Assembly (NCBI GenBank): GCA_031291075.1
Contig: JARLJS010000160.1
Span: forward strand, 1 to 60,074
Direction of reading: 5' to 3'
Source of the DNA: Nevskia sp.
Lineage (GTDB): Bacteria; Pseudomonadota; Gammaproteobacteria; Nevskiales; Nevskiaceae
DNA: 60,074 bases
In this document: positions 1 through 60,074 of the stretch, in pieces
Layout of the letters: each line of letters opens with the position of its first letter
Numbering within the stretch: the stretch's first letter is position 1
Program-made: the position numbers and the translations under genes
The notes under the pieces: generated by a model
What the model saw: the letters and a program-made list of their open reading frames with translations, nothing else
Databases searched by the model: none
Told to the model about the DNA's origin: nothing

Positions 1-13
1 CATGGGGACGCCA
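1..13 (+). tRNA. 3' end of a tRNA-Glu(UUC) or of another repeat copy, cut by the window edge
   Basis: The window opens with the last 13 bases of a tRNA-like acceptor strand, TGGGGAC followed by discriminator G and CCA. The same 3' end recurs in the three repeat units that follow, whose anticodon loop CTTTCAC is that of tRNA-Glu(UUC). The 5' half lies outside the window, so this may be the genuine tRNA gene or one more repeat copy. Confidence 0.5.
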
Positions 14-207
14 CACCAAACGCCCTTTCACGGCGGAACCGTAAACCTCGGGGGGTTCGAATCCCCATGGGGACGCCACACCAAACGCCCTTTCACGGCG
101 GAACCGTAAACCTCGGGGGGTTCGAATCCCCATGGGGACGCCACACCAAACGCCCTTTCACGGCGGAACCGTAAACCTCGGGGGTTCGAATCCCCATAGG
201 GACGCCA
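14..207 (+). repeat. Three tandem 64-65 bp units derived from the 3' two-thirds of tRNA-Glu(UUC)
   Basis: Units lie at 14-78, 79-143 and 144-207; the last is 64 bp because one G is missing from a G run and it carries ATAGGG for ATGGGG. Each contains an anticodon arm with loop CTTTCAC flanked by CGCC/GGCG, a T-arm (GTTCGAATCCCC) and an acceptor 3' strand ending GCCA. None has the 5' acceptor strand or D-arm, and the variable region is longer than in a real tRNA-Glu, so they should not fold into functional tRNAs. The layout resembles the E. coli tyrT operon, where spacer repeats carry the tRNA 3' end. A terminator follows directly, so the array is probably transcribed as the tail of a tRNA-Glu transcript. 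Confidence 0.85.
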
Positions 208-217
208 GTCAGCAAAC

Positions 218-242
218 AACCCGCCCGCAAGGCGGGTTTTTT
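218..242 (+). terminator. Rho-independent terminator of the tRNA-Glu repeat transcript
   Basis: An 8-bp perfect stem (AACCCGCC / GGCGGGTT) with a five-base loop runs into a T tract at 237-242. It sits 10 bases after the last CCA of the repeat array. Confidence 0.9.
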
Positions 243-286
243 GTTGGGCGCGTCCTTACCGCACGAGCCCGGCTCCCAGCGGCTGC

Positions 287-469
287 TCAGCCCCCGAATA
301 CGGCGGCGAGCAAGGCATGCAGAGGCTGCCGGAACACGGCCATCATCCCCAACGCCGTGAGAGCGACACCTGCACGCACCACCCAGCTGCCCGCCGGCCG
401 ATCCTCTTCATACAGCTCAGGCTTGGTGTAAACCTGATAACGGCCGGTGCTCTTGGTGTTGCGTGCCAT
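287..469 (-). CDS. Small single-pass membrane protein, unknown function
   Basis: A 60-residue protein beginning MARNTKSTGRYQVY. The start is set by a GGAG/GAGGA ribosome site just upstream of the ATG at 469; a longer in-frame ORF has no such site. The N-terminal 28 residues are polar and basic/acidic. A hydrophobic helix follows (about residues 29-45, VVRAGVALTALGMMAVF), then a short tail ending VFGG. I do not recognise a family. It is the only good ORF between the tRNA repeat terminator and the divergent region at 470-874. Confidence 0.6.
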   Translation of the reverse strand: MARNTKSTGRYQVYTKPELYEEDRPAGSWVVRAGVALTALGMMAVFRQPLHALLAAVFGG

Positions 470-737
470 TCCTCGCTCCTCGGTGCTGCGGGCCGACCGC
501 GATGAAACCGGCCGACACGGAATACTGTACATCTGTTCAGTATCGCTCCGCAATAGCCTTACATCGTCTTGCGGCTGCGGATGATGCCGTGAAGCCCGGT
601 CTACGGCTGCGACGCGCTTCACGCTGGGCATTAGAACGTCCCCGCAGGCCGAACCGGGGCAGCCACGGATATCCGGCCGTAACGCACCGGGCGAACGGCT
701 ACCAACAATCGTTTGGATTCAAGGAAATAGAGCAGGC

Positions 738-788
738 TTAGTTTTACTAAACCGACCGCTCAGGAAATATAAATTGTTGCGCCGCAAC
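738..788. promoter_or_regulatory. Two small perfect palindromes in a 405-bp divergent intergenic region
   Basis: The gap 470-874 separates divergent small genes and holds no convincing ORF. Its right half is notably AT-rich. It contains TTAGT-TTT-ACTAA (738-750) and GTTGC-GCC-GCAAC (776-788), upstream of the gene at 875. They could be operator half-sites or leader hairpins; no recognised regulator motif is seen. Confidence 0.35.
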
Positions 789-874
789 AGACGACGTATA
801 AGTAGCTGTATCAATGAGTTCCGGCGCGCTCTTGCGAAACCGCAACAAGCCGCTGGACGCTAAAGGATCGATAC

Positions 875-1075
875 ATGGAACTGCCGCTTGTACTACTGGT
901 AAGCGTCGTGCTGGGGGTCTTCGGCCTCAGCGCGGCCGGCCTGGGCCTGCTGATCTGGCGGGACCTGCGCACCACCCGCCGCTCATCCAGGGGCCCTCTG
1001 GCTTCCGCCACCAGCCGCGACGGGTGGGGCACGGCCACGCCGCGCCCGGTGCAGTCCGAAGCAGTCACGGCTTAG
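875..1075 (+). CDS. Small membrane protein, unknown function
   Basis: A 66-residue ORF preceded by an AAAGGA ribosome site. It starts with a hydrophobic helix (residues about 3-27, containing GVFGLSAAGLGLLIW), followed by a basic stretch (RDLRTTRRSSR) that would stay in the cytoplasm. No family is recognised. Its stop codon TAG (1073-1075) is the terminal TTAG of the inverted-repeat element at 1072-1256, so the original C-terminus may have been altered by, or preserved through, that insertion. Confidence 0.5.
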   Translation: MELPLVLLVSVVLGVFGLSAAGLGLLIWRDLRTTRRSSRGPLASATSRDGWGTATPRPVQSEAVTA

Positions 1076-1256
1076 GTCGGCTGGTCCCGTCCGTCAGCAT
1101 CCCTTTCCCTCTGGAGAGGGGTCGGGGTGAGGGTGGCACGGCCGGAAGAATTGACCGCGGCCGAGGCAGTGCGCCCTCACCCGCGCCTCACGGCGCGGCC
1201 TCTCCCAGGGAGAGGCGACCTGAGACGCCGGTAAATCAATGGGACATCACCGCTAG
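1072..1256 (-). mobile_element. Family A inverted-repeat element (MITE-like), copy 1
   Basis: A 185-bp element in reverse orientation to copies 9186-9368 and 22546-22744. Shared parts are an outer arm of type GTGATGTCCC, a CTCTCCC...GGGAGAG hairpin at each side, the block CCGCGCC(G/A)TGAGGCGCGG followed by GTGAGGGCG, and CTTCCGGCCGT. It is bounded by TTAG (1072-1075) and CTAG (1253-1256). These tetranucleotides contain the stop codons of the two convergent neighbours. It has no coding capacity. Confidence 0.8.
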
Positions 1257-2281
1257 CCGCCGATCCGCCGGATCAGCGCCTGGGTGAACGCCGCCGTGGT
1301 GGCACTGCCGCCCAGGTCGCCGGTGCGGATCCCGTCCACGTTGAGAGTCTCGTCGATCGCGCGGCGCAGGCGGGCGGCCTGGTCCGCCAGCTTGCAGTGG
1401 TCGAGCATCATCGCCGCCGCCAGCAACAGGGCGATCGGGTTGGCGATCCCCTTGCCGGCGATGTCAGGCGCCGAGCCGTGCACCGCCTCGAAGATGGCTG
1501 CGTCGGTGCCGATGTTGGCCCCCGGCGCCATGCCCAGGCCGCCGACCAGCCCCGCCACCAGGTCCGACAGGATGTCGCCGAACAGGTTGGTGGTGACCAG
1601 CGTGTCGAACTGCCAGGGATTGAGCACCAGCTTCATGGCGCAGGCGTCGACGATCACCGTGTCCATGGCGATGCGGCCCTGGTACTTCTTCTCGTAGAGA
1701 TCCTGCGCCGTCTCCAGGAAGATGCCGGTGAGCGCCTTCATGATGTTGGCCTTGTGCACCACCGTGATCTTCTTGCGCCCCACCGCGATGGCGTGCTCGA
1801 AGGCGAACTCCAGCAGGCGCCGGCTGCCCTGGCGGGTGTTGACGCCGGTGGCGATGGCGACCGCGTGCGGGTCATTGTCGATCTGGATGAAATGCTCGTA
1901 GCCGGTGTAGAGACCCTCGACGTTCTCGCGCACCACCATCAGGTCGATATTGTCGTAACGGCCACCGGGGATCAGGGTGTGCGCGGGGCGCAGGTTGGCG
2001 TAGAGCTTGAACTCCTCGCGCAGCCGCACGTTGGAAGAGCGGTAGCCGCTGCCCGAGGGCGTCTCCAGCGGTCCCTTCAGCGCCAGGCGCGTGCGGCGGA
2101 TGCTGTCCAGCGTCGCCGGCGGCAGCGGATCGCCGGCGGCCTTCACCCCGCCCAGGCCGGCCACCTGCCGGTCCCACTCGAACGGCGCGTCCAGGGCGTC
2201 GAGCACGGCCAGGGTGGCGTCGACGATTTCGGGACCGATCCCGTCTCCGGGGATCAGCGTGGCGGGAATGGGCTTGGGCAT
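1253..2281 (-). CDS. NAD(+)-dependent isocitrate dehydrogenase
   Basis: A 342-residue member of the isocitrate/isopropylmalate dehydrogenase family. It probably oxidatively decarboxylates isocitrate to 2-oxoglutarate in the TCA cycle. The N-terminus has the family signature IPGDGIGPEIV. Substrate and metal motifs include the block YRSSNVRLREEFKLYANL, VVRENVEGLYTGYEH, and near the C-terminus NIGTDAAIFEAVHGSAPDIAG. The length and VRENVEG motif fit the NAD-type IDH of about 335 residues better than LeuB or the longer NADP-Icd. The ATG at 2281 follows AAGGA; upstream extensions lack a ribosome site. It is monocistronic, divergent from the STAS gene, and ends in the CTAG of a family A element. Isopropylmalate or homoisocitrate dehydrogenase remain alternatives. 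Confidence 0.82.
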   Translation of the reverse strand: MPKPIPATLIPGDGIGPEIVDATLAVLDALDAPFEWDRQVAGLGGVKAAGDPLPPATLDSIRRTRLALKGPLETPSGSGYRSSNVRLREEFKLYANLRPAHTLIPGGRYDNIDLMVVRENVEGLYTGYEHFIQIDNDPHAVAIATGVNTRQGSRRLLEFAFEHAIAVGRKKITVVHKANIMKALTGIFLETAQDLYEKKYQGRIAMDTVIVDACAMKLVLNPWQFDTLVTTNLFGDILSDLVAGLVGGLGMAPGANIGTDAAIFEAVHGSAPDIAGKGIANPIALLLAAAMMLDHCKLADQAARLRRAIDETLNVDGIRTGDLGGSATTAAFTQALIRRIGG

Positions 2282-2470
2282 GGGATCGTCCTTGAGTAAA
2301 GACGCGTCGCGGCGGCGGTGGATTGTAGACGGCCTGTGCTGATCCCGTGCAAATCCCGCGCCGCCCGCGCGTGCAAGCCGGATGCGGGCTAGAATGACGG
2401 CGACGTCCGACGGGAGTGGAAAATCCACGGCAGCGGGACGACGTCCAGGGAACCGCGCAAAGGAACGGGT

Positions 2471-2836
2471 ATGGAGCTGAATGCCACACGTCACAACGAC
2501 ATCGTCGTGCTGACGCCCCAGGGCCGCGTCGACCACCTCAACGCCGACGCGTTCGGCAAGGCGGTGGCGCCCTACGTCGAGCAGTGCCACCTCGGCGGGG
2601 TACAGCTGCTGTTCGACCTGTCGCACCTCGAGTACATCAGCTCCGCCGGCCTGCGCATCCTCATGCTCGCGTCCAAGCGCGCCATCCCCGCCGGCGGCAA
2701 GATCGGCGTAGCCGCGCCCACGCCGACGGTGCGGGAGATCCTGGAGATCAGCCGCTTCGACCTGGTGTTCCCGGTGTTCGACACTGTGCTCAAGGGCGTC
2801 GCCACGCTGTCCGGGGCGGCTCCGAAGGGGAGCTGA
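2471..2836 (+). CDS. STAS-domain anti-anti-sigma factor
   Basis: A 121-residue single STAS domain of the SpoIIAA/RsbV type. The motif LSHLEYISSAGLRILML matches the phosphorylation loop; by alignment on the AGL/SGL triplet the acceptor is Ser58. In this family the unphosphorylated form binds the HATPase anti-sigma kinase and frees a sigma factor or other target. The start ATG has AAAGGA upstream, and a TAGAAT at 2390-2395 could be a -10 element. It heads an operon with the MBL-fold gene (2 bases downstream) and the CHASE2-PP2C phosphatase, the expected dephosphorylating partner. A HATPase kinase is encoded at 7310. Confidence 0.9.
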   Translation: MELNATRHNDIVVLTPQGRVDHLNADAFGKAVAPYVEQCHLGGVQLLFDLSHLEYISSAGLRILMLASKRAIPAGGKIGVAAPTPTVREILEISRFDLVFPVFDTVLKGVATLSGAAPKGS

Positions 2837-2838
2837 AC

Positions 2839-3813
2839 GTGCGCATCCGGTTCTGGGGTACGCGCGGTTCCCTGCCGGTGGCGCTGACCGCCGCCGAGTT
2901 GCGCCAGAAAGTGGCCGGGGCCCTGGTGCACGCCGGGGGCCGCCGCTTCGAAACCGCGGCCGAGGCGGAAGCCTTCGCCGCCACCCTGCCCTTCGCCGAG
3001 GCGCAGACCTTCGGCGGCAGCACCAGCTGCGTCGAGCTGGAGTTGAACGCCCCCGGCAAGGAATCGCACGAATATATCCTGTGCGACCTCGGCTCCGGCG
3101 TGCGCTCCTTCGGCAACCGCGTGCTGGCGCGGCACGGCCGCAAGACGCCGAACGTGTTCCATATCTTCATGTCCCACGTGCACTGGGACCACATCATGGG
3201 GTTTCCGTTCTTCACCCCCGCCTACATCCCGGGCAACACCCTGCGCATCTACGGCTGCCACGACGGCCTGGAGGACGCGTTCCGCCGCCAGCAGGCGCCG
3301 CCGTCGTTCCCGGTGGAGTTCGAATACCTGGGCGCGCAGATCGAGTTCATCAAGCTGGAGCCGGGCCGCAAGTACGACATCGCCGGCCTGCGCGTCACCG
3401 CCAAGAAGCAGCTCCACGCCGGCGACTCCTACGGCTACCGGTTCGAGTCGCACGGCAAGGTGGTGGTGTACTCCACCGACTCCGAACACAAGCTGGACAG
3501 CGCCGAGGAGACCGAGTCGTTCGTGCGCTTCTTCTTCGGCGCCGACCTGGTCATCTTCGACGCCATGTATTCGCTGGCGGACGCGGTGTCGGTGAAGGAG
3601 GACTGGGGCCATTCCAGCAACATGGTCGGGGTGGAGCTGTGCCAGCTCGCGGGCGCCCGCCACCTGGTGCTGTTCCACCACGAGCCGGTGTTCAAGGACG
3701 CCAAGATCGCGGAGATCGAGACGGAATCGCGCCGCCTCGAAGCGCTGACCCGGCAGGACGCTCCGGAGCTGACGGTCAGCGCCGCCTACGACGGGCTCGA
3801 GATCGACATTTGA
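2839..3813 (+). CDS. MBL-fold metallohydrolase, cyclic-phosphodiesterase-like
   Basis: A 324-residue metallo-beta-lactamase-fold protein. The metal motif HVHWDH is at about residues 113-118. Further ligands are likely in YSTDSEH and the C-terminal LVLFHHEP. The N-terminus RIRFWGTRGSLPV and TFGGSTSCVEL resemble the PhnP/phosphoribosyl 1,2-cyclic phosphodiesterase branch. An insertion at about residues 20-50 is not typical of short members. It starts at GTG 2839, with AAGGGGAG upstream and only two bases after the STAS stop, implying translational coupling. Its position between antagonist and phosphatase suggests a role in the same signalling circuit, but its substrate is not evident. Confidence 0.85.
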   Translation: MRIRFWGTRGSLPVALTAAELRQKVAGALVHAGGRRFETAAEAEAFAATLPFAEAQTFGGSTSCVELELNAPGKESHEYILCDLGSGVRSFGNRVLARHGRKTPNVFHIFMSHVHWDHIMGFPFFTPAYIPGNTLRIYGCHDGLEDAFRRQQAPPSFPVEFEYLGAQIEFIKLEPGRKYDIAGLRVTAKKQLHAGDSYGYRFESHGKVVVYSTDSEHKLDSAEETESFVRFFFGADLVIFDAMYSLADAVSVKEDWGHSSNMVGVELCQLAGARHLVLFHHEPVFKDAKIAEIETESRRLEALTRQDAPELTVSAAYDGLEIDI

Positions 3814-3856
3814 AATCCGCCGCCCAGGTCCGCCCGGCGCGGGGCGCGCCCGGGCC

Positions 3857-5998
3857 ATGAGCGAGGACGGCGGCCACCCGGCGGCGGATGCCAACGCCCC
3901 CGAGCGAGGCCGGCTCGGCATGACGCGCGGGCATTTCCTCGGCGTGCTGCTGCTGGGCGCCTCGGTGCTGGTGCTGACGCTGCTCGATTCGCCGCTGCAA
4001 CGCAGCCGGCGCACCGAGGTGTTCGACCTGTACCAGCGCGCGGTGCCGCGCCAGCGCGTCAACGACGGCGTGGTGGTCATCGCCGTCGACGACGCCAGCC
4101 TCCGCGCCATGGGCCAGTGGCCCTGGCCGCGCTCCAAGCTGGCCGAGGTGGTGGACAGGATCGCGGCGCAGAAGCCGGCGGCAATCGCCATCGACGCCCT
4201 GTTCAGCGAGCCGGACCGGCTGTCGCCGCAGCAGCAGCGCGCGCTGCTGACCAACGCCGGCTTTGCCGACGCCGCTCGTTCGATGGGCGAGCTGCCGGAC
4301 TACGACCGCGAGTTCGCGGCATCGATCCGCGCCGCGCCGGTGGCGCTGGGCGTGGCGGCGGTCGACGTCGACTCGGGGCTGTCGGCGGACGTTTCCAACC
4401 GCACCCCGATCGTGCAGGAGGGCGGGGATCCGGCACCCTTCGTGCCCCATTTCGGCGGCGCCCTGCGCAGCATCGACGTGATCGACAGCGCCGCCGCCGG
4501 CCACGGTCTGCTCAACACCGACAGCGCGGACGGCGTGGTGCGCAGCATCCCCACCCTCGCCCGCGTCGGCGGCGGGCTGCTGCCCTCGCTGCCGGTGGAC
4601 ACCCTGCGCCTGGTGGCGCACGAGCCGGCGCTGCGCGTGGTGTCGGACGCGGACGGCGTGCTCAAGCTGGTGCTGGGCGGCCGCACCATCCCCACCGAGC
4701 GCGACGGCCAGTGGTGGCTGCATTTCTCCGATCCGTCGGAGCGCCCGCACTGGTCGGTGGCCGCCCTGTTGAAGGGCGACATCCCGCCGGACGTACTGAC
4801 CGGCCGGGTGGTGCTGCTGGGCTACACCGCGCTGGGCCTGCAGGACTCGGTGGTGACGCCGCGCGGCAGGATGGCGGGCGTGGAGGTGCTGGCCGAGGCC
4901 ATGGACAACGCCATCGACGGCCGCCTGCTGCGGCGGCCGCGCTGGGCGCGCTGGCTGGAAGTGCTGATCCTGGCGCTGCTGTCGCTGCCGCTGGTGGTGC
5001 TGGTGCCGCGGCTACGGCCGCTGACCGCCGCCGGGGTGTTCGGCGTGACGGTCGCCGCCGGCCTTGCCGTCGGCATCCTGCTGTTCCGCCAGTACGCGCT
5101 GCTGATCGACCTGGGCAACCCGATCATCGGCGTCACCGTGGTCTTCGCCGGCATGCTGATCATCACCCTGGCGGAAACGCAGTCGCAGCGGCGCCGCCTG
5201 CGCGAGGCGCTCAACGACAGCCAGATGGCGCAAGCGCGCCTGGATGGCGAGCTGGACGCCGCCCGCCGCATCCAGATGGGGATGCTGCCGGAGCCGCGGC
5301 AGGTGCTCGGAGCGGAAACGCGGGTGGACATCGGCGCGCGCATGCTGCCGGCGCGCAGCGTGGGCGGCGACCTCTACGACTTCTTCAAGCTCGAAGACCA
5401 CCAACTCTTCGTGGCGGTGGGCGACGTCTCCGGCAAGGGCCTGCCGGCGAGCCTGTTCATGGCCTTGTCCAAGGCGCTGACCAAGGGCGCCGCGTTGCGC
5501 TGCGGCGACGACCCCGGCCGCACCCTGCGCGAAGCCGGCGCCACCATCGCCGAGGAAAACCCGGAGCTGTTGTTCGTCACCGTGCTCGCCGCGGTGCTGG
5601 ACCTGGACAGCGGCCGCCTCGCCTGGTGCAGCGCCGGGCACGAAGCGCCCTGGCTGCTGTCCGCCGCCGGCGCCGCGCCGCACCGGCTGCAAGGTGCCGG
5701 CGGCCCGCCGCTGTGCGTGGTAGACGGCTTCGAATACCGCAGCGAGATCGTCTGGCTCCAGCCCGGCGACGCGCTATGCCTGCTCACCGACGGGGTGTCC
5801 GAGGCGCAGAACCGCAGGGGCGAGTTCTACGGCGCCGAGCGCATCGGCCGCTGCCTGTCCGGGCTGCCCCGCATAGGAGCGGCGCAAAGCCTGGTGGACG
5901 CGGTGCTCGACGACACGCTGCACTTCGCCGAAGGAGCGGAACAGGCGGACGACCTGACCATCCTGGGCTTGCGCTGGACCGGCACGCAAAAGTCCTGA
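3857..5998 (+). CDS. CHASE2-domain sensor with PP2C/SpoIIE-type Ser/Thr phosphatase
   Basis: A 713-residue membrane receptor. Domains in order are a TM helix (about 24-44), a periplasmic CHASE2 sensor (about 55-355, containing VVVIAVDDASL and WPWPRSKLAEVVD), three closely spaced TM helices (about 365-440), a short coiled linker (QSQRRRLREALNDSQMAQAR) and a SpoIIE/RsbU-type PP2C domain (about 470-705). The phosphatase keeps GGDLYDFF, VAVGDVSGKGLPASLFMA, LLTDGVSEAQN and QADDLTIL, which carry the metal-binding aspartates. It should dephosphorylate the STAS protein in response to a periplasmic signal. The ATG at 3857 has a weak ribosome site; Met22 (3920), with GAGG upstream, is an alternative. 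It is the third gene of the STAS-MBL operon. Confidence 0.9.
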   Translation: MSEDGGHPAADANAPERGRLGMTRGHFLGVLLLGASVLVLTLLDSPLQRSRRTEVFDLYQRAVPRQRVNDGVVVIAVDDASLRAMGQWPWPRSKLAEVVDRIAAQKPAAIAIDALFSEPDRLSPQQQRALLTNAGFADAARSMGELPDYDREFAASIRAAPVALGVAAVDVDSGLSADVSNRTPIVQEGGDPAPFVPHFGGALRSIDVIDSAAAGHGLLNTDSADGVVRSIPTLARVGGGLLPSLPVDTLRLVAHEPALRVVSDADGVLKLVLGGRTIPTERDGQWWLHFSDPSERPHWSVAALLKGDIPPDVLTGRVVLLGYTALGLQDSVVTPRGRMAGVEVLAEAMDNAIDGRLLRRPRWARWLEVLILALLSLPLVVLVPRLRPLTAAGVFGVTVAAGLAVGILLFRQYALLIDLGNPIIGVTVVFAGMLIITLAETQSQRRRLREALNDSQMAQARLDGELDAARRIQMGMLPEPRQVLGAETRVDIGARMLPARSVGGDLYDFFKLEDHQLFVAVGDVSGKGLPASLFMALSKALTKGAALRCGDDPGRTLREAGATIAEENPELLFVTVLAAVLDLDSGRLAWCSAGHEAPWLLSAAGAAPHRLQGAGGPPLCVVDGFEYRSEIVWLQPGDALCLLTDGVSEAQNRRGEFYGAERIGRCLSGLPRIGAAQSLVDAVLDDTLHFAEGAEQADDLTILGLRWTGTQKS

Positions 5999-6018
5999 GC
6001 CAGCGGATCGTGCGTTCC

Positions 6019-6074
6019 CTTCTCCCGCTTGCGCGAGAGGGGAAGATGCGTGCACGTAAGAGAAAATGCTCCAG
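6019..6074 (-). repeat. Family B inverted-repeat element, degraded copy
   Basis: Reading the minus strand, it matches the element at 56688-56782: GAGCATTTTCTC, then TTACGTGCAC, then a CCCCTCTC-GCAAGCGGGAG hairpin. It lies between the convergent phosphatase and OmpA genes and touches the OmpA stop codon at 6075. The second terminal repeat is not recognisable. Confidence 0.65.
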
Positions 6075-6668
6075 CTACCGCACCAGCACCTCCGCCCGCC
6101 GGTTGCGCGGCTCCGGCACGCCCTCGGCGGTGGGGATCAAGGGTTCGCGCTTGCCGCGCCCGGCTACTGCAATGCGGGCGGCATCGAAACCCAGCGCGAT
6201 CAGCTGCTGCTTCACCGCCTGCGCGCGCTGTAGCGAGAGCTTGTCGTTGTAGTCGTCCGAGCCCTGCGCGTCGGTGTGGCCGATCACCACCACCTCGGCG
6301 GCGGGACGGCGCGCGATCTCGGCCAGGATGGCCGGCGCCAGCGCTTTCGATTCCGGCGTGAGGTCGTCGGAATTGACCAGGAAGTAGAAGGTGTAGGCCA
6401 CCGGCGCCTGCGGCAGCGTGGCGAGCACGCCGCCGAAATCCTTGTTCACGTCCTGCGCGTTGCCGGTGCTGCGCTGGGCCTTGCCGCCGCTCACGGTGGC
6501 GGTGTCGTAGGCGGAATTGAGCAGCGTGTCGCCGCCGGCGGAGCCGTGGACGTTGAGCTTGCCGACCTTGCCCTGGTCGTCCGGCAGCAGCACGATGCGG
6601 TCCGGCGTGGCGCAGGCGGCCAGCAGCAGGGCGGCAGCCGCGGCCAGGATGCGCCCGGCACGCCTCAC
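6075..6668 (-). CDS. OmpA-family lipoprotein
   Basis: A 197-residue outer-membrane lipoprotein. A signal peptide ends in the lipobox LLAAC (Cys19), and a C-terminal OmpA peptidoglycan-binding domain (about residues 90-197) carries VVVIGHTDAQGSDDYN and the RAQAVKQQL helix, ending PEPRNRRAEVLVR. The start is GTG at 6668, overlapping the FecR stop codon by four bases (GTGA), so the two genes are coupled. It probably anchors to the cell wall and works with the FecR-domain protein. It is convergent with the CHASE2 phosphatase. Confidence 0.85.
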   Translation of the reverse strand: MRRAGRILAAAAALLLAACATPDRIVLLPDDQGKVGKLNVHGSAGGDTLLNSAYDTATVSGGKAQRSTGNAQDVNKDFGGVLATLPQAPVAYTFYFLVNSDDLTPESKALAPAILAEIARRPAAEVVVIGHTDAQGSDDYNDKLSLQRAQAVKQQLIALGFDAARIAVAGRGKREPLIPTAEGVPEPRNRRAEVLVR

Positions 6669-7114
6669 GTGCCGCCCGCTTCGACCAGGAACTTGGTGCC
6701 CCGCACGCCGAGGATGGTGCTGGGCGTGCGCACCTTCATCGCATCCTGCTCATGATGGGCGATCTTGCCGGATACCACCGCCAGCTTGCCGCTGCTGAGC
6801 GTGGTTTCGAAGGCGCCCTCGTGGGTGGTGCTGTTGAAGGCGAAGCGGTCGAGCGACAGCGCGCTGGACGGACCCAGCGACAGCAGGGCGTTGTCCTCGA
6901 AGGTGATGCCGGCGCTGCCGTCCGCGCCGGTGACGATGCGGTCCGACTGGAACACCGGCATGCCCACGGTGGCCGGCACGCTGGCGCCGTTGCGCTGCAC
7001 CGACACGCCACCCTTCACGATCTTGAAAATGCCCGCCGGGGCGTCCGCCCGGCCCGCGCCGCCGGCCAGCATGGCCGCCGCCGCGAGTACACATGCGGTA
7101 ATCTGCCGCTTCAT
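6665..7114 (-). CDS. Secreted FecR-domain protein
   Basis: A 149-residue protein with a signal peptide (about residues 1-22, ending GAGRADAP) followed by a FecR-type domain: GGVSVQRNGASVPATVGM, RIVTGADGSAGITFEDN and the ending TPSTILGVRGTKFLVEAGG. Such domains are mostly periplasmic or surface beta-rich modules. There is no FecI-type sigma factor or TonB receptor next to it, so iron signalling is not implied. The start at 7114 is chosen because a signal peptide follows and AGGGAT lies upstream; a 27-residue N-terminal extension is unsupported. FecR-domain proteins are often found next to CHASE2 genes, as here. Confidence 0.82.
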   Translation of the reverse strand: MKRQITACVLAAAAMLAGGAGRADAPAGIFKIVKGGVSVQRNGASVPATVGMPVFQSDRIVTGADGSAGITFEDNALLSLGPSSALSLDRFAFNSTTHEGAFETTLSSGKLAVVSGKIAHHEQDAMKVRTPSTILGVRGTKFLVEAGGT

Positions 7115-7309
7115 AAGCTCATCCCTGCCTTTGGCCCAGGCTTCACTATAATCAAAGGAATTCCATAGTACATACTGATGGAGAACAATTGCCAATGGCC
7201 TGCCGCAGGGTATCTGTGAACTGTGTCACACCTGCGCCCACCGGCAGGCCGCCGGCGCAGTATCCTGCCCGCTGGCGCTGAGCGCGGGGTCAAGGAGGAT
7301 TCCGGGGGG

Positions 7310-7729
7310 ATGAACGCTTCCAAGCAGAGCTTTCCACCCTGCAGCGAAAGCCTGGACGCCGTGATCGGCTTTGTCGAGCGACGCTCCGGCGAACTCCAGC
7401 TGCCCCACGCCACCTGCCTGCGCCTGCAACTGGTGGCCGAGGAACTGTTCACCAACACCTTCCGCCACCAACCCTGCGCAGAGCGGATCCCGGCCACCGT
7501 CAGCATCGAGGCCGTCGGCGAGGAAGTGGAGCTGGTGTACGAGGACAGCGAACCGGAGTGGAACCCCCTGCTCCACATCGACCGCTCCCACCTGGAACTG
7601 CCGGTGGCGCAGCGGCCGGTGGGCGGATTGGGCATGGTGCTGATCCAGTCGTTCGCGCAGGACCTGCACTACGAACGGCACGAGGGGCGGAATCGGATCA
7701 GGGTGAGGTTGCGGCGGGAGGCGGGGTAG
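7310..7729 (+). CDS. HATPase anti-sigma regulatory factor (RsbW/SpoIIAB-like serine kinase)
   Basis: A 139-residue GHKL ATPase-fold protein. The N-box is seen in LVAEELFTNTFRH and the glycine-rich ATP lid in PVGGLGMVLI. Members phosphorylate STAS antagonists and sequester sigma factors. The start at 7310 has AGGAGG and a G-rich tract upstream. It is divergent from the FecR/OmpA pair and lies about 1.3 kb past the CHASE2 phosphatase. Together with the STAS gene at 2471 it completes a kinase-antagonist-phosphatase set. No sigma factor is encoded in the window, so the output target is unknown. Confidence 0.85.
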   Translation: MNASKQSFPPCSESLDAVIGFVERRSGELQLPHATCLRLQLVAEELFTNTFRHQPCAERIPATVSIEAVGEEVELVYEDSEPEWNPLLHIDRSHLELPVAQRPVGGLGMVLIQSFAQDLHYERHEGRNRIRVRLRREAG

Positions 7730-7776
7730 GAATTTCCGCAGCGGAGCATTTTCCGCCACAGGAAAGTGATTGGGCT

Positions 7777-7885
7777 CGTAGGTCGGGGTGAGCTTGCCAA
7801 CCCCAACCATCTACGACTGATTCGCAAATCAAAGGAGGCGTGCTCGGCACGCCCTTCCCTTCCGGACCCCGGCTTTCGCCGGGGT
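7777..7885. repeat. Cluster of three intergenic hairpins between convergent genes
   Basis: The gap 7730-7975 lies between the convergent HATPase and cold-shock genes. It holds an imperfect hairpin at 7777-7815 (GTAGGTCGGGGT...ACCCCAACCATCTAC), a perfect 7-bp stem GGCGTGC/GCACGCC at 7837-7853, and a perfect 8-bp stem ACCCCGGC-TTTC-GCCGGGGT at 7866-7885. The first and last look like dispersed REP-type palindromes. They may serve as a bidirectional transcription barrier, though no T tract follows. Confidence 0.5.
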
Positions 7886-7975
7886 GACGCATCGAATCGG
7901 GCTGCTCTTTGTCGTCCAGCACCGCTGGAAAATCGACGGCCCTTTGAATAAGCCCTTTAAATCGCCCCTCTTAGC

Positions 7976-8182
7976 TCAGATACCGCGAATCTTCGAGGCT
8001 TGCGGTCCCTTCTTGCCCTGGGTGACTTCGAATTCAACCTTTTGGCCCTCCTTCAGGGGACCACCGCCTTGCACTTCATTGATGTGCGCAAAGAGATCCT
8101 TACCCCCATCAGCGGGCGTGATAAATCCAAAGCCTTTGGATTCGTTGAACCACTTGACCGTTCCAGTACCGTTGTTAGCCAT
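7976..8182 (-). CDS. Cold-shock protein, CspA family
   Basis: A 68-residue cold-shock domain filling the whole protein. The RNP1-like motif KGFGFITP and RNP2-like motif DLFAHI are present, as is the typical start [11 protein letters not shown]. It binds single-stranded nucleic acid and acts as an RNA chaperone or antiterminator. The ATG has AAAGGAC eight bases upstream. A TACAAT (complement of 8218-8223) is a plausible -10 element, giving a short leader. It is monocistronic. Confidence 0.95.
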
Positions 8183-8292
8183 GTCGTAATGTCCTTTGTG
8201 CAGGCAGCACCACTCTCATTGTAGGCGTAAGGCGGCGTGATAGCACGGCGCGGCCGATACGGGGTAAGGGCAACCTGCGAACCGCGGGGCAC

Positions 8293-9126
8293 CTACCGCA
8301 TCGAACTCCGCGCCAACAAACTCGCGATGCGCTGGTACCCGCTGGGGAACAGCCGCACCATCAGGTCGATGGCGTGGGCATCGGGCCCCACCAGCACGCG
8401 GCGCTTGTTGCAGCGCACGGCCTTGAGGATGATGGCGGCGGCGCGGTCGGCGGTGGTGATGAACATCTTCTCGAATTTTTCCGAGCTGCGCTTGTCGTCC
8501 AGGCCGATGTCGCGGATCGAGGCGGTCATACGCGCAGCCTTGGCGATATTGGTCTTGATGCCGCCTGGGTGCACCGAGGTGGCGCTGACCGGCACTCCCG
8601 CCAGCTCCAGCTCCTGTCGCAGCGCCTCGGTGAAGCCGCGCACGGCGAACTTGGTGGCGTTGTAGGCGGACTGGCTGGGCACGCCCATCAGGCCGAACAC
8701 GCTGGAGGTATTGATGATGTGGCCGTCGCCGGAGGCCTTGAGGTGCGGCAGGAAGGCCTTGGTGCCGTACACCACGCCCCAGAAGTTGATGCCGACGATC
8801 CACTCGAAGTCTTCGTAGGAGACGCCGTCGACGGTGGCGCCCAGGGCGACGCCGGCGTTGTTGAAGATGAGGTTGACGCGGCCGTGGTCGCGCGCCACTT
8901 CCTCGGCCCAGGCGTAGACGGCGGCGCGGTCCGCCACGTCGACCTTCTTCGAGGTGACTTTCACGCCGTACTGCGAAGCGAGCCGCACGGTCTCGGCCAG
9001 GCCAGCCTCGTTGACGTCGCTGAGGGCGACTTCGCACTTGCCGCGGGCGAGCTGCACCGCCAGCGAGCGGCCCATGCCGGAACCGGCGCCGGTGATGGCG
9101 GCGACTTTGTTTTCGAACGATTTCAA
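8293..9126 (-). CDS. Short-chain dehydrogenase/reductase (SDR)
   Basis: A 277-residue classical SDR. The cofactor motif GAGSGMGR, NNAG, and the catalytic Ser (TSSVFG) and YNATK (Tyr/Lys) are all present; the C-terminus is longer than in minimal SDRs. The substrate is unknown. I place the start at TTG 9126, preceded by GAGAGCAGG; longer ORFs run back through the family A element. It lies downstream of, and on the same strand as, the BVMO, so the pair may act sequentially on a ketone/alcohol. The 183-bp element at 9186-9368 now separates them. Confidence 0.85.
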   Translation of the reverse strand: MKSFENKVAAITGAGSGMGRSLAVQLARGKCEVALSDVNEAGLAETVRLASQYGVKVTSKKVDVADRAAVYAWAEEVARDHGRVNLIFNNAGVALGATVDGVSYEDFEWIVGINFWGVVYGTKAFLPHLKASGDGHIINTSSVFGLMGVPSQSAYNATKFAVRGFTEALRQELELAGVPVSATSVHPGGIKTNIAKAARMTASIRDIGLDDKRSSEKFEKMFITTADRAAAIILKAVRCNKRRVLVGPDAHAIDLMVRLFPSGYQRIASLLARSSMR

Positions 9127-9185
9127 ACCTGCTCTCCCCGCTTGCACTGATGTTTGTGGTGCGGCCGGTATGGCTGGCCGCCTGG

Positions 9186-9368
9186 CTAGTGTGCTGCCCC
9201 ATTTACCAGCATCTTCTCTCGCCTCTCCCCCTGGGAGAGGCCGCGCCGTGAGGCGCGGGTGAGGGCGCTCCGCCTCAGCCGTGGTCAAATCCTTCCGGCC
9301 GTGGCGCCCTCACCCCCGCCCCTCTCCCAAAAGGGAGAGGGACACTGACTTGCGGGCCATCGCACTAG
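9186..9368 (+). mobile_element. Family A inverted-repeat element (MITE-like), copy 2
   Basis: It is bounded by CTAG at 9186-9189 and at 9365-9368. The interior matches copies 1 and 3: CTCTCCCCCTGGGAGAG, CGCGCCGTGAGGCGCG, GTGAGGGCG, CTTCCGGCCGTGG and a second CTCTCCC...GGGAGAG hairpin, then GACACTGAC. It is inserted between the BVMO and the SDR. Confidence 0.8.
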
Positions 9369-9402
9369 AGTAATCGCTACTGCCCGCCGCCGGCCACCGG
9401 TC

Positions 9403-10986
9403 TCACGCCGCGCCTGCGGCGAGCTTCGCCCGCCTGCCCTGCGCCGGCGCCGCCCGCTCGTCCTGCGCCGTGTAGCTGGCGAGGTCGAAGCGGCTGACCA
9501 GGCGGCGGAAGCGGAAGGTGAAGCCCGGCCACAGCGTGGTGTTCTTGCCGCTCGGGTGCAGGTACCAGCTGTTGCAGCCGCCGGTGTTCCAGATGGTGTG
9601 TCCAAGCTGCTTCTGCAGGGTACTGTTGAAACCGGCCTGCACCTCGGGCTTGACGTCGACGCTGCGCAGGCCCTGCGCGTCCATCTGGCGCAGGGCGTCC
9701 AGCACGTATTTCACCTGCGACTCGATCATGTAGACCATGGAGTTATGGCCCAGCCCCGTGTTCGGCCCCATCAGGATGAACAGGTTGGGGAAGCCGGCGA
9801 CGGTGGTGCCCTTGTAGGCTTCCGGGCCGTCCTTCCAGGCATCCACCAGGTCCACGCCGTCGCGGCCGAACAGCATGCCGCGCGGCATCGGGTCGGTGGC
9901 GTGGAAGCCGGTGCCATAGATGATGGCGTCCACCGCGCGTTCCTTGCCGTCCGTGCCGACGATGCCGTGGGCGCGCACCTCGCGGATGCCGCTGTCGATC
10001 ACTTCGACGTTGGGCTGCGCCAGCGCCGGGTAGTAGTCGTCCGAGATCAGCACGCGCTTGCAGCCGATGGTGTACTTGGGGGTGAGCCTAGCGCGCAGCT
10101 CCGGGGCCTTGATGTGGCGGTGGATGTGGCGCACGCCCTCCACCTGCACCAGCTTCATCAGCCTGGGGCTGACGGTGAAGCCCAGCGCGCGCGCCTCCAG
10201 CATCCAGTAGATGGCGCCGCGGAACAGGCGCTGGCTCAGCGGCAGGCTCTTGAACAGGCGGTGCTCGAAGGCGCCGATGCTGCGGTCCGGCTTGGGCACG
10301 ATCCAGGGCGGCGTGCGCTGGTACAGGTCCAGCCGCGCCACCTCCTTCTGGATCTGCGGCACGAACTGGATGGCGGAGGCGCCGGTGCCGATCACCGCGA
10401 CGCGCTTGCCGGCGAGGTCGTAGTCATGGTCCCACTGCTGCGAGTGGAAGCTCCTGCCCTTGAACTTCTCCAGGCCCTTGATGCCTTCGGGATAGGCCGG
10501 CCGGCTCAGGCCGCCCATGCCGGAGACCAGCACCTTGGCGGAGAGCTGGCCGCCGTCGGCGGTCTTCAGGCGCCATACCGATGCCTTCTCGTCCCACTTG
10601 GCGGTGGTGACCTCAGCGTTGAAGCGGATGTGCGGGCGGATGCCGTACTTGTCGGCGCAGTGCCGCAGGTAGTTCCAGATCTCCGGTTGGGGCGAAAACA
10701 TGCGCGACCAGCCCGGGTTCGGCTCGAACGAAAAGGAGTACAGGTGCGACTGCACGTCGCAGGCGCAGCCGGGGTAGTGGTTGTCGCGCCAGGTGCCGCC
10801 GACGTCGGCGGCCTTCTCCAGCACCACGAAGTCCTCCACGCCGGCCTGCTTGAGGCGGATCGCCATGCCCAGGCCGGAAAAGCCGGTGCCGACGATGGCG
10901 ACGCGGACAGGGCCGCTCCTGGTGGCGCTCCTGGTGGCGCTCCTGGGGGCGCTCTTGCGCGCGGAAGCGGCAGACGGCTTGGGCAT
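9403..10986 (-). CDS. Flavin-containing Baeyer-Villiger-type monooxygenase
   Basis: About 527 residues. The FAD-binding GTGFSG follows the N-terminal tail, and GTGASAIQ is the NADPH Rossmann motif. Between them is FKGRSFHSQQWD, which fits the BVMO fingerprint FxGxxxHxxxW(P/D). YGTGFHATD is a further family block. It would insert oxygen next to a carbonyl (ketone to ester/lactone) using NADPH and O2. The start is ambiguous: ATG 10986 has GGAG ten bases upstream; ATG 11019 adds eleven residues. The N-terminal tail contains a 12-bp DNA repeat encoding ATRS units. It is divergent from a TetR gene through a palindromic promoter. Confidence 0.85.
   Translation of the reverse strand: MPKPSAASARKSAPRSATRSATRSGPVRVAIVGTGFSGLGMAIRLKQAGVEDFVVLEKAADVGGTWRDNHYPGCACDVQSHLYSFSFEPNPGWSRMFSPQPEIWNYLRHCADKYGIRPHIRFNAEVTTAKWDEKASVWRLKTADGGQLSAKVLVSGMGGLSRPAYPEGIKGLEKFKGRSFHSQQWDHDYDLAGKRVAVIGTGASAIQFVPQIQKEVARLDLYQRTPPWIVPKPDRSIGAFEHRLFKSLPLSQRLFRGAIYWMLEARALGFTVSPRLMKLVQVEGVRHIHRHIKAPELRARLTPKYTIGCKRVLISDDYYPALAQPNVEVIDSGIREVRAHGIVGTDGKERAVDAIIYGTGFHATDPMPRGMLFGRDGVDLVDAWKDGPEAYKGTTVAGFPNLFILMGPNTGLGHNSMVYMIESQVKYVLDALRQMDAQGLRSVDVKPEVQAGFNSTLQKQLGHTIWNTGGCNSWYLHPSGKNTTLWPGFTFRFRRLVSRFDLASYTAQDERAAPAQGRRAKLAAGAA
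10909..10956. repeat. 12-bp tandem repeat in the BVMO coding region
   Basis: The unit GGTGGCGCTCCT occurs exactly at 10921-10932 and 10933-10944, with diverged copies on each side. It encodes the APRSATRSATRS stretch just before the FAD fold. The repeat is in frame, so copy-number slippage would change only the flexible N-terminal tail. Confidence 0.75.
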
Positions 10987-11053
10987 GCAGCGGGTCTCCG
11001 AAATACCGGCAAACGGCATCCCTTGGGCCGCAAGCCTCCCGGGATACCCTTAT

Positions 11054-11090
11054 GTATACATTTGTCTACTTAGAGTAGACGCGTGTATAC
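11054..11090. promoter_or_regulatory. Nested palindromic operator overlapping divergent BVMO and TetR promoters
   Basis: Two perfect inverted repeats share one centre at 11072: outer GTATAC (11054-11059 and 11085-11090) and inner GTCTAC/GTAGAC (11064-11069 and 11075-11080). On the plus strand TTGTCT (11062-11067) and TATACT (11086-11091), 18 bases apart, look like -35 and -10 boxes. The mirror-image TATACA is available as a -10 for the monooxygenase. A dimeric or tetrameric TetR protein bound here would block both promoters. Confidence 0.75.
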
Positions 11091-11123
11091 TGCATGTCAA
11101 GCAACCGCCGAACATTGGCCGCA

Positions 11124-11819
11124 ATGCCTGCCAAGCCGCGCAAACCTGCCATCCAGTCCTCCCCCCCCGCGGAAGCCGCCACGCCGGTCAACGGCCGCCG
11201 CCGCCTGATGCAGGCGGCGCTGCGGGTGGGCGCACAGAAGCGCGGCCTGCAGGCGCTGGGCCTGCGCGAGCTGGCGCGCGAGGCGGGCCTGAATCCCAAC
11301 ACGTTCTACCGCCACTTCGACAGCCTGGACGATCTCGGCCTGGCCATCATCGAGGAACTGGGCCGCGACCTGCGCACCACCCTGCGCGGCATCCGCCGCA
11401 CGGTGTCCAGCGTGGCGGAAGTGTCGCCGCGCACCATCGAGTTCGTGTTCGACTACGCCCGCGCCAACCCGGAGGGCTTCATCGTCGCCGTGCGCGAGCT
11501 GCACGGCACCATGCCGGCGGTGCGCGAGGCGCTGCAGCGGATGATCGCCGACGTGGCCGAGGAAATGGTCGAGGACGTGCTGTTCCTCGACGCCGCGCCC
11601 GGCCTGGAGCTCGCCACCCTGCGCGAGATCTCCATCGCGGTGGTCCAGCAGGTGTTCCTGCTGACGCTGGACTACCTGGAGCACCCCGAGCGCCGCGAGC
11701 AGATGCTGCGGCGCACGGTGCGCTTCATCGACATGCTGTTCGCCGGCGCGCTGACCATGCAGACGCTCAAGGTGGAAAGCCTGGCCGACATGCTGGCCTT
11801 GCAGACGCGGCCGAAATGA
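11124..11819 (+). CDS. TetR/AcrR-family regulator, FabR-like
   Basis: About 231 residues. The helix-turn-helix lies in LGLRELAREAGLNPNTFYRHF near the N-terminus, after a Pro/Ala-rich tail. The FYRHFDSLDDLGLAIIEE block resembles FabR, the repressor of unsaturated fatty acid synthesis, so the ligand may be an acyl compound. The predicted -10 (11086-11091) places the transcript start near 11098, past the ATG at 11094, so ATG 11124 is preferred; a leaderless start at 11094 cannot be excluded, and neither has a good ribosome site. It probably represses itself and the divergent monooxygenase. Confidence 0.85.
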   Translation: MPAKPRKPAIQSSPPAEAATPVNGRRRLMQAALRVGAQKRGLQALGLRELAREAGLNPNTFYRHFDSLDDLGLAIIEELGRDLRTTLRGIRRTVSSVAEVSPRTIEFVFDYARANPEGFIVAVRELHGTMPAVREALQRMIADVAEEMVEDVLFLDAAPGLELATLREISIAVVQQVFLLTLDYLEHPERREQMLRRTVRFIDMLFAGALTMQTLKVESLADMLALQTRPK

Positions 11820-11862
11820 CACCCTATGATGGGCGCTGGGCCGTCTCTTGGAGCGGGCTGGC

Positions 11863-12213
11863 ATGAAGCTTCGAACCACTTTGTCGGGCATCACGCAGTT
11901 GCTGGCCGCCGCGGCGCTGGCGGCATCCGGGTCCGCCGCGGCGCAGGTGCGCTGCCCGCCGGGCCAGCGCGCCTGTGTCGGCCCTTACGGCGCCAGCTGT
12001 TTCTCGCCCAGCAGCGGCGCGGTCTGCGCCGCCGGGCTGCTGTGCGGACAGGGCCAGCGCGCCTGTCTGGGCGCCTACGGCGCGACCTGCTTCTCCCCAT
12101 CCTACGGCCAGATCTGCGCGCAGGGCCTGGTCTGCGGCCAGGGCCAGCAGCTCTGCGGCAGCGGAGCCTATCCGCACTGCTTCACGCCTTCGGCCGGAGA
12201 GACCTGCAACTGA
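11863..12213 (+). CDS. Secreted Cys-rich triple-repeat protein
   Basis: A 116-residue protein with a signal peptide (about residues 1-29, ending GSAAAQ). The mature part consists of three repeats of about 30 residues. Each has the pattern C-x-x-GQ-x-x-C, G-x-Y(G), C-F-(S/T)-P, C, giving 12 cysteines in about 87 residues. It is likely exported and held together by disulfides. No known family is recognised. GGAG lies ten bases before ATG 11863. It sits 44 bases after the TetR gene and 66 bases before a serine hydrolase, on the same strand. Confidence 0.7.
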   Translation: MKLRTTLSGITQLLAAAALAASGSAAAQVRCPPGQRACVGPYGASCFSPSSGAVCAAGLLCGQGQRACLGAYGATCFSPSYGQICAQGLVCGQGQQLCGSGAYPHCFTPSAGETCN

Positions 12214-12279
12214 GCGCCGGACGGCGGGCCTCAACATAACAACGTACATAACAACGGGTTTCACCAGGAGGAAAGGATC

Positions 12280-13446
12280 ATGTCGTTGCAGGCACAGGCG
12301 GACGCGCTGCTGAAACGCGCCGCGGACGCAGGCGATGTACCGGGCGTGGTGGCGATGGTGACGAACCGCGAAGGCACACTGTACGAAGGTGCTTTCGGCC
12401 GACGCTCGCTGGCCGACCCGGCGCCGATGACCACCGACACGGTGGGCCTGATCGCCTCGATGACCAAGGCGCTGACCTCCACCGCCGCGCTGCAGCTGCT
12501 GGAGCAAGGCCGGGTGGACCTGGACAGCCCGGCATCGCGCTGGCTGCCCCAGCTGGCCGAGGCCGAGGTGCTGGAGGGCTTCGACGACGCCGGCCAGCCG
12601 CGCACGCGCCCGCCGAAACGGCCGGTGACCCTGCGCCACCTGCTCACCCATACGTCCGGCTTCGGCTACGAGTTCCTCAGCGTGCCGCTGCAGAAATACC
12701 ACGAGGCGCGCCGGGTCCCCAGCATCTTCGGCTGCGCCCTCGCCGCCCTGCGCCAGCCGCTGTTGTTCGACCCCGGCGAGCGCTGGCAGTACGGCATCGG
12801 CATCGACTGGGTGGGCCAGCTGGTGGAAGCGGTCAGCGGGCAAAAGCTGGGCGCCTACCTTGCCCAGCACGTGCTCGGCCCCGTCGGCATGCAGGAGACC
12901 GCCTTCGTGCCCACGCCGGACATGGCGCCGCGCCTCGCCCGCATCCATCAGCGCGGCCCGGACGGCAAGCTGGTGCCGCTGGATTTTCCGCTGCCGCAGG
13001 AGCCGGAGTTCGAGATGGGCGGCGGCGGCCTGTTCGGCACCGCCGGCGATTACCTCAAGTTCGTGCGCATGATCCTCAACCGCGGCCTCGCCATCGGCGG
13101 CCGCGTGCTGCGGCCGGAGACGGTGGAGCTGATGTCGAGCAACCAGCTCGGCGCGCTGGAAGTGCTGCCGGCCAAGAGCGCCAACCCGCTGCTCACCAAC
13201 GACATGGCGCTGCCGCCCGGTATCCCCCACCGTTGGGGGCTCGCCTGGATGATCAACGAGAAGCCGCTGCCCACCGGCCGTCCCGCCGGCAGCCTGATGT
13301 GGGCCGGCCTGACCAATTCCTATTACTGGATCGACCCGCATACGGGCATCGGCGGCGTGGTGCTGATGCAGATCCTGCCATTCGCCGACGTCAAGGCGAT
13401 GCCGCTGTTCCTGAACTTCGAGTACACGGTCTACCAGAACCTCTGA
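12280..13446 (+). CDS. Serine hydrolase of the beta-lactamase/EstB family
   Basis: A 388-residue cytoplasmic protein with no signal peptide. The S-x-x-K motif SMTK puts the nucleophile at Ser60 and the base at Lys63; YGIGID (Tyr171) replaces the Y-x-N motif. LTHTSGFGYE and GGGGLFGTAGDYLKF are typical of family VIII carboxylesterases and class C-like hydrolases. It is more likely an esterase than a beta-lactamase. AGGAGG lies upstream of the ATG. It is followed one base after its stop by the patatin gene, so the two are coupled. Confidence 0.88.
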   Translation: MSLQAQADALLKRAADAGDVPGVVAMVTNREGTLYEGAFGRRSLADPAPMTTDTVGLIASMTKALTSTAALQLLEQGRVDLDSPASRWLPQLAEAEVLEGFDDAGQPRTRPPKRPVTLRHLLTHTSGFGYEFLSVPLQKYHEARRVPSIFGCALAALRQPLLFDPGERWQYGIGIDWVGQLVEAVSGQKLGAYLAQHVLGPVGMQETAFVPTPDMAPRLARIHQRGPDGKLVPLDFPLPQEPEFEMGGGGLFGTAGDYLKFVRMILNRGLAIGGRVLRPETVELMSSNQLGALEVLPAKSANPLLTNDMALPPGIPHRWGLAWMINEKPLPTGRPAGSLMWAGLTNSYYWIDPHTGIGGVVLMQILPFADVKAMPLFLNFEYTVYQNL

Positions 13447-13447
13447 C

Positions 13448-14416
13448 ATGCCCGCCAAGCGCAGTGCCGGCAACCGGCAAACGCGCGCGCCGAAGAGCCG
13501 CAAGACCCCGGCGCGCAAGGGCCGGCTGACCGCCTTCGTGCTGGCCGGCGGCGGCAGCCTGGGCGCGGTGCAGGTGGGCATGCTCAAAGCCTTGATGCAG
13601 CGCCGGGTGGTGCCGGACCTGGTGGTGGGCGCGTCGGTGGGGGCGATCAACAGCGCCTATTTCGCCGGCCGGCCGGATGCCAAGGGCACGGCCCAGCTCG
13701 AGCAGATCTGGCTCGGCATCCGCCAGGAGGACGTGTTCCCGGTGTCGCTGCGCGCCGGGCTGGGGGCGCTGCTGGGCCGCCGGAACTACTTCGTGGAGCC
13801 CGATAACCTGGCGCGCCTGATCGGCAGCCTGCTGCCGTTCAAGGACTTCGCCGACGCCGCCCTGCCCTGCCACGTGGTCGCCACCGACATCTACAACGGC
13901 CAGAACGTGTGCTTCTCCGAAGGCGATGCGCCCAAGGCGGTCCTCGCCAGCGCCTCGATCCCGGCGGTCTATCCGCCGGTGCAGTACGGCGACCGCTACC
14001 TCGTCGACGGCGGCGTGGCCAGCAACACGCCGATCTCCAGCGCGGTGGCGCTGGGTGCGCAGCGCGTGATCGTGCTGCCGACCGGCTTTTCCTGCTCGAT
14101 CACGGAGCCGCCGCGCACCGTGGTGGCGGCGGCGCTGCACAGCCTCAACCTGATGATCATGCAGCAGTTGGTGCGCGACACCGCGCTCTACGCCGATCGC
14201 GCGGAGATCGTGGTGGTGCCGCCGCTGTGCCCGGTGGACGTGACCCCGTACGACTTCTCGCAGACGGCCTCGCTGATCCGCCGTGCCGAAACGTCGACGG
14301 CGGAATGGTTGCTCGCCGGCGGGCTGGAGTCGGTGGAGGTTCCGCACACGCTGGTGCCGCACCACGACGGCGACGATCCGGATTTTCCGTATCTGGTGCC
14401 GCAGGAAACCGGTTGA
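13448..14416 (+). CDS. Patatin-like phospholipase/lipid acyl hydrolase
   Basis: A 322-residue patatin. The oxyanion loop is GGGSLGAVQVG, the nucleophile elbow is GASVG (Ser63), and the catalytic Asp is in VDGGVASN (Asp187). The first 26 residues are strongly basic (RSAGNRQTRAPKSRKTPARK) and may contact membranes or nucleic acid. The predicted substrate is phospholipid or another acyl ester. It is translationally coupled to the serine hydrolase upstream, suggesting joint lipid or ester turnover. Confidence 0.9.
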   Translation: MPAKRSAGNRQTRAPKSRKTPARKGRLTAFVLAGGGSLGAVQVGMLKALMQRRVVPDLVVGASVGAINSAYFAGRPDAKGTAQLEQIWLGIRQEDVFPVSLRAGLGALLGRRNYFVEPDNLARLIGSLLPFKDFADAALPCHVVATDIYNGQNVCFSEGDAPKAVLASASIPAVYPPVQYGDRYLVDGGVASNTPISSAVALGAQRVIVLPTGFSCSITEPPRTVVAAALHSLNLMIMQQLVRDTALYADRAEIVVVPPLCPVDVTPYDFSQTASLIRRAETSTAEWLLAGGLESVEVPHTLVPHHDGDDPDFPYLVPQETG

Positions 14417-14455
14417 CGGGAGTACGCCCAGGCTATAGCGCCGCAGGTACTGTGA

Positions 14456-15466
14456 TCAGCGCGCCGCCTGCGGTTGCGCAATCATCGGCGCGGCTGGAGA
14501 GGGACTGCCTGTCGCGGCCTTGCGATGCTTCAACGCGAGGGCCGGCTTCTCCAGCAGGTGCCAGGAACCGTAAGCACAGAAGCCGGTTGCGATGGCAGCG
14601 AGGATGACGTGCGGCCAGAGGCTGGTGACGCCGGCGAATCTCACCACGCAATGCTGGCAGACCATGCCCCAGACATACCAGCCGTAGGAGTAATCGTTCC
14701 TGCCAAAATGGGCCAGCCACCTGGGCGGCTTGCGCAGGCCCAGCCACAGCACGACGTAGGGCAGAAACAGGTTCCACAGCAAGCCTTCCTTATCCAGCGC
14801 GAACTGCGGGCACAGGACCAACAGGGCCAGCAACAACAGCTACTTGTTGAAAACGATGTATTCGCGGAAATACCAGACCACCGCGCCGCCAAAGAAGTAG
14901 GAGATCAGGTCCGAGGGAACCCCGCTGCTATCGTGGCTTTGCAACAGCATTGCCGAAAGGTAAACGGCCAACACGACATGCCGCATGTGGAGACGGAACA
15001 ATGAACCCAACGCCGCAAGGGTGACGTAGAAGATGGCTTCATGAGCCAGGGTCCACAGCGGGGTGTTGACGATCGGATAGGGGTTGTCGACAAACACCCC
15101 GGGAAGGGTGAGCTGCAGGTCGAAGACCAGGTTCAGCAGATACTTCCAGGTGTGGGAATCCGCGAAGTACCTGGATAGCGGCAGATCGGTGGCGAGCGGA
15201 CCGATAACGAAGATGGTGAGCAGCACCACCGTCCACAGTCCGGGCAGGATCCGCAGCCCACGGTTCTTGAGGTATTGAAAGGTGCTCGACCGCTGATCCC
15301 AGGAACGGGCGATCAGGAAGCCGCTGATGATGAAGAACACATAAACGCCGAAGTACCCCTGAATGGGCAACGGTTTGCCGGTCACCAGGTGCTCATGGCT
15401 CAAGAACACCAACAGGGCGGCCGACAGGCGCAGCAGGTTGAACGCATTGTCCCTGCCGCCGCGCAT
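14456..15466 (-). pseudogene. Acyltransferase 3 (OafA/YrhL type) interrupted by an in-frame TAG
   Basis: The conceptual product is about 336 residues and spans multiple TM helices. The N-terminal part has LLRLSAALLVFLSHEH and GYFGVYVFFIISGFLIARSW, the signature of membrane acyltransferases that modify polysaccharides or lipids. Translation stops at TAG (14840-14842) after REYIVFNK. The same frame continues without a break into LLLLALLVLCPQFALDKEG and a typical final helix, ending at 14456. The fragment after the stop has no credible start. I count this as one gene disrupted by a single amber mutation, unless the amber codon is suppressed. The start ATG at 15466 has only a weak ribosome site. 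Confidence 0.85.
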
Positions 15467-15750
15467 CAAATCGCCCACGTGGATTGTCTTGTCAGCCCGC
15501 ACCCGCCCTCTCCGCAGCAAGTGAATCGACACGGATCGTGCCCACAATTTACTTGCTGCCACCGCATATTCAGCATCCGGCTTCGGTTGACGGCGGCGGC
15601 GGGCGACACCCGGATCAAACCCGGCGACAGGCGGCGTGGCGCCGCCTTGCCGGTTAACAGATCTTTACGGTAAGCAACCCGGTTGCGGTTGGTGAGCAAC
15701 TGTAAGCAAGCGTGTCCTAGTCTTAATTCAGCACAAGAAGACGCACGCTG

Positions 15751-15768
15751 CTGTGATGCCCATCACAG
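15751..15768. promoter_or_regulatory. Perfect CRP/Vfr-type binding site
   Basis: CTGTGATG-CC-CATCACAG is a perfect 8-2-8 palindrome. It contains TGTGA-N6-TCACA, the CRP-family consensus. It lies 19 bases past the stop of the TPR-DUF1329 gene and about 285 bases upstream of the broken acyltransferase, the only gene it could activate by position. The rest of the 15467-15786 gap shows no ORF. Confidence 0.65.
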
Positions 15769-15786
15769 ATCGAGCCCATCTCCACG

Positions 15787-18411
15787 TCAGTGCACGTACC
15801 GCGCCTGCACCGCGCCCGGGCTGAAGTCGCCTTCCTTCATCGGCACGTTGTAGACCGGCGGCGCGTCCTCGGCGTAAAGACGGTTGGCGAAGTAGACGCC
15901 GCTCTTGAGGTCGTAGGTGACCACCGGCGCGCAGTTGGCGGCCTGCACGTTGTAGGACTCCAGCAGGTGGCCCTCCTGGAAGCGCCAGGGCAGGCCATCG
16001 TGGTCGTAGTTCACCACCAGCGCGGCGTTCCAGCTGTCCTCATCGACGTAGAACACGCGCTTGCCGAAGCGGTGGCTGTTGCCCGGGCGCAGCGTCGCCT
16101 CCACCACCCACACGCGGTGCAGCTCGTAGCGCGTGGGCGCCTGGTTGAAGTGGCCGCGCTGCAGGAGCTGGGCGTAGTGGTAGCTGCCGTCGCCGATGTG
16201 GTAAGCGTTGTAAGGGATATACAGCTCACGCTTGCCCACCAGCTTCCACACGTAGCGATCGAACAGGCCGTTGTACATGTCGACCATGTCGATGAAGTAG
16301 ACGCCGGCAGAGCCGGGGAAGGGCTGGTCGTAGCCCACCGGCGGAATGCGGAACAGTCGCGGGATGCCGCCCGGCGCCACCCACACGCCGCGCGCGTCCT
16401 TGAGCTGGTTGGCGGTTTCGTGGACCAGCGCCAGGATGTCGATGCCGTTGCGGTCGCGCGAAAACCAGGTGAGGTAGTAGAGCAGGATGTTGTGGCTGGC
16501 GATGTCCACCGGGTCCTGGATATTGCCGTAGCGGTAATACACGTGCTCGGTCTGCTTGAGCGTCTGCATCGAACCGCTGGGCTCGACCGCGGCCTGGGTG
16601 GACTGCGACTGCATGGTGTCGCCGCGATAGCGCAGGCGGTGGTTCCACATCACTTCCACCCCGTTCTGCGGTTGCGGGAACGGGAAGCCGAGGCGGGCGT
16701 CGGCCAGCGAATCGGCGGCGATGGTGCGGGCCTTGCCGCGGTTGGCCTGGGTGGCGGCGTAGATCGCCTGCGGGTAGCCCACGCTGCGGCGCGTCGGGTA
16801 CACCGGCATGGTGTAGTCGGGGAACTTCTCGAACAGGGCCTTGTGGCCGTCGCTCAGCTGCCCGGCGTACTGCTTGTAGTTGGCGGCGGTGATGACGAAC
16901 AGCGGCTTGTCGTCCGGGTAAGGATCGGTGAGGCGCCCACCGGGCTGGTAGCTCGCCGGCCACTGGCTGCGGGTGAGCCCGCCGGTCCAGGGCGGGATGA
17001 CGCCGTCGGCCGAACCGCCCTGCTGGGCACCCACCGGCGTGAGCCCGCCGCTGCCCGCCGCAACCTCGGACGCCGCCGCCGGCGGTAACGCCGGGGTCAC
17101 CGCCGTCGGGGCGTCCGCCACCGCGACCGGCCCGCCCATCAGGCCGGTGGACATGGTCGGCGCGGAGGTGTCGTGCACCCGCCGCTGCGCGGCGGCGGCC
17201 AGCGCCTGCTCGCGCGCCTGGCCGGACTCGAGGTAACGCGCCCACTGGGTGGCGAGGGCGCGGTTGGCCGGGTAGGCCGCGGCCTCGCGGAACGCCTTGG
17301 TGGCGCCGTCGACGTCGGCCTGCTGGTACAGCGCCACGCCCAGCGCCATCAGCGCCGGTCCGGATTTGCCGCCGGTGGCGATGCCCTGCTGCAGCGCCTG
17401 GGCGGCCTCGCGGTACTCCTCGCGATCGAGGTGAAGCTGGCCGAGCTGCAGGTACAGCTCGCTGGACGGTTTCGCCGCCAGGGCATCCTGCAGCGCCGGG
17501 ATGGCGAGCGAGGATTCGCGCGCCTGCACCCACATCGCGGCGAGCAGGCGCAGGTTCTGCGCATCGCGCGGCACCTTGCCCGCGTCCATCCAGCCCTTGA
17601 GGGTGGAGCCGGCCTGGAACGGCGCGCCGATCTGCGCGGTGAGCTCCACCAGCTGCAGGCGCTGTTCGGTGCTGTCGAGGTAGCCCAGGCGGCTGGCCAC
17701 CTCCATCACCGCGTGGGCGCGGTCCTTCTCGCCGGACTTGAGGTAGAGGGCGGACAGGCGCATCCAGTCGTCGCGCGCGCTGGGCTGGTCGCGCACGATG
17801 CCTTCCAGCACCTGTGCCGCCTCCCGCTCCTGGCCGTTGCCGACATAGGCCGAGTACAGGGCGCGGCGCCAGCTCATGTCGGGCGCGCGTGCCGCCGCCA
17901 CGCCCTTCTGCAGCGGCGGCACGGCGTCGTGGTAACGCTTCTCCTGCAGGTAGGCCGCGCCCAGCGCCACCAGTTCGTCGGGCGACAGCGCGGCGCCGGC
18001 GCGGTAACGCGGCTCGATGTTGGCGAGTACGCTCTTGGGATCGCCGCTGCCGACGCGCAGCGAGGCGAGGTCGTTGCGCATCTGCTGTTCGGCCGGGCCC
18101 GACAGCGCGTGCTGCGCCAGGGCATCCTCCAGGTACTTGGCGGCGCCGGTGTAGTCCTTGCGCTGCGCGGCGGCGGCGGCGAGCTCCCGCAACAGCATGG
18201 CCTTGGCGTAGGGATCGGTCGCCGTCTGCAGCTGTTTCTGGATATCCTGCGCCTGGTTCTGCTGCTGCGGCGTGGGAGTCTGGATCACGCGCTCCTGGCT
18301 GCGGTACTGGTCGCCACGCGCCGGAGCGAGGGCGAGCAAGGCCGCGATGGCGCAAAGACAGCCTCGCCTGCGCCGCTCCGGGAACCGGTGAGTACGAGCC
18401 GGAAACCGCAT
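15787..18411 (-). CDS. Exported TPR protein fused to a C-terminal DUF1329 domain
   Basis: An 874-residue protein with three parts. First is a signal peptide (about 1-33). Then a TPR solenoid (about 40-420), with repeats such as ALGAAYLQEKRYHDAVPPLQ and LYLQLGQLHLDREEYREAAQ. After a low-complexity Ala/Pro/Gly linker comes a complete DUF1329 domain (about 460-874), beginning GLTPVGAQQGGSADGVIPPW and including DKPLFVITAANYKQYAGQLS. DUF1329 proteins are normally separate exported proteins of about 450 residues with a LolA/LolB-like fold. A TPR protein as the last gene of a TonB2-type operon is familiar, but fusion to DUF1329 is unusual. The start follows the tonB stop by one base. Confidence 0.85.
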   Translation of the reverse strand: MRFPARTHRFPERRRRGCLCAIAALLALAPARGDQYRSQERVIQTPTPQQQNQAQDIQKQLQTATDPYAKAMLLRELAAAAAQRKDYTGAAKYLEDALAQHALSGPAEQQMRNDLASLRVGSGDPKSVLANIEPRYRAGAALSPDELVALGAAYLQEKRYHDAVPPLQKGVAAARAPDMSWRRALYSAYVGNGQEREAAQVLEGIVRDQPSARDDWMRLSALYLKSGEKDRAHAVMEVASRLGYLDSTEQRLQLVELTAQIGAPFQAGSTLKGWMDAGKVPRDAQNLRLLAAMWVQARESSLAIPALQDALAAKPSSELYLQLGQLHLDREEYREAAQALQQGIATGGKSGPALMALGVALYQQADVDGATKAFREAAAYPANRALATQWARYLESGQAREQALAAAAQRRVHDTSAPTMSTGLMGGPVAVADAPTAVTPALPPAAASEVAAGSGGLTPVGAQQGGSADGVIPPWTGGLTRSQWPASYQPGGRLTDPYPDDKPLFVITAANYKQYAGQLSDGHKALFEKFPDYTMPVYPTRRSVGYPQAIYAATQANRGKARTIAADSLADARLGFPFPQPQNGVEVMWNHRLRYRGDTMQSQSTQAAVEPSGSMQTLKQTEHVYYRYGNIQDPVDIASHNILLYYLTWFSRDRNGIDILALVHETANQLKDARGVWVAPGGIPRLFRIPPVGYDQPFPGSAGVYFIDMVDMYNGLFDRYVWKLVGKRELYIPYNAYHIGDGSYHYAQLLQRGHFNQAPTRYELHRVWVVEATLRPGNSHRFGKRVFYVDEDSWNAALVVNYDHDGLPWRFQEGHLLESYNVQAANCAPVVTYDLKSGVYFANRLYAEDAPPVYNVPMKEGDFSPGAVQARYVH

Positions 18412-18412
18412 C

Positions 18413-19183
18413 TCAGCGCCAGTTGTACTGGCAGTCGTCGGGGTCCATCGGCACCCGCTGGTCGACCTCGCGTGCATGACCGGTTTCGGCGTAGATCCAG
18501 TTGGAGATGCTTTCGATCGCCGCGGCCTCGTAGACCCCGCGCGGGTCGGCGTCGACGATGCGCACGTCGCGCACGCGGCCGTTGGGCATCACCACGAACA
18601 CCGCCTCCACCCAGCCCTTGATCTTCTGCTTGCAGGCCCACTCCGGCATCTGCGGGCGCGCGGTGGACAGCGGCACCAGCTCCTTGCCGGAGAAGCCTTC
18701 GCCGTGGCCGATGCCGCCCCCGCCGGCGCCACCGCCGTTGCCATTGCCGCCGCCGCCCCGGCCGAAGCCGCCGAACACGCCGGAGCTGCCGAGGCCCAGG
18801 CCGCTGCCGAGGTTGACCGGGCCGCCGCCGACGGCGACCTCCACCGGCGTCGGCGTGATCGAGATCGACGGCGTGGGGATCGGCGGCAGGTCGGCGCGCG
18901 CCAGCGAGGGCGGCGCGGCCGGAGGCGGCGGGGGCGCCGCGTCCGGCAGCGTCATCGGCTCCGGCGGCTTGTCCTCCTCCTTGTCCAGCTTGACCATCGC
19001 CACGCTGTCGACCTGTTCCGGCGGTGCCGGAGGCGCCTCCGGCGCGCGGATCATCCAGCGCATCAGGATCACCAGCAGCAGCACGATGGCTAGCGCGGCC
19101 AGCGGCGTCACCACCCAGCGCAGGCGCTGCAGGCCGCCGCCGGGACGCAGCGCACCGGCCTGCACCGCGGCGGCCGTGTTCAC
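18413..19183 (-). CDS. TonB energy transducer
   Basis: A 256-residue protein. One TM helix (about residues 22-42, LAALAIVLLLVILM) is followed by a proline-rich periplasmic stretch (PPAPPEQ, PPPPPAAPP), a glycine-rich tract (about 140-165) and a C-terminal TonB fold (WVEAVFVVMPNGRVRDVRIV). It transmits proton-motive force from ExbB/ExbD to outer-membrane receptors. The start is GTG 19183, one base after the exbD stop, so it is coupled. The glycine-rich segment is longer than in typical TonB. No TonB-dependent receptor is encoded in this window. Confidence 0.88.
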   Translation of the reverse strand: MNTAAAVQAGALRPGGGLQRLRWVVTPLAALAIVLLLVILMRWMIRAPEAPPAPPEQVDSVAMVKLDKEEDKPPEPMTLPDAAPPPPPAAPPSLARADLPPIPTPSISITPTPVEVAVGGGPVNLGSGLGLGSSGVFGGFGRGGGGNGNGGGAGGGGIGHGEGFSGKELVPLSTARPQMPEWACKQKIKGWVEAVFVVMPNGRVRDVRIVDADPRGVYEAAAIESISNWIYAETGHAREVDQRVPMDPDDCQYNWR

Positions 19184-19184
19184 C

Positions 19185-19607
19185 TCAGCGACCGCCCGGG
19201 CCGGTGGCCGGCGTGGCGGCGATGGCCACGTCCTCGATGCCGGCCAGCTTGGCCTGGTCCATGGCGTCCACCACCAGGCCGGTGCGGGCATCGCGGTCGG
19301 CCTGGATCACCACCGGCGCCTGCGGCTTCTGGCTGCGCAGGCGCTGCAGCGTGGCGCGCAGCAGGCGCACGTCGACGTGCTGGCGGTCGACCACGATGTC
19401 GCCCTGGGCCGAGATGGCGACGAAGATGCTGCTGTTGTCCACCTTCTTCGCGGTCTTGGCGCTGGGCCGGTTGATCTTGATGCCGGCCTCGGTGACGAAG
19501 GCGGTGCTGATGATGAAGAAGATGAGCAGGTTGAGGAAGAAGTCGAGCATCGGCGCAAGGTCGATGTGCACCTCTTCCTGCTGCTGGGTATGACGGCGGA
19601 TTTTCAT
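19185..19607 (-). CDS. exbD: ExbD/TolR-family biopolymer transport protein
   Basis: A 140-residue protein with one N-terminal TM helix. Conserved Asp22 lies in APMLDFFLNLLIFF, the proton-pathway residue of ExbD. A periplasmic domain of the TolR type follows (VVIQADRDARTGLVVDAMD). It forms the stator with the ExbB proteins encoded just upstream. It starts 10 bases after the exbB stop. Confidence 0.92.
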   Translation of the reverse strand: MKIRRHTQQQEEVHIDLAPMLDFFLNLLIFFIISTAFVTEAGIKINRPSAKTAKKVDNSSIFVAISAQGDIVVDRQHVDVRLLRATLQRLRSQKPQAPVVIQADRDARTGLVVDAMDQAKLAGIEDVAIAATPATGPGGR

Positions 19608-19617
19608 CGCGGCGCGC

Positions 19618-20172
19618 TCATTCGGGCAGCAGCAGGTCCGGCAACCGTTCCGACTCGGCGCGCACGCGCGAGCTGAGCTGCACCGAGAAGAACAGGCCGA
19701 GCAGGCTCACCACCAGTCCCGCCAGGGTCGAGATCATGGCGTGCGAGACGCCGTAGGCCATGGCGCGCACGTCGGACTGGCCGGCGGCGGTCATGGCGTC
19801 GAACACCTCCAGCATGCCGGTGACGGTGCCGAGCAGGCCCAGCAGCGGCGCCAGCGGCACCATCACGCGGATCAGGGGCAAGGTGGCGCTCATGCCGATC
19901 TTGAGCTCGGAGATGAGCAGCTCGCGGATGCGGTGGGCATGCCAGGAGCGGCGCTCGCCGCGCTCCGACCACATCAGCAGGCGGCGCCGCACCTCCGCCG
20001 GATGGATGCGCGAGAAATACCAGTAGCGCTCCAGGATCAGGGTCCACATGACCAGCGCCGCCAGCAGGATCCACTTCAGCACCCAGCCGCCCAGGTGGAA
20101 GAAGTCGCCGGCCGACTCGAACGGGTCGGCGAAGCCCTGGGCGATGGCATCCCACAGTCCGGAAGTCATCAA
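19618..20172 (-). CDS. exbB: ExbB/TolQ/MotA-family proton channel protein
   Basis: A 184-residue protein with three TM helices. The family block is PLAPLLGLLGTVTGMLEVFD, followed by the helix AMISTLAGLVVSLLGLFF. It is the short ExbB2-type partner of the long DUF3450-ExbB protein. Its start overlaps the upstream stop codon by four bases (ATGA). In TonB2-type systems of Vibrio and relatives a second, longer ExbB (TtpC) is required, as is seen here. Confidence 0.92.
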   Translation of the reverse strand: MMTSGLWDAIAQGFADPFESAGDFFHLGGWVLKWILLAALVMWTLILERYWYFSRIHPAEVRRRLLMWSERGERRSWHAHRIRELLISELKIGMSATLPLIRVMVPLAPLLGLLGTVTGMLEVFDAMTAAGQSDVRAMAYGVSHAMISTLAGLVVSLLGLFFSVQLSSRVRAESERLPDLLLPE

Positions 20173-22319
20173 GCCTGCACTCCGTGCTGCTGCTCCAGCC
20201 GCCGCGCCAGCAGGCCGGCGCTCTGCTCGTCGAGGATCTGCACCAGTACGCGCGAGCGCGCCGCCAGCACGCTGTTGATGAACAGGATCGGGATGGCGAT
20301 GATCAGGCCCAGCACGGTGGCGATCATCGCCTGCGAGATGCCGCCGGCCATCACCTTGGGATCGCCGGCGCCGATCTCGGTGATAACCTGGAAGGTGATG
20401 ATCATGCCGGTGACGGTGCCGAGCAGGCCCAGCAGCGGGCCGGCCGCCACCACCATGCGCAGGAACGGCTGGAAGCGCTCCAGCTTGGGCGTCTCGCGCA
20501 TCACCGCTTCCGAGATGCGCGTCTCCAGCACCTCCGGGTCGTGCGAGGCGGTGTCCTGCTTGAGGCAGCCCAGCACGCGGCCGAGCGGGTTGTCCTCACG
20601 CGGCGCGTCGATGTTCTGCAGCTGGCGCGTGATGCGCCCGCCCACCACGAACAGGTAGGCGAGCTGGAACAGCGCCAGCGCGGCACCGATCAAGCCGACC
20701 AGGATGATGACGTAACCCACCACGCCGCCCTGGTTGATGCGCTCGATCAGGGTCGGCCGCTGCGCCGCCAGCTTGAGCAGGCTGCCGCCGGTGGGGTCCA
20801 CCGGCACCGGCGCCCACGAGGACGCCGACTCGAAGGCCCCGGCCAGCCCGGTGTCCTGGGTCTGGCGCTCGGCCACCTGCAGGTGACCGCCGGGCTGCGT
20901 GACGAGGTAACGTCCGCCGCTGACCGCGATGAAGGGCCCCACCCGCGTCACCGCGGCGCGCCCCGGCTGGCCATCGGCGCCGATCACCTCGGCCTCGAAG
21001 CGGGCCACCTTGCCGTTCTCGGTCATCTCCTGCTGCAAGGTGAACCAGAAATCCTCGAGCTGCCTGGGACTGGGCAGGACGTTGGGGTCGGCCAGGCTGT
21101 CGAGCAGCTTGAGGCGCTCCGGGAACTGCCCGCTGATGTAGGAGTCGGCGATGTCGCTCTTGAACTGCGCCGCCGCCTCGCGCACGGCGGCATAGGCCTG
21201 GCCAAGATCGCCGGCCTGCGCCTGCAGCTGGTTCTTGAGCTCGGCGATCGCCTTCTGGTTGCCCTCGTAGCGGACACGGATGCCGTCGGCCCGCCCCTGC
21301 GCGGCGCGCTCCTCCGCCTCGGCCTGCGCCAGTTGCGCCTGCTGCTCGTTGCGGTTGCGCAGGAAGCGCTGCTCGCGGTCCTGGTCGATGCGTGCGTTCT
21401 GCTGGGCGGACTCGCGGATCTGCCGCAGCAGCTCGTCCAGCCCCTGGGGTGCGGCCGCCAACGCCGACGGCACCAGGGCGTCGAGCAGATCGCCGCCCAG
21501 CTCACGCAAGGCCACCCGCCACGCCGGCGGCAGCGCCGACTGCACCGGGGCCGTGCCACCGGCCGGCGGCACCGGCAGGATCAGCACTTCCGGCGCCGCG
21601 GTCTCGTGCGCGATCTTCAAGCCCTCGCGAACGGCGGCGCGGTAACGATCCTGCAGCGGCCGCCACTGCTTGGCCGCGGCGTCCCAGCAGGCGGCTTCGC
21701 GGCCGTCCAGGCTGAGCGAATACAAGGCCACCCGGCCCAGCCGCAACACGTCAACCACCCGCGTGCCGCCGCCTTCCAGCTGGAGCTGCATCCGTTCGGC
21801 GCCCAGGCCGTGGCCGTAGGCGGCCTCGATACGGTAGGCCTCCAGCACGCGGCGGTACTTCTCCGCCTGCGGCTCGGCCGGATCGGTCATCAGCCGCTTC
21901 AGGCTGGCTATGCGCTCACGACGCTCCTGCAGCAGGAACGGCAGGTCCATCCCCACGAACTTGTCGAGGCTGTCGATCATGCGCAGCAGCAGCGGCGTGA
22001 TGTCGTGCGAGCTGCCGGTGAACTGCTGCAACTGCTGCTGCAGCGCAGCGCGGTCGGCGTCCTGCGAGGCCAGCAGCGGCCCGATCTGCTGGGCGTAGAC
22101 GTTGAGCTGCTGCGTCTGCCACAGCGCCGCACGGTAGCGCTCCAGCATGGTGCGCGTCTGGTCGTCGAGCTGGTTGATCTGCTGCTGTGCCGCGCTGGCG
22201 GCACGGCCGGCCTGCAGCGTGGCGTCCACCGCCGGGGAGCCGCCTGCATTCTGAGCGCCGGCAGCGCCGCAGAAGCCGGCGAGCAGTGCCGCCAGTACGG
22301 CGCATCGCGCTCGTTTCAT
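20169..22319 (-). CDS. DUF3450 domain fused to a long ExbB/TtpC-type proton channel
   Basis: A 716-residue protein. It has a signal peptide (about 1-22), then an exported DUF3450 coiled-coil domain (about 25-250) with FVGMDLPFLLQERRERI, RRVLEAYRIEAAYG and VDVLRLGRVALYSLSLDG. A second helical periplasmic region follows (about 285-400, rich in Gln/Glu/Ala). The C-terminal ExbB domain (about 525-716) has PLLGLLGTVTGMIITFQVI and MIATVLGLIIAIPILFINS. DUF3450 protein and TtpC are usually encoded by adjacent separate genes; here they are one polypeptide. Start 22319 follows AGGAGG. It is the first gene of the five-gene TonB operon. Confidence 0.87.
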   Translation of the reverse strand: MKRARCAVLAALLAGFCGAAGAQNAGGSPAVDATLQAGRAASAAQQQINQLDDQTRTMLERYRAALWQTQQLNVYAQQIGPLLASQDADRAALQQQLQQFTGSSHDITPLLLRMIDSLDKFVGMDLPFLLQERRERIASLKRLMTDPAEPQAEKYRRVLEAYRIEAAYGHGLGAERMQLQLEGGGTRVVDVLRLGRVALYSLSLDGREAACWDAAAKQWRPLQDRYRAAVREGLKIAHETAAPEVLILPVPPAGGTAPVQSALPPAWRVALRELGGDLLDALVPSALAAAPQGLDELLRQIRESAQQNARIDQDREQRFLRNRNEQQAQLAQAEAEERAAQGRADGIRVRYEGNQKAIAELKNQLQAQAGDLGQAYAAVREAAAQFKSDIADSYISGQFPERLKLLDSLADPNVLPSPRQLEDFWFTLQQEMTENGKVARFEAEVIGADGQPGRAAVTRVGPFIAVSGGRYLVTQPGGHLQVAERQTQDTGLAGAFESASSWAPVPVDPTGGSLLKLAAQRPTLIERINQGGVVGYVIILVGLIGAALALFQLAYLFVVGGRITRQLQNIDAPREDNPLGRVLGCLKQDTASHDPEVLETRISEAVMRETPKLERFQPFLRMVVAAGPLLGLLGTVTGMIITFQVITEIGAGDPKVMAGGISQAMIATVLGLIIAIPILFINSVLAARSRVLVQILDEQSAGLLARRLEQQHGVQA

Positions 22320-22545
22320 TCGAATCGCGTCCTCCTCGCACTCTTTATGAACCTCGACCCGCAGCGGGGGCGAGAGTTCCGCACCGTCGCGCGGCAAGGA
22401 ACCCTGATCAGGCTCTGGTTATCAGTACCGGGATTGTTTGCGCCGGTGCGGCGCGGCGCATTGGCCGCGCGGCGCTCCGGCTCATGGCTGTAAGGTAACA
22501 CCCGCGCGCCCGCTCCACCACCGGCGGGCGCTACGGAGAATGGGG

Positions 22546-22744
22546 CTAGTATGATGTCCCGTCGATTCACCGGCATCTCATCGCCTCTCCCCCTGGGAGA
22601 GGCCGCGCCATGAGGCGCGGGTGAGGGCGCTCCGCTTCAGCCGTAGTCAAATTCTTCCGGCCGTGCCGCCCTCACCCCTGCCCCTCTCCCAAAGGGAGAG
22701 GGATACTGATTTTGTGCCGATGTGCACGACATCACGCTGGCTAG
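22546..22744 (+). mobile_element. Family A inverted-repeat element (MITE-like), copy 3
   Basis: A 199-bp element with CTAG at 22546-22549 and 22741-22744. The left arm CTAGTATGATGTCCCGTCG and the complement of the right arm, CTAGCCAGCGTGATGTCG, are imperfect terminal inverted repeats. The interior is nearly identical to copy 2. It lies between the promoter region of the TonB operon and the ADH gene. The sequence 22745-22836 that follows has a CCCCC-TTTT-GGGGG hairpin but no convincing gene. Confidence 0.82.
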
Positions 22745-22836
22745 CTGACCTGCCTGTCCCCCTTTTGGGGGCGTCGATGGCGGCCTTGATGGTCTGATCC
22801 GTCAGCTTGGCGGTATCACGACGACTCCGCGGGGCG

Positions 22837-22852
22837 GGTCAACAGGCCCTAG
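22837..22852 (-). repeat. Family C element end (GGTCAACAGGCCCTAG)
   Basis: These 16 bases are the exact reverse complement of 59865-59880, the start of the repeat at the window's right edge. The CTAG at 22849-22852 contains the stop codon of the alcohol dehydrogenase. The remainder of the element is not recognisable here. Confidence 0.6.
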
Positions 22853-23859
22853 ACCGTGAGCACGGCGCGGAACTGCGCCTTGCTCATGTTCTGGAAGGTC
22901 TCCTCCGCCTGTTCCAGCGGGTGTGTTTCGACCATCGGCCGCACGCCTTTGAGGGCGGCGAAGGCCATCGCGTCCTCGCTGTCCTTGGCGTGGCCGCTGT
23001 ACCAGCCGGTGACGCTGCGCCGGCCGAACACCAGCAGGTCCGGGGATATGCCCAGGGGCTGGTGGTCGGTCGCCACGAACAGCAGCTGGCCGTTGGCTTG
23101 CAGGCCCTGCGACAGGTCGACCTGCGCCGCGCTGGAGCCGACGGTGGAGAAGGCGACCGCCGCGCCGCCCAGGCGCGCCAGCGCCTCGCCGGCGCTGCCG
23201 GCGGTGCTGTCGATGTACTCGTCGGCGCCGAGCTTGCGCGCCAGCGCCTCCTTGTCGCGGCCGCGGTTGATGGCGACGGTGCGGAAACCCATCTTGTCGG
23301 CGAACTGGATGGCCAGGTGGCCGAGGCCGCCGACGCCGTGGATGGCGACCGTGTCGCCCGGCCGGGCGCGGCTGTTGCGCAGGGCGTTGAAGGTGGTGAT
23401 GCCGGCGCACATCAGCGGACCGGCCTCCTCGAACGAGAGGGCGTCCGGGATCCCCGCCAGCGCATCCTGCGGCGCCACCATGTACTCGGCGTAGCCGCCG
23501 TCGTAGGTCAGCCCCACGATCTTGCGCTCGGCGCAGTTGGTGAAGTCGCCGCGGCGGCAGGATTCGCAGACGAAACAGCTGCCGCCGTGCCAGCCCACGC
23601 CGACGCGGGCTCCGGGCTTCCAGGCGCTGACCCCGGGGCCCACCGCATCGACGGTGCCGGCGACCTCGTGGCCCGGCACGCGCGGGAAGTTGACGCCGAG
23701 CATGCCGTTGCGCGCCAGGTTTTCGCCGGCGCAAACGCCGCAGGCGTGGACCTTGACCCGCACCTGGCCGGGCCCCGGCTCCGGCACCGCCATGCGGGTC
23801 ACCACGAAAGCCCCGCCCGCCTTGACCGCCTGTACCGCTCTCATCTGCTGTGTGCTCAT
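22849..23859 (-). CDS. Zinc-dependent alcohol dehydrogenase
   Basis: A 336-residue MDR-family enzyme. Catalytic zinc ligands are expected in ACGVCAGEN and the GHEVAGTV block. The structural-zinc cysteines are in CFVCESCRRGDFTNC. The NAD(P) motif is GVGGLGHLAIQ. It oxidises an alcohol or reduces an aldehyde; the substrate is unknown. The ATG at 23859 follows GGAGACAACC. It lies 32 bases downstream of the SDR pseudogene on the same strand, so the two once formed an operon. Its TAG stop is part of a family C repeat end. Confidence 0.9.
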   Translation of the reverse strand: MSTQQMRAVQAVKAGGAFVVTRMAVPEPGPGQVRVKVHACGVCAGENLARNGMLGVNFPRVPGHEVAGTVDAVGPGVSAWKPGARVGVGWHGGSCFVCESCRRGDFTNCAERKIVGLTYDGGYAEYMVAPQDALAGIPDALSFEEAGPLMCAGITTFNALRNSRARPGDTVAIHGVGGLGHLAIQFADKMGFRTVAINRGRDKEALARKLGADEYIDSTAGSAGEALARLGGAAVAFSTVGSSAAQVDLSQGLQANGQLLFVATDHQPLGISPDLLVFGRRSVTGWYSGHAKDSEDAMAFAALKGVRPMVETHPLEQAEETFQNMSKAQFRAVLTV

Positions 23860-23891
23860 CGGTTGTCTCCTATGGAACCTCTGGGCGCGGC

Positions 23892-24582
23892 TCAGTTGCT
23901 GGAGCCGCCGTTCATGAGGATTTCTTCGCCGGTGATGAAGAAGGACTGGTCGCCGGCCAGGAATTCCGCCACGTCGGCGACGTCGTCCGGCGTCGCCAGC
24001 CGGCCGATCGGCACCGACTCGCGCAGGATCTTCTTGTAGGGGTCGTCCGCGCCGGTGGCGGTGAAGATGCCGGCGCCGTCGATCGGTCCCGGGACCAGCG
24101 AGTTCACCGTCACCTTGCGGTGACCGATCTCCTGCGCCAGCACCCGCACCAGGTACTTGGGCGCGAACTTGCTGGTGCCGTACAGCCCCAGTCCCGGCTG
24201 CGGCCGCGAAGTCGAACTGGACGAGATGTTGATGATCCGCCCGCCGTCGGCGACGTGGCGGGCGGCGGCCTGCATCACGAAGTACGGCCCCTTGGTGTTG
24301 ACGCGGAACAGCAGGTCGAAATCGGCTTCGGTCACCTCGACCACCGGGATGTTGACCTTTTCGATGCCGGCGTTGGCCACCACGATGTCGATCCGGCCGA
24401 AAGCCTTGAGCGCAGCCTGGAACAGGGACTCGATTTCCGCCACCTTTGACACGTCGGCCTGTACGCCGATCGCCTTCGCTCCGGCCGCGGCGGGCCCCGC
24501 GCGCGGCGAAGCGCAGCGCGATGGCCTTACCGATACCCTTGGTCGATCCGGTGACCAGGGCGACCTTGCCTTGCAGACTCAT
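23892..24582 (-). pseudogene. SDR (3-oxoacyl-ACP reductase/glucose-dehydrogenase type) with an out-of-frame internal deletion
   Basis: The N-terminus starts at ATG 24582 and reads MSLQGKVALVTGSTKGIGKA, up to RFAARGA. The rest lies in another frame: AAAGAKAIGVQADVSKV, then VANAG, the catalytic ISSSS and YGTSK, and the ending ITGEEILMNGGSSN. Comparison with the family shows about 20 residues missing between ARGA and AAGAKAIG, the betaB-alphaC region that fixes cofactor specificity. The joint near 24490 lies in a GC-rich GGCCCGCCGCGGCCGG tract. Both the frameshift and the loss argue for a dead gene rather than a sequencing slip. Confidence 0.85.
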
Positions 24583-24674
24583 GCTGTTCTCCTTAGTCCG
24601 TTGCCGGCCGGACGGCCGGCGCAGTTCGCGGATGGTAGGAAAAAAGCCCGGGCTTCATAATGATCCGGCGAGTC

Positions 24675-24691
24675 ATGCATTAAAACTGCAT
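24675..24691. promoter_or_regulatory. Palindrome upstream of the divergent XRE-type regulator
   Basis: ATGCA-TTAAAAC-TGCAT (24675-24679 and 24687-24691) lies in the only AT-rich part of the 134-bp divergent gap between the SDR pseudogene and the regulator at 24717. It is a plausible autoregulatory operator. Confidence 0.45.
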
Positions 24692-24716
24692 ACAGCGTCT
24701 CCCACAATCCGCGGTC

Positions 24717-25598
24717 ATGAACGATTCCCGGTCCCAGCGCGAAGAGCTGAAACGCTTTCTCAAGACCAGACGTGCGGGCATCCATCCGCACGCGGCCGGC
24801 GTGTTCGCGGTGGGCCGGCGCCGTACCACGGGCCTGACCCGCGAAGACGTGGCACACCTCGCCGGGGTGTCGTTCAAGTGGTACACCCTGTTCGAGTCCG
24901 GTGCGGCATCCGGAGTCTCGCGGCGTTTCCTGGAAAGGATTGCCGGCGTGCTGCAGCTCAACCGGGTCGAACGCAGCCACCTGTTCGCCCTGGTCGGCTT
25001 TGCCGACACCGCGGACGACGGCGACGAGCCGGTGGTGCCGGAACACCTTCGGCGGTTGGTGGACGAACTGACCGGCGCACCAGCCGTGGTGTATTCCTCG
25101 CTGTTCGACGTCCTGCATTGCAATACCTGCTACGACCACCTGTTCCACCATTCGGAGCAGCCCCCCGACTTCCGCTCCAACAAGCTGTGGCGGCTGTACC
25201 TGGACCCCGACTACCGGGCGCTGTGGCCTGCCTGGGAAGGCGCTGCCCGCCGCGTCGCGGCGGAGCTGCGCTACCTCAACCGGCTGCATACGACGTCGCC
25301 GCGATACCAGGCCCTGCTGCAGGAGCTGTCGCGCAGTCCCGACTTCGAACGCTTTTGGAACGCCAGCGAGGTCCACGATCTCGGCGAAAACCGCAGCCGT
25401 TTCGAACTCGAACCGCCCGGCGCGGGCCTGCTCACCTTCGATATATCGACGCTGGTGCCCAGCGACAATCCGCGGTTGTTTTTCGCCGCCCTGATCCCTA
25501 CCGACACGGCCACGCGAACCCGGCTGAAAAAACTGGTGGATGGCGCTGCGAGCCGCGGCAGCCAGGAACCGACACCTCGCAAGGCCCCTGTGGCGTGA
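24717..25598 (+). CDS. XRE-family regulator with MmyB-like ligand domain
   Basis: A 293-residue protein. An N-terminal helix-turn-helix (LTREDVAHLAGVSFKWYTLFESG, about residues 40-62) is joined to a C-terminal PAS-like MmyB domain with LFDVLHCNTCYDHLFHH and LWRLYLDPDYRALWPAWE. MmyB-type regulators commonly control adjacent, divergent dehydrogenase genes and may bind fatty acid. It is divergent from the SDR/ADH pair and convergent with the SDR at 25604 (five-base gap). The ATG has no clear ribosome site. Confidence 0.88.
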   Translation: MNDSRSQREELKRFLKTRRAGIHPHAAGVFAVGRRRTTGLTREDVAHLAGVSFKWYTLFESGAASGVSRRFLERIAGVLQLNRVERSHLFALVGFADTADDGDEPVVPEHLRRLVDELTGAPAVVYSSLFDVLHCNTCYDHLFHHSEQPPDFRSNKLWRLYLDPDYRALWPAWEGAARRVAAELRYLNRLHTTSPRYQALLQELSRSPDFERFWNASEVHDLGENRSRFELEPPGAGLLTFDISTLVPSDNPRLFFAALIPTDTATRTRLKKLVDGAASRGSQEPTPRKAPVA

Positions 25599-25603
25599 GC
25601 CGC

Positions 25604-26395
25604 TCAGTAGCCGCTGATCAGTCGCGTGGTGAAGCGATTCAGCCAGGACGGCGACAGCTTGTTCAGGGCCGCGAAGCCCTTGGTCTGCCAGCCGGGATAC
25701 CAATGAACGCGCGGCCACAGTCGCCAGTGCGCGGCGCGCCACACGGCCAGCGCCACGTCCGCCGCCTGCAGGCGGATGCCGAGACGGTTCACGCTGGCGG
25801 GCGGCGCCGCGATGCTGGTAACCATCGGCGTGGCGACGAACGGTGGCGACACGTCCATCACGCGGATGCCGTAACGTGCCCACTCGATGCCCAGCGCCTC
25901 GGTCAGCCCCCTCACCGCGAACTTGGTGGAGGAATAGCTGGCGAAGCCGGGCACGCCATGCAGGGCGGAGGCCGAGGCCATGTTCACCACCCGAGCGCCC
26001 GGAGTCCGGCGCAGGTATGGCAGCGCTGCATGGCAGCCGTTGAGCACGCCGCGCAGGTTGACGTCGACGATGCGCTGGTGCCGCTCCACGGGGATACTAT
26101 CGAAATCGCCGGTGCTGAGGATGCCGGCGCAATTGAACAAGAGGTCGAGCCTGCCTCCGGCGGCATCGAAGAAAGTGCGCAGGGCCTCGGCGAAGGCCGT
26201 CGCGTCGGATGCGTCGAGCCGCCCGGCCACGCAGCGGTCGGGTCCGAGTTGCTGCCGCAACGCCTCGGCGGCGCCGTCGGCGACGTCGTAGAGGCCGACG
26301 AACCAGCCGCGCGCGGCGAACAGCTCCGCAGTGGCGCGGCCGATGCCGGCGGAGGCGCCGGTGATGAAGATGGCGGGACGGCTGTTGGTGTTCAT
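25604..26395 (-). CDS. Short-chain dehydrogenase/reductase
   Basis: A 263-residue SDR. It has GASAGIGRA, NCAG (replacing NNAG), the catalytic Ser in MASASALHG and YSSTK. Start ATG 26395 follows AGGAAAG. The C-terminal region (WPRVHWYPGW onward) has a short hydrophobic/aromatic tail typical of lipid-directed SDRs. The substrate is unknown. It is monocistronic and convergent with the MmyB-type regulator. Confidence 0.88.
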   Translation of the reverse strand: MNTNSRPAIFITGASAGIGRATAELFAARGWFVGLYDVADGAAEALRQQLGPDRCVAGRLDASDATAFAEALRTFFDAAGGRLDLLFNCAGILSTGDFDSIPVERHQRIVDVNLRGVLNGCHAALPYLRRTPGARVVNMASASALHGVPGFASYSSTKFAVRGLTEALGIEWARYGIRVMDVSPPFVATPMVTSIAAPPASVNRLGIRLQAADVALAVWRAAHWRLWPRVHWYPGWQTKGFAALNKLSPSWLNRFTTRLISGY

Positions 26396-26533
26396 CGGTT
26401 CTTTCCTGGCTGGCTGGGCACGGCTATCCGCGGCGGCTGCATGCGCCATCTTTTTTCGCTCCGCCCGAGCGGTTATCGTAACGAAGTTGCACGGTCGCCT
26501 CGACCGCATCTTCCAGTTTCCGACGGAGCCGCC

Positions 26534-26902
26534 ATGTCTTCCACCCACTCCCCCGCTTTCCTCGCCCTGGTCAACGCCGCCAAGACCCGCGTCAAGGAAG
26601 TGCAGGCGCGCGACATCCCCGCCATCCTCGCCGCCAATCCGCGCGCCAGGCTGGTCGACGTGCGCGAGGAGAGCGAGTACGCCGCCGGCCACGTGCGCGG
26701 CGCGGAATGGCTCGGCAAGGGCGTGATCGAGCGCGACATCGAGGTCAAGCACGCGGACAAGTCGGAGCCGCTGTACCTGTACTGCGGCAGCGGTTTCCGC
26801 TCGGTGATCGCCGCCGACAACGTGCAGCAGATGGGCTACACCGACGTCTACTCGGTGGACGGCGGCTGGAAGGTGTTGAAAGACATCTTGCCGACGGAGT
26901 AG
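26534..26902 (+). CDS. Single-domain rhodanese (sulfurtransferase)
   Basis: A 122-residue protein. The catalytic loop is YCGSGFRS, with Cys as persulfide carrier. Other family blocks are LVDVREESEYAAGHVRGA and the ending VYSVDGGWKVL. The six-residue loop fits a true rhodanese rather than a Cdc25-type domain. GGAG lies upstream of ATG 26534. It stands alone, divergent from the SDR at 25604. Confidence 0.92.
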   Translation: MSSTHSPAFLALVNAAKTRVKEVQARDIPAILAANPRARLVDVREESEYAAGHVRGAEWLGKGVIERDIEVKHADKSEPLYLYCGSGFRSVIAADNVQQMGYTDVYSVDGGWKVLKDILPTE

Positions 26903-27023
26903 GCCGCACGGCCGAAAAGAACGGCGGGGAGAAGCGCTTCGTATGAAACGCCAAGGTGGACCCGCTCGGCGGTTTCGTCGGCACACCGACCGGGGTGGCG
27001 GTGTTCGGGCTGTTGCACTGAGC

Positions 27024-27079
27024 CAGGGAGGGATACTGATCTGGTGCCGATGCCTTTGCGGGACATCACACCAAGCTAT
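27024..27079 (+). mobile_element. Family A element, right-end remnant (copy 4)
   Basis: GGGATACTGAT, then GTGCCGATG, then GACATCAC, then CTAT match the right end of copy 3 (22700-22744). The left half is missing. The CTA at 27076-27078 is the stop codon of the GreB gene. The rest of the 26903-27023 gap shows nothing recognisable. Confidence 0.7.
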
Positions 27080-27552
27080 TCGTCGTAGCGCACCGCCACG
27101 ATCACCAGCGTAACCTCGCCGCCCGGCAGCTGCGCCTGCACCGCGTCCCCTTCCTGCTTCTTCAGCAGCACCCGCGCCAGCGGCGAATCGACGCTGATCC
27201 AGCCACTCCTGGCATCGATCTCGTCGCCGCCGACAATACGATAGGTCCTGGCCGCACCACTGCCGTCGTCCAGCTCGACCCAGGCTCCGAAGAAGACGCG
27301 GTGCGGCTCCGGCGGCGGCCGGTCCACCACCTTGAGCACGGGGATGCGCGTCTGCAGGTAGCGCAGGCGCCGGTCGATCTCCCGCAGTTCCTTCTTGCGG
27401 TAGATGTACTCGGCGTTCTCCGAACGATCGCCTTCGGCCGCCGCCGCGGCGAGCGCACGCACTACCTCCGGCCGCCGCTCGCGCCAGAGGTGGTCGTGTT
27501 CCTGTTTGAGCCGCTGGTAACCGGCGCCGGTGATGTAAGGGGAACTCTTCAC
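27076..27552 (-). CDS. greB: Transcript cleavage factor GreB
   Basis: A 158-residue protein. The N-terminal coiled coil includes [19 protein letters not shown] and [20 protein letters not shown], carrying the acidic tip residues (Asp-Arg-Ser-Glu-Asn) that catalyse RNA cleavage in the RNA polymerase secondary channel. A C-terminal FKBP-like domain follows ([28 protein letters not shown]). The Tyr-containing, basic helix favours GreB over GreA. The start is GTG 27552, 23 bases after the SDR stop upstream. Confidence 0.92.
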
Positions 27553-27575
27553 ACCCGCGCCGGCGACCGCCCCGC

Positions 27576-28439
27576 TCAGCTGTACTTGGGCAGGTTGTCC
27601 GGCAGGAAGAAGTCCGGCATCAGCTCGGACTCCTTGGTGCCGGGCACCGCAAGGTACTTCGAGAAGTCGCGCACCCCGGCCATGTCGTGCAGGACCACGT
27701 CGTCGATGCAGAAGTGGCCGGTGAATTCGCGCGAGGGCTGGGTCAGGATGACGTGGGCGGCGTCGGCCATGATCTCGGGCGTGCGGCTCTTCTTCATCAG
27801 CGGATCGCCGCCGATCAGCTTGATCGCGGCGGTGGCGATGCCGGTGCGCGGCCACAGCGAGTTGGCGGCGATGCCGTCGCGGCGGAACTCCTCGGCCCAG
27901 GCCAGGGTGCACAGGCTCATGCCGTACTTGGCCATGGAATAGGCCACGTGCGGCGCGAACCACTTGCTGCGCATGTCCAGCGGCGGCGACAGGGTCAGGA
28001 TATGCGGGTTGCGCCCGGCCGCGCCGCTCTTCTGCAGGTAAGGGATGCAATACTTGCCGGTCATGTAGGTGCCGCGCGCGTTGATCCCGTTCATCAGGTC
28101 GTAGCGCTTCATATCGGTCTGCAGGGTGCCGGTGAGGCCAATGGCGCTGGCGTTGTTGACCAGGATGTCGATGCCGCCGAACTTGTTCGCCGCCTGCTTC
28201 ACCGCTTCGGCCACCTGCTGCTCTTCGCGAATGTCGCAGATGATGGGCAGGCCCTGGCCGCCGGCCTTGCCGATGGCCTCCACCACCGAGTAGATGGTCC
28301 CCGGCAGCTTGGGATGGGGTTCCGCGGTCTTGGCGGCGATCACGACGTTGGCGCCGTCGCGCGCGGCGCGCATCGCGATAGCTTCGCCGATGCCCCTGGA
28401 CCCGCCGGTAATGAATAGTGTTTTACCCTTGAGACTCAT
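27576..28439 (-). CDS. HSDL2-like short-chain dehydrogenase
   Basis: A 287-residue SDR. It has GGSRGIGEA, the extended loop [34 protein letters not shown] and [11 protein letters not shown], a pattern shared with hydroxysteroid-dehydrogenase-like protein 2 and its bacterial relatives. Unlike eukaryotic HSDL2 it lacks the C-terminal SCP2 domain. It may act on fatty-acyl or steroid substrates. The ATG has GAGGAACGGG upstream. GreB follows downstream on the same strand. Confidence 0.88.
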
Positions 28440-28583
28440 GACCCGTTCCTCACTGTTGTTTGGCTATTTGTCTTTGAAAGTCTAGCTCAAGCCACGCGGT
28501 ATTCGGTGTTACCGTAATGCCGGGACTTATCCGGCCGAAGCTCCAGCCGGCATAATCAGCCACCCTAAAGCCCGATATCTCTC

Positions 28584-29138
28584 ATGAAAAGAATCGTCTG
28601 CGCTGCTCTGCCCCTCCTGCTTTGCGCCTGCGGCGCCACCAAGGTGCGCCCGGACAATCCGCCGGCCGCGGATTGGCACAGCCTGAAGGTCGCCGTGCGG
28701 GCCCACGACGCCGACGACACCTCGCGCCTGCGGGACGAAGTGAACGCCACCGGCCTGTTCGGCCCGCTGGCGGCCACGGGCTCCACCACGGCGCCGCCGG
28801 ACCTGGTGATCTCGGCTATCGACGAGAAGGTGGTGAGCAACACCACCGGCCCGTTCTGCCTCGATTACGCGCTGTCGTACCTCACAGCGGGCATCGTGCC
28901 GGAGATCTGCGACCAGCAGTACCAGGTCGACATCGACGTCAGCGTACCGGCCACCGGCCGCGCCGCACGCCTGCGCGCCGAGCTGACCCAGCGCCGCTTC
29001 ATCGGCCTGTTCGGCGCGGTCACCTCGATGTTTGGCGACTGGCATTTTTTCGGCCCGACACCGGGCGACCCGGTACTGGCGCGCAGCGCGTTGCTGGGCC
29101 AGAGACAACAGATCGATGCCTTGCTGAGCAAAAACTAG
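28584..29138 (+). CDS. Putative lipoprotein, unknown function
   Basis: A 184-residue protein. The N-terminus MKRIVCAALPLLLCAC carries a lipobox (LLCAC), so Cys16 is probably lipidated. The rest is soluble, with a mid-region hydrophobic helix near 95-110 and the motif FGPLAATGS. I do not recognise a family. It is divergent from the HSDL2-like SDR and convergent with the MMPL exporter across a strong hairpin. Confidence 0.75.
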   Translation: MKRIVCAALPLLLCACGATKVRPDNPPAADWHSLKVAVRAHDADDTSRLRDEVNATGLFGPLAATGSTTAPPDLVISAIDEKVVSNTTGPFCLDYALSYLTAGIVPEICDQQYQVDIDVSVPATGRAARLRAELTQRRFIGLFGAVTSMFGDWHFFGPTPGDPVLARSALLGQRQQIDALLSKN

Positions 29139-29139
29139 T

Positions 29140-29190
29140 TTCCGGTTTCCAGGGAAGCGGCGAGCTCGCGGGCTTCTGGAAAACCGGAAG
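29140..29190. terminator. Long bidirectional hairpin between convergent genes
   Basis: TTCCGGTTTCCAG (29140-29152) pairs with CTGGAAAACCGGAA (29176-29189) with a one-base bulge. GGAAGC/GCTTC extends the stem, and a GCGAGCTCGC palindrome caps it. It fills the whole gap between the lipoprotein and exporter stop codons. The preceding A run (AAAAACTAG) would give U residues on the minus-strand transcript. Confidence 0.7.
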
Positions 29191-31920
29191 CTACTGCACC
29201 ATCGCCGTCATGCGCGCGATGCGCTCGGCCTGGATGCGGTTGAGGTTACGGAAGATGGTGGCGGCGATGCTGGGGTAGCGTACACGCAGCCGCTCCAGGT
29301 CCTGCGAATCGAAGCGCAGCAGGCGCACCGGACTCAAGGCGTCGACGCTGGCGGTGCGGCGCTGGCCGAAGTAGCCGGCCTCGCCCATCACCGCGCCGCG
29401 GCCGAGCTTGGACAGCACCTTGCGCTCGCCGTGGCGGTCGAGCACGACCTCGACGCTGCCGTCGATCACCACGAACACGTCGCGCGCCAGGTCGCCCTCT
29501 TGGATGATGCGCACCCCGCCCGGCACCTGCTCCAGGCGCGACATCAGGGCGAACAGGCGGGCTTGGCGCAGGCTCAGGCCGGACAGCAGCGGGATGGTGT
29601 GCTGCGGGCTGCGGCCCAGGTCCAGCCGCAGCAGGTCCCACAGGGTGACGATGCGCAGGCGCGAACCCAGCGCCGGCGTCAGCAGCATGTCGGCGATCCA
29701 GGCGCAGAACAGGGTCCAGGCCGCCAGCGCGCCGAATTGCACCTGGTTGCGCAGCTCGCTGCCGGTGAACGCCAGGAAACCCAGGCACAGCGCCGCGGTG
29801 GCGAGGGTGATGGGGCGCAGCACGCTGGACATGGCGGAGCGGATGGCGCCGGCCTCCCCGCCCTGCTCGCGCGCGTCGGCGTTGAAGCGCGCCAGGAAAT
29901 GCACGGTGTCGTTGACCGCGATGCCGAGCACGATACAGGCGATCAGGCTGGTGGTGGGATTGAGGGTGATGTGCAGCAGGCCGAGGGTGCCAAAGTACAC
30001 CGACACCGGCACGATGTTGGGCAGGGTGGCGATGAGGCCGGCGCGCATCGAGGTGAACATCACCGACAGCAGCGCCCAGATGGCGAAGGTGGCGATGACG
30101 ATCGAGGCGAGGTGGCCGGAGGCGATGGCCGCCACGGCATGCGTGGCGATGGCGGTGCTGCCGGTCACCTGCGCCTGCAGCGGCGGCGGCAGCAGCGCCA
30201 GACGGTCGTCCAGGCGCTTGAGGAAATCGCCGATGGCGATGGAGCCGTCGACGTTGATGCGCACCGAGATCAGGGCGCTGCGGAAGCGCGGGTCGACCAC
30301 CCGCTGGATGGCGTCGCCGCCGCCGAACACCAGCAGCTGCTTCACCGCGGCGGCGCTGTCGGGCACCGCGAAATGCGCCGGGTCGTCCTGGTTGAGCGCC
30401 TGGTTGAGCAGCTTGAGGTTGTCGATATACGACACCACCGCCCCCACTTCCGGCTGCTGGCGCAGCCACTCCTCCAGTTCCTCCAGCGGGCGGATCTGCA
30501 CCGGGTCGGTGAGCGCGTCGTTGACGTGGGTGTCGACGTAGATGCTGACCAGGTTGGCGCCGTTGAAGGTGCGGTTGATCGCCTCGAAGTCCTGCCGCAC
30601 CTGGGAGTGCTCGCCGAAGCTCTGGATGAACTCGGTGCCGCTGCGGATATGGCTGGCGAAATACAGGTCCAGCGGGATCAGCACCATCGCCACCGCGATG
30701 ATCTGGCTGCGCCAGCGGGTATCGAAATTGGCCAGCAGCACACCCCAGCGCGCGAACAGCCGCTGGCCGAACGGCGGCGCCTCGCGCGAACAGCCCAGGG
30801 CGTTGAGCAGCGGCGGCATGAAGGTCAGGGTGATGACGCCGACGTAGACGGTGCCGATGCTGGCGAGCAGCGCGAATGACCGGATCGCCGGCAGCGGATT
30901 GAGCAGCAGCGACAGGAAGCCGACCACGGTGGTCGCGCCGGACAGGCTCAGGCCGGTGACGATGCGGTACATCACCCACTCCGCGCGCTCGTGCGGACCG
31001 GCGTCGGGCAGCATCTGCCGCGACAGGAAATAGGCTGACAACAGGTGAATGGTGTAGGACAGGCCGATGGTGATAACCAGCGGCGGCACGATGGCCGTGA
31101 CCAGGTTGAACTCGATGCCGAGCAGCACCGCGGTGGCCACGGTCAAGGTCAGCGCCAGCGCCACCGACAACAAAGCCGCCAGCATTGCGCGCACGCTGCG
31201 GTAGGTCACCAGCAGCAGCAGGGCGACCAGTATGAACACCGTCGGCACGGTGAAAGCCATCGTGCGCGACAGCGCCGAGGCGGTGGCGGCGCGCACCGGC
31301 AGCGTGCCGGTGATGTGGACCTCGCTGCCCGGCGCAATCTCTGCGGCAGCGGCGCGGATGCGGTCGCTCACGCCGAGCTTGGCGTAGCGCCCGGGTTCGT
31401 TGTCACCGAACGAGAGCGCAAAGGCCGCGGTATGTCCGTCGGGCGACACCAGGGTGCCCCGGTACAGGGGATTGGCGGCCAGCTGGGCGGGAAACCGCGC
31501 CACCTGCGCCGGATCGGCGCGGGCCTGCTCGGTGAACGAGGTGATGGTCACCTCGTCGCCGCTGGCCATCAGGTTGGGCGCGGTCGCCAGCGAGAACACC
31601 GCGCGTACGCCCGGCAACTGGCGCAGGCGCTCGGTCAACCGATCGATGCGGTCCAGGTTCCCGGCAGTGAACACGTTCGGCTCGAAGCGTACCGAGACGA
31701 TCACCGGATCGTCCTCGCCGAAGGTCAGCCGCACCTTCTCCAGCACGGCGCGTTCGGCGTCGTGAGCCGGCAGCAGCGCCTCGGCCGAAGGGTCGACCTT
31801 GAACCGTGGCCGTTGCGTGGCGGGGTCGATGCACAGGGCGGCGGCGCCCGCTCCCACGGCCAGCACCAGCGCCAGCAGCAGGCGCGGATGACGGGCCAGC
31901 CTGGGGATCCAGAAGAACAT
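29191..31920 (-). CDS. MMPL/RND exporter with C-terminal cyclic-nucleotide-binding domain
   Basis: A 909-residue protein. Two MMPL halves each have a large periplasmic loop and a helix bundle, with family blocks such as PPLVITIGLSYTIHLLSAYF and LIACIVLGIAVNDTVHFLAR. From about residue 775 there is a complete cNMP-binding domain: IIQEGDLARDVFVVIDGSVE and GEAGYFGQRRTASVDA, which keeps the GE and RTA of the phosphate-binding cassette. Such exporters move hydrophobic lipids or hopanoids. The fused sensor suggests control by cAMP or a related nucleotide. The LolA-like gene 104 bases upstream on the same strand is a likely partner. Confidence 0.88.
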   Translation of the reverse strand: MFFWIPRLARHPRLLLALVLAVGAGAAALCIDPATQRPRFKVDPSAEALLPAHDAERAVLEKVRLTFGEDDPVIVSVRFEPNVFTAGNLDRIDRLTERLRQLPGVRAVFSLATAPNLMASGDEVTITSFTEQARADPAQVARFPAQLAANPLYRGTLVSPDGHTAAFALSFGDNEPGRYAKLGVSDRIRAAAAEIAPGSEVHITGTLPVRAATASALSRTMAFTVPTVFILVALLLLVTYRSVRAMLAALLSVALALTLTVATAVLLGIEFNLVTAIVPPLVITIGLSYTIHLLSAYFLSRQMLPDAGPHERAEWVMYRIVTGLSLSGATTVVGFLSLLLNPLPAIRSFALLASIGTVYVGVITLTFMPPLLNALGCSREAPPFGQRLFARWGVLLANFDTRWRSQIIAVAMVLIPLDLYFASHIRSGTEFIQSFGEHSQVRQDFEAINRTFNGANLVSIYVDTHVNDALTDPVQIRPLEELEEWLRQQPEVGAVVSYIDNLKLLNQALNQDDPAHFAVPDSAAAVKQLLVFGGGDAIQRVVDPRFRSALISVRINVDGSIAIGDFLKRLDDRLALLPPPLQAQVTGSTAIATHAVAAIASGHLASIVIATFAIWALLSVMFTSMRAGLIATLPNIVPVSVYFGTLGLLHITLNPTTSLIACIVLGIAVNDTVHFLARFNADAREQGGEAGAIRSAMSSVLRPITLATAALCLGFLAFTGSELRNQVQFGALAAWTLFCAWIADMLLTPALGSRLRIVTLWDLLRLDLGRSPQHTIPLLSGLSLRQARLFALMSRLEQVPGGVRIIQEGDLARDVFVVIDGSVEVVLDRHGERKVLSKLGRGAVMGEAGYFGQRRTASVDALSPVRLLRFDSQDLERLRVRYPSIAATIFRNLNRIQAERIARMTAMVQ

Positions 31921-32023
31921 ACCGGCTAGTTATGGCCCCTGCTGCAAGCGCGCGCGGCCGCCCGCGCGCACGGTCAGCAACCGGACCACCAGTCCCGAAC
32001 CCTTCATATTCCCCCCCGCGGCA

Positions 32024-32800
32024 TCAATTACCGATATAGAAGGAGTGCGGATCGAACAAACGTGTCGCAAGCTCGGCGCCGCTGCTGACCCCGGTCACGC
32101 GCAGCTTGGTGGAAGTGTGGTCCTTGACGTCCTGCATCTGCGCCTGGGACACGTACCAGTAGTTGCCCGACTGCTGCAGCGCCGCGGCCGGGGCGCTGAG
32201 CTGCTTGCGGGGAGCATCCCCCTCGTAGAAATCCACGCGCAAGGCCACGCAGGTCTTCTGGTCGACCCAGGCACGCAGCTGGCTGTAGCGCGAGGCCTGG
32301 CCGGCCTTGGGCTTGAAGGCGATAACGTGGACAGGACGCTGCTCGATCTGGTCCGGCTTGTCCAGCCTGCCGTCGGCATCGACGAAGGCGTTCTCGATCT
32401 GCTTGACATCGTTGTAGCTGAAGTCCGTGCCGAGGAAGGAGCCGTCGGCGCTGGCGCCGGTGATGCGCCGCACCCGGTTCACCGCCGGCAGGAACATGTA
32501 CATCTCGTCGCCGTGGTCGGCCTCGGCGGTCTCGCGCACCAGGTAGGCGGCACCGGCCAGATCGGCCGGCTCGGCGATGCGCACCATCGCGCGCAGCAGG
32601 CCTCTTTCACGCATGGCGTAGAGCTTGCCCTTCAGATTGCGGACGCCGCCGGTGCGGTCAGTGGACTGCAGCTCGATCTCCTGGATGCGCAGGGTCGGCG
32701 GAACGTTGGCGCGCATGCAGTCGAGGACCTTGTCCACCGCCGGGTCGGCCCAGGCCGGCGCCGCCAGCAGCAACACCATCCAATAGCTCATCCTGCGCAT
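32024..32800 (-). CDS. Outer-membrane lipoprotein-sorting (LolA-like) protein
   Basis: A 258-residue exported protein. The signal peptide spans about residues 1-18 (MVLLLAAPAWA). Further blocks are GDEMYMFLPAVNRVRRI and GTDFSYNDVKQIENAF, typical of the LolA-like family found beside MMPL exporters. It probably shuttles a lipid across the periplasm from the adjacent exporter to the outer membrane. ATG 32800 was chosen from two close in-frame ATGs. It is 14 bases downstream of DUF1244 and upstream of the MMPL gene. Confidence 0.85.
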   Translation of the reverse strand: MRRMSYWMVLLLAAPAWADPAVDKVLDCMRANVPPTLRIQEIELQSTDRTGGVRNLKGKLYAMRERGLLRAMVRIAEPADLAGAAYLVRETAEADHGDEMYMFLPAVNRVRRITGASADGSFLGTDFSYNDVKQIENAFVDADGRLDKPDQIEQRPVHVIAFKPKAGQASRYSQLRAWVDQKTCVALRVDFYEGDAPRKQLSAPAAALQQSGNYWYVSQAQMQDVKDHTSTKLRVTGVSSGAELATRLFDPHSFYIGN

Positions 32801-32814
32801 GGATCCCCCGCCGC

Positions 32815-33105
32815 TCAGGTCTTGGTCTTGTCGAACGCCGCCTGCTGCCCAGCCGTGGCCTCGCGCTGATATTGCTTCTTCCACTCGGCGTACGGCATGC
32901 CGTACACGCGCTCGCGCGCTGCCTCGTCCGGGACATCGACGCCCTGTTCGCGGGCGGCCTGAGCGTACCACTTCGCCAGGCAGTTGCGGCAGAAGCCGGC
33001 CAGGTTCATCAGCTCGATATTCTGCACGTCCTTGCGGCTGTCGAGGTGTTGCAGCAGCCGGCGGAACACGGCGGCCTCGATGCGGTCCTGCGCTTGCTGG
33101 TCCAT
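32815..33105 (-). CDS. DUF1244 family protein
   Basis: A 96-residue protein matching the DUF1244 family over its full length. It contains QNIELMNLAGFCRNCLAKWY, with the conserved C-x-x-C, and YGMPYAEWKKQYQ. The family is helical and of unknown function. Start ATG 33105 agrees with the family N-terminus; the longer ORF upstream is antisense to ndh. It heads the minus-strand cluster with the LolA-like and MMPL genes, and is divergent from ndh. Confidence 0.88.
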   Translation of the reverse strand: MDQQAQDRIEAAVFRRLLQHLDSRKDVQNIELMNLAGFCRNCLAKWYAQAAREQGVDVPDEAARERVYGMPYAEWKKQYQREATAGQQAAFDKTKT

Positions 33106-33228
33106 ACCCGGTTCGATGGTGGCGTTGCGCGGATTCTGCGCGTTGGCGAGGGCCGAGGGCAACGTCCCGCGCACACCACACGGCTTTTGGGGCACACTGA
33201 TCGCCCGGCTTTTGCGATCCCGACCCGC

Positions 33229-34509
33229 ATGTCCCCACCCAATTCCCGGCCGCAGGTGCTGATCGTCGGCGCCGGCTTCGGCGGGCTCAGCGCCGCGCGC
33301 GCCCTGGCCGCGGCGCCGGTCGACGTCACCGTGGTCGACCGCCGCAACTTCCACCTGTTCCAGCCCCTGCTATACCAGGTCGCCACCGCCGGCCTCAATC
33401 CCTCCGACGTGGCCTGGCCGGTACGCAGCATCCTCAGCCGCCAGGCCAACGCGCGGGTGCTGCTGGGTGAAGTGTGCGGCGTGGACAGCCAGCGGCGGGA
33501 GGTCCTGCTCAACGACGGCCGGCGCCTGCCCTACGACTGGCTGATCCTTGCCACCGGCGCCACCCACAACTACTTCGGCAACGACCAGTGGGCCCCGTTC
33601 GCGCCGGGCCTGAAGCGCATCGACGACGCCACCCTGATCCGGCGCCGCATCCTGCTCGCCTTCGAGCGCGCGGAGAACACCGACGACCCGGCCGAGCGGC
33701 GGCGCCTGATGACCTTTGCGATCGTCGGCGCCGGCCCCACCGGCGTGGAGCTGGCCGGTGCCATCGCCGAGCTGGCGAAGAAGGCCCTGGCGGCGGACTT
33801 CCGCGCGATCGACCCGCGCGATGCGCGCATCGTGCTGATCGAGGGCGCACCCCGCATCCTGGCCGCGTTCGCGCCGACTCTATCGCAGTTCGCGCAGAGG
33901 GCGCTGCAGCGCATGGGAGTCGAGGTCTGGCTGGACCGGCACGTCAGCGACTGCGACGCACAAGGCCTGACCGCCTCCGGCGAGCGCCTGGAAACGGCCA
34001 CCATCCTGTGGGCCGCAGGGGTCGCCGCCTCCCCCGCGGCGCGCTGGCTGAACGCGCAGGCCGACCGCGCCGGCCGGGTGCAGGTGCAGCCCGACCTGAC
34101 GGTACCGGAGCACGGCCACGTCTTCGTCATCGGCGACACCGCCGCGGTGACCCAGGACGGCAAGCCGGTACCCGGCATCGCCCCTGCAGCCAAGCAGGCA
34201 GGCAGATACGTGGCGCGGGTCATCCGCGCCGCGGTGCAGGGCGCACCCCGGCCCGGACCGTTCCGCTACCGCCATTACGGCAACCTGGCCACCGTCGGCC
34301 GCAACACGGCCGTGATCGATTTCGGCCGCATGCGCCTGGCCGGCTTCTTCGCCTGGATGCTGTGGGGCGTGGCGCATGTCTACTTCCTGATCGGCGCGCG
34401 CAACCGCCTGCTGGTGGCGCTGCAGTGGCTGTTCGACTACGTCAGCTTCAGCCGCGGCGCGCGGCTGATCGTCGGTTCCGACCCCGCTTCGGCGCAGCGC
34501 ATGCCATGA
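33229..34509 (+). CDS. ndh: Type II NADH dehydrogenase (NDH-2)
   Basis: A 426-residue flavoprotein. GAGFGGLSAA binds FAD, and GAGPTGVELAGA binds NADH. HLFQPLLYQVATAGL and VIGDTAAV are further family blocks. The C-terminal LAGFFAWMLWGVAHVYFLIG forms the membrane-attachment helix. It passes electrons from NADH to quinone without proton pumping. The ATG at 33229 has no strong ribosome site. Its last four bases overlap the selO start (ATGA). Confidence 0.9.
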   Translation: MSPPNSRPQVLIVGAGFGGLSAARALAAAPVDVTVVDRRNFHLFQPLLYQVATAGLNPSDVAWPVRSILSRQANARVLLGEVCGVDSQRREVLLNDGRRLPYDWLILATGATHNYFGNDQWAPFAPGLKRIDDATLIRRRILLAFERAENTDDPAERRRLMTFAIVGAGPTGVELAGAIAELAKKALAADFRAIDPRDARIVLIEGAPRILAAFAPTLSQFAQRALQRMGVEVWLDRHVSDCDAQGLTASGERLETATILWAAGVAASPAARWLNAQADRAGRVQVQPDLTVPEHGHVFVIGDTAAVTQDGKPVPGIAPAAKQAGRYVARVIRAAVQGAPRPGPFRYRHYGNLATVGRNTAVIDFGRMRLAGFFAWMLWGVAHVYFLIGARNRLLVALQWLFDYVSFSRGARLIVGSDPASAQRMP

Positions 34510-36029
34510 CTGCCGTCTCCGACCCCGCCGCGGCGCCTCGGTTCGACGCCGCCGTGCCGCTGCTGCCGCCGGCGCGCCGTTTCGCCGCCCTGGGCGACGA
34601 CTACGCGCCACAGACCGCCACCACGCCCCTGCCCGAGCCCAGCCTGCTGCACTTCAATCAGGACCTGGCGCTGCGCATCGGGCTGGACCCGCAAGCGGCA
34701 CGACAAGCGGAGTTCGCCCAGGCGATGGCCGGCAACCGCCCCTGGAGCGGCTACCCGCCCGTCAGCTCGGTCTACGCCGGCCACCAGTTCGGCGTGTTCG
34801 TACCGCAACTGGGTGACGGCCGCGCCCACCTGGTGGCGGAGCTGCAGGGGCGGGACGGCGCCCGCTGGGAGCTGCAGCTCAAGGGCGGCGGTCAGACCCC
34901 GTGGTCGCGCTTCGCCGACGGCCGCGCCGTGCTGCGCTCGTCGATCCGCGAGTACCTGGCCTCGGAAGCGAAGCACGCCCTGGGCATTCCCACCACCCGG
35001 GCCCTGAGCCTGGTCGGCTCGCCGGCGCCGGTGCGGCGCGAAACCATCGAGAGCGCCGCGGTGGTCTGCCGCGCCGCGCCAGGCTTCGTGCGCTTCGGGC
35101 ACTTCGAGTTCTTCTACTATCAGGGCCGGCACGACCGGCTGGCGCCACTGGCCGACCACGTGTTGAACGAGCATTTTCCACAGTTCGCCGACCGGCCCGA
35201 CCGCTACGCGGCCTGGTTGGCCGAGGTGGTGGAGGGCACGGCCCGGCTGATGGCACGCTGGCAAGCGGTCGGCTTCTGCCACGGCGTGATGAACACCGAC
35301 AACTTTTCGATCCTGGGGCTGACCATCGACTACGGCCCGTACGGCTTCATCGACGCCTTCGACGCCCACCATGTCTGCAACCACAGCGACGAGGGCGGTC
35401 GCTACGCCTATGACCAGCAGCCGATGATCGGGCACTGGAACTGCTCGCGCCTGTTGCAGGCCTGCCTGCCCTTGCTCGCGGCGCAGCCCGAACAGGCGGT
35501 GGAGATCGCCCAATCGCTGCTCGACCGCTATCCGCCGGCCTACGCCGAGGCGATGACCCGCGCCTGGGCCGACAAGATCGGGCTGCGCGAGTTGCGGCCG
35601 GAGGACCCCGAGCTGATCAACCGCTACCTCGGCATCCTGCACCGCGGCCATTCCGACTTCACCCGCAGCTTCCGGCATCTGTCGCGGCTGCGCACCGACA
35701 CCGACGGACCGGCCCACGGCGTCCGCGACGAGATCGCCGACCTGGCCGGATTCGATGCCTGGACCGTGGACTACCGCGCCCGCCTGCGCGCCGAGAACTC
35801 GAACGACGCCGAGCGCGCCACACGGATGAACGCCGTCAACCCAAAGTACGTGCTGCGCAACCACCTGGTGCAACGGGCCATCGAGCAGGCCCGCCAAGGC
35901 AGCCACGGCGAGATCGACACCCTGTTCCGGTTGCTGCGACGCCCGTTCGACGAACAGCCGGAGCTGGAGCGCTACGCGGACGAACCTCCGGTGGCGGAAC
36001 GGCACATCGAGGTGAGTTGCTCGTCCTGA
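34506..36029 (+). CDS. selO: Protein adenylyltransferase SelO
   Basis: A 507-residue pseudokinase-fold AMPylase. Key blocks are YAGHQFGVFVPQLGDGRAHL, LQLKGGGQTPWSRFADGR, the metal site FCHGVMNTDNFSILG and the C-terminal SCSS, with the conserved redox cysteine. It transfers AMP to Ser/Thr/Tyr of proteins and is linked to oxidative-stress responses. The length is slightly above the 478 residues of E. coli YdiU because of an N-terminal extension. It is coupled to ndh by a four-base overlap, which suggests a respiratory-redox context. Confidence 0.95.
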   Translation: MTAVSDPAAAPRFDAAVPLLPPARRFAALGDDYAPQTATTPLPEPSLLHFNQDLALRIGLDPQAARQAEFAQAMAGNRPWSGYPPVSSVYAGHQFGVFVPQLGDGRAHLVAELQGRDGARWELQLKGGGQTPWSRFADGRAVLRSSIREYLASEAKHALGIPTTRALSLVGSPAPVRRETIESAAVVCRAAPGFVRFGHFEFFYYQGRHDRLAPLADHVLNEHFPQFADRPDRYAAWLAEVVEGTARLMARWQAVGFCHGVMNTDNFSILGLTIDYGPYGFIDAFDAHHVCNHSDEGGRYAYDQQPMIGHWNCSRLLQACLPLLAAQPEQAVEIAQSLLDRYPPAYAEAMTRAWADKIGLRELRPEDPELINRYLGILHRGHSDFTRSFRHLSRLRTDTDGPAHGVRDEIADLAGFDAWTVDYRARLRAENSNDAERATRMNAVNPKYVLRNHLVQRAIEQARQGSHGEIDTLFRLLRRPFDEQPELERYADEPPVAERHIEVSCSS

Positions 36030-36157
36030 GAGCCGTTGACGATTTTTAGTTCAAATATACGACAGTACGCAATGCCCATCGATTAACCGCGGCGGCGGCG
36101 GTATGCTTCGCGTTTCATGTATAACAAACACATAGCCTGCCAGGGAGGTTCGCTGAG

Positions 36158-37750
36158 GTGACCAGTCGCCGGCGCAAGACGCTGCTGTTCATCATGGTGG
36201 CACTGGCAGCCCTGCTGCCACCGGCGGCGTTCCTGGCCATCTCCTGGTTCCAGACGGTGCACGAGATGGACGGGCAGCTGAACCGCTACGCCTCCACCGT
36301 GGTCGACCGCAGCGACGAGATCTTCGGCAGCGCCGAGTCGACGCTGGCCGCGCTGTCGAAACAACTCGAGCCGCATTGCGGCGACGCCACCGTGCAGGCC
36401 CTGCGCCGGACCGTGTACGAATCGCTGTACTTCCAGGAAGCGACGCTGAGCGCCAACGGCTCGGTGTTGTGCAGCAGCCAACGCGTCTACGACACGCCGC
36501 AGCCGATCGACTATGCCGAGAACCGGGTGGTCCCCGAGCGGGGCATCCACATCTCGCCGCCGGTCGCGCTGGCTCGCGAAAACACGGTGTCCATCATCAT
36601 CCACTATCGCGCCGGGGACACGGCGATGCTGGGCCTGCAGCTGAACCCCGTGCTGCTCGGCGACCCCGTGCGCAAGTACGCGGCGGAGGACGAGGTGACC
36701 CTGCTGGTCCAGCGCAACGACGGCGCCATCCTGTCGCAGTTCGGCTTCAGCCCCACCATGCCGGCCGACGAGCTCAAGGGCAACCGGGTGCTGCGGCAGT
36801 CGAGCCGCTACCCGATCCGCGTGGTGGCGGTGGGCTCGCCCACCTGGCTGCTGCACAGCTGGCGCCAGAACGCGCTCATCTTCTCCTCACTGGGCCTGCT
36901 CACCTCGGCCCTGCTGTTCGTGCTGCTGCTGTACCTGGCGCGGCACCAGTTCTCTCCCGGCGCCAGCCTGCACGACGCCCTGGTCGACGGCCAGTTCCAC
37001 GTCTACTACCAGCCGGTGCTCGATACCGAGAGCGGCCTCTGCGTCGGCGCCGAAGCGCTGCTGCGCTGGCAGCACCCGCAGCTCGGGCTGGTGATGCCGG
37101 GCATGTTCATCCCGGCGGCCGAGGAAAGCGGCTTCATCGTCGAGCTGACCAAGTGGCTGATGGGCCGCGTGGTCACCGACGTGGCCGCGCTGCTGAAGGA
37201 GAACCCGCGCTTCTACGTCTCGCTCAACGTCAGCCCGCAGCATTTCGACGATCCCAAGCTGCTGGCGGACGTCAAGGCGATCTTCGGCGAACGGGTGGCG
37301 CCGAACCAGATCGTGTTCGAGGTCACCGAAAACCAGCTGATGAACGAGGACAAGGCGCAGGAGATGATGAAGAACGTGCGCGCCATGGGCACCTTGCTGG
37401 CCATCGACGACTTCGGCAGCGGCTACTCCAGCCTGAAATACCTGAGCAGCTTCCCGTTCGACTACCTCAAGATCGACAAGACCTTCGTCGACGCCATCGG
37501 CACCGAATCGGTCACCGCCGGCCTGGTCGACACCATCGTGCAGATGGCCGGCCAGCTCAAGCTGAAGACGGTGGCGGAGGGCGTGGAAAGCCCGGTCCAG
37601 CTCACCCACCTGCGGCGCCTGAAGGTCAATTGCGTGCAGGGCTGGCTGTTCTCCAAGGCGCTGCCGACCGACCAGTTCCTCGCCTACGTGGCCGCCAACA
37701 AGACCTACGTCCTGGGCCCCGGTGCGGCGCAACGCGCCAAGTATGGCTGA
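36158..37750 (+). CDS. CSS-motif EAL-domain c-di-GMP phosphodiesterase
   Basis: A 530-residue protein. A TM helix (about 8-29), a periplasmic CSS domain containing LCSSQ (Cys105-Ser-Ser), a second TM helix (about 243-262) and an EAL domain (about 270-515). All catalytic blocks are present: EALLRW (from Glu299), SLNVSP, FEVTEN, IDDFGSGYSS, YLKIDK and VAEGVE. In enterobacterial homologues the periplasmic CSS cysteines and the Dsb system control activity and proteolysis. The start is GTG 36158 after GGGAGG. Its end overlaps the start of the voltage-sensor protein by eight bases. Confidence 0.93.
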   Translation: MTSRRRKTLLFIMVALAALLPPAAFLAISWFQTVHEMDGQLNRYASTVVDRSDEIFGSAESTLAALSKQLEPHCGDATVQALRRTVYESLYFQEATLSANGSVLCSSQRVYDTPQPIDYAENRVVPERGIHISPPVALARENTVSIIIHYRAGDTAMLGLQLNPVLLGDPVRKYAAEDEVTLLVQRNDGAILSQFGFSPTMPADELKGNRVLRQSSRYPIRVVAVGSPTWLLHSWRQNALIFSSLGLLTSALLFVLLLYLARHQFSPGASLHDALVDGQFHVYYQPVLDTESGLCVGAEALLRWQHPQLGLVMPGMFIPAAEESGFIVELTKWLMGRVVTDVAALLKENPRFYVSLNVSPQHFDDPKLLADVKAIFGERVAPNQIVFEVTENQLMNEDKAQEMMKNVRAMGTLLAIDDFGSGYSSLKYLSSFPFDYLKIDKTFVDAIGTESVTAGLVDTIVQMAGQLKLKTVAEGVESPVQLTHLRRLKVNCVQGWLFSKALPTDQFLAYVAANKTYVLGPGAAQRAKYG

Positions 37751-38519
37751 GGCCGCCCCGGTCGGGCCGGAGCCTTCCGACCACTCGCTCCGCGCCGCGC
37801 TGCGGCGCATCGACGGGCTCGATTGGCTGATGCTGCTGCTGGCCCTGCTGTCGGTGGGCCTGCTGGCCTGGGAGACCTGGGGCGCCGTATCCGACAGCCA
37901 GCGGCGCTGGATCATCCGCGGCGACTACCTGATCTGCGCGGTGTTCCTGGCCGAGTTCCTGTGGCGCTGGCGGCGGGCCGGCTGGAGCCGCTCACACCTG
38001 CTGCGCCACTGGTACGACGTGCTGGGCATGATCCCGGTGGCGCAGCCGGCGCTGCGCGGCTTCCGGCTGTTCCGGGTGGTGCGTATCGCGATCCTGCTGG
38101 CACGCTTCGGCATGGCGGCGGATCGCGCCCTGGGCGCGGAGTTCACCTACCGGCTGGTGTACCGGTTTTCCGACGAGATCGTCGACGCCATCGGCGGCAC
38201 CATCACCGTGGCAGTGCTGGACGAGGTCGCCGAGGTGCTGGCCAAGGGTACCTATACCCGCAACGTCGCCCGCGCCCTGGACGAGAACCACCGCGAGCTG
38301 CGCCTCCTGATCACCGACAAGCTGCGCGCCGACCCGCGCACCGGGCGCCTGTCGCGGCTGCCGTTCTACGAGGACATCGTCGCCAGCGTGGTGGACGCCT
38401 CGCTCGGGGTGGCCGGCCAGATCCTGCGCGATCCGCGCACCGACGCGCTGGTAGCAGACATCCTGCGCGAAAATATCACCCAGTTGCGGGAGGCCGTGCG
38501 GCGCAATCAGGCGCCATAG
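37743..38519 (+). CDS. Voltage-sensor-domain-only membrane protein (ion-transporter family, no pore)
   Basis: A 258-residue protein with four TM segments. S1 is about [20 protein letters not shown]2 is [16 protein letters not shown]3 is [10 protein letters not shown], and S4 is [18 protein letters not shown] with Arg at every third position. No S5-P-S6 segment or selectivity filter follows. Instead there is an amphipathic cytosolic domain of about 120 residues. It could be a proton-conducting sensor of the Hv type or a regulatory sensor. ATG 37743 overlaps the phosphodiesterase stop, so the two are translated together. Confidence 0.75.
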
Positions 38520-38638
38520 TAAGCATCCCCTCTCCTCTGTACCTTCGCCCCCAGTCCGTGGGGAGTGCACGCAGAGGAAAGGTCCGTCCCGCCGCAGGCG
38601 CTACAATCGCGGAAAAGCGACCGATCTGGAGCAGCAGA

Positions 38639-41600
38639 ATGTCACGCCCCGTCCCCACCCCGCAGTCCGACGACGCCGCCGAGACCGCGCGCCCCGCGCC
38701 GCTGCGCTTCGTCACTGCCGCCAGCCTGTTCGACGGCCACGACGCCGCCATCAACGTGATGCGGCGGCTGATCCAGGCCCAGGGTGCGGAAGTGGTGCAC
38801 CTGGGGCACAACCGCTCGGTGGAGGACATCGTGCGGGCGGCGCTGCAGGAGGACGCCGACGCCATCGCCCTGTCCTCCTACCAGGGCGGGCACAACGAAT
38901 TCTTCAAGTACATGGTGGACATGCTGCGCCAGCGCGGCGCCGGCCACATCCGCGTATTCGGCGGCGGCGGCGGCACCATCACGCCGGAGGAGATCAAGGC
39001 GTTGCACGACTACGGGGTGGAGCGCATCTACCACCCGAACGACGGCGCCCGGCTGGGCCTGGTGGGCATGATCGAGGACCTGGTCAAGCGCGCGGAGGCG
39101 CACCGCGTCGCCGCCGCGCAGCCGGCGCAGGTGTCGCCGGACGACGAGATCAGCGTCGGCCGGATGGTCTCGGCCATCGAGGAAGGACTGTTCGGCGAGG
39201 CCGAGCTGGCCAAGCTGCGTAAACAGTGGGCCATCGCCGGCAAGAAGACCCCGGTGCTCGGCTTCACCGGCACCGGCGGCGCCGGCAAGTCCTCGGTGGT
39301 GGACGAGCTGTTGCTGCGCTTCCTGCAGGCCTTCCCCGGCATGCGCATCGCCGTGCTGGCGGTGGACCCCACCCGCCGCCGCTCGGGCGGCGCCCTGCTG
39401 GGCGACCGCATCCGCATGAACTCGCTGCGCAGCAAGCGCGTCTACATGCGCTCGCTCGCCACCCGCCGCCAGCACGCCGCCACCAGCGCGGTGCTGAAGG
39501 ACTGCATCGCCTTCCTCAAGGGCCAGGGCTACGACCTGGTAATCGTGGAGACCGCCGGTATCGGCCAGAGCGACTCCGAGATCGTCGACCTGGTGGACTT
39601 CCCGGTCTACGTGATGACCAGCGACTACGGCGCCGCCAGCCAGCTCGAGAAGATCGACATGCTGGATTTCGCCGAGGCGGTGGTCCTCAACAAGTACGAC
39701 CGCCGCGGTGCCGAGGACGCGCTGCGCGACGTGCGCAAGCAGTGGAAGCGCAACCGCGTCAAGTTCGAGCTGAAGGACGACGACGTCCCCGTCTACCCCA
39801 CCATCGCCAGCCAGTTCAACGACCCGGGCGTGACCTGGATGTTCACCAACCTGTGCCGGCTGCTGCGCGACAAGCTGGGCCTGCCCGCCGACCAATGGAC
39901 GCCGCAGCTCGACACCACGCTGAAGGAGCCGCGCGCCACCGTGCTGATCCCCGGCCAGCGCGTGCGCTACCTGGCGGAGATCGCCGAGCAGGGCCGTGGC
40001 ATCAACGGCGACATCGAGCGCCAGGCCGAGGCCGCCGAGCGGGCGCAGTCGTTCTGGCAGGCATTGAAAGAGCTTGACGATCCGCTGCTGCCCAAGGCGC
40101 TGGACGTGTACGCCACCGACGCGCTCGCCGGGGGCGGGGACCGCAGCCTGCTGACCCTGCGCCAGCGCTACCAGGACGCGGTGAAGTCCCTGTCCTCCGA
40201 GTCGCTCAGCCTGCTGCGCGAATGGCCGGCCCGCCTCAAGGGCATCACCGACGAATTCGGCGGTTACGAGGTGCGCGGCAAGACGATCAAGGTGGAGAAC
40301 TACCGCGAATCCCTCTCCCACCAGAAGATCCCCAAGATCGCCGCCCCCACCTACAAGAGCTGGGGCGAGTTGCTGCGCTTCCTGGGCAAGGAGAACCTGC
40401 CCGGCGACTACCCCTACACCGCCGGGGTGTATCCCTACCGGCGCAGCGGCGAGGACCCGATCCGCATGTTCGCCGGCGAGGGCACGCCGGAACGTACCAA
40501 TCGCCGTTTCCACTACCTGTCGCACGGGCAGCCGGCGGCGCGCCTGTCCACCGCCTTCGACTCGGTGACCCTGTACGGCGAGGATCCCCACACCCGGCCG
40601 GACATCTACGGCAAGATCGGCAACAGCGGCGTTTCCATCGCCACCCTGGACGACATGAAGAAGCTGTACTCCGGCTTCGACCTGTGCGCCCCCACCACCT
40701 CGGTGTCGATGACCATCAACGGCCCGGCGCCGATGATCCTGGCGATGTTCATGAACACCGCCGTCGACCAGCAGGTGGAGAAGTACCTGAAAGCCGATGC
40801 GCAGCGCTGGCGCGCTGCGCAAATGAAAATCGAAAAGATGTATGAAGGGAAAACACGGCCGGCGTATTCGGGCGAGCTGCCGCAAGGCAATGACGGGCTT
40901 GGCCTGGGCCTGCTCGGAGTGTCGGGTGTAGAGCTGGTGGACGCCGACACCTACGGCCGCATCAAGGCGGAGACGCTGTCCACCGTGCGCGGCACGGTGC
41001 AGGCGGACATCCTCAAGGAGGACCAGGCGCAGAACACCTGCATCTTCTCCACCGAATTCGCGCTGCGCATGATGGGCGACATCCAGCAATACTTCGTCGA
41101 GCAGAAGGTGCGCAACTTCTACTCGGTGTCGATCTCCGGCTACCACATCGCCGAGGCCGGCGCCAACCCGATCAGCCAGCTCGCCTTTACCCTCTCCAAC
41201 GGCTTCACCATCGTCGAGTACTACCTGGCGCGCGGCATGCAGATCGACGACTTCGCACCCAACCTGTCGTTCTTCTTCTCCAACGGCATGGACCCGGAGT
41301 ACACCGTGATCGGCCGCGTCGCCCGCCGCATCTGGGCGCGCGCCATGCGCGAACGCTACGGCGCCTCGCCGCGCAGCCAGATGCTGAAGTACCACATCCA
41401 GACCTCCGGCCGTTCGCTGCACGCGCAGGAGATCCAGTTCAACGACATCCGCACCACGCTGCAGGCGCTGTACGCGCTGTTCGACAACTGCAACAGCCTG
41501 CACACCAACGCCTACGACGAGGCGATCACCACGCCGACCGAGGAGTCGGTGCGGCGGGCGGTGGCGATCCAGCTCATCATCAACCGCGAGCTGGGCCTGA

Positions 41601-42091
41601 ATTTCTGCGAAAACCCCTGGCAAGGCAGCTTCATCGTCGATGCCCTGACCGACCTGGTGGAGGAGGCGGTGTACAAGGAGTTCGAGGCGATCAGCGAGCG
41701 CGGCGGCGTGCTCGGCGCGATGGACACCATGTACCAGCGCGGCAAGATCCAGGAGGAAAGCCTGTACTACGAGCACAAGAAGTACGACGGCTCGCTGCCC
41801 CTCGTCGGCGTCAATACCTTCCTGCCCCGCGAGCACGGCGGCGAGATCGCCACCACCATCGAGCTGATCCGCTCCACCGAGGAGGAAAAGGGCCAGCAGA
41901 TCCACAACGTGGAGAACTACCGCGCGGTGCGCAACGCGCTGGACGCGCAGAGCCTGAAGTCGCTGCAGAAGACCGCGCAGGACCGCCAGAACGTGTTTGC
42001 CAGCCTGATCGAGGCGGTCAAGTACAACTCGCTTGGCCAGATCAGCCACGCGCTGTACGAGGTCGGCGGGGAGTACCGCCGCAACATGTGA
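38639..42091 (+). CDS. icmF: Fused isobutyryl-CoA mutase (IcmF)
   Basis: A 1150-residue B12 enzyme. An N-terminal cobalamin-binding domain has [10 protein letters not shown] (His about 33, base-off ligand). A central MeaB-type GTPase chaperone has the P-loop GTGGAGKSS (about 208-216) and [17 protein letters not shown]-terminal mutase barrel begins with a region containing [12 protein letters not shown] (about 590), the IcmF form rather than the methylmalonyl-CoA mutase form. It interconverts isobutyryl-CoA and butyryl-CoA, and some homologues also act on pivalyl- or isovaleryl-CoA. GGAG lies before the ATG, and TACAAT at 38602-38607 may be a -10. This fits branched-chain or alkane-derived acyl-CoA use. 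Confidence 0.95.
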
Positions 42092-42357
42092 CGCCGGGGC
42101 TGCACAGACCCCTAAAAAAACCTGTGCGACCAAACAGTTATGGCAGCCCACCTAGAGAGGAAAACCGAAGCGGGGCGGGCGCCGCTTGTAGGGCGCCTAT
42201 GGCCGTCCGTCGGAAATCTGCGGCCTTGAGGCGGTCCAGCCACACTAATAGCGGCAAACCATAAGCGACCTGATCCGATGGACTGGTAAAGGGTCTCGCC
42301 AGGGCGTATCCGCACCGTGCGTTGGGGAGCGGCGCCGCTATTTGATCGGGTCTGGAT

Positions 42358-43509
42358 ATGTGTCCTTCCGCGGACGTCACGTCTCGCGCCGCAGCAGCGT
42401 CGCAGCACCATCAGGCCGCAGCCAAGGCCGGGATCGAGCTCGGGCGGCAGAGCGCGAGCGCGAAAAAGCTCGAAGGCCAGCGCTTCATCCGCCGCATCCA
42501 CCTGCTACGCGCGCTGGGCCTCGGCCTCGGCTTCGTCAGCATCGCTTCGGTGCTCTACCAGAATGGCGCCCATCCCCTGGTCTGGGCCGCGCTGGTCTTC
42601 AACGGCCTGGTCTGGCCGCACCTCGCCTACTTCATTTCCCGCCGCAGCGCCGACTACAAGAGGGCCGAGTACCGCCATCTGCTGATCGATTCCACGCTCG
42701 GCGGCGTGTGGGTCGCGCTGATGCAGTTCTGCATGCTGCCCAGCGTGCTGGTCATCACCATGCTGTCGATGGACAAGATCAGCATCGGCGGCTTGCGCTT
42801 CCTGGCCCGCACCGCGGTGGCACAGGTGCTGGCCTGCCTGGCCACGGCCGCGCTGTACGGCTTTCGCTTCCACCCGCAGGCGAGCGAATTCGTGGTGAGG
42901 GCCTCGATGCCGTTCCTCATCTTCTACCCGCTCGCCGTCGCCGGCGCCACCTATCAGCTGGCCAACAAGGTGCGCCGCCAGAACAAGTTGCTGGCGGAGC
43001 TGAACCGGATCGACCCGCTGACCGGACTGCTCAACCGCGGCCACTGGGAGGAGGTGGTGGTCAACGAGCTGCGGCGCCACCAGCGCAACGGCCGCCCCGC
43101 CGCGTTGCTGATGCTGGACATCGACTACTTCAAGCCGATCAACGACGACCACGGCCATCCGGTCGGGGACGAGGTCATCCGCAAGGTCGCGGCGGTGATC
43201 CAGCGCAGCGTGCGCGACATCGACACCGCCGGCCGCTACGGCGGCGACGAGTTCGGCATCGTGCTGCCGGACGCGGATGCCCAGCAGGCCTCGGCCGTGG
43301 CGGAGCGGGTGCGCAGCAGTGTCGAGCAGGAGACCTTCGGCCTGCAGGGCGGCCTCCGCTGCACCGTCAGCATCGGCCTGGCCGGCGCAAGCCAGGACAT
43401 GCACAGCAGCCGCGACTGGATCGCGCAGGCCGACAGCGCCCTGTACCGCGCCAAGACCTTGGGCCGCAACCGCCTGGCGAGCATCCCGGTCCGGCAGTTG
43501 GCGGGCTGA
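42358..43509 (+). CDS. MASE2-domain diguanylate cyclase
   Basis: A 383-residue protein. An N-terminal MASE2 membrane sensor (about 45-200, several TM helices, starting RIHLLRALGLGLGFVSIAS) precedes a GGDEF domain (about 215-375). The active loop is YGGDEFG (about 295), with a product-inhibition I-site RxxD (RDID) five residues before it, so it is predicted to be active and feedback-inhibited. DPLTGLLNRGHWEE is the typical domain start. The ribosome site is weak. The 266-bp gap upstream (42092-42357) has a GCACAG/CTGTGC hairpin but no riboswitch that I recognise. Confidence 0.9.
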   Translation: MCPSADVTSRAAAASQHHQAAAKAGIELGRQSASAKKLEGQRFIRRIHLLRALGLGLGFVSIASVLYQNGAHPLVWAALVFNGLVWPHLAYFISRRSADYKRAEYRHLLIDSTLGGVWVALMQFCMLPSVLVITMLSMDKISIGGLRFLARTAVAQVLACLATAALYGFRFHPQASEFVVRASMPFLIFYPLAVAGATYQLANKVRRQNKLLAELNRIDPLTGLLNRGHWEEVVVNELRRHQRNGRPAALLMLDIDYFKPINDDHGHPVGDEVIRKVAAVIQRSVRDIDTAGRYGGDEFGIVLPDADAQQASAVAERVRSSVEQETFGLQGGLRCTVSIGLAGASQDMHSSRDWIAQADSALYRAKTLGRNRLASIPVRQLAG

Positions 43510-43537
43510 GTGCGCGGGACCGCGCTGGGACCCCCTT

Positions 43538-43566
43538 TTGACGGGTACCCGCGGCGGGTGTAGAAC
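43538..43566 (+). promoter_or_regulatory. Sigma-70-type promoter for alkB
   Basis: TTGACG (43538-43543) and TAGAAC (43561-43566) are separated by 17 bases. The alkB ATG lies 34 bases downstream, preceded by a GGGGAGGA ribosome site. Confidence 0.6.
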
Positions 43567-43599
43567 GGGCCAGGCGGCATCCGGCGGGGAGGACCCTGT

Positions 43600-44997
43600 A
43601 TGAGCACCATTGCGGCTAGCACGGCCTGGGTGGACGGCAAGCGGTATCTCTGGCTGCTCAGCCCGATGATCCCGGTGCTGGCCCTGATCGGGCTGGGATT
43701 GTTCCTCCACACCGGCTTCTGGCTGTTCGCCTGGTCGGGCACCATCCTGCTCTACGGCATCATCCCGCTGCTCGACTGGCTGATCGGCGAGGACAGCAAC
43801 AATCCGCCGGAATCCGCGGTCGGCCACCTCGAGGATGACCTCTACTACCGCATCATCGTCTACTGCTACATCCCCGCGCAGTATGCCGTGACCGTGTGGG
43901 GCGCCTGGATCGCAGTGACCAGCCACGGCTCCTGGCTGTCCACGGCCGGCCTGGTGTTCACCGTCGGCACCATCAACGGCATCGCCATCAACACCGCCCA
44001 CGAGCTGGGGCACAAGAAGGACGCCCTGGAACGCTGGCTGGCCAAGCTGACGCTGGCGCCGGTGGCCTATGGCCACTTTTTCGTCGAGCACAACAAGGGC
44101 CACCACAAGAACGTGGCGACACCGGACGACCCCGCCAGCTCCAGGATGGGCGAGACCTTCTGGGCCTTCCTGCCGCGCACCGTGGTCGGCAGCGTGCGCT
44201 CCGCCTGGAGCATCGAAAAGGAACGGCTGGCGCGCAACGGCCACAGCCCCTGGACCACCGACAACGAAATCCTGCAGGCCTGGGCCATGACCGTGGCGCT
44301 GTTCGGCGCGATCGCGGCCTGGCTCGGCTGGCCGGCGCTGCTGTTCCTGGTGCTGCAGGCGGGCTACGGCGCTTCCATGCTGGAGGTGGTGAACTACCTG
44401 GAGCACTACGGCCTGCTGCGCCGCCAGGGCGCCGACGGGCGCTACGAACGTTGTACCCCGGCCCACTCCTGGAACAGCAACCACATCGTCACCAACCTGT
44501 TCCTGTACCAGCTGCAGCGCCACTCCGATCACCACGCCAACCCGACACGCCGCTTCCAGGCATTGCGGCATTTCGACGACAGCCCGCAACTGCCGTCGGG
44601 TTACGCCTCGATGATCCTGCTGGCGTACGTCCCGCCGCTGTGGTTCCGCCAGATGGACCCGCGCGTGGTGCAGCATTACGGCGGCGACCTGACCAGGGCC
44701 AACCTCTACCCGCCCAGGCGCGAGGCTCTGCTGCGCCGCTGGAGCCGGCGCAGCCTGGATGACGGCAGTCCCGAACTGTACCCCGGCAACCACGTCACCA
44801 GCGGAGCCGTCCCAGCCAGCTCGGCCTCGCGCTACCAGTGCACGGACTGCGGCTACATCTACGACGAAGCCAAGGGCTGTCCCCACGAGGGCTTCCCGCC
44901 CGGCACGCCGTGGTCGCGGATTCCCGATCACTGGGCGTGCCCCGACTGCGCCGTGCGCGAGAAAGTGGACTTCGTACCGGTCGGCAGGACCGACTGA
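43600..44997 (+). CDS. alkB: Alkane 1-monooxygenase with fused C-terminal rubredoxin
   Basis: A 465-residue membrane di-iron hydroxylase. Its histidine boxes are HELGHK (134-139), EHNKGHHK (from Glu163), NYLEHYG (His269) and RHSDHHANP (from about 307), within about six TM helices. A rubredoxin domain follows (about 410-455) with CTDCGY and CPDC, the four iron-binding cysteines. The enzyme hydroxylates medium-chain n-alkanes at C1, and the fused rubredoxin should deliver electrons directly. Rubredoxin reductase is not in the window. No alk regulator is adjacent, and YaeQ follows on the same strand. Confidence 0.95.
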   Translation: MSTIAASTAWVDGKRYLWLLSPMIPVLALIGLGLFLHTGFWLFAWSGTILLYGIIPLLDWLIGEDSNNPPESAVGHLEDDLYYRIIVYCYIPAQYAVTVWGAWIAVTSHGSWLSTAGLVFTVGTINGIAINTAHELGHKKDALERWLAKLTLAPVAYGHFFVEHNKGHHKNVATPDDPASSRMGETFWAFLPRTVVGSVRSAWSIEKERLARNGHSPWTTDNEILQAWAMTVALFGAIAAWLGWPALLFLVLQAGYGASMLEVVNYLEHYGLLRRQGADGRYERCTPAHSWNSNHIVTNLFLYQLQRHSDHHANPTRRFQALRHFDDSPQLPSGYASMILLAYVPPLWFRQMDPRVVQHYGGDLTRANLYPPRREALLRRWSRRSLDDGSPELYPGNHVTSGAVPASSASRYQCTDCGYIYDEAKGCPHEGFPPGTPWSRIPDHWACPDCAVREKVDFVPVGRTD

Positions 44998-45073
44998 TCC
45001 CGCCGATATGGGCGAGCGCGGGTGCGGCCGGCGCCGCCCGCGGCGTGACAGGAACGTGTAAGCTGCGGGCCCC

Positions 45074-45613
45074 ATGGCCCTCACCGCGACGCTTTACAAC
45101 CTGGCGATCGAGCTGGCCGACGTCGACCGCGGCGTCTACCAGAGCTTCGACCTGCGTATTGCCCGGCATCCGTCCGAAACGGCGGAGTTCCTGCTCACGC
45201 GCGTGCTGGCCTACTGCCTTGAATTCGGCGAAGGCATCGCGCTGTCCGAGGGGGTCGCCGCCGTGGACGAACCGGCGGTGCTGGTGCGCGACTTGACCGG
45301 CCGGGTGACCGCCTGGATCGAGGTGGGTGCTCCCGACGCCGAGCGGCTGCACCGCGGCAGCAAGCTCGCCGGCCGCGCCGCCGTCTACACCCACCGCGAC
45401 CCGGCCCAGCTGCTGGCGCAGTTGGCCGGCAAGAAGATCCACCGGGCGGAGGATATCCCGCTCTACAGCTTCGACCGCGGCTTCGCCGCCGGCGCCGCCG
45501 CGGCGCTGCAGCGCCGCAGCAAGCTGAGCGTGTCGGTGACCGAAGCCCAGCTCTACCTGGGGATCGACGACGCCAGCTTCGGCACCGCGATCGAGCGGCA
45601 CCGGCTGGCCTGA
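45074..45613 (+). CDS. yaeQ: YaeQ family protein
   Basis: A 179-residue protein matching YaeQ over its full length. It starts ATLYNLAIELADVDRGVYQS and contains LRIARHPSETAEFLLTRVLA and WIEVGAPDAERLHRGSK, the PD-(D/E)xK nuclease-like fold of the family. The cellular role is not settled. It lies downstream of alkB with a 76-bp gap, and is convergent with the cytochrome c gene. Confidence 0.93.
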   Translation: MALTATLYNLAIELADVDRGVYQSFDLRIARHPSETAEFLLTRVLAYCLEFGEGIALSEGVAAVDEPAVLVRDLTGRVTAWIEVGAPDAERLHRGSKLAGRAAVYTHRDPAQLLAQLAGKKIHRAEDIPLYSFDRGFAAGAAAALQRRSKLSVSVTEAQLYLGIDDASFGTAIERHRLA

Positions 45614-45650
45614 TTGTTCACAGGTTCCCTGGGGCCTGCGGGCCCTGGGT

Positions 45651-46007
45651 TTACTTGTTGTGCGACAGCACCCAGGTGGCGAGCTGCTTGGCTTCCTCGT
45701 CCGTCACCGGCGCGCGCAGGACCGAAGGCGGCATATCGGTGGTACCCCAGTGCTTGTTGACGATCCAGTGCGGGTCGGTGCCGGTCTTGATCTCGTCGGC
45801 CAGCATGGTGTCGGCATTGGCCATCCCATGGTAGCGCCGCGCGATCTGCTGGAACGAGGGCCCGTAGCTCGGCGTCGAAGTCTTGTGGCAGCTGAAACAT
45901 TTGCGTGCTTTGGCCAGTTCGACGGTGGAATCCGCCGCGAAAGCCGGTGCCAGTGCCAGCGGCAGCAGCAGCGTCGCCGCAAACTTCGCCACAGTGTTCG
46001 GTCTCAT
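45651..46007 (-). CDS. Periplasmic class I c-type cytochrome
   Basis: A 118-residue protein. The signal peptide (residues about 1-24, ending APAFAA) is followed by one heme-binding site CFSCH (37-41), YGPSFQQIARRY and a likely Met ligand in TTDMPPSVL. The size and layout match small c8/c551-type electron carriers. ATG 46007 follows GGAGGGG. An FNR-type box lies 114 bases upstream, suggesting induction under low oxygen. Confidence 0.9.
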   Translation of the reverse strand: MRPNTVAKFAATLLLPLALAPAFAADSTVELAKARKCFSCHKTSTPSYGPSFQQIARRYHGMANADTMLADEIKTGTDPHWIVNKHWGTTDMPPSVLRAPVTDEEAKQLATWVLSHNK

Positions 46008-46120
46008 GAGCCCCCTCCGGTCGCAGTGGAAAAAAGCGCGGGCACTGCGCCGGCTGGCACAATTGCCCCGGCGCGGCATCCCGCACGGCGCTACCTTAAG
46101 CCCTGCGGCCGCCGAAAGGA

Positions 46121-46134
46121 TTGACCTGGATCAA
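46121..46134. promoter_or_regulatory. FNR/ANR-type box upstream of the cytochrome c gene
   Basis: TTGAC-CTGG-ATCAA matches the FNR/ANR consensus TTGAT-N4-ATCAA with one difference. On the minus strand TTAAGGT (complement of 46093-46099) lies at the spacing expected for a -10 element of a promoter activated from about -41.5. The region between the cytochrome and the esterase stop codon at 46147 has no ORF of its own. Confidence 0.7.
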
Positions 46135-46146
46135 GCCGGCCGCTGG

Positions 46147-47064
46147 CTATGGCGACAGTCGCGCCTGCGCGTCGGCTGCCCGCTGCGGCGCCGGAACGGC
46201 GGTGACGCCCCGCACGAAGCCGGCGACATGGTCGATCAATTCCTGGTGCCCGGGCAGGCGGCTGGCCATCAGGGCGATGATCTTGACGTGCCCCATCCGC
46301 GGATAGGTCACCTTTTCGGCCGCCCCGCCCTCGCCGCGGATGCGTTCATACAGATTGTTGGTGTTCTTGACGTACACCACGTCGTCGTCGTCCCCGGCCA
46401 GCAGCAGCAGCGGCGGCCCGCTGCCGTCGGCATAGTGGATCGGCTGGGTCAGCGGCCAGCTCTCGCGCGGACCGAACAGCTCCTGCAGCACCGGGTCGGT
46501 GATGGGCAGGAAGTCGTAAGGGCCGGCCAGGCCCACCATGCCGCGCAGCCAGGCGCGATCGCCGCCGGAGCGGCGCAGCAGATCCGGGTCCAGCGCGAGC
46601 ATCGCCGCGTTGTAAGCACCGGCGGAATGCCCCATCACCACCAGCTTGGCCGGGTCGGCACCATAGGCCGCGGCATGGGCGTGGGCCCACACCAGCGCCC
46701 TGGCGCAGTCGTCGAGAAATGCCGGATAGCGGACCTGCGGATAGAGCCGGTAGTCGGCGATCATCGCCACGAAACCCTGCTGCGCCAGGGCTTGCCCGAC
46801 AAACTTGTAGGCCGACCGGTCCAGCGACTTGCCGGCCTGCCAGCTGCCGCCGTAGAAGAACAGCACCAATGGCGCATCGCGGGCGCCGTCGGGAACGTAG
46901 ACGTCCAGACGCAAGCCGTCGGCGGCGTCATAGGCCTCCCCCCGCTCGACCCGGTAGCCGCTGTCGGGCGTGATGGCGTTGATGAACTGTGCACCGGAAC
47001 AAGCGGCCAGCAGCAGGGTGGTGAACAGCGTGGCGGCAACGACGATATGGCTTTTCATGCCCAT
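46147..47064 (-). CDS. Lipoprotein alpha/beta hydrolase (esterase family)
   Basis: About 305 residues. An N-terminal lipobox (LLLAAC) suggests outer-membrane or periplasmic anchoring. The fold shows an oxyanion region FFYGGSWQAGKS, the nucleophile elbow GHSAG, the acid in LAGDDDDVVY and a His in RMGHVKII. This is close to the carboxylesterase/BD-FAE type. The start is either ATG 47064 or ATG 47058; neither has a strong ribosome site. The substrate is unknown. Confidence 0.88.
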   Translation of the reverse strand: MGMKSHIVVAATLFTTLLLAACSGAQFINAITPDSGYRVERGEAYDAADGLRLDVYVPDGARDAPLVLFFYGGSWQAGKSLDRSAYKFVGQALAQQGFVAMIADYRLYPQVRYPAFLDDCARALVWAHAHAAAYGADPAKLVVMGHSAGAYNAAMLALDPDLLRRSGGDRAWLRGMVGLAGPYDFLPITDPVLQELFGPRESWPLTQPIHYADGSGPPLLLLAGDDDDVVYVKNTNNLYERIRGEGGAAEKVTYPRMGHVKIIALMASRLPGHQELIDHVAGFVRGVTAVPAPQRAADAQARLSP

Positions 47065-47214
47065 GGCGTGCAAGGCGGTGTGCGTTGATCGGCGCGGCAA
47101 GGCGCGGTGTACCTCCGGCCCCCACAACGGACACTATGCCACGGGCCGGTTCCGCCCGTTATACGGCCGACGGCCGGGTGTGGATGCAGCCGGCGGCAAC
47201 GCCCCGGACCGGGC

Positions 47215-49109
47215 TCAGAATTCCGCCCAGTGCTCCGCGGCAGCCGCACTCCGCACCGCCGGTTTCGCCGCACCGTTGCTCTTCGGGCTCTCCGCCCGCA
47301 GCGGGCGGACCACGCGGGAACGCGGTAGTTCGTCGGACTTCGACGCGACCGGCGGCGGCGCGGCGGACGCCACGGCCGGCACCTGCCCGTCCAGCCTGAA
47401 CCGCCGCACCGTCTCCACCAGCCCCGACGCCTGCTCCTGCAAGGACTGTGCGGACGCGGTGATCTGCTCCACCATGGCGGCGTTCTGCTGGGTACCTTCA
47501 TCCATGTGCATCACGGCCTGGTTGACCTGATCGATGCCGTTGCTCTGCTCGGCCGAAGCCGCGCTGATCTCGGCCATGATGTCAGTGACCCGCTTCACCG
47601 ACATCACCACCTCCTGCATGGTCGATCCGGCCAGCTCCACCAGCTTCCCACCGACCGCGACTTTGCCGGCGGAATCGCCGATCAGCTCCTTGATTTCCTT
47701 CGCCGCCGCCGCGGAGCGCTGGGCCAGGCCGCGCACCTCGGTTGCCACCACCGCGAAGCCGCGCCCCTGCTCGCCGGCGCGGGCCGCTTCCACCGCGGCA
47801 TTGAGCGCGAGGATATTGGTCTGGAAGGCGATACCGTCGATGACGCCGATGATATCCGCGATCCTGCGGCTGGACTGGCTGATGGCGTCCATGGTCTTGA
47901 TCACCTCGCCCACCGCCTCGCCGCCCTTGCGCGCGACGTCGCTGGCGCCGATCGCCAGCTGGTTGGCCTGGCGCGCGTTCTCCGCGTTCTGCTTGACGGT
48001 GCTGGTCAGCTCCTCCATCGAGCTGGCGGTCTCCTCCAGCGAGGCCGCCTGTTGCTCAGTGCGGGCCGACAGGTCGGAATTGCCGGAAGCGATCTCCTTC
48101 GAGGCGATGCTGATCGCATCGGCCGAATTCCTCATCTGCAGCACGATATCCTGCGAGGTCCGCAGCAGCCGGTTGATGGCCTCGGCGAGCTGGCGGAAGA
48201 AGCCCTGCTTGTCCTCCACCGTGATCTTGCGGGTGAAATCGCCGTCCGCCGCGCCCTGCGCCGCGGCCATCACCTCGGTCTCGGTGGCGACTTCGGCGGT
48301 GCGGTCCTTCCACTCCACCACGGTGCCCTGGCGCTCGCCGCGCTCATCCAGGATCGGATTCACGGTGAGGCAGAAGGTGTGCCCGCCCAGCCTGATCTCG
48401 GCCCGATGAGTCTGCTTGAGCGCCGTCAGCATCGCGGCCTGGTGTTCGGGGCGCTGATGAAACGCATCCATGCTGGCGCCGATCAATTTGTCGGCGTCGA
48501 ACTTCGGCAACTGCTTACGGATGTCGGCCGCCGCCGAACTGAACATCTCGCGCACCGTGGCGTTCATGTAGATGATGCGGCGCTCGTTGTCGGCGATCAT
48601 CACGTTGTTGCTGACGTTGTCCAGCGCGCAACGCACGCGCCGGTTTTCCGCGGCGATACGCTCGAGCCGAGCCTGATTTTCCGCCTCGCGCGCCGCCGCG
48701 GTGAGCTCGGCCGTCAGGTCCACTCCACCACGTAGCCGAGGCGGCGGCCGCGGCCGTCGTCGATCGGGTTGAGGATGAGGGAAAAGGTGCGGCCGTCGAT
48801 GACGATGCGTGCGGTGTGCTGCCCCTGCATGCGCTTCAGCATGCCACGCTGATGGGCGGGGTTCTTGTGGAAGACGTCGATGTTCGAACCGACGATGCGG
48901 TCGGCCGTGAAATCCGGCAGCTGCTTGCGGATGTCGGCTTCGGCATCCGCCAGCATGCGCTGGATGGAACGGTTGACGTAGACGATGTTCAGGTCGGGGT
49001 CGGCGATCATCACGTTGGTCGACGCCATGTCCAGCCCGCCGCGGATGCGCGCCGTCGCGGCTCCGGACCTCTTGCCGATCGACTTGAACCGGCTCCAAAT
49101 CCCTTTCAT
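47215..49109 (-). pseudogene. Soluble PAS-PAS methyl-accepting chemotaxis protein with a frameshift
   Basis: ATG 49109 (GGAGG upstream) begins [16 protein letters not shown] and a first PAS domain with [19 protein letters not shown]. That frame ends at TGA 48714-48716 after YVVEWT. The next frame continues directly as [16 protein letters not shown], a second PAS ([17 protein letters not shown]), a HAMP-like linker and a full MCP signalling domain with [20 protein letters not shown]. The junction reads GAGTGGACCTGACG; one missing G (TGGGACCTG) would restore VEWDLTAEL. There are no TM segments, so the receptor would be cytoplasmic. This is a one-base lesion or a sequence error; without it the protein is about 631 residues. 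Confidence 0.85.
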
Positions 49110-49233
49110 GCTGCCTCCAAAAAAAGAGCAGCGCAGCCATGTGCGCCTTCAATGGCGCTACATTAGGGATTGTGGTCGGCGGAGTATATTGATCTACGGT
49201 CGGAAAACCGGGTGCCGGCTGCCGGCGGGCGGC

Positions 49234-52005
49234 CTACAGTCGCCGTCCGTCCCGCAGCATGCGGGCGAAGTCGTCGGCCGGGACGGCGGGGCTGAACAGG
49301 AAGCCCTGGATCTCGTCGCAACGCAGCAGCCGCAGGAACTTGAGCTGCTCGTCCGAGTCGACGCCCTCCGCCACCACGCGCAGGCTCATCGAACGCGCCA
49401 GCGAGATGATGGTCGAGACGATGCCCATGGTGTCGGCGCTGTCGGTCATGCCGATGATGAAGGAGCGGTCGATCTTGACCGAGCTCACCGGCAGCTTGGA
49501 CAGGTAGGACAGGGAGGAATAACCGGTGCCGAAATCGTCGATGGCGAGCTGCACGCCCATTTCGCGCACGTCGCGCAGCTTGCCGATGTGCTGCTGCATG
49601 TCCGGCATCAGCACCGATTCGGTGATCTCCAGTTCCAGGCCCGCGGCTTCCCGCCCGCGCCCCTGCACCACCGCCCGCACCTCGTCGACGAAGTCCGGCT
49701 GGCGCAGCTGCAGCGGCGAGACGTTGACCGCAATGTGCGGCAGCGCCAGGCCCGCCGCGAGCCACCGGTTGCGGTCGGCGGCCGCCTGGCGCAGCACCCA
49801 GCGGCCGACGTCCAGGATCAGGCCCGTCTCCTCCAGCAGCGGCATGATCTGGGCGGGCGGCACCAGGCCGAGCTCGGGGCTGTTCCAGCGCAGCAGCGCC
49901 TCGGCGCCGCAGATAGTGCCCTCGCGCAGGTCCACCTTGGGCTGGTAGTAGAGCACGAACTCCGACTCGTCCAGCGCACGGCGGAGCTGCCCTTCCAGCT
50001 TCAGCTTCTGCTTGAGCGCCAGGCCCATCTGCTGGGTGTAGAACAGGTAGTTCTCGCCCGAGGTCTTGGCCTTTTTCAGGGCGGCCTCGGCGTTCTGGAT
50101 CAGGCTGTCGCCGTCGTCGCCATCCTCCGGGAATATGGCGATGCCGACCCGCGCCGACACACGCACCTCCTGGCCGGCCAGCAGGTACGGCCGGTTGAGG
50201 CCGTTCCACATGCGCTCGCGCATCACCGTGGCCAGCCCGGGGGTGTGGCGGAGGTCGGGCGCGATCACCGCGAAGCGATCGCCGCTGACCCGGGCCAGGC
50301 GGTTGGCGCCGCCGGCATAGCGGCGCAGCCGGCGGGCGAACATCTTGAGCAGCTCGTCGCCGGCAGCCATGCCCAGCGTGTCGTTCACGGTCTTGAAGCG
50401 CGCCACGTCCAGCAGCAGCACCGTCAGGCCTTCCTCCTTCTGCCGCGCCGCCTGGGCGTACTGGTTGAGGCGGTCGCTGAACAGCCGGCGGTTGGCGAGC
50501 CGGGTGAGCACGTCGTAATAGGCCAGGTAGTCGAGCTGCTCCTCGCGCGAGATGAACTCGAGCGCATAGGAGATGTCGCCAGCGAGCTCAGCCAGGAGCT
50601 TCACCTCGCTGTCGTCGAAGAAGTCGGATTCGCCGGCGTAGAAGCAGATGCAGCCGATCATCTTGTTGCCGGCCTGCAGCGGGAAGGCGGCCACCGAACG
50701 GAAACCGCGGCTCAGAGCCTCGTCTCGCCACGAAGCGAAGTCGGGGTCGGTGGCGATGTCGTTGCAGATGCGCGGCCGCCCCTCGCGCAGATTGCCGGCG
50801 CTGGGACCCCGCCCGGCGGGCTGTTCGCCGGACAGGCGGATGCGCTGCCGGCTGTCGATATACCCTTCGCTCAGGCCGCAGGACGCCACCGGGACCAGCG
50901 CATCCCCCTGCAGCCTGCCGATCCAGGCCATCGGGAACAGGCCCTGCTCGACCGCGATGCGGCAGGCGCCGTCGAACAGCTCCTGCTGGTTGCGGGCACG
51001 CACGATCAGGGTGTTGATGCCGGACAGCACGGCGTAGACGCGGTTGAGACGGCGCGCCGCCGCTTCGGCCTGCTCGCGCTGGATCACCTTCAGCTGCAGC
51101 GCCTCGTTGGCCTGGCGCAGCGCGTCCTCCGCCACCTGCTGGTCGTGGATGTCGGTGGCGGTGCCGACCCATTCGATGACCTTGCCTTCGGCATTGCGCA
51201 ACGGCACGGCGCTGGACCGGAAGTACCGGTAGGAGCCGTCCCGCATCAGCATGCGGAAGCGGTTTTCGTAGTTGCCGCCGCGACGAATCCCCTCCGCCCA
51301 GTCCTCGACGACGCGTGCACGATCGTCGGGGTGGACCACCGTCAGCCAGTCCTGTGCGTATGCCCGCTCCGGCGGCAGGCCGGTATAGCGCTCGAACACC
51401 GGCGATACGTTGAACACGCTACCCCTGGGATCGGCCAGCCAGACGATCTGGGTCGAAGCCTCCACCAGGGAGCGGAAGCGCTCCTCGCTGCGCTTCAGCG
51501 CCAGCTGTGCCAGCTTGCTCTCGTGGATGTCGCGGGTGGCGCCGACCATCCGCAGCGGCCCGGCGGCGTCATACTCGCAACGGCCGCGGGAATCCACCCA
51601 GCGCATGGCGCCGTCCTGCCGGATGATGCGGTATTCGGCCTCGTACTCGATGTTCTGGACGACGGCGGCGCGGAAGCGGGCAAACACCATGGGACGATCG
51701 TCGACATGGATGGCGTTGACGAAGTCCTCCAGGGTGGGGTTGGCACCAGGGGCCAGTCCGAAAATCGATTTGAGCGTTTCGCTCCATTCCAGGGTCTGGT
51801 TGGCGATGCCCCATACCCAGGTGCCGGCGCCGAACGCCTCGATCGCCTGCAGCAGCCTGTTGTCGCCGCCCAGCCGGCGCGATTCCGCCGGCGGCGCCTG
51901 CACGCCGACGCGATCCCCCTCCGGTTCGGTGGCGCGCGATTCGCCCGCGGCCTGCCAGTCGGAAGGCACGATCCGATCCTCGGCGTCCGGCTCACGACTC
52001 TCCAC
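49234..52005 (-). CDS. PAS-PAS-GAF-GGDEF-EAL protein, predicted c-di-GMP phosphodiesterase
   Basis: A 923-residue cytoplasmic protein. Domains are PAS (about 45-165), PAS (about 175-300), a short coiled coil, GAF (about 335-485), GGDEF (about 495-655) and EAL (about 665-920). The GGDEF loop is degenerate (RVSGDRFAVI, SGDRF for GGDEF), so cyclase activity is unlikely. The EAL domain keeps EALLRW, AVNVSP, LEITES, IDDFGTGYSS, VKIDRSF and VAEGVD. The start is GTG 52005, with GGAG seven bases upstream. It is the third c-di-GMP enzyme in 16 kb. It lies upstream of the chemoreceptor on the same strand, 124 bases away. Confidence 0.92.
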   Translation of the reverse strand: MESREPDAEDRIVPSDWQAAGESRATEPEGDRVGVQAPPAESRRLGGDNRLLQAIEAFGAGTWVWGIANQTLEWSETLKSIFGLAPGANPTLEDFVNAIHVDDRPMVFARFRAAVVQNIEYEAEYRIIRQDGAMRWVDSRGRCEYDAAGPLRMVGATRDIHESKLAQLALKRSEERFRSLVEASTQIVWLADPRGSVFNVSPVFERYTGLPPERAYAQDWLTVVHPDDRARVVEDWAEGIRRGGNYENRFRMLMRDGSYRYFRSSAVPLRNAEGKVIEWVGTATDIHDQQVAEDALRQANEALQLKVIQREQAEAAARRLNRVYAVLSGINTLIVRARNQQELFDGACRIAVEQGLFPMAWIGRLQGDALVPVASCGLSEGYIDSRQRIRLSGEQPAGRGPSAGNLREGRPRICNDIATDPDFASWRDEALSRGFRSVAAFPLQAGNKMIGCICFYAGESDFFDDSEVKLLAELAGDISYALEFISREEQLDYLAYYDVLTRLANRRLFSDRLNQYAQAARQKEEGLTVLLLDVARFKTVNDTLGMAAGDELLKMFARRLRRYAGGANRLARVSGDRFAVIAPDLRHTPGLATVMRERMWNGLNRPYLLAGQEVRVSARVGIAIFPEDGDDGDSLIQNAEAALKKAKTSGENYLFYTQQMGLALKQKLKLEGQLRRALDESEFVLYYQPKVDLREGTICGAEALLRWNSPELGLVPPAQIMPLLEETGLILDVGRWVLRQAAADRNRWLAAGLALPHIAVNVSPLQLRQPDFVDEVRAVVQGRGREAAGLELEITESVLMPDMQQHIGKLRDVREMGVQLAIDDFGTGYSSLSYLSKLPVSSVKIDRSFIIGMTDSADTMGIVSTIISLARSMSLRVVAEGVDSDEQLKFLRLLRCDEIQGFLFSPAVPADDFARMLRDGRRL

Positions 52006-52469
52006 GAAATCTCCGGTGCTTCAGAACCGATGCCGGGGAACACCCGGACCGGTTCCGATACGCCAGACTGGCTCTCCTGCCCATGCCACCTCCACCCTCA
52101 GATCACCCATGCTGCGACTTGCGTCGCGGGGCAGCTGCTTCCCATTTTTTGCAATCGCCAGACGCACTTATCAGTAAGCTACGCCGTGACCGGTGGCAGA
52201 TCAATTGAATTCCGGACCAACGAACCGATCTGGCCGCAGATACGGATAGCCGGGCCATGGGAACCTGTCCGCGCTCCAGGCGGGCACAGGCGGCTGTCCC
52301 GCCTCGCCCGGCGCCCCCGGCAAACGGCCCGCGCAGCTTGCGGCGCGGAGCCTCGGGTGGGTGAATATGCCCTTGAAAACAACGGCTTCGACACGGTGGC
52401 CGGGCGGTGGCATAGCCCGCCCCGGCGCGCCAGAATAACCCACGCTCCAGCGAACAGCGTCGGGAACAT
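52006..52469. other. 464-bp divergent intergenic region, no supported gene
   Basis: This region lies between the phosphodiesterase and dinB starts. Overlapping ORFs are present in several frames, but none has a start site, a signal sequence or family resemblance. I see no LexA-type palindrome. The stretch around 52140-52215 is relatively AT-rich and may hold the promoters. Confidence 0.5.
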
Positions 52470-53537
52470 TTGACCATCCGCAAAATCGTCCACATCGACA
52501 TGGATGCCTTTTACGCATCCGTCGAGCAACGGGATGACCCGGGCCTGCGCGGCAAACCGGTCATCGTGGCCTGGCGCGGCAACCGCTCCGTGGTCTGCGC
52601 CGCTTCGTACGAGGCCCGGACCTTCGGCGTCCGCTCGGCGATGCCTGCGGCCCGCGCGGAGCGTCTCTGCCCCGAGGGCATCTTTGTACCGCCGGACTTC
52701 GCCCGCTATCGCGCTGTGTCACAGCACACGCGGGAAATATTCCGGCGCCACACGGACCTGGTGGAACCCCTTTCGCTCGACGAAGCTTATCTCGACGTCA
52801 CCGAGAACAAAGGCGGCCTGCCCAGCGCCACCGATGTGGCGCGCACGATCCGGGCGCAAATCCTGGAGGAACTCGAGCTGACGGCGTCGGCAGGCGTGGC
52901 CCCCAACAAGTTCCTGGCCAAGATCGCGTCGGACTTCCGCAAGCCGAACGGCCTGTTCGTGATCAAGCCGGACGACATCGACAGGTTCCTGCTGCCGCTG
53001 CCGGTCGGCCGCCTGCCGGGGGTCGGCAAGGTGATGGAGGGGAAGCTGGCCGCACTGGGCATTGCCACGGTGGCGGAGCTGCGCGCAATCGAGCGCCCGG
53101 CGCTGGAAGCCCGCTTCGGCCGCTACGGCGGCCGCCTGCATGAGCTGGCGCGCGGCATCGACCAGCACGCCGTGGTGCCGCATCGCCCCACCCAATCCAT
53201 CTCCGCCGAGGACACGTTCGAGCAGGACGTGCCGCTGGACGGAACCGAACCGATGATCCGGCGCCTGGCCGAAAAGACCTGGGCCGCATCGCTCAAGGAA
53301 TCCCGCGTTGCCCGCACCGTGGTGCTCAAGCTCAAGACCAGCGACTTCCACATCATGACGCGCAGTCATACCCCCGAATCGCCGCCCGCCTCCTGCGAGG
53401 AATTGACCCGGATCGCGCTGGCGCTGCGCGAGCGCGTCGGGCTGGACGCGCGGGTGCGCTATCGGCTGGTGGGGGTGGGTCTGAGCAATTTCGAGGATCG
53501 TGACGAACTGCGCGCCCAGCAGGCGCTATTCCAGTAG
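52470..53537 (+). CDS. dinB: DNA polymerase IV (Y-family, translesion)
   Basis: A 355-residue protein. Catalytic blocks are HIDMDAFYASVEQRDDP (first two metal-binding positions) and PLSLDEAYLDVT (Asp/Glu pair). SYEARTFGVRSAMP, the helix-hairpin region GRLPGVGKVMEGKLAALGI and a little-finger domain follow. The C-terminus ends RAQQALFQ, short of an obvious long beta-clamp tail, although QQALF resembles a QxxLF clamp motif. The start appears to be TTG 52470 with GGGA upstream; no ATG fits the family N-terminus. No SOS box is visible. Confidence 0.94.
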   Translation: MTIRKIVHIDMDAFYASVEQRDDPGLRGKPVIVAWRGNRSVVCAASYEARTFGVRSAMPAARAERLCPEGIFVPPDFARYRAVSQHTREIFRRHTDLVEPLSLDEAYLDVTENKGGLPSATDVARTIRAQILEELELTASAGVAPNKFLAKIASDFRKPNGLFVIKPDDIDRFLLPLPVGRLPGVGKVMEGKLAALGIATVAELRAIERPALEARFGRYGGRLHELARGIDQHAVVPHRPTQSISAEDTFEQDVPLDGTEPMIRRLAEKTWAASLKESRVARTVVLKLKTSDFHIMTRSHTPESPPASCEELTRIALALRERVGLDARVRYRLVGVGLSNFEDRDELRAQQALFQ

Positions 53538-53543
53538 ACGCGC

Positions 53544-55034
53544 TCAGCCACCTTCGGCCAGGGCATCGGCGTCCCACAAGTCCCTGCCCGGATCCTCGGT
53601 CGAGATCAGGACCAGGGTCTGATCGGGCCGCATCTGCCCGGCGGCCTCGCAGGCCCAGCCGAGGGCGTAGGCCGTCGCCTTGGCCAGCGCGATGCCCTCC
53701 AGCCTGGCCAGCTCGCGCAGCGCCCGCTTGGCCGAGCTCTCACCGGCCTGCACCCGCTCAACGCGGCCGGTCTCCTGCAGCCAGCGATGTTCGCGCACCA
53801 GGCTGACGCACTCCACCCCCTGCAAGGAGCTTTGGGTCAGACGCCATTTGTCCGACGAGCGCATGTTGGTGTTCGGGTCACGGCCGGCGACCACCTCGAC
53901 GGACTGCAGCTCCGAGATCGGCTGCACCAGGACCAGCCGGCTCTGCCGATCCGCGATGAATGCGGGGAACAGCGCCAGCGCATCGATGTTGTCGCCGGAC
54001 CGCGCCACCAGCAGGCTCGGCGGCGGCTGCCCCAGCTCGGCCAACTGGCGCCGGCACTCGCGGCCGACCACCGCGGCGAATTCGTGCGACAGCGCCGTAT
54101 AGGGTTCCGGGGCGCCCTCGAGGCCGAACACGACGAATGTCTCCTCCGGACTGCCCGCCCAGTGCAACAGGGCCCACTCGCGCGCGTTGTCGCTGCTGTG
54201 TCCGCCTTCGTCCGGGCGCTCCATCAACCTGGCGCCGAGCAGGCGGATGCGGAAGGTGACAGCGGGGTGGCGGGCATGATCCTCCGGTGTCATGAACACC
54301 ACCGCTTCCATACCCAGCCGCGCGGCGATCGAAGCGGTCAGCACACCGCGGCGTCCGTCGACGGTAAAGGTCACCAGGGTCTTGCGGCCGAGGCGCTGCG
54401 CCAGCAGCGCCTGCCCCACCACGCTGATGATCAGCTGCGTATCCTGCGGCAACAGGTCCTCGCGCTTGAGGTGGATCTGCGCCCCGCCGATCTGTTCGGA
54501 CAGGCGCCGAAGCTGCAACAGGGGCGCGGGCCGCCGCGCCAGATAGGCCAGCTCCAGCTCCAGTTGCCGGTGCAGGGGCGGCTCGGCGCCAAGGGTGCTC
54601 ACCGCGTCCGCCAGCGCCTGGAAATGGGCGGTGAAACGCTCGTCGTCGCCGAGGCGACGTCCCTGCGCGAGCGCCTTCTCCGCATCGACGGTCATGCCGA
54701 CGAATTCGATGCGATCGCTGCCCTCGATGGAGAAAAGCTGCGCACCCGGTATCAGCATCCGTCCCATGCTCAGGCACCGGCGCCATTCCGGCGAGGCGCC
54801 CTTGTCGGCAACCAGCACGGCAAGCTCCTGCGCCTGGCTCAGGAACGGCTCGGCACGCTGCGTCTCGTAGTACAACTCGAGCAGCCTCAGCCGCAGCGCG
54901 ACGTTGTCCGGCTGGGCCGTGATCTGCCCCGTCAGCTCGGCGACGAGCCGGTCGTAATGCGAGGGTAGTACCTTGTCGATCGCCGTCTCCGGTGGTGCCA
55001 GCCGGATTTTGCTCCTGTATTCGCGCCCCGTCAC
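53544..55034 (-). CDS. Tryptophan-synthase-beta-fold protein lacking the PLP lysine (putative pseudoenzyme)
   Basis: A 496-residue protein. An N-terminal helical, TPR-like region (about 25-150, DNVALRLRLLELYYETQ) precedes a fold-type II domain homologous to TrpB (about 165-490). The homology is clear: RPAPLLQLRRLSEQIGGAQI, HLKREDLL, VGQALLAQRLGRK, LARLEGIALAKATAYAL. The catalytic segment is lost. Where TrpB has GGAHKTNQ, this protein has QDTQLIIS, so the Schiff-base lysine is Leu201 and the preceding His is Gln. TrpB's ETGAGQHG is FTVDGRRG, and the phosphate loop GGGSNA is RSGDNIDA. PLP catalysis is very unlikely. GTG 55034 is the only start covering the N-terminal domain, with a weak ribosome site. 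Confidence 0.8.
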   Translation of the reverse strand: MTGREYRSKIRLAPPETAIDKVLPSHYDRLVAELTGQITAQPDNVALRLRLLELYYETQRAEPFLSQAQELAVLVADKGASPEWRRCLSMGRMLIPGAQLFSIEGSDRIEFVGMTVDAEKALAQGRRLGDDERFTAHFQALADAVSTLGAEPPLHRQLELELAYLARRPAPLLQLRRLSEQIGGAQIHLKREDLLPQDTQLIISVVGQALLAQRLGRKTLVTFTVDGRRGVLTASIAARLGMEAVVFMTPEDHARHPAVTFRIRLLGARLMERPDEGGHSSDNAREWALLHWAGSPEETFVVFGLEGAPEPYTALSHEFAAVVGRECRRQLAELGQPPPSLLVARSGDNIDALALFPAFIADRQSRLVLVQPISELQSVEVVAGRDPNTNMRSSDKWRLTQSSLQGVECVSLVREHRWLQETGRVERVQAGESSAKRALRELARLEGIALAKATAYALGWACEAAGQMRPDQTLVLISTEDPGRDLWDADALAEGG

Positions 55035-55205
55035 ACCAGGGTACGCGCCAGCCGGTGGCCGGCAGGCCAGGCCGCTTGCGCGCAGAGGTCATGGCCTGGC
55101 GCTGCCGGATGGCGCACGCTCCGCGGTGATCATGCAAGTGTCACCCGAAATTGATTAATCTTTGACCACCCTTCGAATTCCCCTCAACTCTTCAGGAGAG
55201 ACGCC

Positions 55206-56135
<930 letters not shown>

Positions 56136-56202
56136 GGCGGCGCTGCCCCGGATATGATGGCCGGACAAGCCAAGTAAAGGCCTCCGGCCCAGGGGAATTG
56201 TT

Positions 56203-56691
56203 GTGACCAGCATCGGTAAACGCGAAGTCAGCCTGCGCTTCCTGGCGGAGCCGGGCGACGTCAATTTCGGCGGCAAGGTCCACGGCGGCACCGTGATGAA
56301 GTGGATCGACCAGGCCGGCTACACCTGCGCGGTGAGCTGGAGCGGCCGCTACTGCGTCACCGTCTACGTCGGCGGCATCCGCTTCATCCGGCCGATCCGC
56401 ATCGGCGACGTGGTGGAGGTGCGGGCGCGGGTCATCTACACCGGTAACAGCAGCATGCACCTGTCGGTGGACGTGCAGGCCGGCGATCCCCGCCAGGGCC
56501 GCTTCGAGAAGACCACCCACTGCGTGATCGTGTTCGTGGCCCTGGACGAAAACGGCAAGCCGGTACCGGCCCCGCACTGGGAGCCGCAGACGGACGAGGA
56601 CCGGCAGCTGCAGGCCTACGCCCGCAAGGTGATGAGCCTGCGCACCGCCGTCGACGAGGAAGCGACGCGGATGTTTCCGACCGCGGGCTAG
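56203..56691 (+). CDS. Hotdog-fold acyl-CoA thioesterase
   Basis: A 162-residue single hotdog domain of the YciA/BACH type. GDVNFGGKVHGGTVMKWID contains the conserved catalytic-loop Asn and Gly; GIRFIRPIRIGDVVEVRARV and NSSMHLSVDVQA complete the family pattern. It hydrolyses medium- or long-chain acyl-CoA. The start is GTG 56203, with AGGGGA upstream. Its TAG stop is the CTAG end of the family B element. Confidence 0.92.
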   Translation: MTSIGKREVSLRFLAEPGDVNFGGKVHGGTVMKWIDQAGYTCAVSWSGRYCVTVYVGGIRFIRPIRIGDVVEVRARVIYTGNSSMHLSVDVQAGDPRQGRFEKTTHCVIVFVALDENGKPVPAPHWEPQTDEDRQLQAYARKVMSLRTAVDEEATRMFPTAG

Positions 56692-56782
56692 AGCATTTTC
56701 TCTTTACGTGCACATTCTTTCCCCTCTCCCGCAAGCGGGAGAGGGGAACAACATGTATGCATCTAAACTAAAGATGCCCTAA
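56688..56782 (+). mobile_element. Family B inverted-repeat element (MITE-like), intact copy
   Basis: A 95-bp element bounded by CTAG (56688-56691) and CTAA (56779-56782). The ends are imperfect inverted repeats: TAGAGCATTTTCTCTTTACG on the left, and TTAGGGCATCTTTAGTTTAG as the complement of the right. The middle is a strong CCCCTCTCCCGC-AA-GCGGGAGAGGGG hairpin. It exactly fills the space between the convergent thioesterase and MBL genes, whose stop codons lie in its terminal tetranucleotides. Confidence 0.8.
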
Positions 56783-57630
56783 TCGAGGTATTTCGGGAAT
56801 TTCGGCAGCGCCTTGAAGTCGATCGGGTCGTGCTGCACCACCAGCCGGCCCTTGGTGTTCTTCAGGATGGTGTTGACGCGATCGATCGAGGCCAGGGTGT
56901 CGGCGCGCTCGACGTTGAACGGCGGCACGCGGCGGTACCTGAAGTTCTCGCGCAGGTGATAGAGATCGCCGGACAGGATCACGGTGCCGGCCTTGCTCAG
57001 GCGCAGTTGCAGCGACTGGTGCCCCGGGGTGTGGCCGGGGGTGCGCAGGATGCGCACGCTGCCGTCGCCGAACACGTCGTAGTCGGTGTCGATCATCTGC
57101 GTCTTGGCGGTCTTGTAGGCGCTCAGGGTGTCGACGTCGACGAACGGCCCCGGCTTGCTCAGGGCCCAGTCCAGCTCGGCCTTGTTGATGATCCAGGTGG
57201 CGCCGGGGAACTCGTTGGCATTGCCGGTGTGGTCGAAATGGAAGTGCGAGAACGCCAGGAAGCCGATGTCCGCCGGCGTCAGGCCGATCTGCTTGAGCTG
57301 ATCCGGCAGCCTGACATCCACCCAGGTGTGGACGCCGCTGTTCTCGACCCCGCCCTTGTTGTCGGCCAGCTTGTCGCCGAGGCCGGTATCCCACAGCAGG
57401 TTGCCCTTGGGATGACGGATCAGGTAGCAGGGATCGACCAGGGTGCCGGGCTTGCCGTCGTACTCGCCGGTGTCCGAGAACATGGCCATGTCCTTGAGCT
57501 GCACCCGGCCGCAGTCCAGCGCGTACAGCCGCACCTGTTTGACCTCGTCGGCGGCAAGCGCCGGGCCGAGGACGGAAGCGAGCGCCAACAACGCGCCGCC
57601 GAACACGCGCAGCAGGATCGAACGGGACAT
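56779..57630 (-). CDS. Exported MBL-fold hydrolase, AHL-lactonase-like
   Basis: A 283-residue protein. A signal peptide (about 1-27, ending GPALAA) precedes a metallo-beta-lactamase fold with SHFHFDHTG (HxHxDH), TPGHTPGHQSL and SGDLYHLREN. This is the pattern of the N-acyl-homoserine lactonase/AttM branch. It may degrade lactones or other esters in the periplasm. The family members I know best (AiiA, AttM) are cytoplasmic, so export is a difference. GGAGG lies upstream of the ATG. Confidence 0.87.
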   Translation of the reverse strand: MSRSILLRVFGGALLALASVLGPALAADEVKQVRLYALDCGRVQLKDMAMFSDTGEYDGKPGTLVDPCYLIRHPKGNLLWDTGLGDKLADNKGGVENSGVHTWVDVRLPDQLKQIGLTPADIGFLAFSHFHFDHTGNANEFPGATWIINKAELDWALSKPGPFVDVDTLSAYKTAKTQMIDTDYDVFGDGSVRILRTPGHTPGHQSLQLRLSKAGTVILSGDLYHLRENFRYRRVPPFNVERADTLASIDRVNTILKNTKGRLVVQHDPIDFKALPKFPKYLD

Positions 57631-57712
57631 CGGGGCCTCCTTGCAGTGGCGGGGAGTGCCGATTCTAGCCGGTGTCCGCGCGGCGGCAAGATCCGATGCG
57701 CCCGCGCCGTTT

Positions 57713-58519
57713 TCAGCCGAACACCACCACGCTCTGCCGGCTCAGCGCCACCGCCCTGCCGCCGGGGCTCCACAGCACCGCGCTCTGGCCCAGGTAGCCG
57801 TCGCCGCCGGCGGTGACCTCGGCGTCCATCAGCCAGTAACCGTCCGGCGCGGCATCGTAGCGCTCGGTCAGCAGCTCCAGCGTCCAGGTCATGGAGCTGG
57901 CCATGGCCGGCTTGCTCAGCAGCGACAGCGCCGGCGAAGGGATGGCATCGGCCAGGGCGATGACCTGCGCCTCCCCTTCCACGCCAGGGCCGGGGAAAGG
58001 CTCGTGCCGCAGGCGCACGTAGATCCGCGTGCGCGGCTGCGCAGCGCCGGAGAACGGGAAGCCACCCTCGGCCCAGCGCTGCTCCACGTTGCGCACGAAC
58101 TCCGGCATCATGCCGGGCAGGAACGGCACCTGCTGCGCTTGTTGCGCGCTGCGCGCCACTTGCGGTGGCGGCGGGTCGATGGCGATGGCCGAGGGCCGGG
58201 TGGCGCCGAAGATGCCCAGCGCCACGCAGGCGGCCTGGCCGGCGTCGAGGATGCGGGCCTCGACCTGGGTCGCGGACTTGCCGGTCCGCAGCACGCGCGC
58301 CTCGATGCGCACGGTGCCGGGCGGCACGGGGGCGATGAAACTCACCTGCAACGTACGCAGCGGCAGCGCGGCGGGCACCAGTGCGCGCATCGCGCGCACC
58401 GCCAGCGCGGCCTGCAGCCCGCCGAACGCCGTGCGGCCCTGCGACCAGCTCGGCGGAATTGCGGCCGACCAGGCCCCATCGCGCTCCGTAACGGAGGCCA
58501 GCACCTCGGAATACAGCAT
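57713..58519 (-). CDS. Double-hotdog acyl-CoA thioesterase family protein
   Basis: A 268-residue protein with two fused hotdog domains (TesB-like). The N-terminal half has FGGLQAALAVRAM and LRTLQVSFIAPVPPGTVRIE; the C-terminal half ends GQSAVLWSPGGRAVALSRQS, with the YLGQSA region typical of the second domain. It probably hydrolyses a CoA ester. It starts two bases after the SDR stop, so the two form an operon. Confidence 0.87.
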   Translation of the reverse strand: MLYSEVLASVTERDGAWSAAIPPSWSQGRTAFGGLQAALAVRAMRALVPAALPLRTLQVSFIAPVPPGTVRIEARVLRTGKSATQVEARILDAGQAACVALGIFGATRPSAIAIDPPPPQVARSAQQAQQVPFLPGMMPEFVRNVEQRWAEGGFPFSGAAQPRTRIYVRLRHEPFPGPGVEGEAQVIALADAIPSPALSLLSKPAMASSMTWTLELLTERYDAAPDGYWLMDAEVTAGGDGYLGQSAVLWSPGGRAVALSRQSVVVFG

Positions 58520-58521
58520 CC

Positions 58522-59370
58522 CTACTCCTGTTGACCCTGGTCCTGCCGGCCCCGCTCGCGCCGCTTCTGCACGTAGTTGAGTGTGGCCACCATGCCCTTG
58601 TAGAACTGCCCCATCATCATCAGGGTGGTGCCCGGCAGCGCCGCGGTGGCCACGTGCAGCGCATGCGCCGGCACGGTGGAGCGGAACGCCGGGTGCGACT
58701 TGACCGCGCCCACGATCCAGCCGGCCGCCTTGGCCACGTCCATCTGCGGCACGTACTTGTAGATCTCGGTCGGCGCCGTCATTGCCGTCTTCACCAGGGG
58801 GTAGTTCAGGCTGGTGACGGTGATGCCCTTGTGATTCAGCTCGATCCGCAGCGAGCGCGAAAAAGAATCGAGAGCGGCCTTGCTGGCGGTATAGGCGGCG
58901 AAACGCGGCGGGTTGGTCAGCACCGCGGCGCTGGATACGTTGATGACGTGGCCCTGCCCCTGTTGCAGCATGCGCGGCAGCAGCCGCAGCGTCATGCGCA
59001 CTGCGGCGAAGTAGTTGATCTGCATGGTGCGCTCGAAATCGTGCGGGCGGTCCACCGATTCCCGCAGCGACCGCCGGATCGAGCGCCCGGCGTTGTTGAC
59101 CAGCACGTCGACCCGCTCGTGCTCGGCCAGGATCGCCGCGCAGCAGGCGTCGACCGAGTCATTGTCGGTCAGGTCGGCCGGGTAGATGTGGGCATTGCCC
59201 CCTTCCGCCACGATCTCCTCGCGCACCCGCTCCAGCTCATCCCTGCGTCGCGCCACCAGGCAAACGTTGGCACCGGCCCGCGCCAGCTGCTTCGCCGCCG
59301 CTTCGCCGATGCCGCTGGAGGCGCCGGTGATGACGATGGTAAGGCCTGGGGAATGATTGTTTTTGGGCAT
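58522..59370 (-). CDS. Short-chain dehydrogenase/reductase
   Basis: A 282-residue [25 protein letters not shown] (basic, favouring NADP), [15 protein letters not shown] and YTASKAAL are all present. The C-terminal extension (about 235-282) has a hydrophobic segment and a basic tail ([15 protein letters not shown]), suggesting membrane association. It is similar in layout to bacterial DHRS-type SDRs acting on lipids. It is the first gene of an operon with the double-hotdog thioesterase. Confidence 0.9.
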
Positions 59371-59557
59371 GTGCTGGGTCTTCGATCCGGGCTGAGATTA
59401 CAGCATACTCGTCCGTATGGTTAAGCTGATTCGCCGCGGAGACGCAGCCGGCTGGTCAATCCAACCAGTGCCGGCGCCGTCATGCCCCCCTCTCCGTTGA
59501 GTTTGAATCCAAATGGCCGCAGATTGCATCCAATGGAGGTCATTCGAGGAGTTCCCC

Positions 59558-59854
59558 ATGGCCGTTTTCCTGTTCCTGTGCCTGCTGGCCGCGCTCGGCG
59601 GCCTGTGGCTGCTGTTGAGCCTAGTGTGGCTGATGTTCCGGGCGGCGTTCTGGCTGCTTGGCACTGTGCTGGGCCTGGTCGTCGGTGGCCTGGCGCTGCT
59701 GGTGGTGGGCGCGGTCGGCTTGGCCCTGCTGCCGCTGGCCGGCCTGCTGGCGCTGCCTTTCGCCCTGCCCTTGCTGCTGGTGGCGGGGCTGGTCTGGCTG
59801 CTGCTCCGGAGTTCGCGCGGCCGGATGCCGACACCGGCGCCAATCGGGCGCTGA
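59558..59854 (+). CDS. Small, highly hydrophobic membrane protein
   Basis: A 98-residue protein that is almost entirely Leu/Ala/Val/Gly from residue 2 to 85 (VFLFLCLLAALGGLWLLLS, then GLALLVVGAVGLALLPLAG). It probably forms three TM helices, followed by a short basic tail (RSSRGRMPTPAP). GAGGAG precedes ATG 59558; the longer ORF start at 59513 lacks a site. No family is recognised. It is divergent from the SDR at 58522. Confidence 0.65.
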   Translation: MAVFLFLCLLAALGGLWLLLSLVWLMFRAAFWLLGTVLGLVVGGLALLVVGAVGLALLPLAGLLALPFALPLLLVAGLVWLLLRSSRGRMPTPAPIGR

Positions 59855-59864
59855 GCGAGGCTAC

Positions 59865-60074
59865 CTAGGGCCTGTTGACCATTACTTTGGCACTGCGACG
59901 GGGTGCGGCGGCGACACGGTGCCGCGAAGCGTGGGGTGCGGGAGCCGCCGCATACGGCCCCTCCCGCTCCACCGCGCTTCGCGCGCTCCGAGTCGGGGCC
60001 GTTTTTCGCGCAGTGCAAGGAACGAGCGACGCGGTGTACTGGAAGTACATGAGGAGCGAGAGACGTGGCAATGC
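59865..60074 (+). repeat. Family C repeat element, running off the window
   Basis: It starts with CTAG-GGCCTGTTGACC, exactly shared in inverse orientation with 22837-22852. Inside are GC-rich palindromic blocks and a perfect TGTACT-GGA-AGTACA (60035-60049). The sequence near the right edge, GTGGCAATGC, resembles the inverse of TTTGGCACTGCG near the left end, suggesting long inverted arms. No credible ORF is present. Confidence 0.6.

Follow-up and report, generated by a model that had tools for sequence, protein, structure and literature searches.

What does a tryptophan synthase β-subunit (TrpB) do once the Schiff-base lysine of its PLP cofactor is gone and a domain of another protein is joined to its N-terminus? 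The question is raised by a gene in the window, i.e., the whole stretch of 60,074 nucleotides analysed here from Nevskia sp. (contig JARLJS010000160.1). An initial annotation had described its product as a TrpB-fold pseudoenzyme fused to a helical-repeat region, and the sequence comparisons reported below support that description.

The fusion gene and its TrpB half

The boundaries proposed for the gene were exact. A single minus-strand frame runs from 55034 down to 53544, uninterrupted over 496 codons (Table 1). The same genome encodes a second fusion copy on another contig, 58% identical to the first, in addition to a normal TrpB.

Table 1. Features of the fusion gene and its immediate neighbours (positions in the window)
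Feature	Position	Strand	Details and evidence
FimV-TPR/pseudo-TrpB fusion ORF	53544..55034	-	496 aa, GTG start, stop codon within span
FimV-type internal TPR region, residues 24-109	54708..54965	-	local TPR profile, which included the window sequence itself (E 6.5e-33), and A2 profile
TrpB-like (PLP fold type II) domain, residues 134-479	53598..54635	-	TIGR00263 (134-476), PALP (166-479), structure model
Leu201 codon, PLP-lysine position (K87 of TrpB)	54432..54434	-	alignment to TrpB
FTVDGRRG, residues 223-230, replacing the ETGAGQHG loop; catalytic Glu109 gone	54345..54368	-	alignment
GDNID, residues 347-351, replacing the GGGSN phosphate loop	53982..53996	-	alignment
Arg414, family-specific (31/31); Pro of GPEH in TrpB	53793..53795	-	alignment
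DinB-type DNA polymerase gene, convergent	52470..53537	+	6 bases between its end and the fusion ORF; IMS E 1.3e-53
Short-chain dehydrogenase gene, divergent neighbour	55206..56135	+	domain match

A 393-aa open frame opposite the fusion gene (53787-54968, plus strand) appears to be the mirror frame of a GC-rich gene. Two genes away from the fusion, a PAS-GAF-GGDEF-EAL protein is encoded on the minus strand (49237-52005); its GGDEF motif reads SGDRF and appears degenerate. This neighbourhood of the window gene is not conserved. For HubP, an effect on a c-di-GMP phosphodiesterase has been reported (PMC12918733).

Homology to TrpB is evident from several searches. The NCBIfam model TIGR00263 matches with E 6.1e-49, but the score of 167.1 bits lies below the equivalog threshold of 392.45. 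Pfam PALP (PF00291) is matched above its cut-off (E 4.8e-19, 69.2 bits versus 35), and automatic annotation may thus name proteins of this kind TrpB-like PLP enzymes. The top PDB chain by sequence match is 5ey5_B (E 8.6e-48), and the protein is 35% identical to the genome's own TrpB across residues 139-480. These sequence matches are independent of the predicted structure, which gives the same picture: the model of residues 118-496 (pTM 0.77) adopts a TrpB fold, and superposes on PDB chains with TM-scores of 0.66-0.74 and rmsd of 4.5-7.0 among the 50 matches listed, all of which are natural, engineered or ancestral TrpB chains. Since TrpB rows were present in the predictor's alignment, this resemblance is partly built in.

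The catalytic landmarks are altered as the initial annotation had proposed. TrpB GAHKINN aligns with DTQLIIS, placing Leu201 at the Schiff-base lysine and Gln200 at H86; the replacement of the ETGAGQHG loop and the loss of the glycine-rich phosphate loop were likewise recovered in the alignment (Table 1). The change of the adjacent His to Gln stands for the window protein and falls as a family trait, since 11 of 31 fusion proteins have His in this column.

The N-terminal half derives from FimV

The N-terminal region had been called TPR-like, which agrees with two lines of evidence: TPR structures in the PDB are hit by a profile built on this region, at E-values from 9e-6 upwards, and the corresponding helices have mean pLDDT values per ten residues of 81-97 over residues 31-90 of the full-length model, in which the N-terminal alignment rows are misplaced and the lobes badly placed (pTM 0.58). 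The region can now be assigned more precisely, to the TPR of FimV, which acts as a polar landmark and organises the pole of the cell. The N-terminal profile also matches FimV-type proteins of the same genomes, in their TPR part only. Furthermore, in 70 of 80 named TrpB loci, many of them from Burkholderiales, the strand that carries trpB also encodes a FimV-type TPR, 1.5-5 kb upstream; the remaining ten gave no such match upstream of trpB. All nine upstream frames scanned out of the 70 are FimV, with FimV_core and FimV_Cterm matches, one FimV_core match being partial and under its cut-off. In general, truA and trpF are the genes that separate fimV from trpB. The genome's own FimV matches FimV_core and FimV_Cterm and is encoded on the same strand as trpB, about 4 kb upstream of it; a trpF gene was recognised there by reading. 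Among the 80 named loci, the one that scores best against the genome's own TrpB shares 75% identity with it. The FimV-type frames upstream of trpB, together with the genome's own FimV, therefore identify the TPR of the fusion as FimV's internal TPR.

The recurrent proximity of the two genes in the 70 loci points to duplication of a fimV-trpB neighbourhood as the probable origin of the fusion, with the order's own locus as the likely source. It thus appears that fimV and trpB, genes that lie close together on the chromosome but are unrelated in function, were joined into one new protein. At least 25 of 26 fusion genomes contain a further FimV-type TPR match outside the fusion, so the fusion is an added paralogue. 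The C-terminal FimV domain TIGR03504 scores 54.6 bits in the genome's own FimV; it has no match in the window protein or in the five long relatives (see below) scanned against NCBIfam.

A family found within one order

Searching 85 genomes of the order with a profile (A2) built on the N-terminal region plus linker, and retrieving the loci that it matched, yielded at least 31 fusion genes in at least 26 genomes. Gene calls and start codons of the relatives come from a custom script, except at one locus (L215), where listed ORFs were used. The count of 31 includes the gene of genome G004 (L222/L126, contig C55), which is split, with its TPR and TrpB parts in two frames, by either a frameshift or an assembly error. 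Among the publications listed by our search, none describes a FimV–TrpB fusion in its title or abstract.

Beyond the order, samples of 369 genomes of the class and 398 of the phylum, which share some genomes and in which about ten candidates were scored per genome, contained no N-terminal-profile match reaching the TrpB junction end at E 1e-15, and neither did 14 named genomes at E 1e-5. In the 21 outside loci that we checked, no match extends past position 149 of the 464 in the model, stray negative-score matches being disregarded, and hence none includes a TrpB part; one of these loci was read by eye as FimV. When the class was searched with the full profile, true TrpBs dominated among the matches listed. 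Within these samples, the fusion family is found only in one order. Further TrpB-like genes in genomes G026 and G052 (L117:4814-6514 and L118:4454-5767), 29-33% identical to the window protein, lie outside the family; judging by the retained lysine and landmark motifs, they are true second TrpBs.

Members of the family differ in what precedes the TPR. Six long forms (G028b, G012, G001b, G021b, G022b and G446) all match FimV_N (PF25800) above its cut-off and have a hydrophobic segment before the TPR; FimV_core (TIGR03505) was matched in one of them, below its cut-off. From these domain matches, the six are predicted to be FimV-like membrane proteins ending in a pseudo-TrpB. Three others (G037, G021a and G032) carry a hydrophobic segment at their start, some 65-80 residues before the TPR. 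In the remaining members, leaving aside G004, whose TPR sits in another frame, no hydrophobic segment was detected before the TPR or in open codons upstream (maximal mean hydropathy 0.94). The long forms would thus be membrane-anchored, whereas the window form is apparently soluble. The three architectures, FimV_N-TM-TPR-pseudoTrpB, TM-TPR-pseudoTrpB and TPR-pseudoTrpB, occur in different genomes of the order and possibly represent intermediates.

All 31 fusion genes were aligned with 14 TrpBs of the same order as controls, with residues numbered as in Salmonella TrpB by reference to landmarks. Lys87 is present in 14 of 14 TrpBs versus none of the 31 fusions, where its column contains Leu (18), Ala (3), Ile (2), Pro (2), Met, Glu and Val (1 each) or gaps (3). 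Loss of the cofactor lysine at its column is therefore a family-wide trait that accompanies the N-terminal fusion, and the possibility of a single decayed copy is ruled out. The shared loss suggests that the dead enzyme was probably kept for a new, non-catalytic job.

The gene neighbourhood offers little on what this job may be. Across 30 of the 31 loci (L215 left out), with 15 read individually, no neighbour family recurs. In genus g11 (L199, L202, L205, L206 and L207), a radical-SAM gene adjoins the fusion, with carA-like and carB-like genes on the other side, the latter named by reading. At L215, the long form G028b (L215:8391-10967; G028, contig C20) lies between fliK and fliL in a flagellar cluster, on the opposite strand. 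A flagellar role suggested by this position was rejected: 19 of 26 fusion genomes have a FliM match versus 45 of 59 others, i.e., there is no association, and a purely flagellar role is unlikely given the seven fusion genomes lacking a FliM match, although some genomes without a match are incomplete. PilM is found in 85/85 genomes of the order and is thus uninformative on a link to type IV pili.

Phylogeny and selection

In the tree of TrpB domains, all fusions fall on one side of one branch with 100/100 support, recovered in 100% of 200 bootstrap trees, with the program's warning that long branches meet here and joins may be false. Three subclades are distinguished: A (n=21, including the window copy and G037), B (n=7) and C (n=3), the last consisting of the long G022b and the short G034 and G442. 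The TPR tree requires two changes, and one origin appears in only 2% of its bootstrap trees. One group (93/88) unites subclades B and C and G037 with eight same-order FimVs and three others, and the rest of subclade A is placed elsewhere with weak support. Nevertheless, topology tests on the TPR do not reject either a single clade of all fusions (p-AU 0.463) or a single clade of fusions and same-order FimVs (p-AU 0.302). We read these results as one putative fusion in the ancestry of the order, after which the membrane part would have been lost more than once; two separate fusion events are the alternative reading.

Pairwise dN/dS estimates (Nei-Gojobori, 14 pairs) range from 0.06 to 0.33 where the window copy is not involved (12 pairs) and reach 0.50 and 0.56 in the two pairs that include it. 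In the TrpB-domain tree, its branch (0.78) is longer than those of the other five genus-g1 members in its subclade group, with 0.10 for its paralogue. The long branch and the raised dN/dS indicate that the window copy may be under relaxed constraint, and one could suppose that it is a decaying duplicate within a functional family. Among the 18 subclade-A members compared (of 21), it has also changed six of the 56 positions that do not vary in the other 17, a number to be set beside 0-3 changes in 16 of those 17 and 6/62 in G022a. We nonetheless consider decay unlikely, as all 496 codons are open with no stop, 50 of the 56 invariant positions are kept, and dN/dS remains well under 1. The window copy is a fast-evolving paralogue, not a wreck.

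The remodelled active site and alternative roles

Losses in the TrpB half extend well beyond the lysine. Glu109 is present in 14/14 TrpBs and 0/31 fusions. Asn236 is likewise found in none of the fusions, with Asp instead in 24/31. The Pro of GPEH is Arg in every fusion, and the M/C170 position, which we take to be a tunnel residue of TrpB, is Arg in 28/31. Of the positions that presumably form the interface with TrpA, K167 and N171 are each kept in a single member and R175 in four. At the equivalent of Salmonella D305, 13 fusions have Glu and seven have Asp.

These changes bear on the idea that the pseudo-TrpB regulates the cell's own tryptophan synthase, by binding TrpA or by pairing with active TrpB. 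There is a precedent in plants, where the dead TrpB paralogue TSB-like activates TrpA and releases free indole, with changes at E105 and D300 (Tm numbering: Glu105 replaced, Asp300 to Glu) named as key in the study (PMC12727527), which also treats the roles of the catalytic, indole-activating Glu and of D305. The fusion family resembles the plant protein in lacking the catalytic Glu throughout and, in the 13 members noted above, in carrying Glu at the D305 equivalent. However, this Glu is not universal, the plant study names two residues as key (PMC12727527) while the fusions have lost the PLP lysine in addition, and most of the presumed TrpA contacts, as well as the tunnel position, are replaced. 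Moreover, no trp gene was recognised by reading among the three genes on either side of the fusion in 15 loci. A plant-type, TrpA-activating role is therefore disfavoured on the residues compared, and we regard regulation of tryptophan synthase in general as improbable.

Some lysines have accumulated elsewhere in the family. Fusions are enriched in Lys at residues 218 (19/31), 436 (17/31) and 336 (14/31) of the window protein, and two members, G043 and G049 (L211 and L213), have a lysine one residue before K87, in the H86 column. In G022b, G034 and G442, the three members with a gap at Lys87, the 21 residues around the site contain no Lys, and the sole near-invariant Lys column in fusions is K190 of the KRED motif (28/31), which is common to TrpB. 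The two adjacent lysines and the enriched columns speak for a moved lysine, which is nevertheless unlikely for most members, and the fusion proteins would lack PLP. An enzyme with new chemistry in the old cleft, working either with no PLP Schiff base or by means of a relocated lysine, would fit the near-invariant new Arg and Asp residues and the two adjacent lysines, but it is the least probable explanation that we considered, as every fold type II enzyme known to us depends on PLP, the remaining cleft residues vary among subclades, and 29 of 31 members do not have the adjacent lysine.

A non-catalytic adaptor as the favoured reading

On balance, though with modest confidence, we favour a family, seen within a single order in the genomes searched, that arose from a duplicated fimV-trpB neighbourhood and combines the FimV TPR with a dead TrpB as a non-catalytic adaptor module. 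Following duplication, FimV's internal cytoplasmic TPR would have become fused to TrpB, whose cofactor lysine, catalytic glutamate, phosphate loop and most TrpA-contact residues would then have been lost. The TrpB fold may have been retained for dimerisation and for a remodelled binding pocket, both at the service of a FimV-derived adaptor that would be anchored in the membrane in the long forms and apparently soluble in the window form. TrpB is normally a dimer, and dimerisation would thus be the simplest use of the fold. Judging from the Arg and Asp residues gained by the family, some other ligand or partner may bind in the cleft or at its rim. A signalling or assembly protein, as proposed in the initial annotation, is plausible within this framework, and the adaptor may be connected with what FimV does at the cell pole.

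More speculatively, the fusions might constitute a polar-landmark family that uses the dead enzyme as an output or sensing domain, in which the PLP cleft, rebuilt with invariant Arg and frequent Asp residues, would bind a new small ligand and thereby change which client the FimV-type TPR engages, so that cell-pole organisation would be coupled to metabolism; we consider this version possible but doubtful. If the dead TrpB does steer FimV-type clients, the use of a cofactor-enzyme fold without its cofactor becomes directly testable.

Comparison with known systems

Compared with TrpB, the fusion proteins share the fold and, in the window copy, about a third of the sequence, but differ in the lysine at the PLP position, Glu109 and K167, in the altered phosphate loop, and in scoring below the equivalog cut-off. 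Plant TSB-like, as described in PMC12727527, is similarly a non-catalytic TrpB paralogue without the indole-activating Glu; unlike it, the fusion family has also lost the PLP lysine and most TrpA-contact positions, and its TrpB is joined to a FimV TPR. The other relevant system is FimV/HubP. According to PMC12918733, FimV of P. putida and P. aeruginosa has a second TPR in the cytoplasmic region and HubP does not. By profile matches, the N-terminal region of the window protein is homologous to FimV's internal cytoplasmic TPR, and the six long relatives further share FimV_N and the hydrophobic segment before the TPR. By contrast, the window protein has neither the periplasmic FimV_N/LysM part nor the hydrophobic segment, and in the fusions a TrpB fold takes the place of the C-terminal TIGR03504 domain of FimV.
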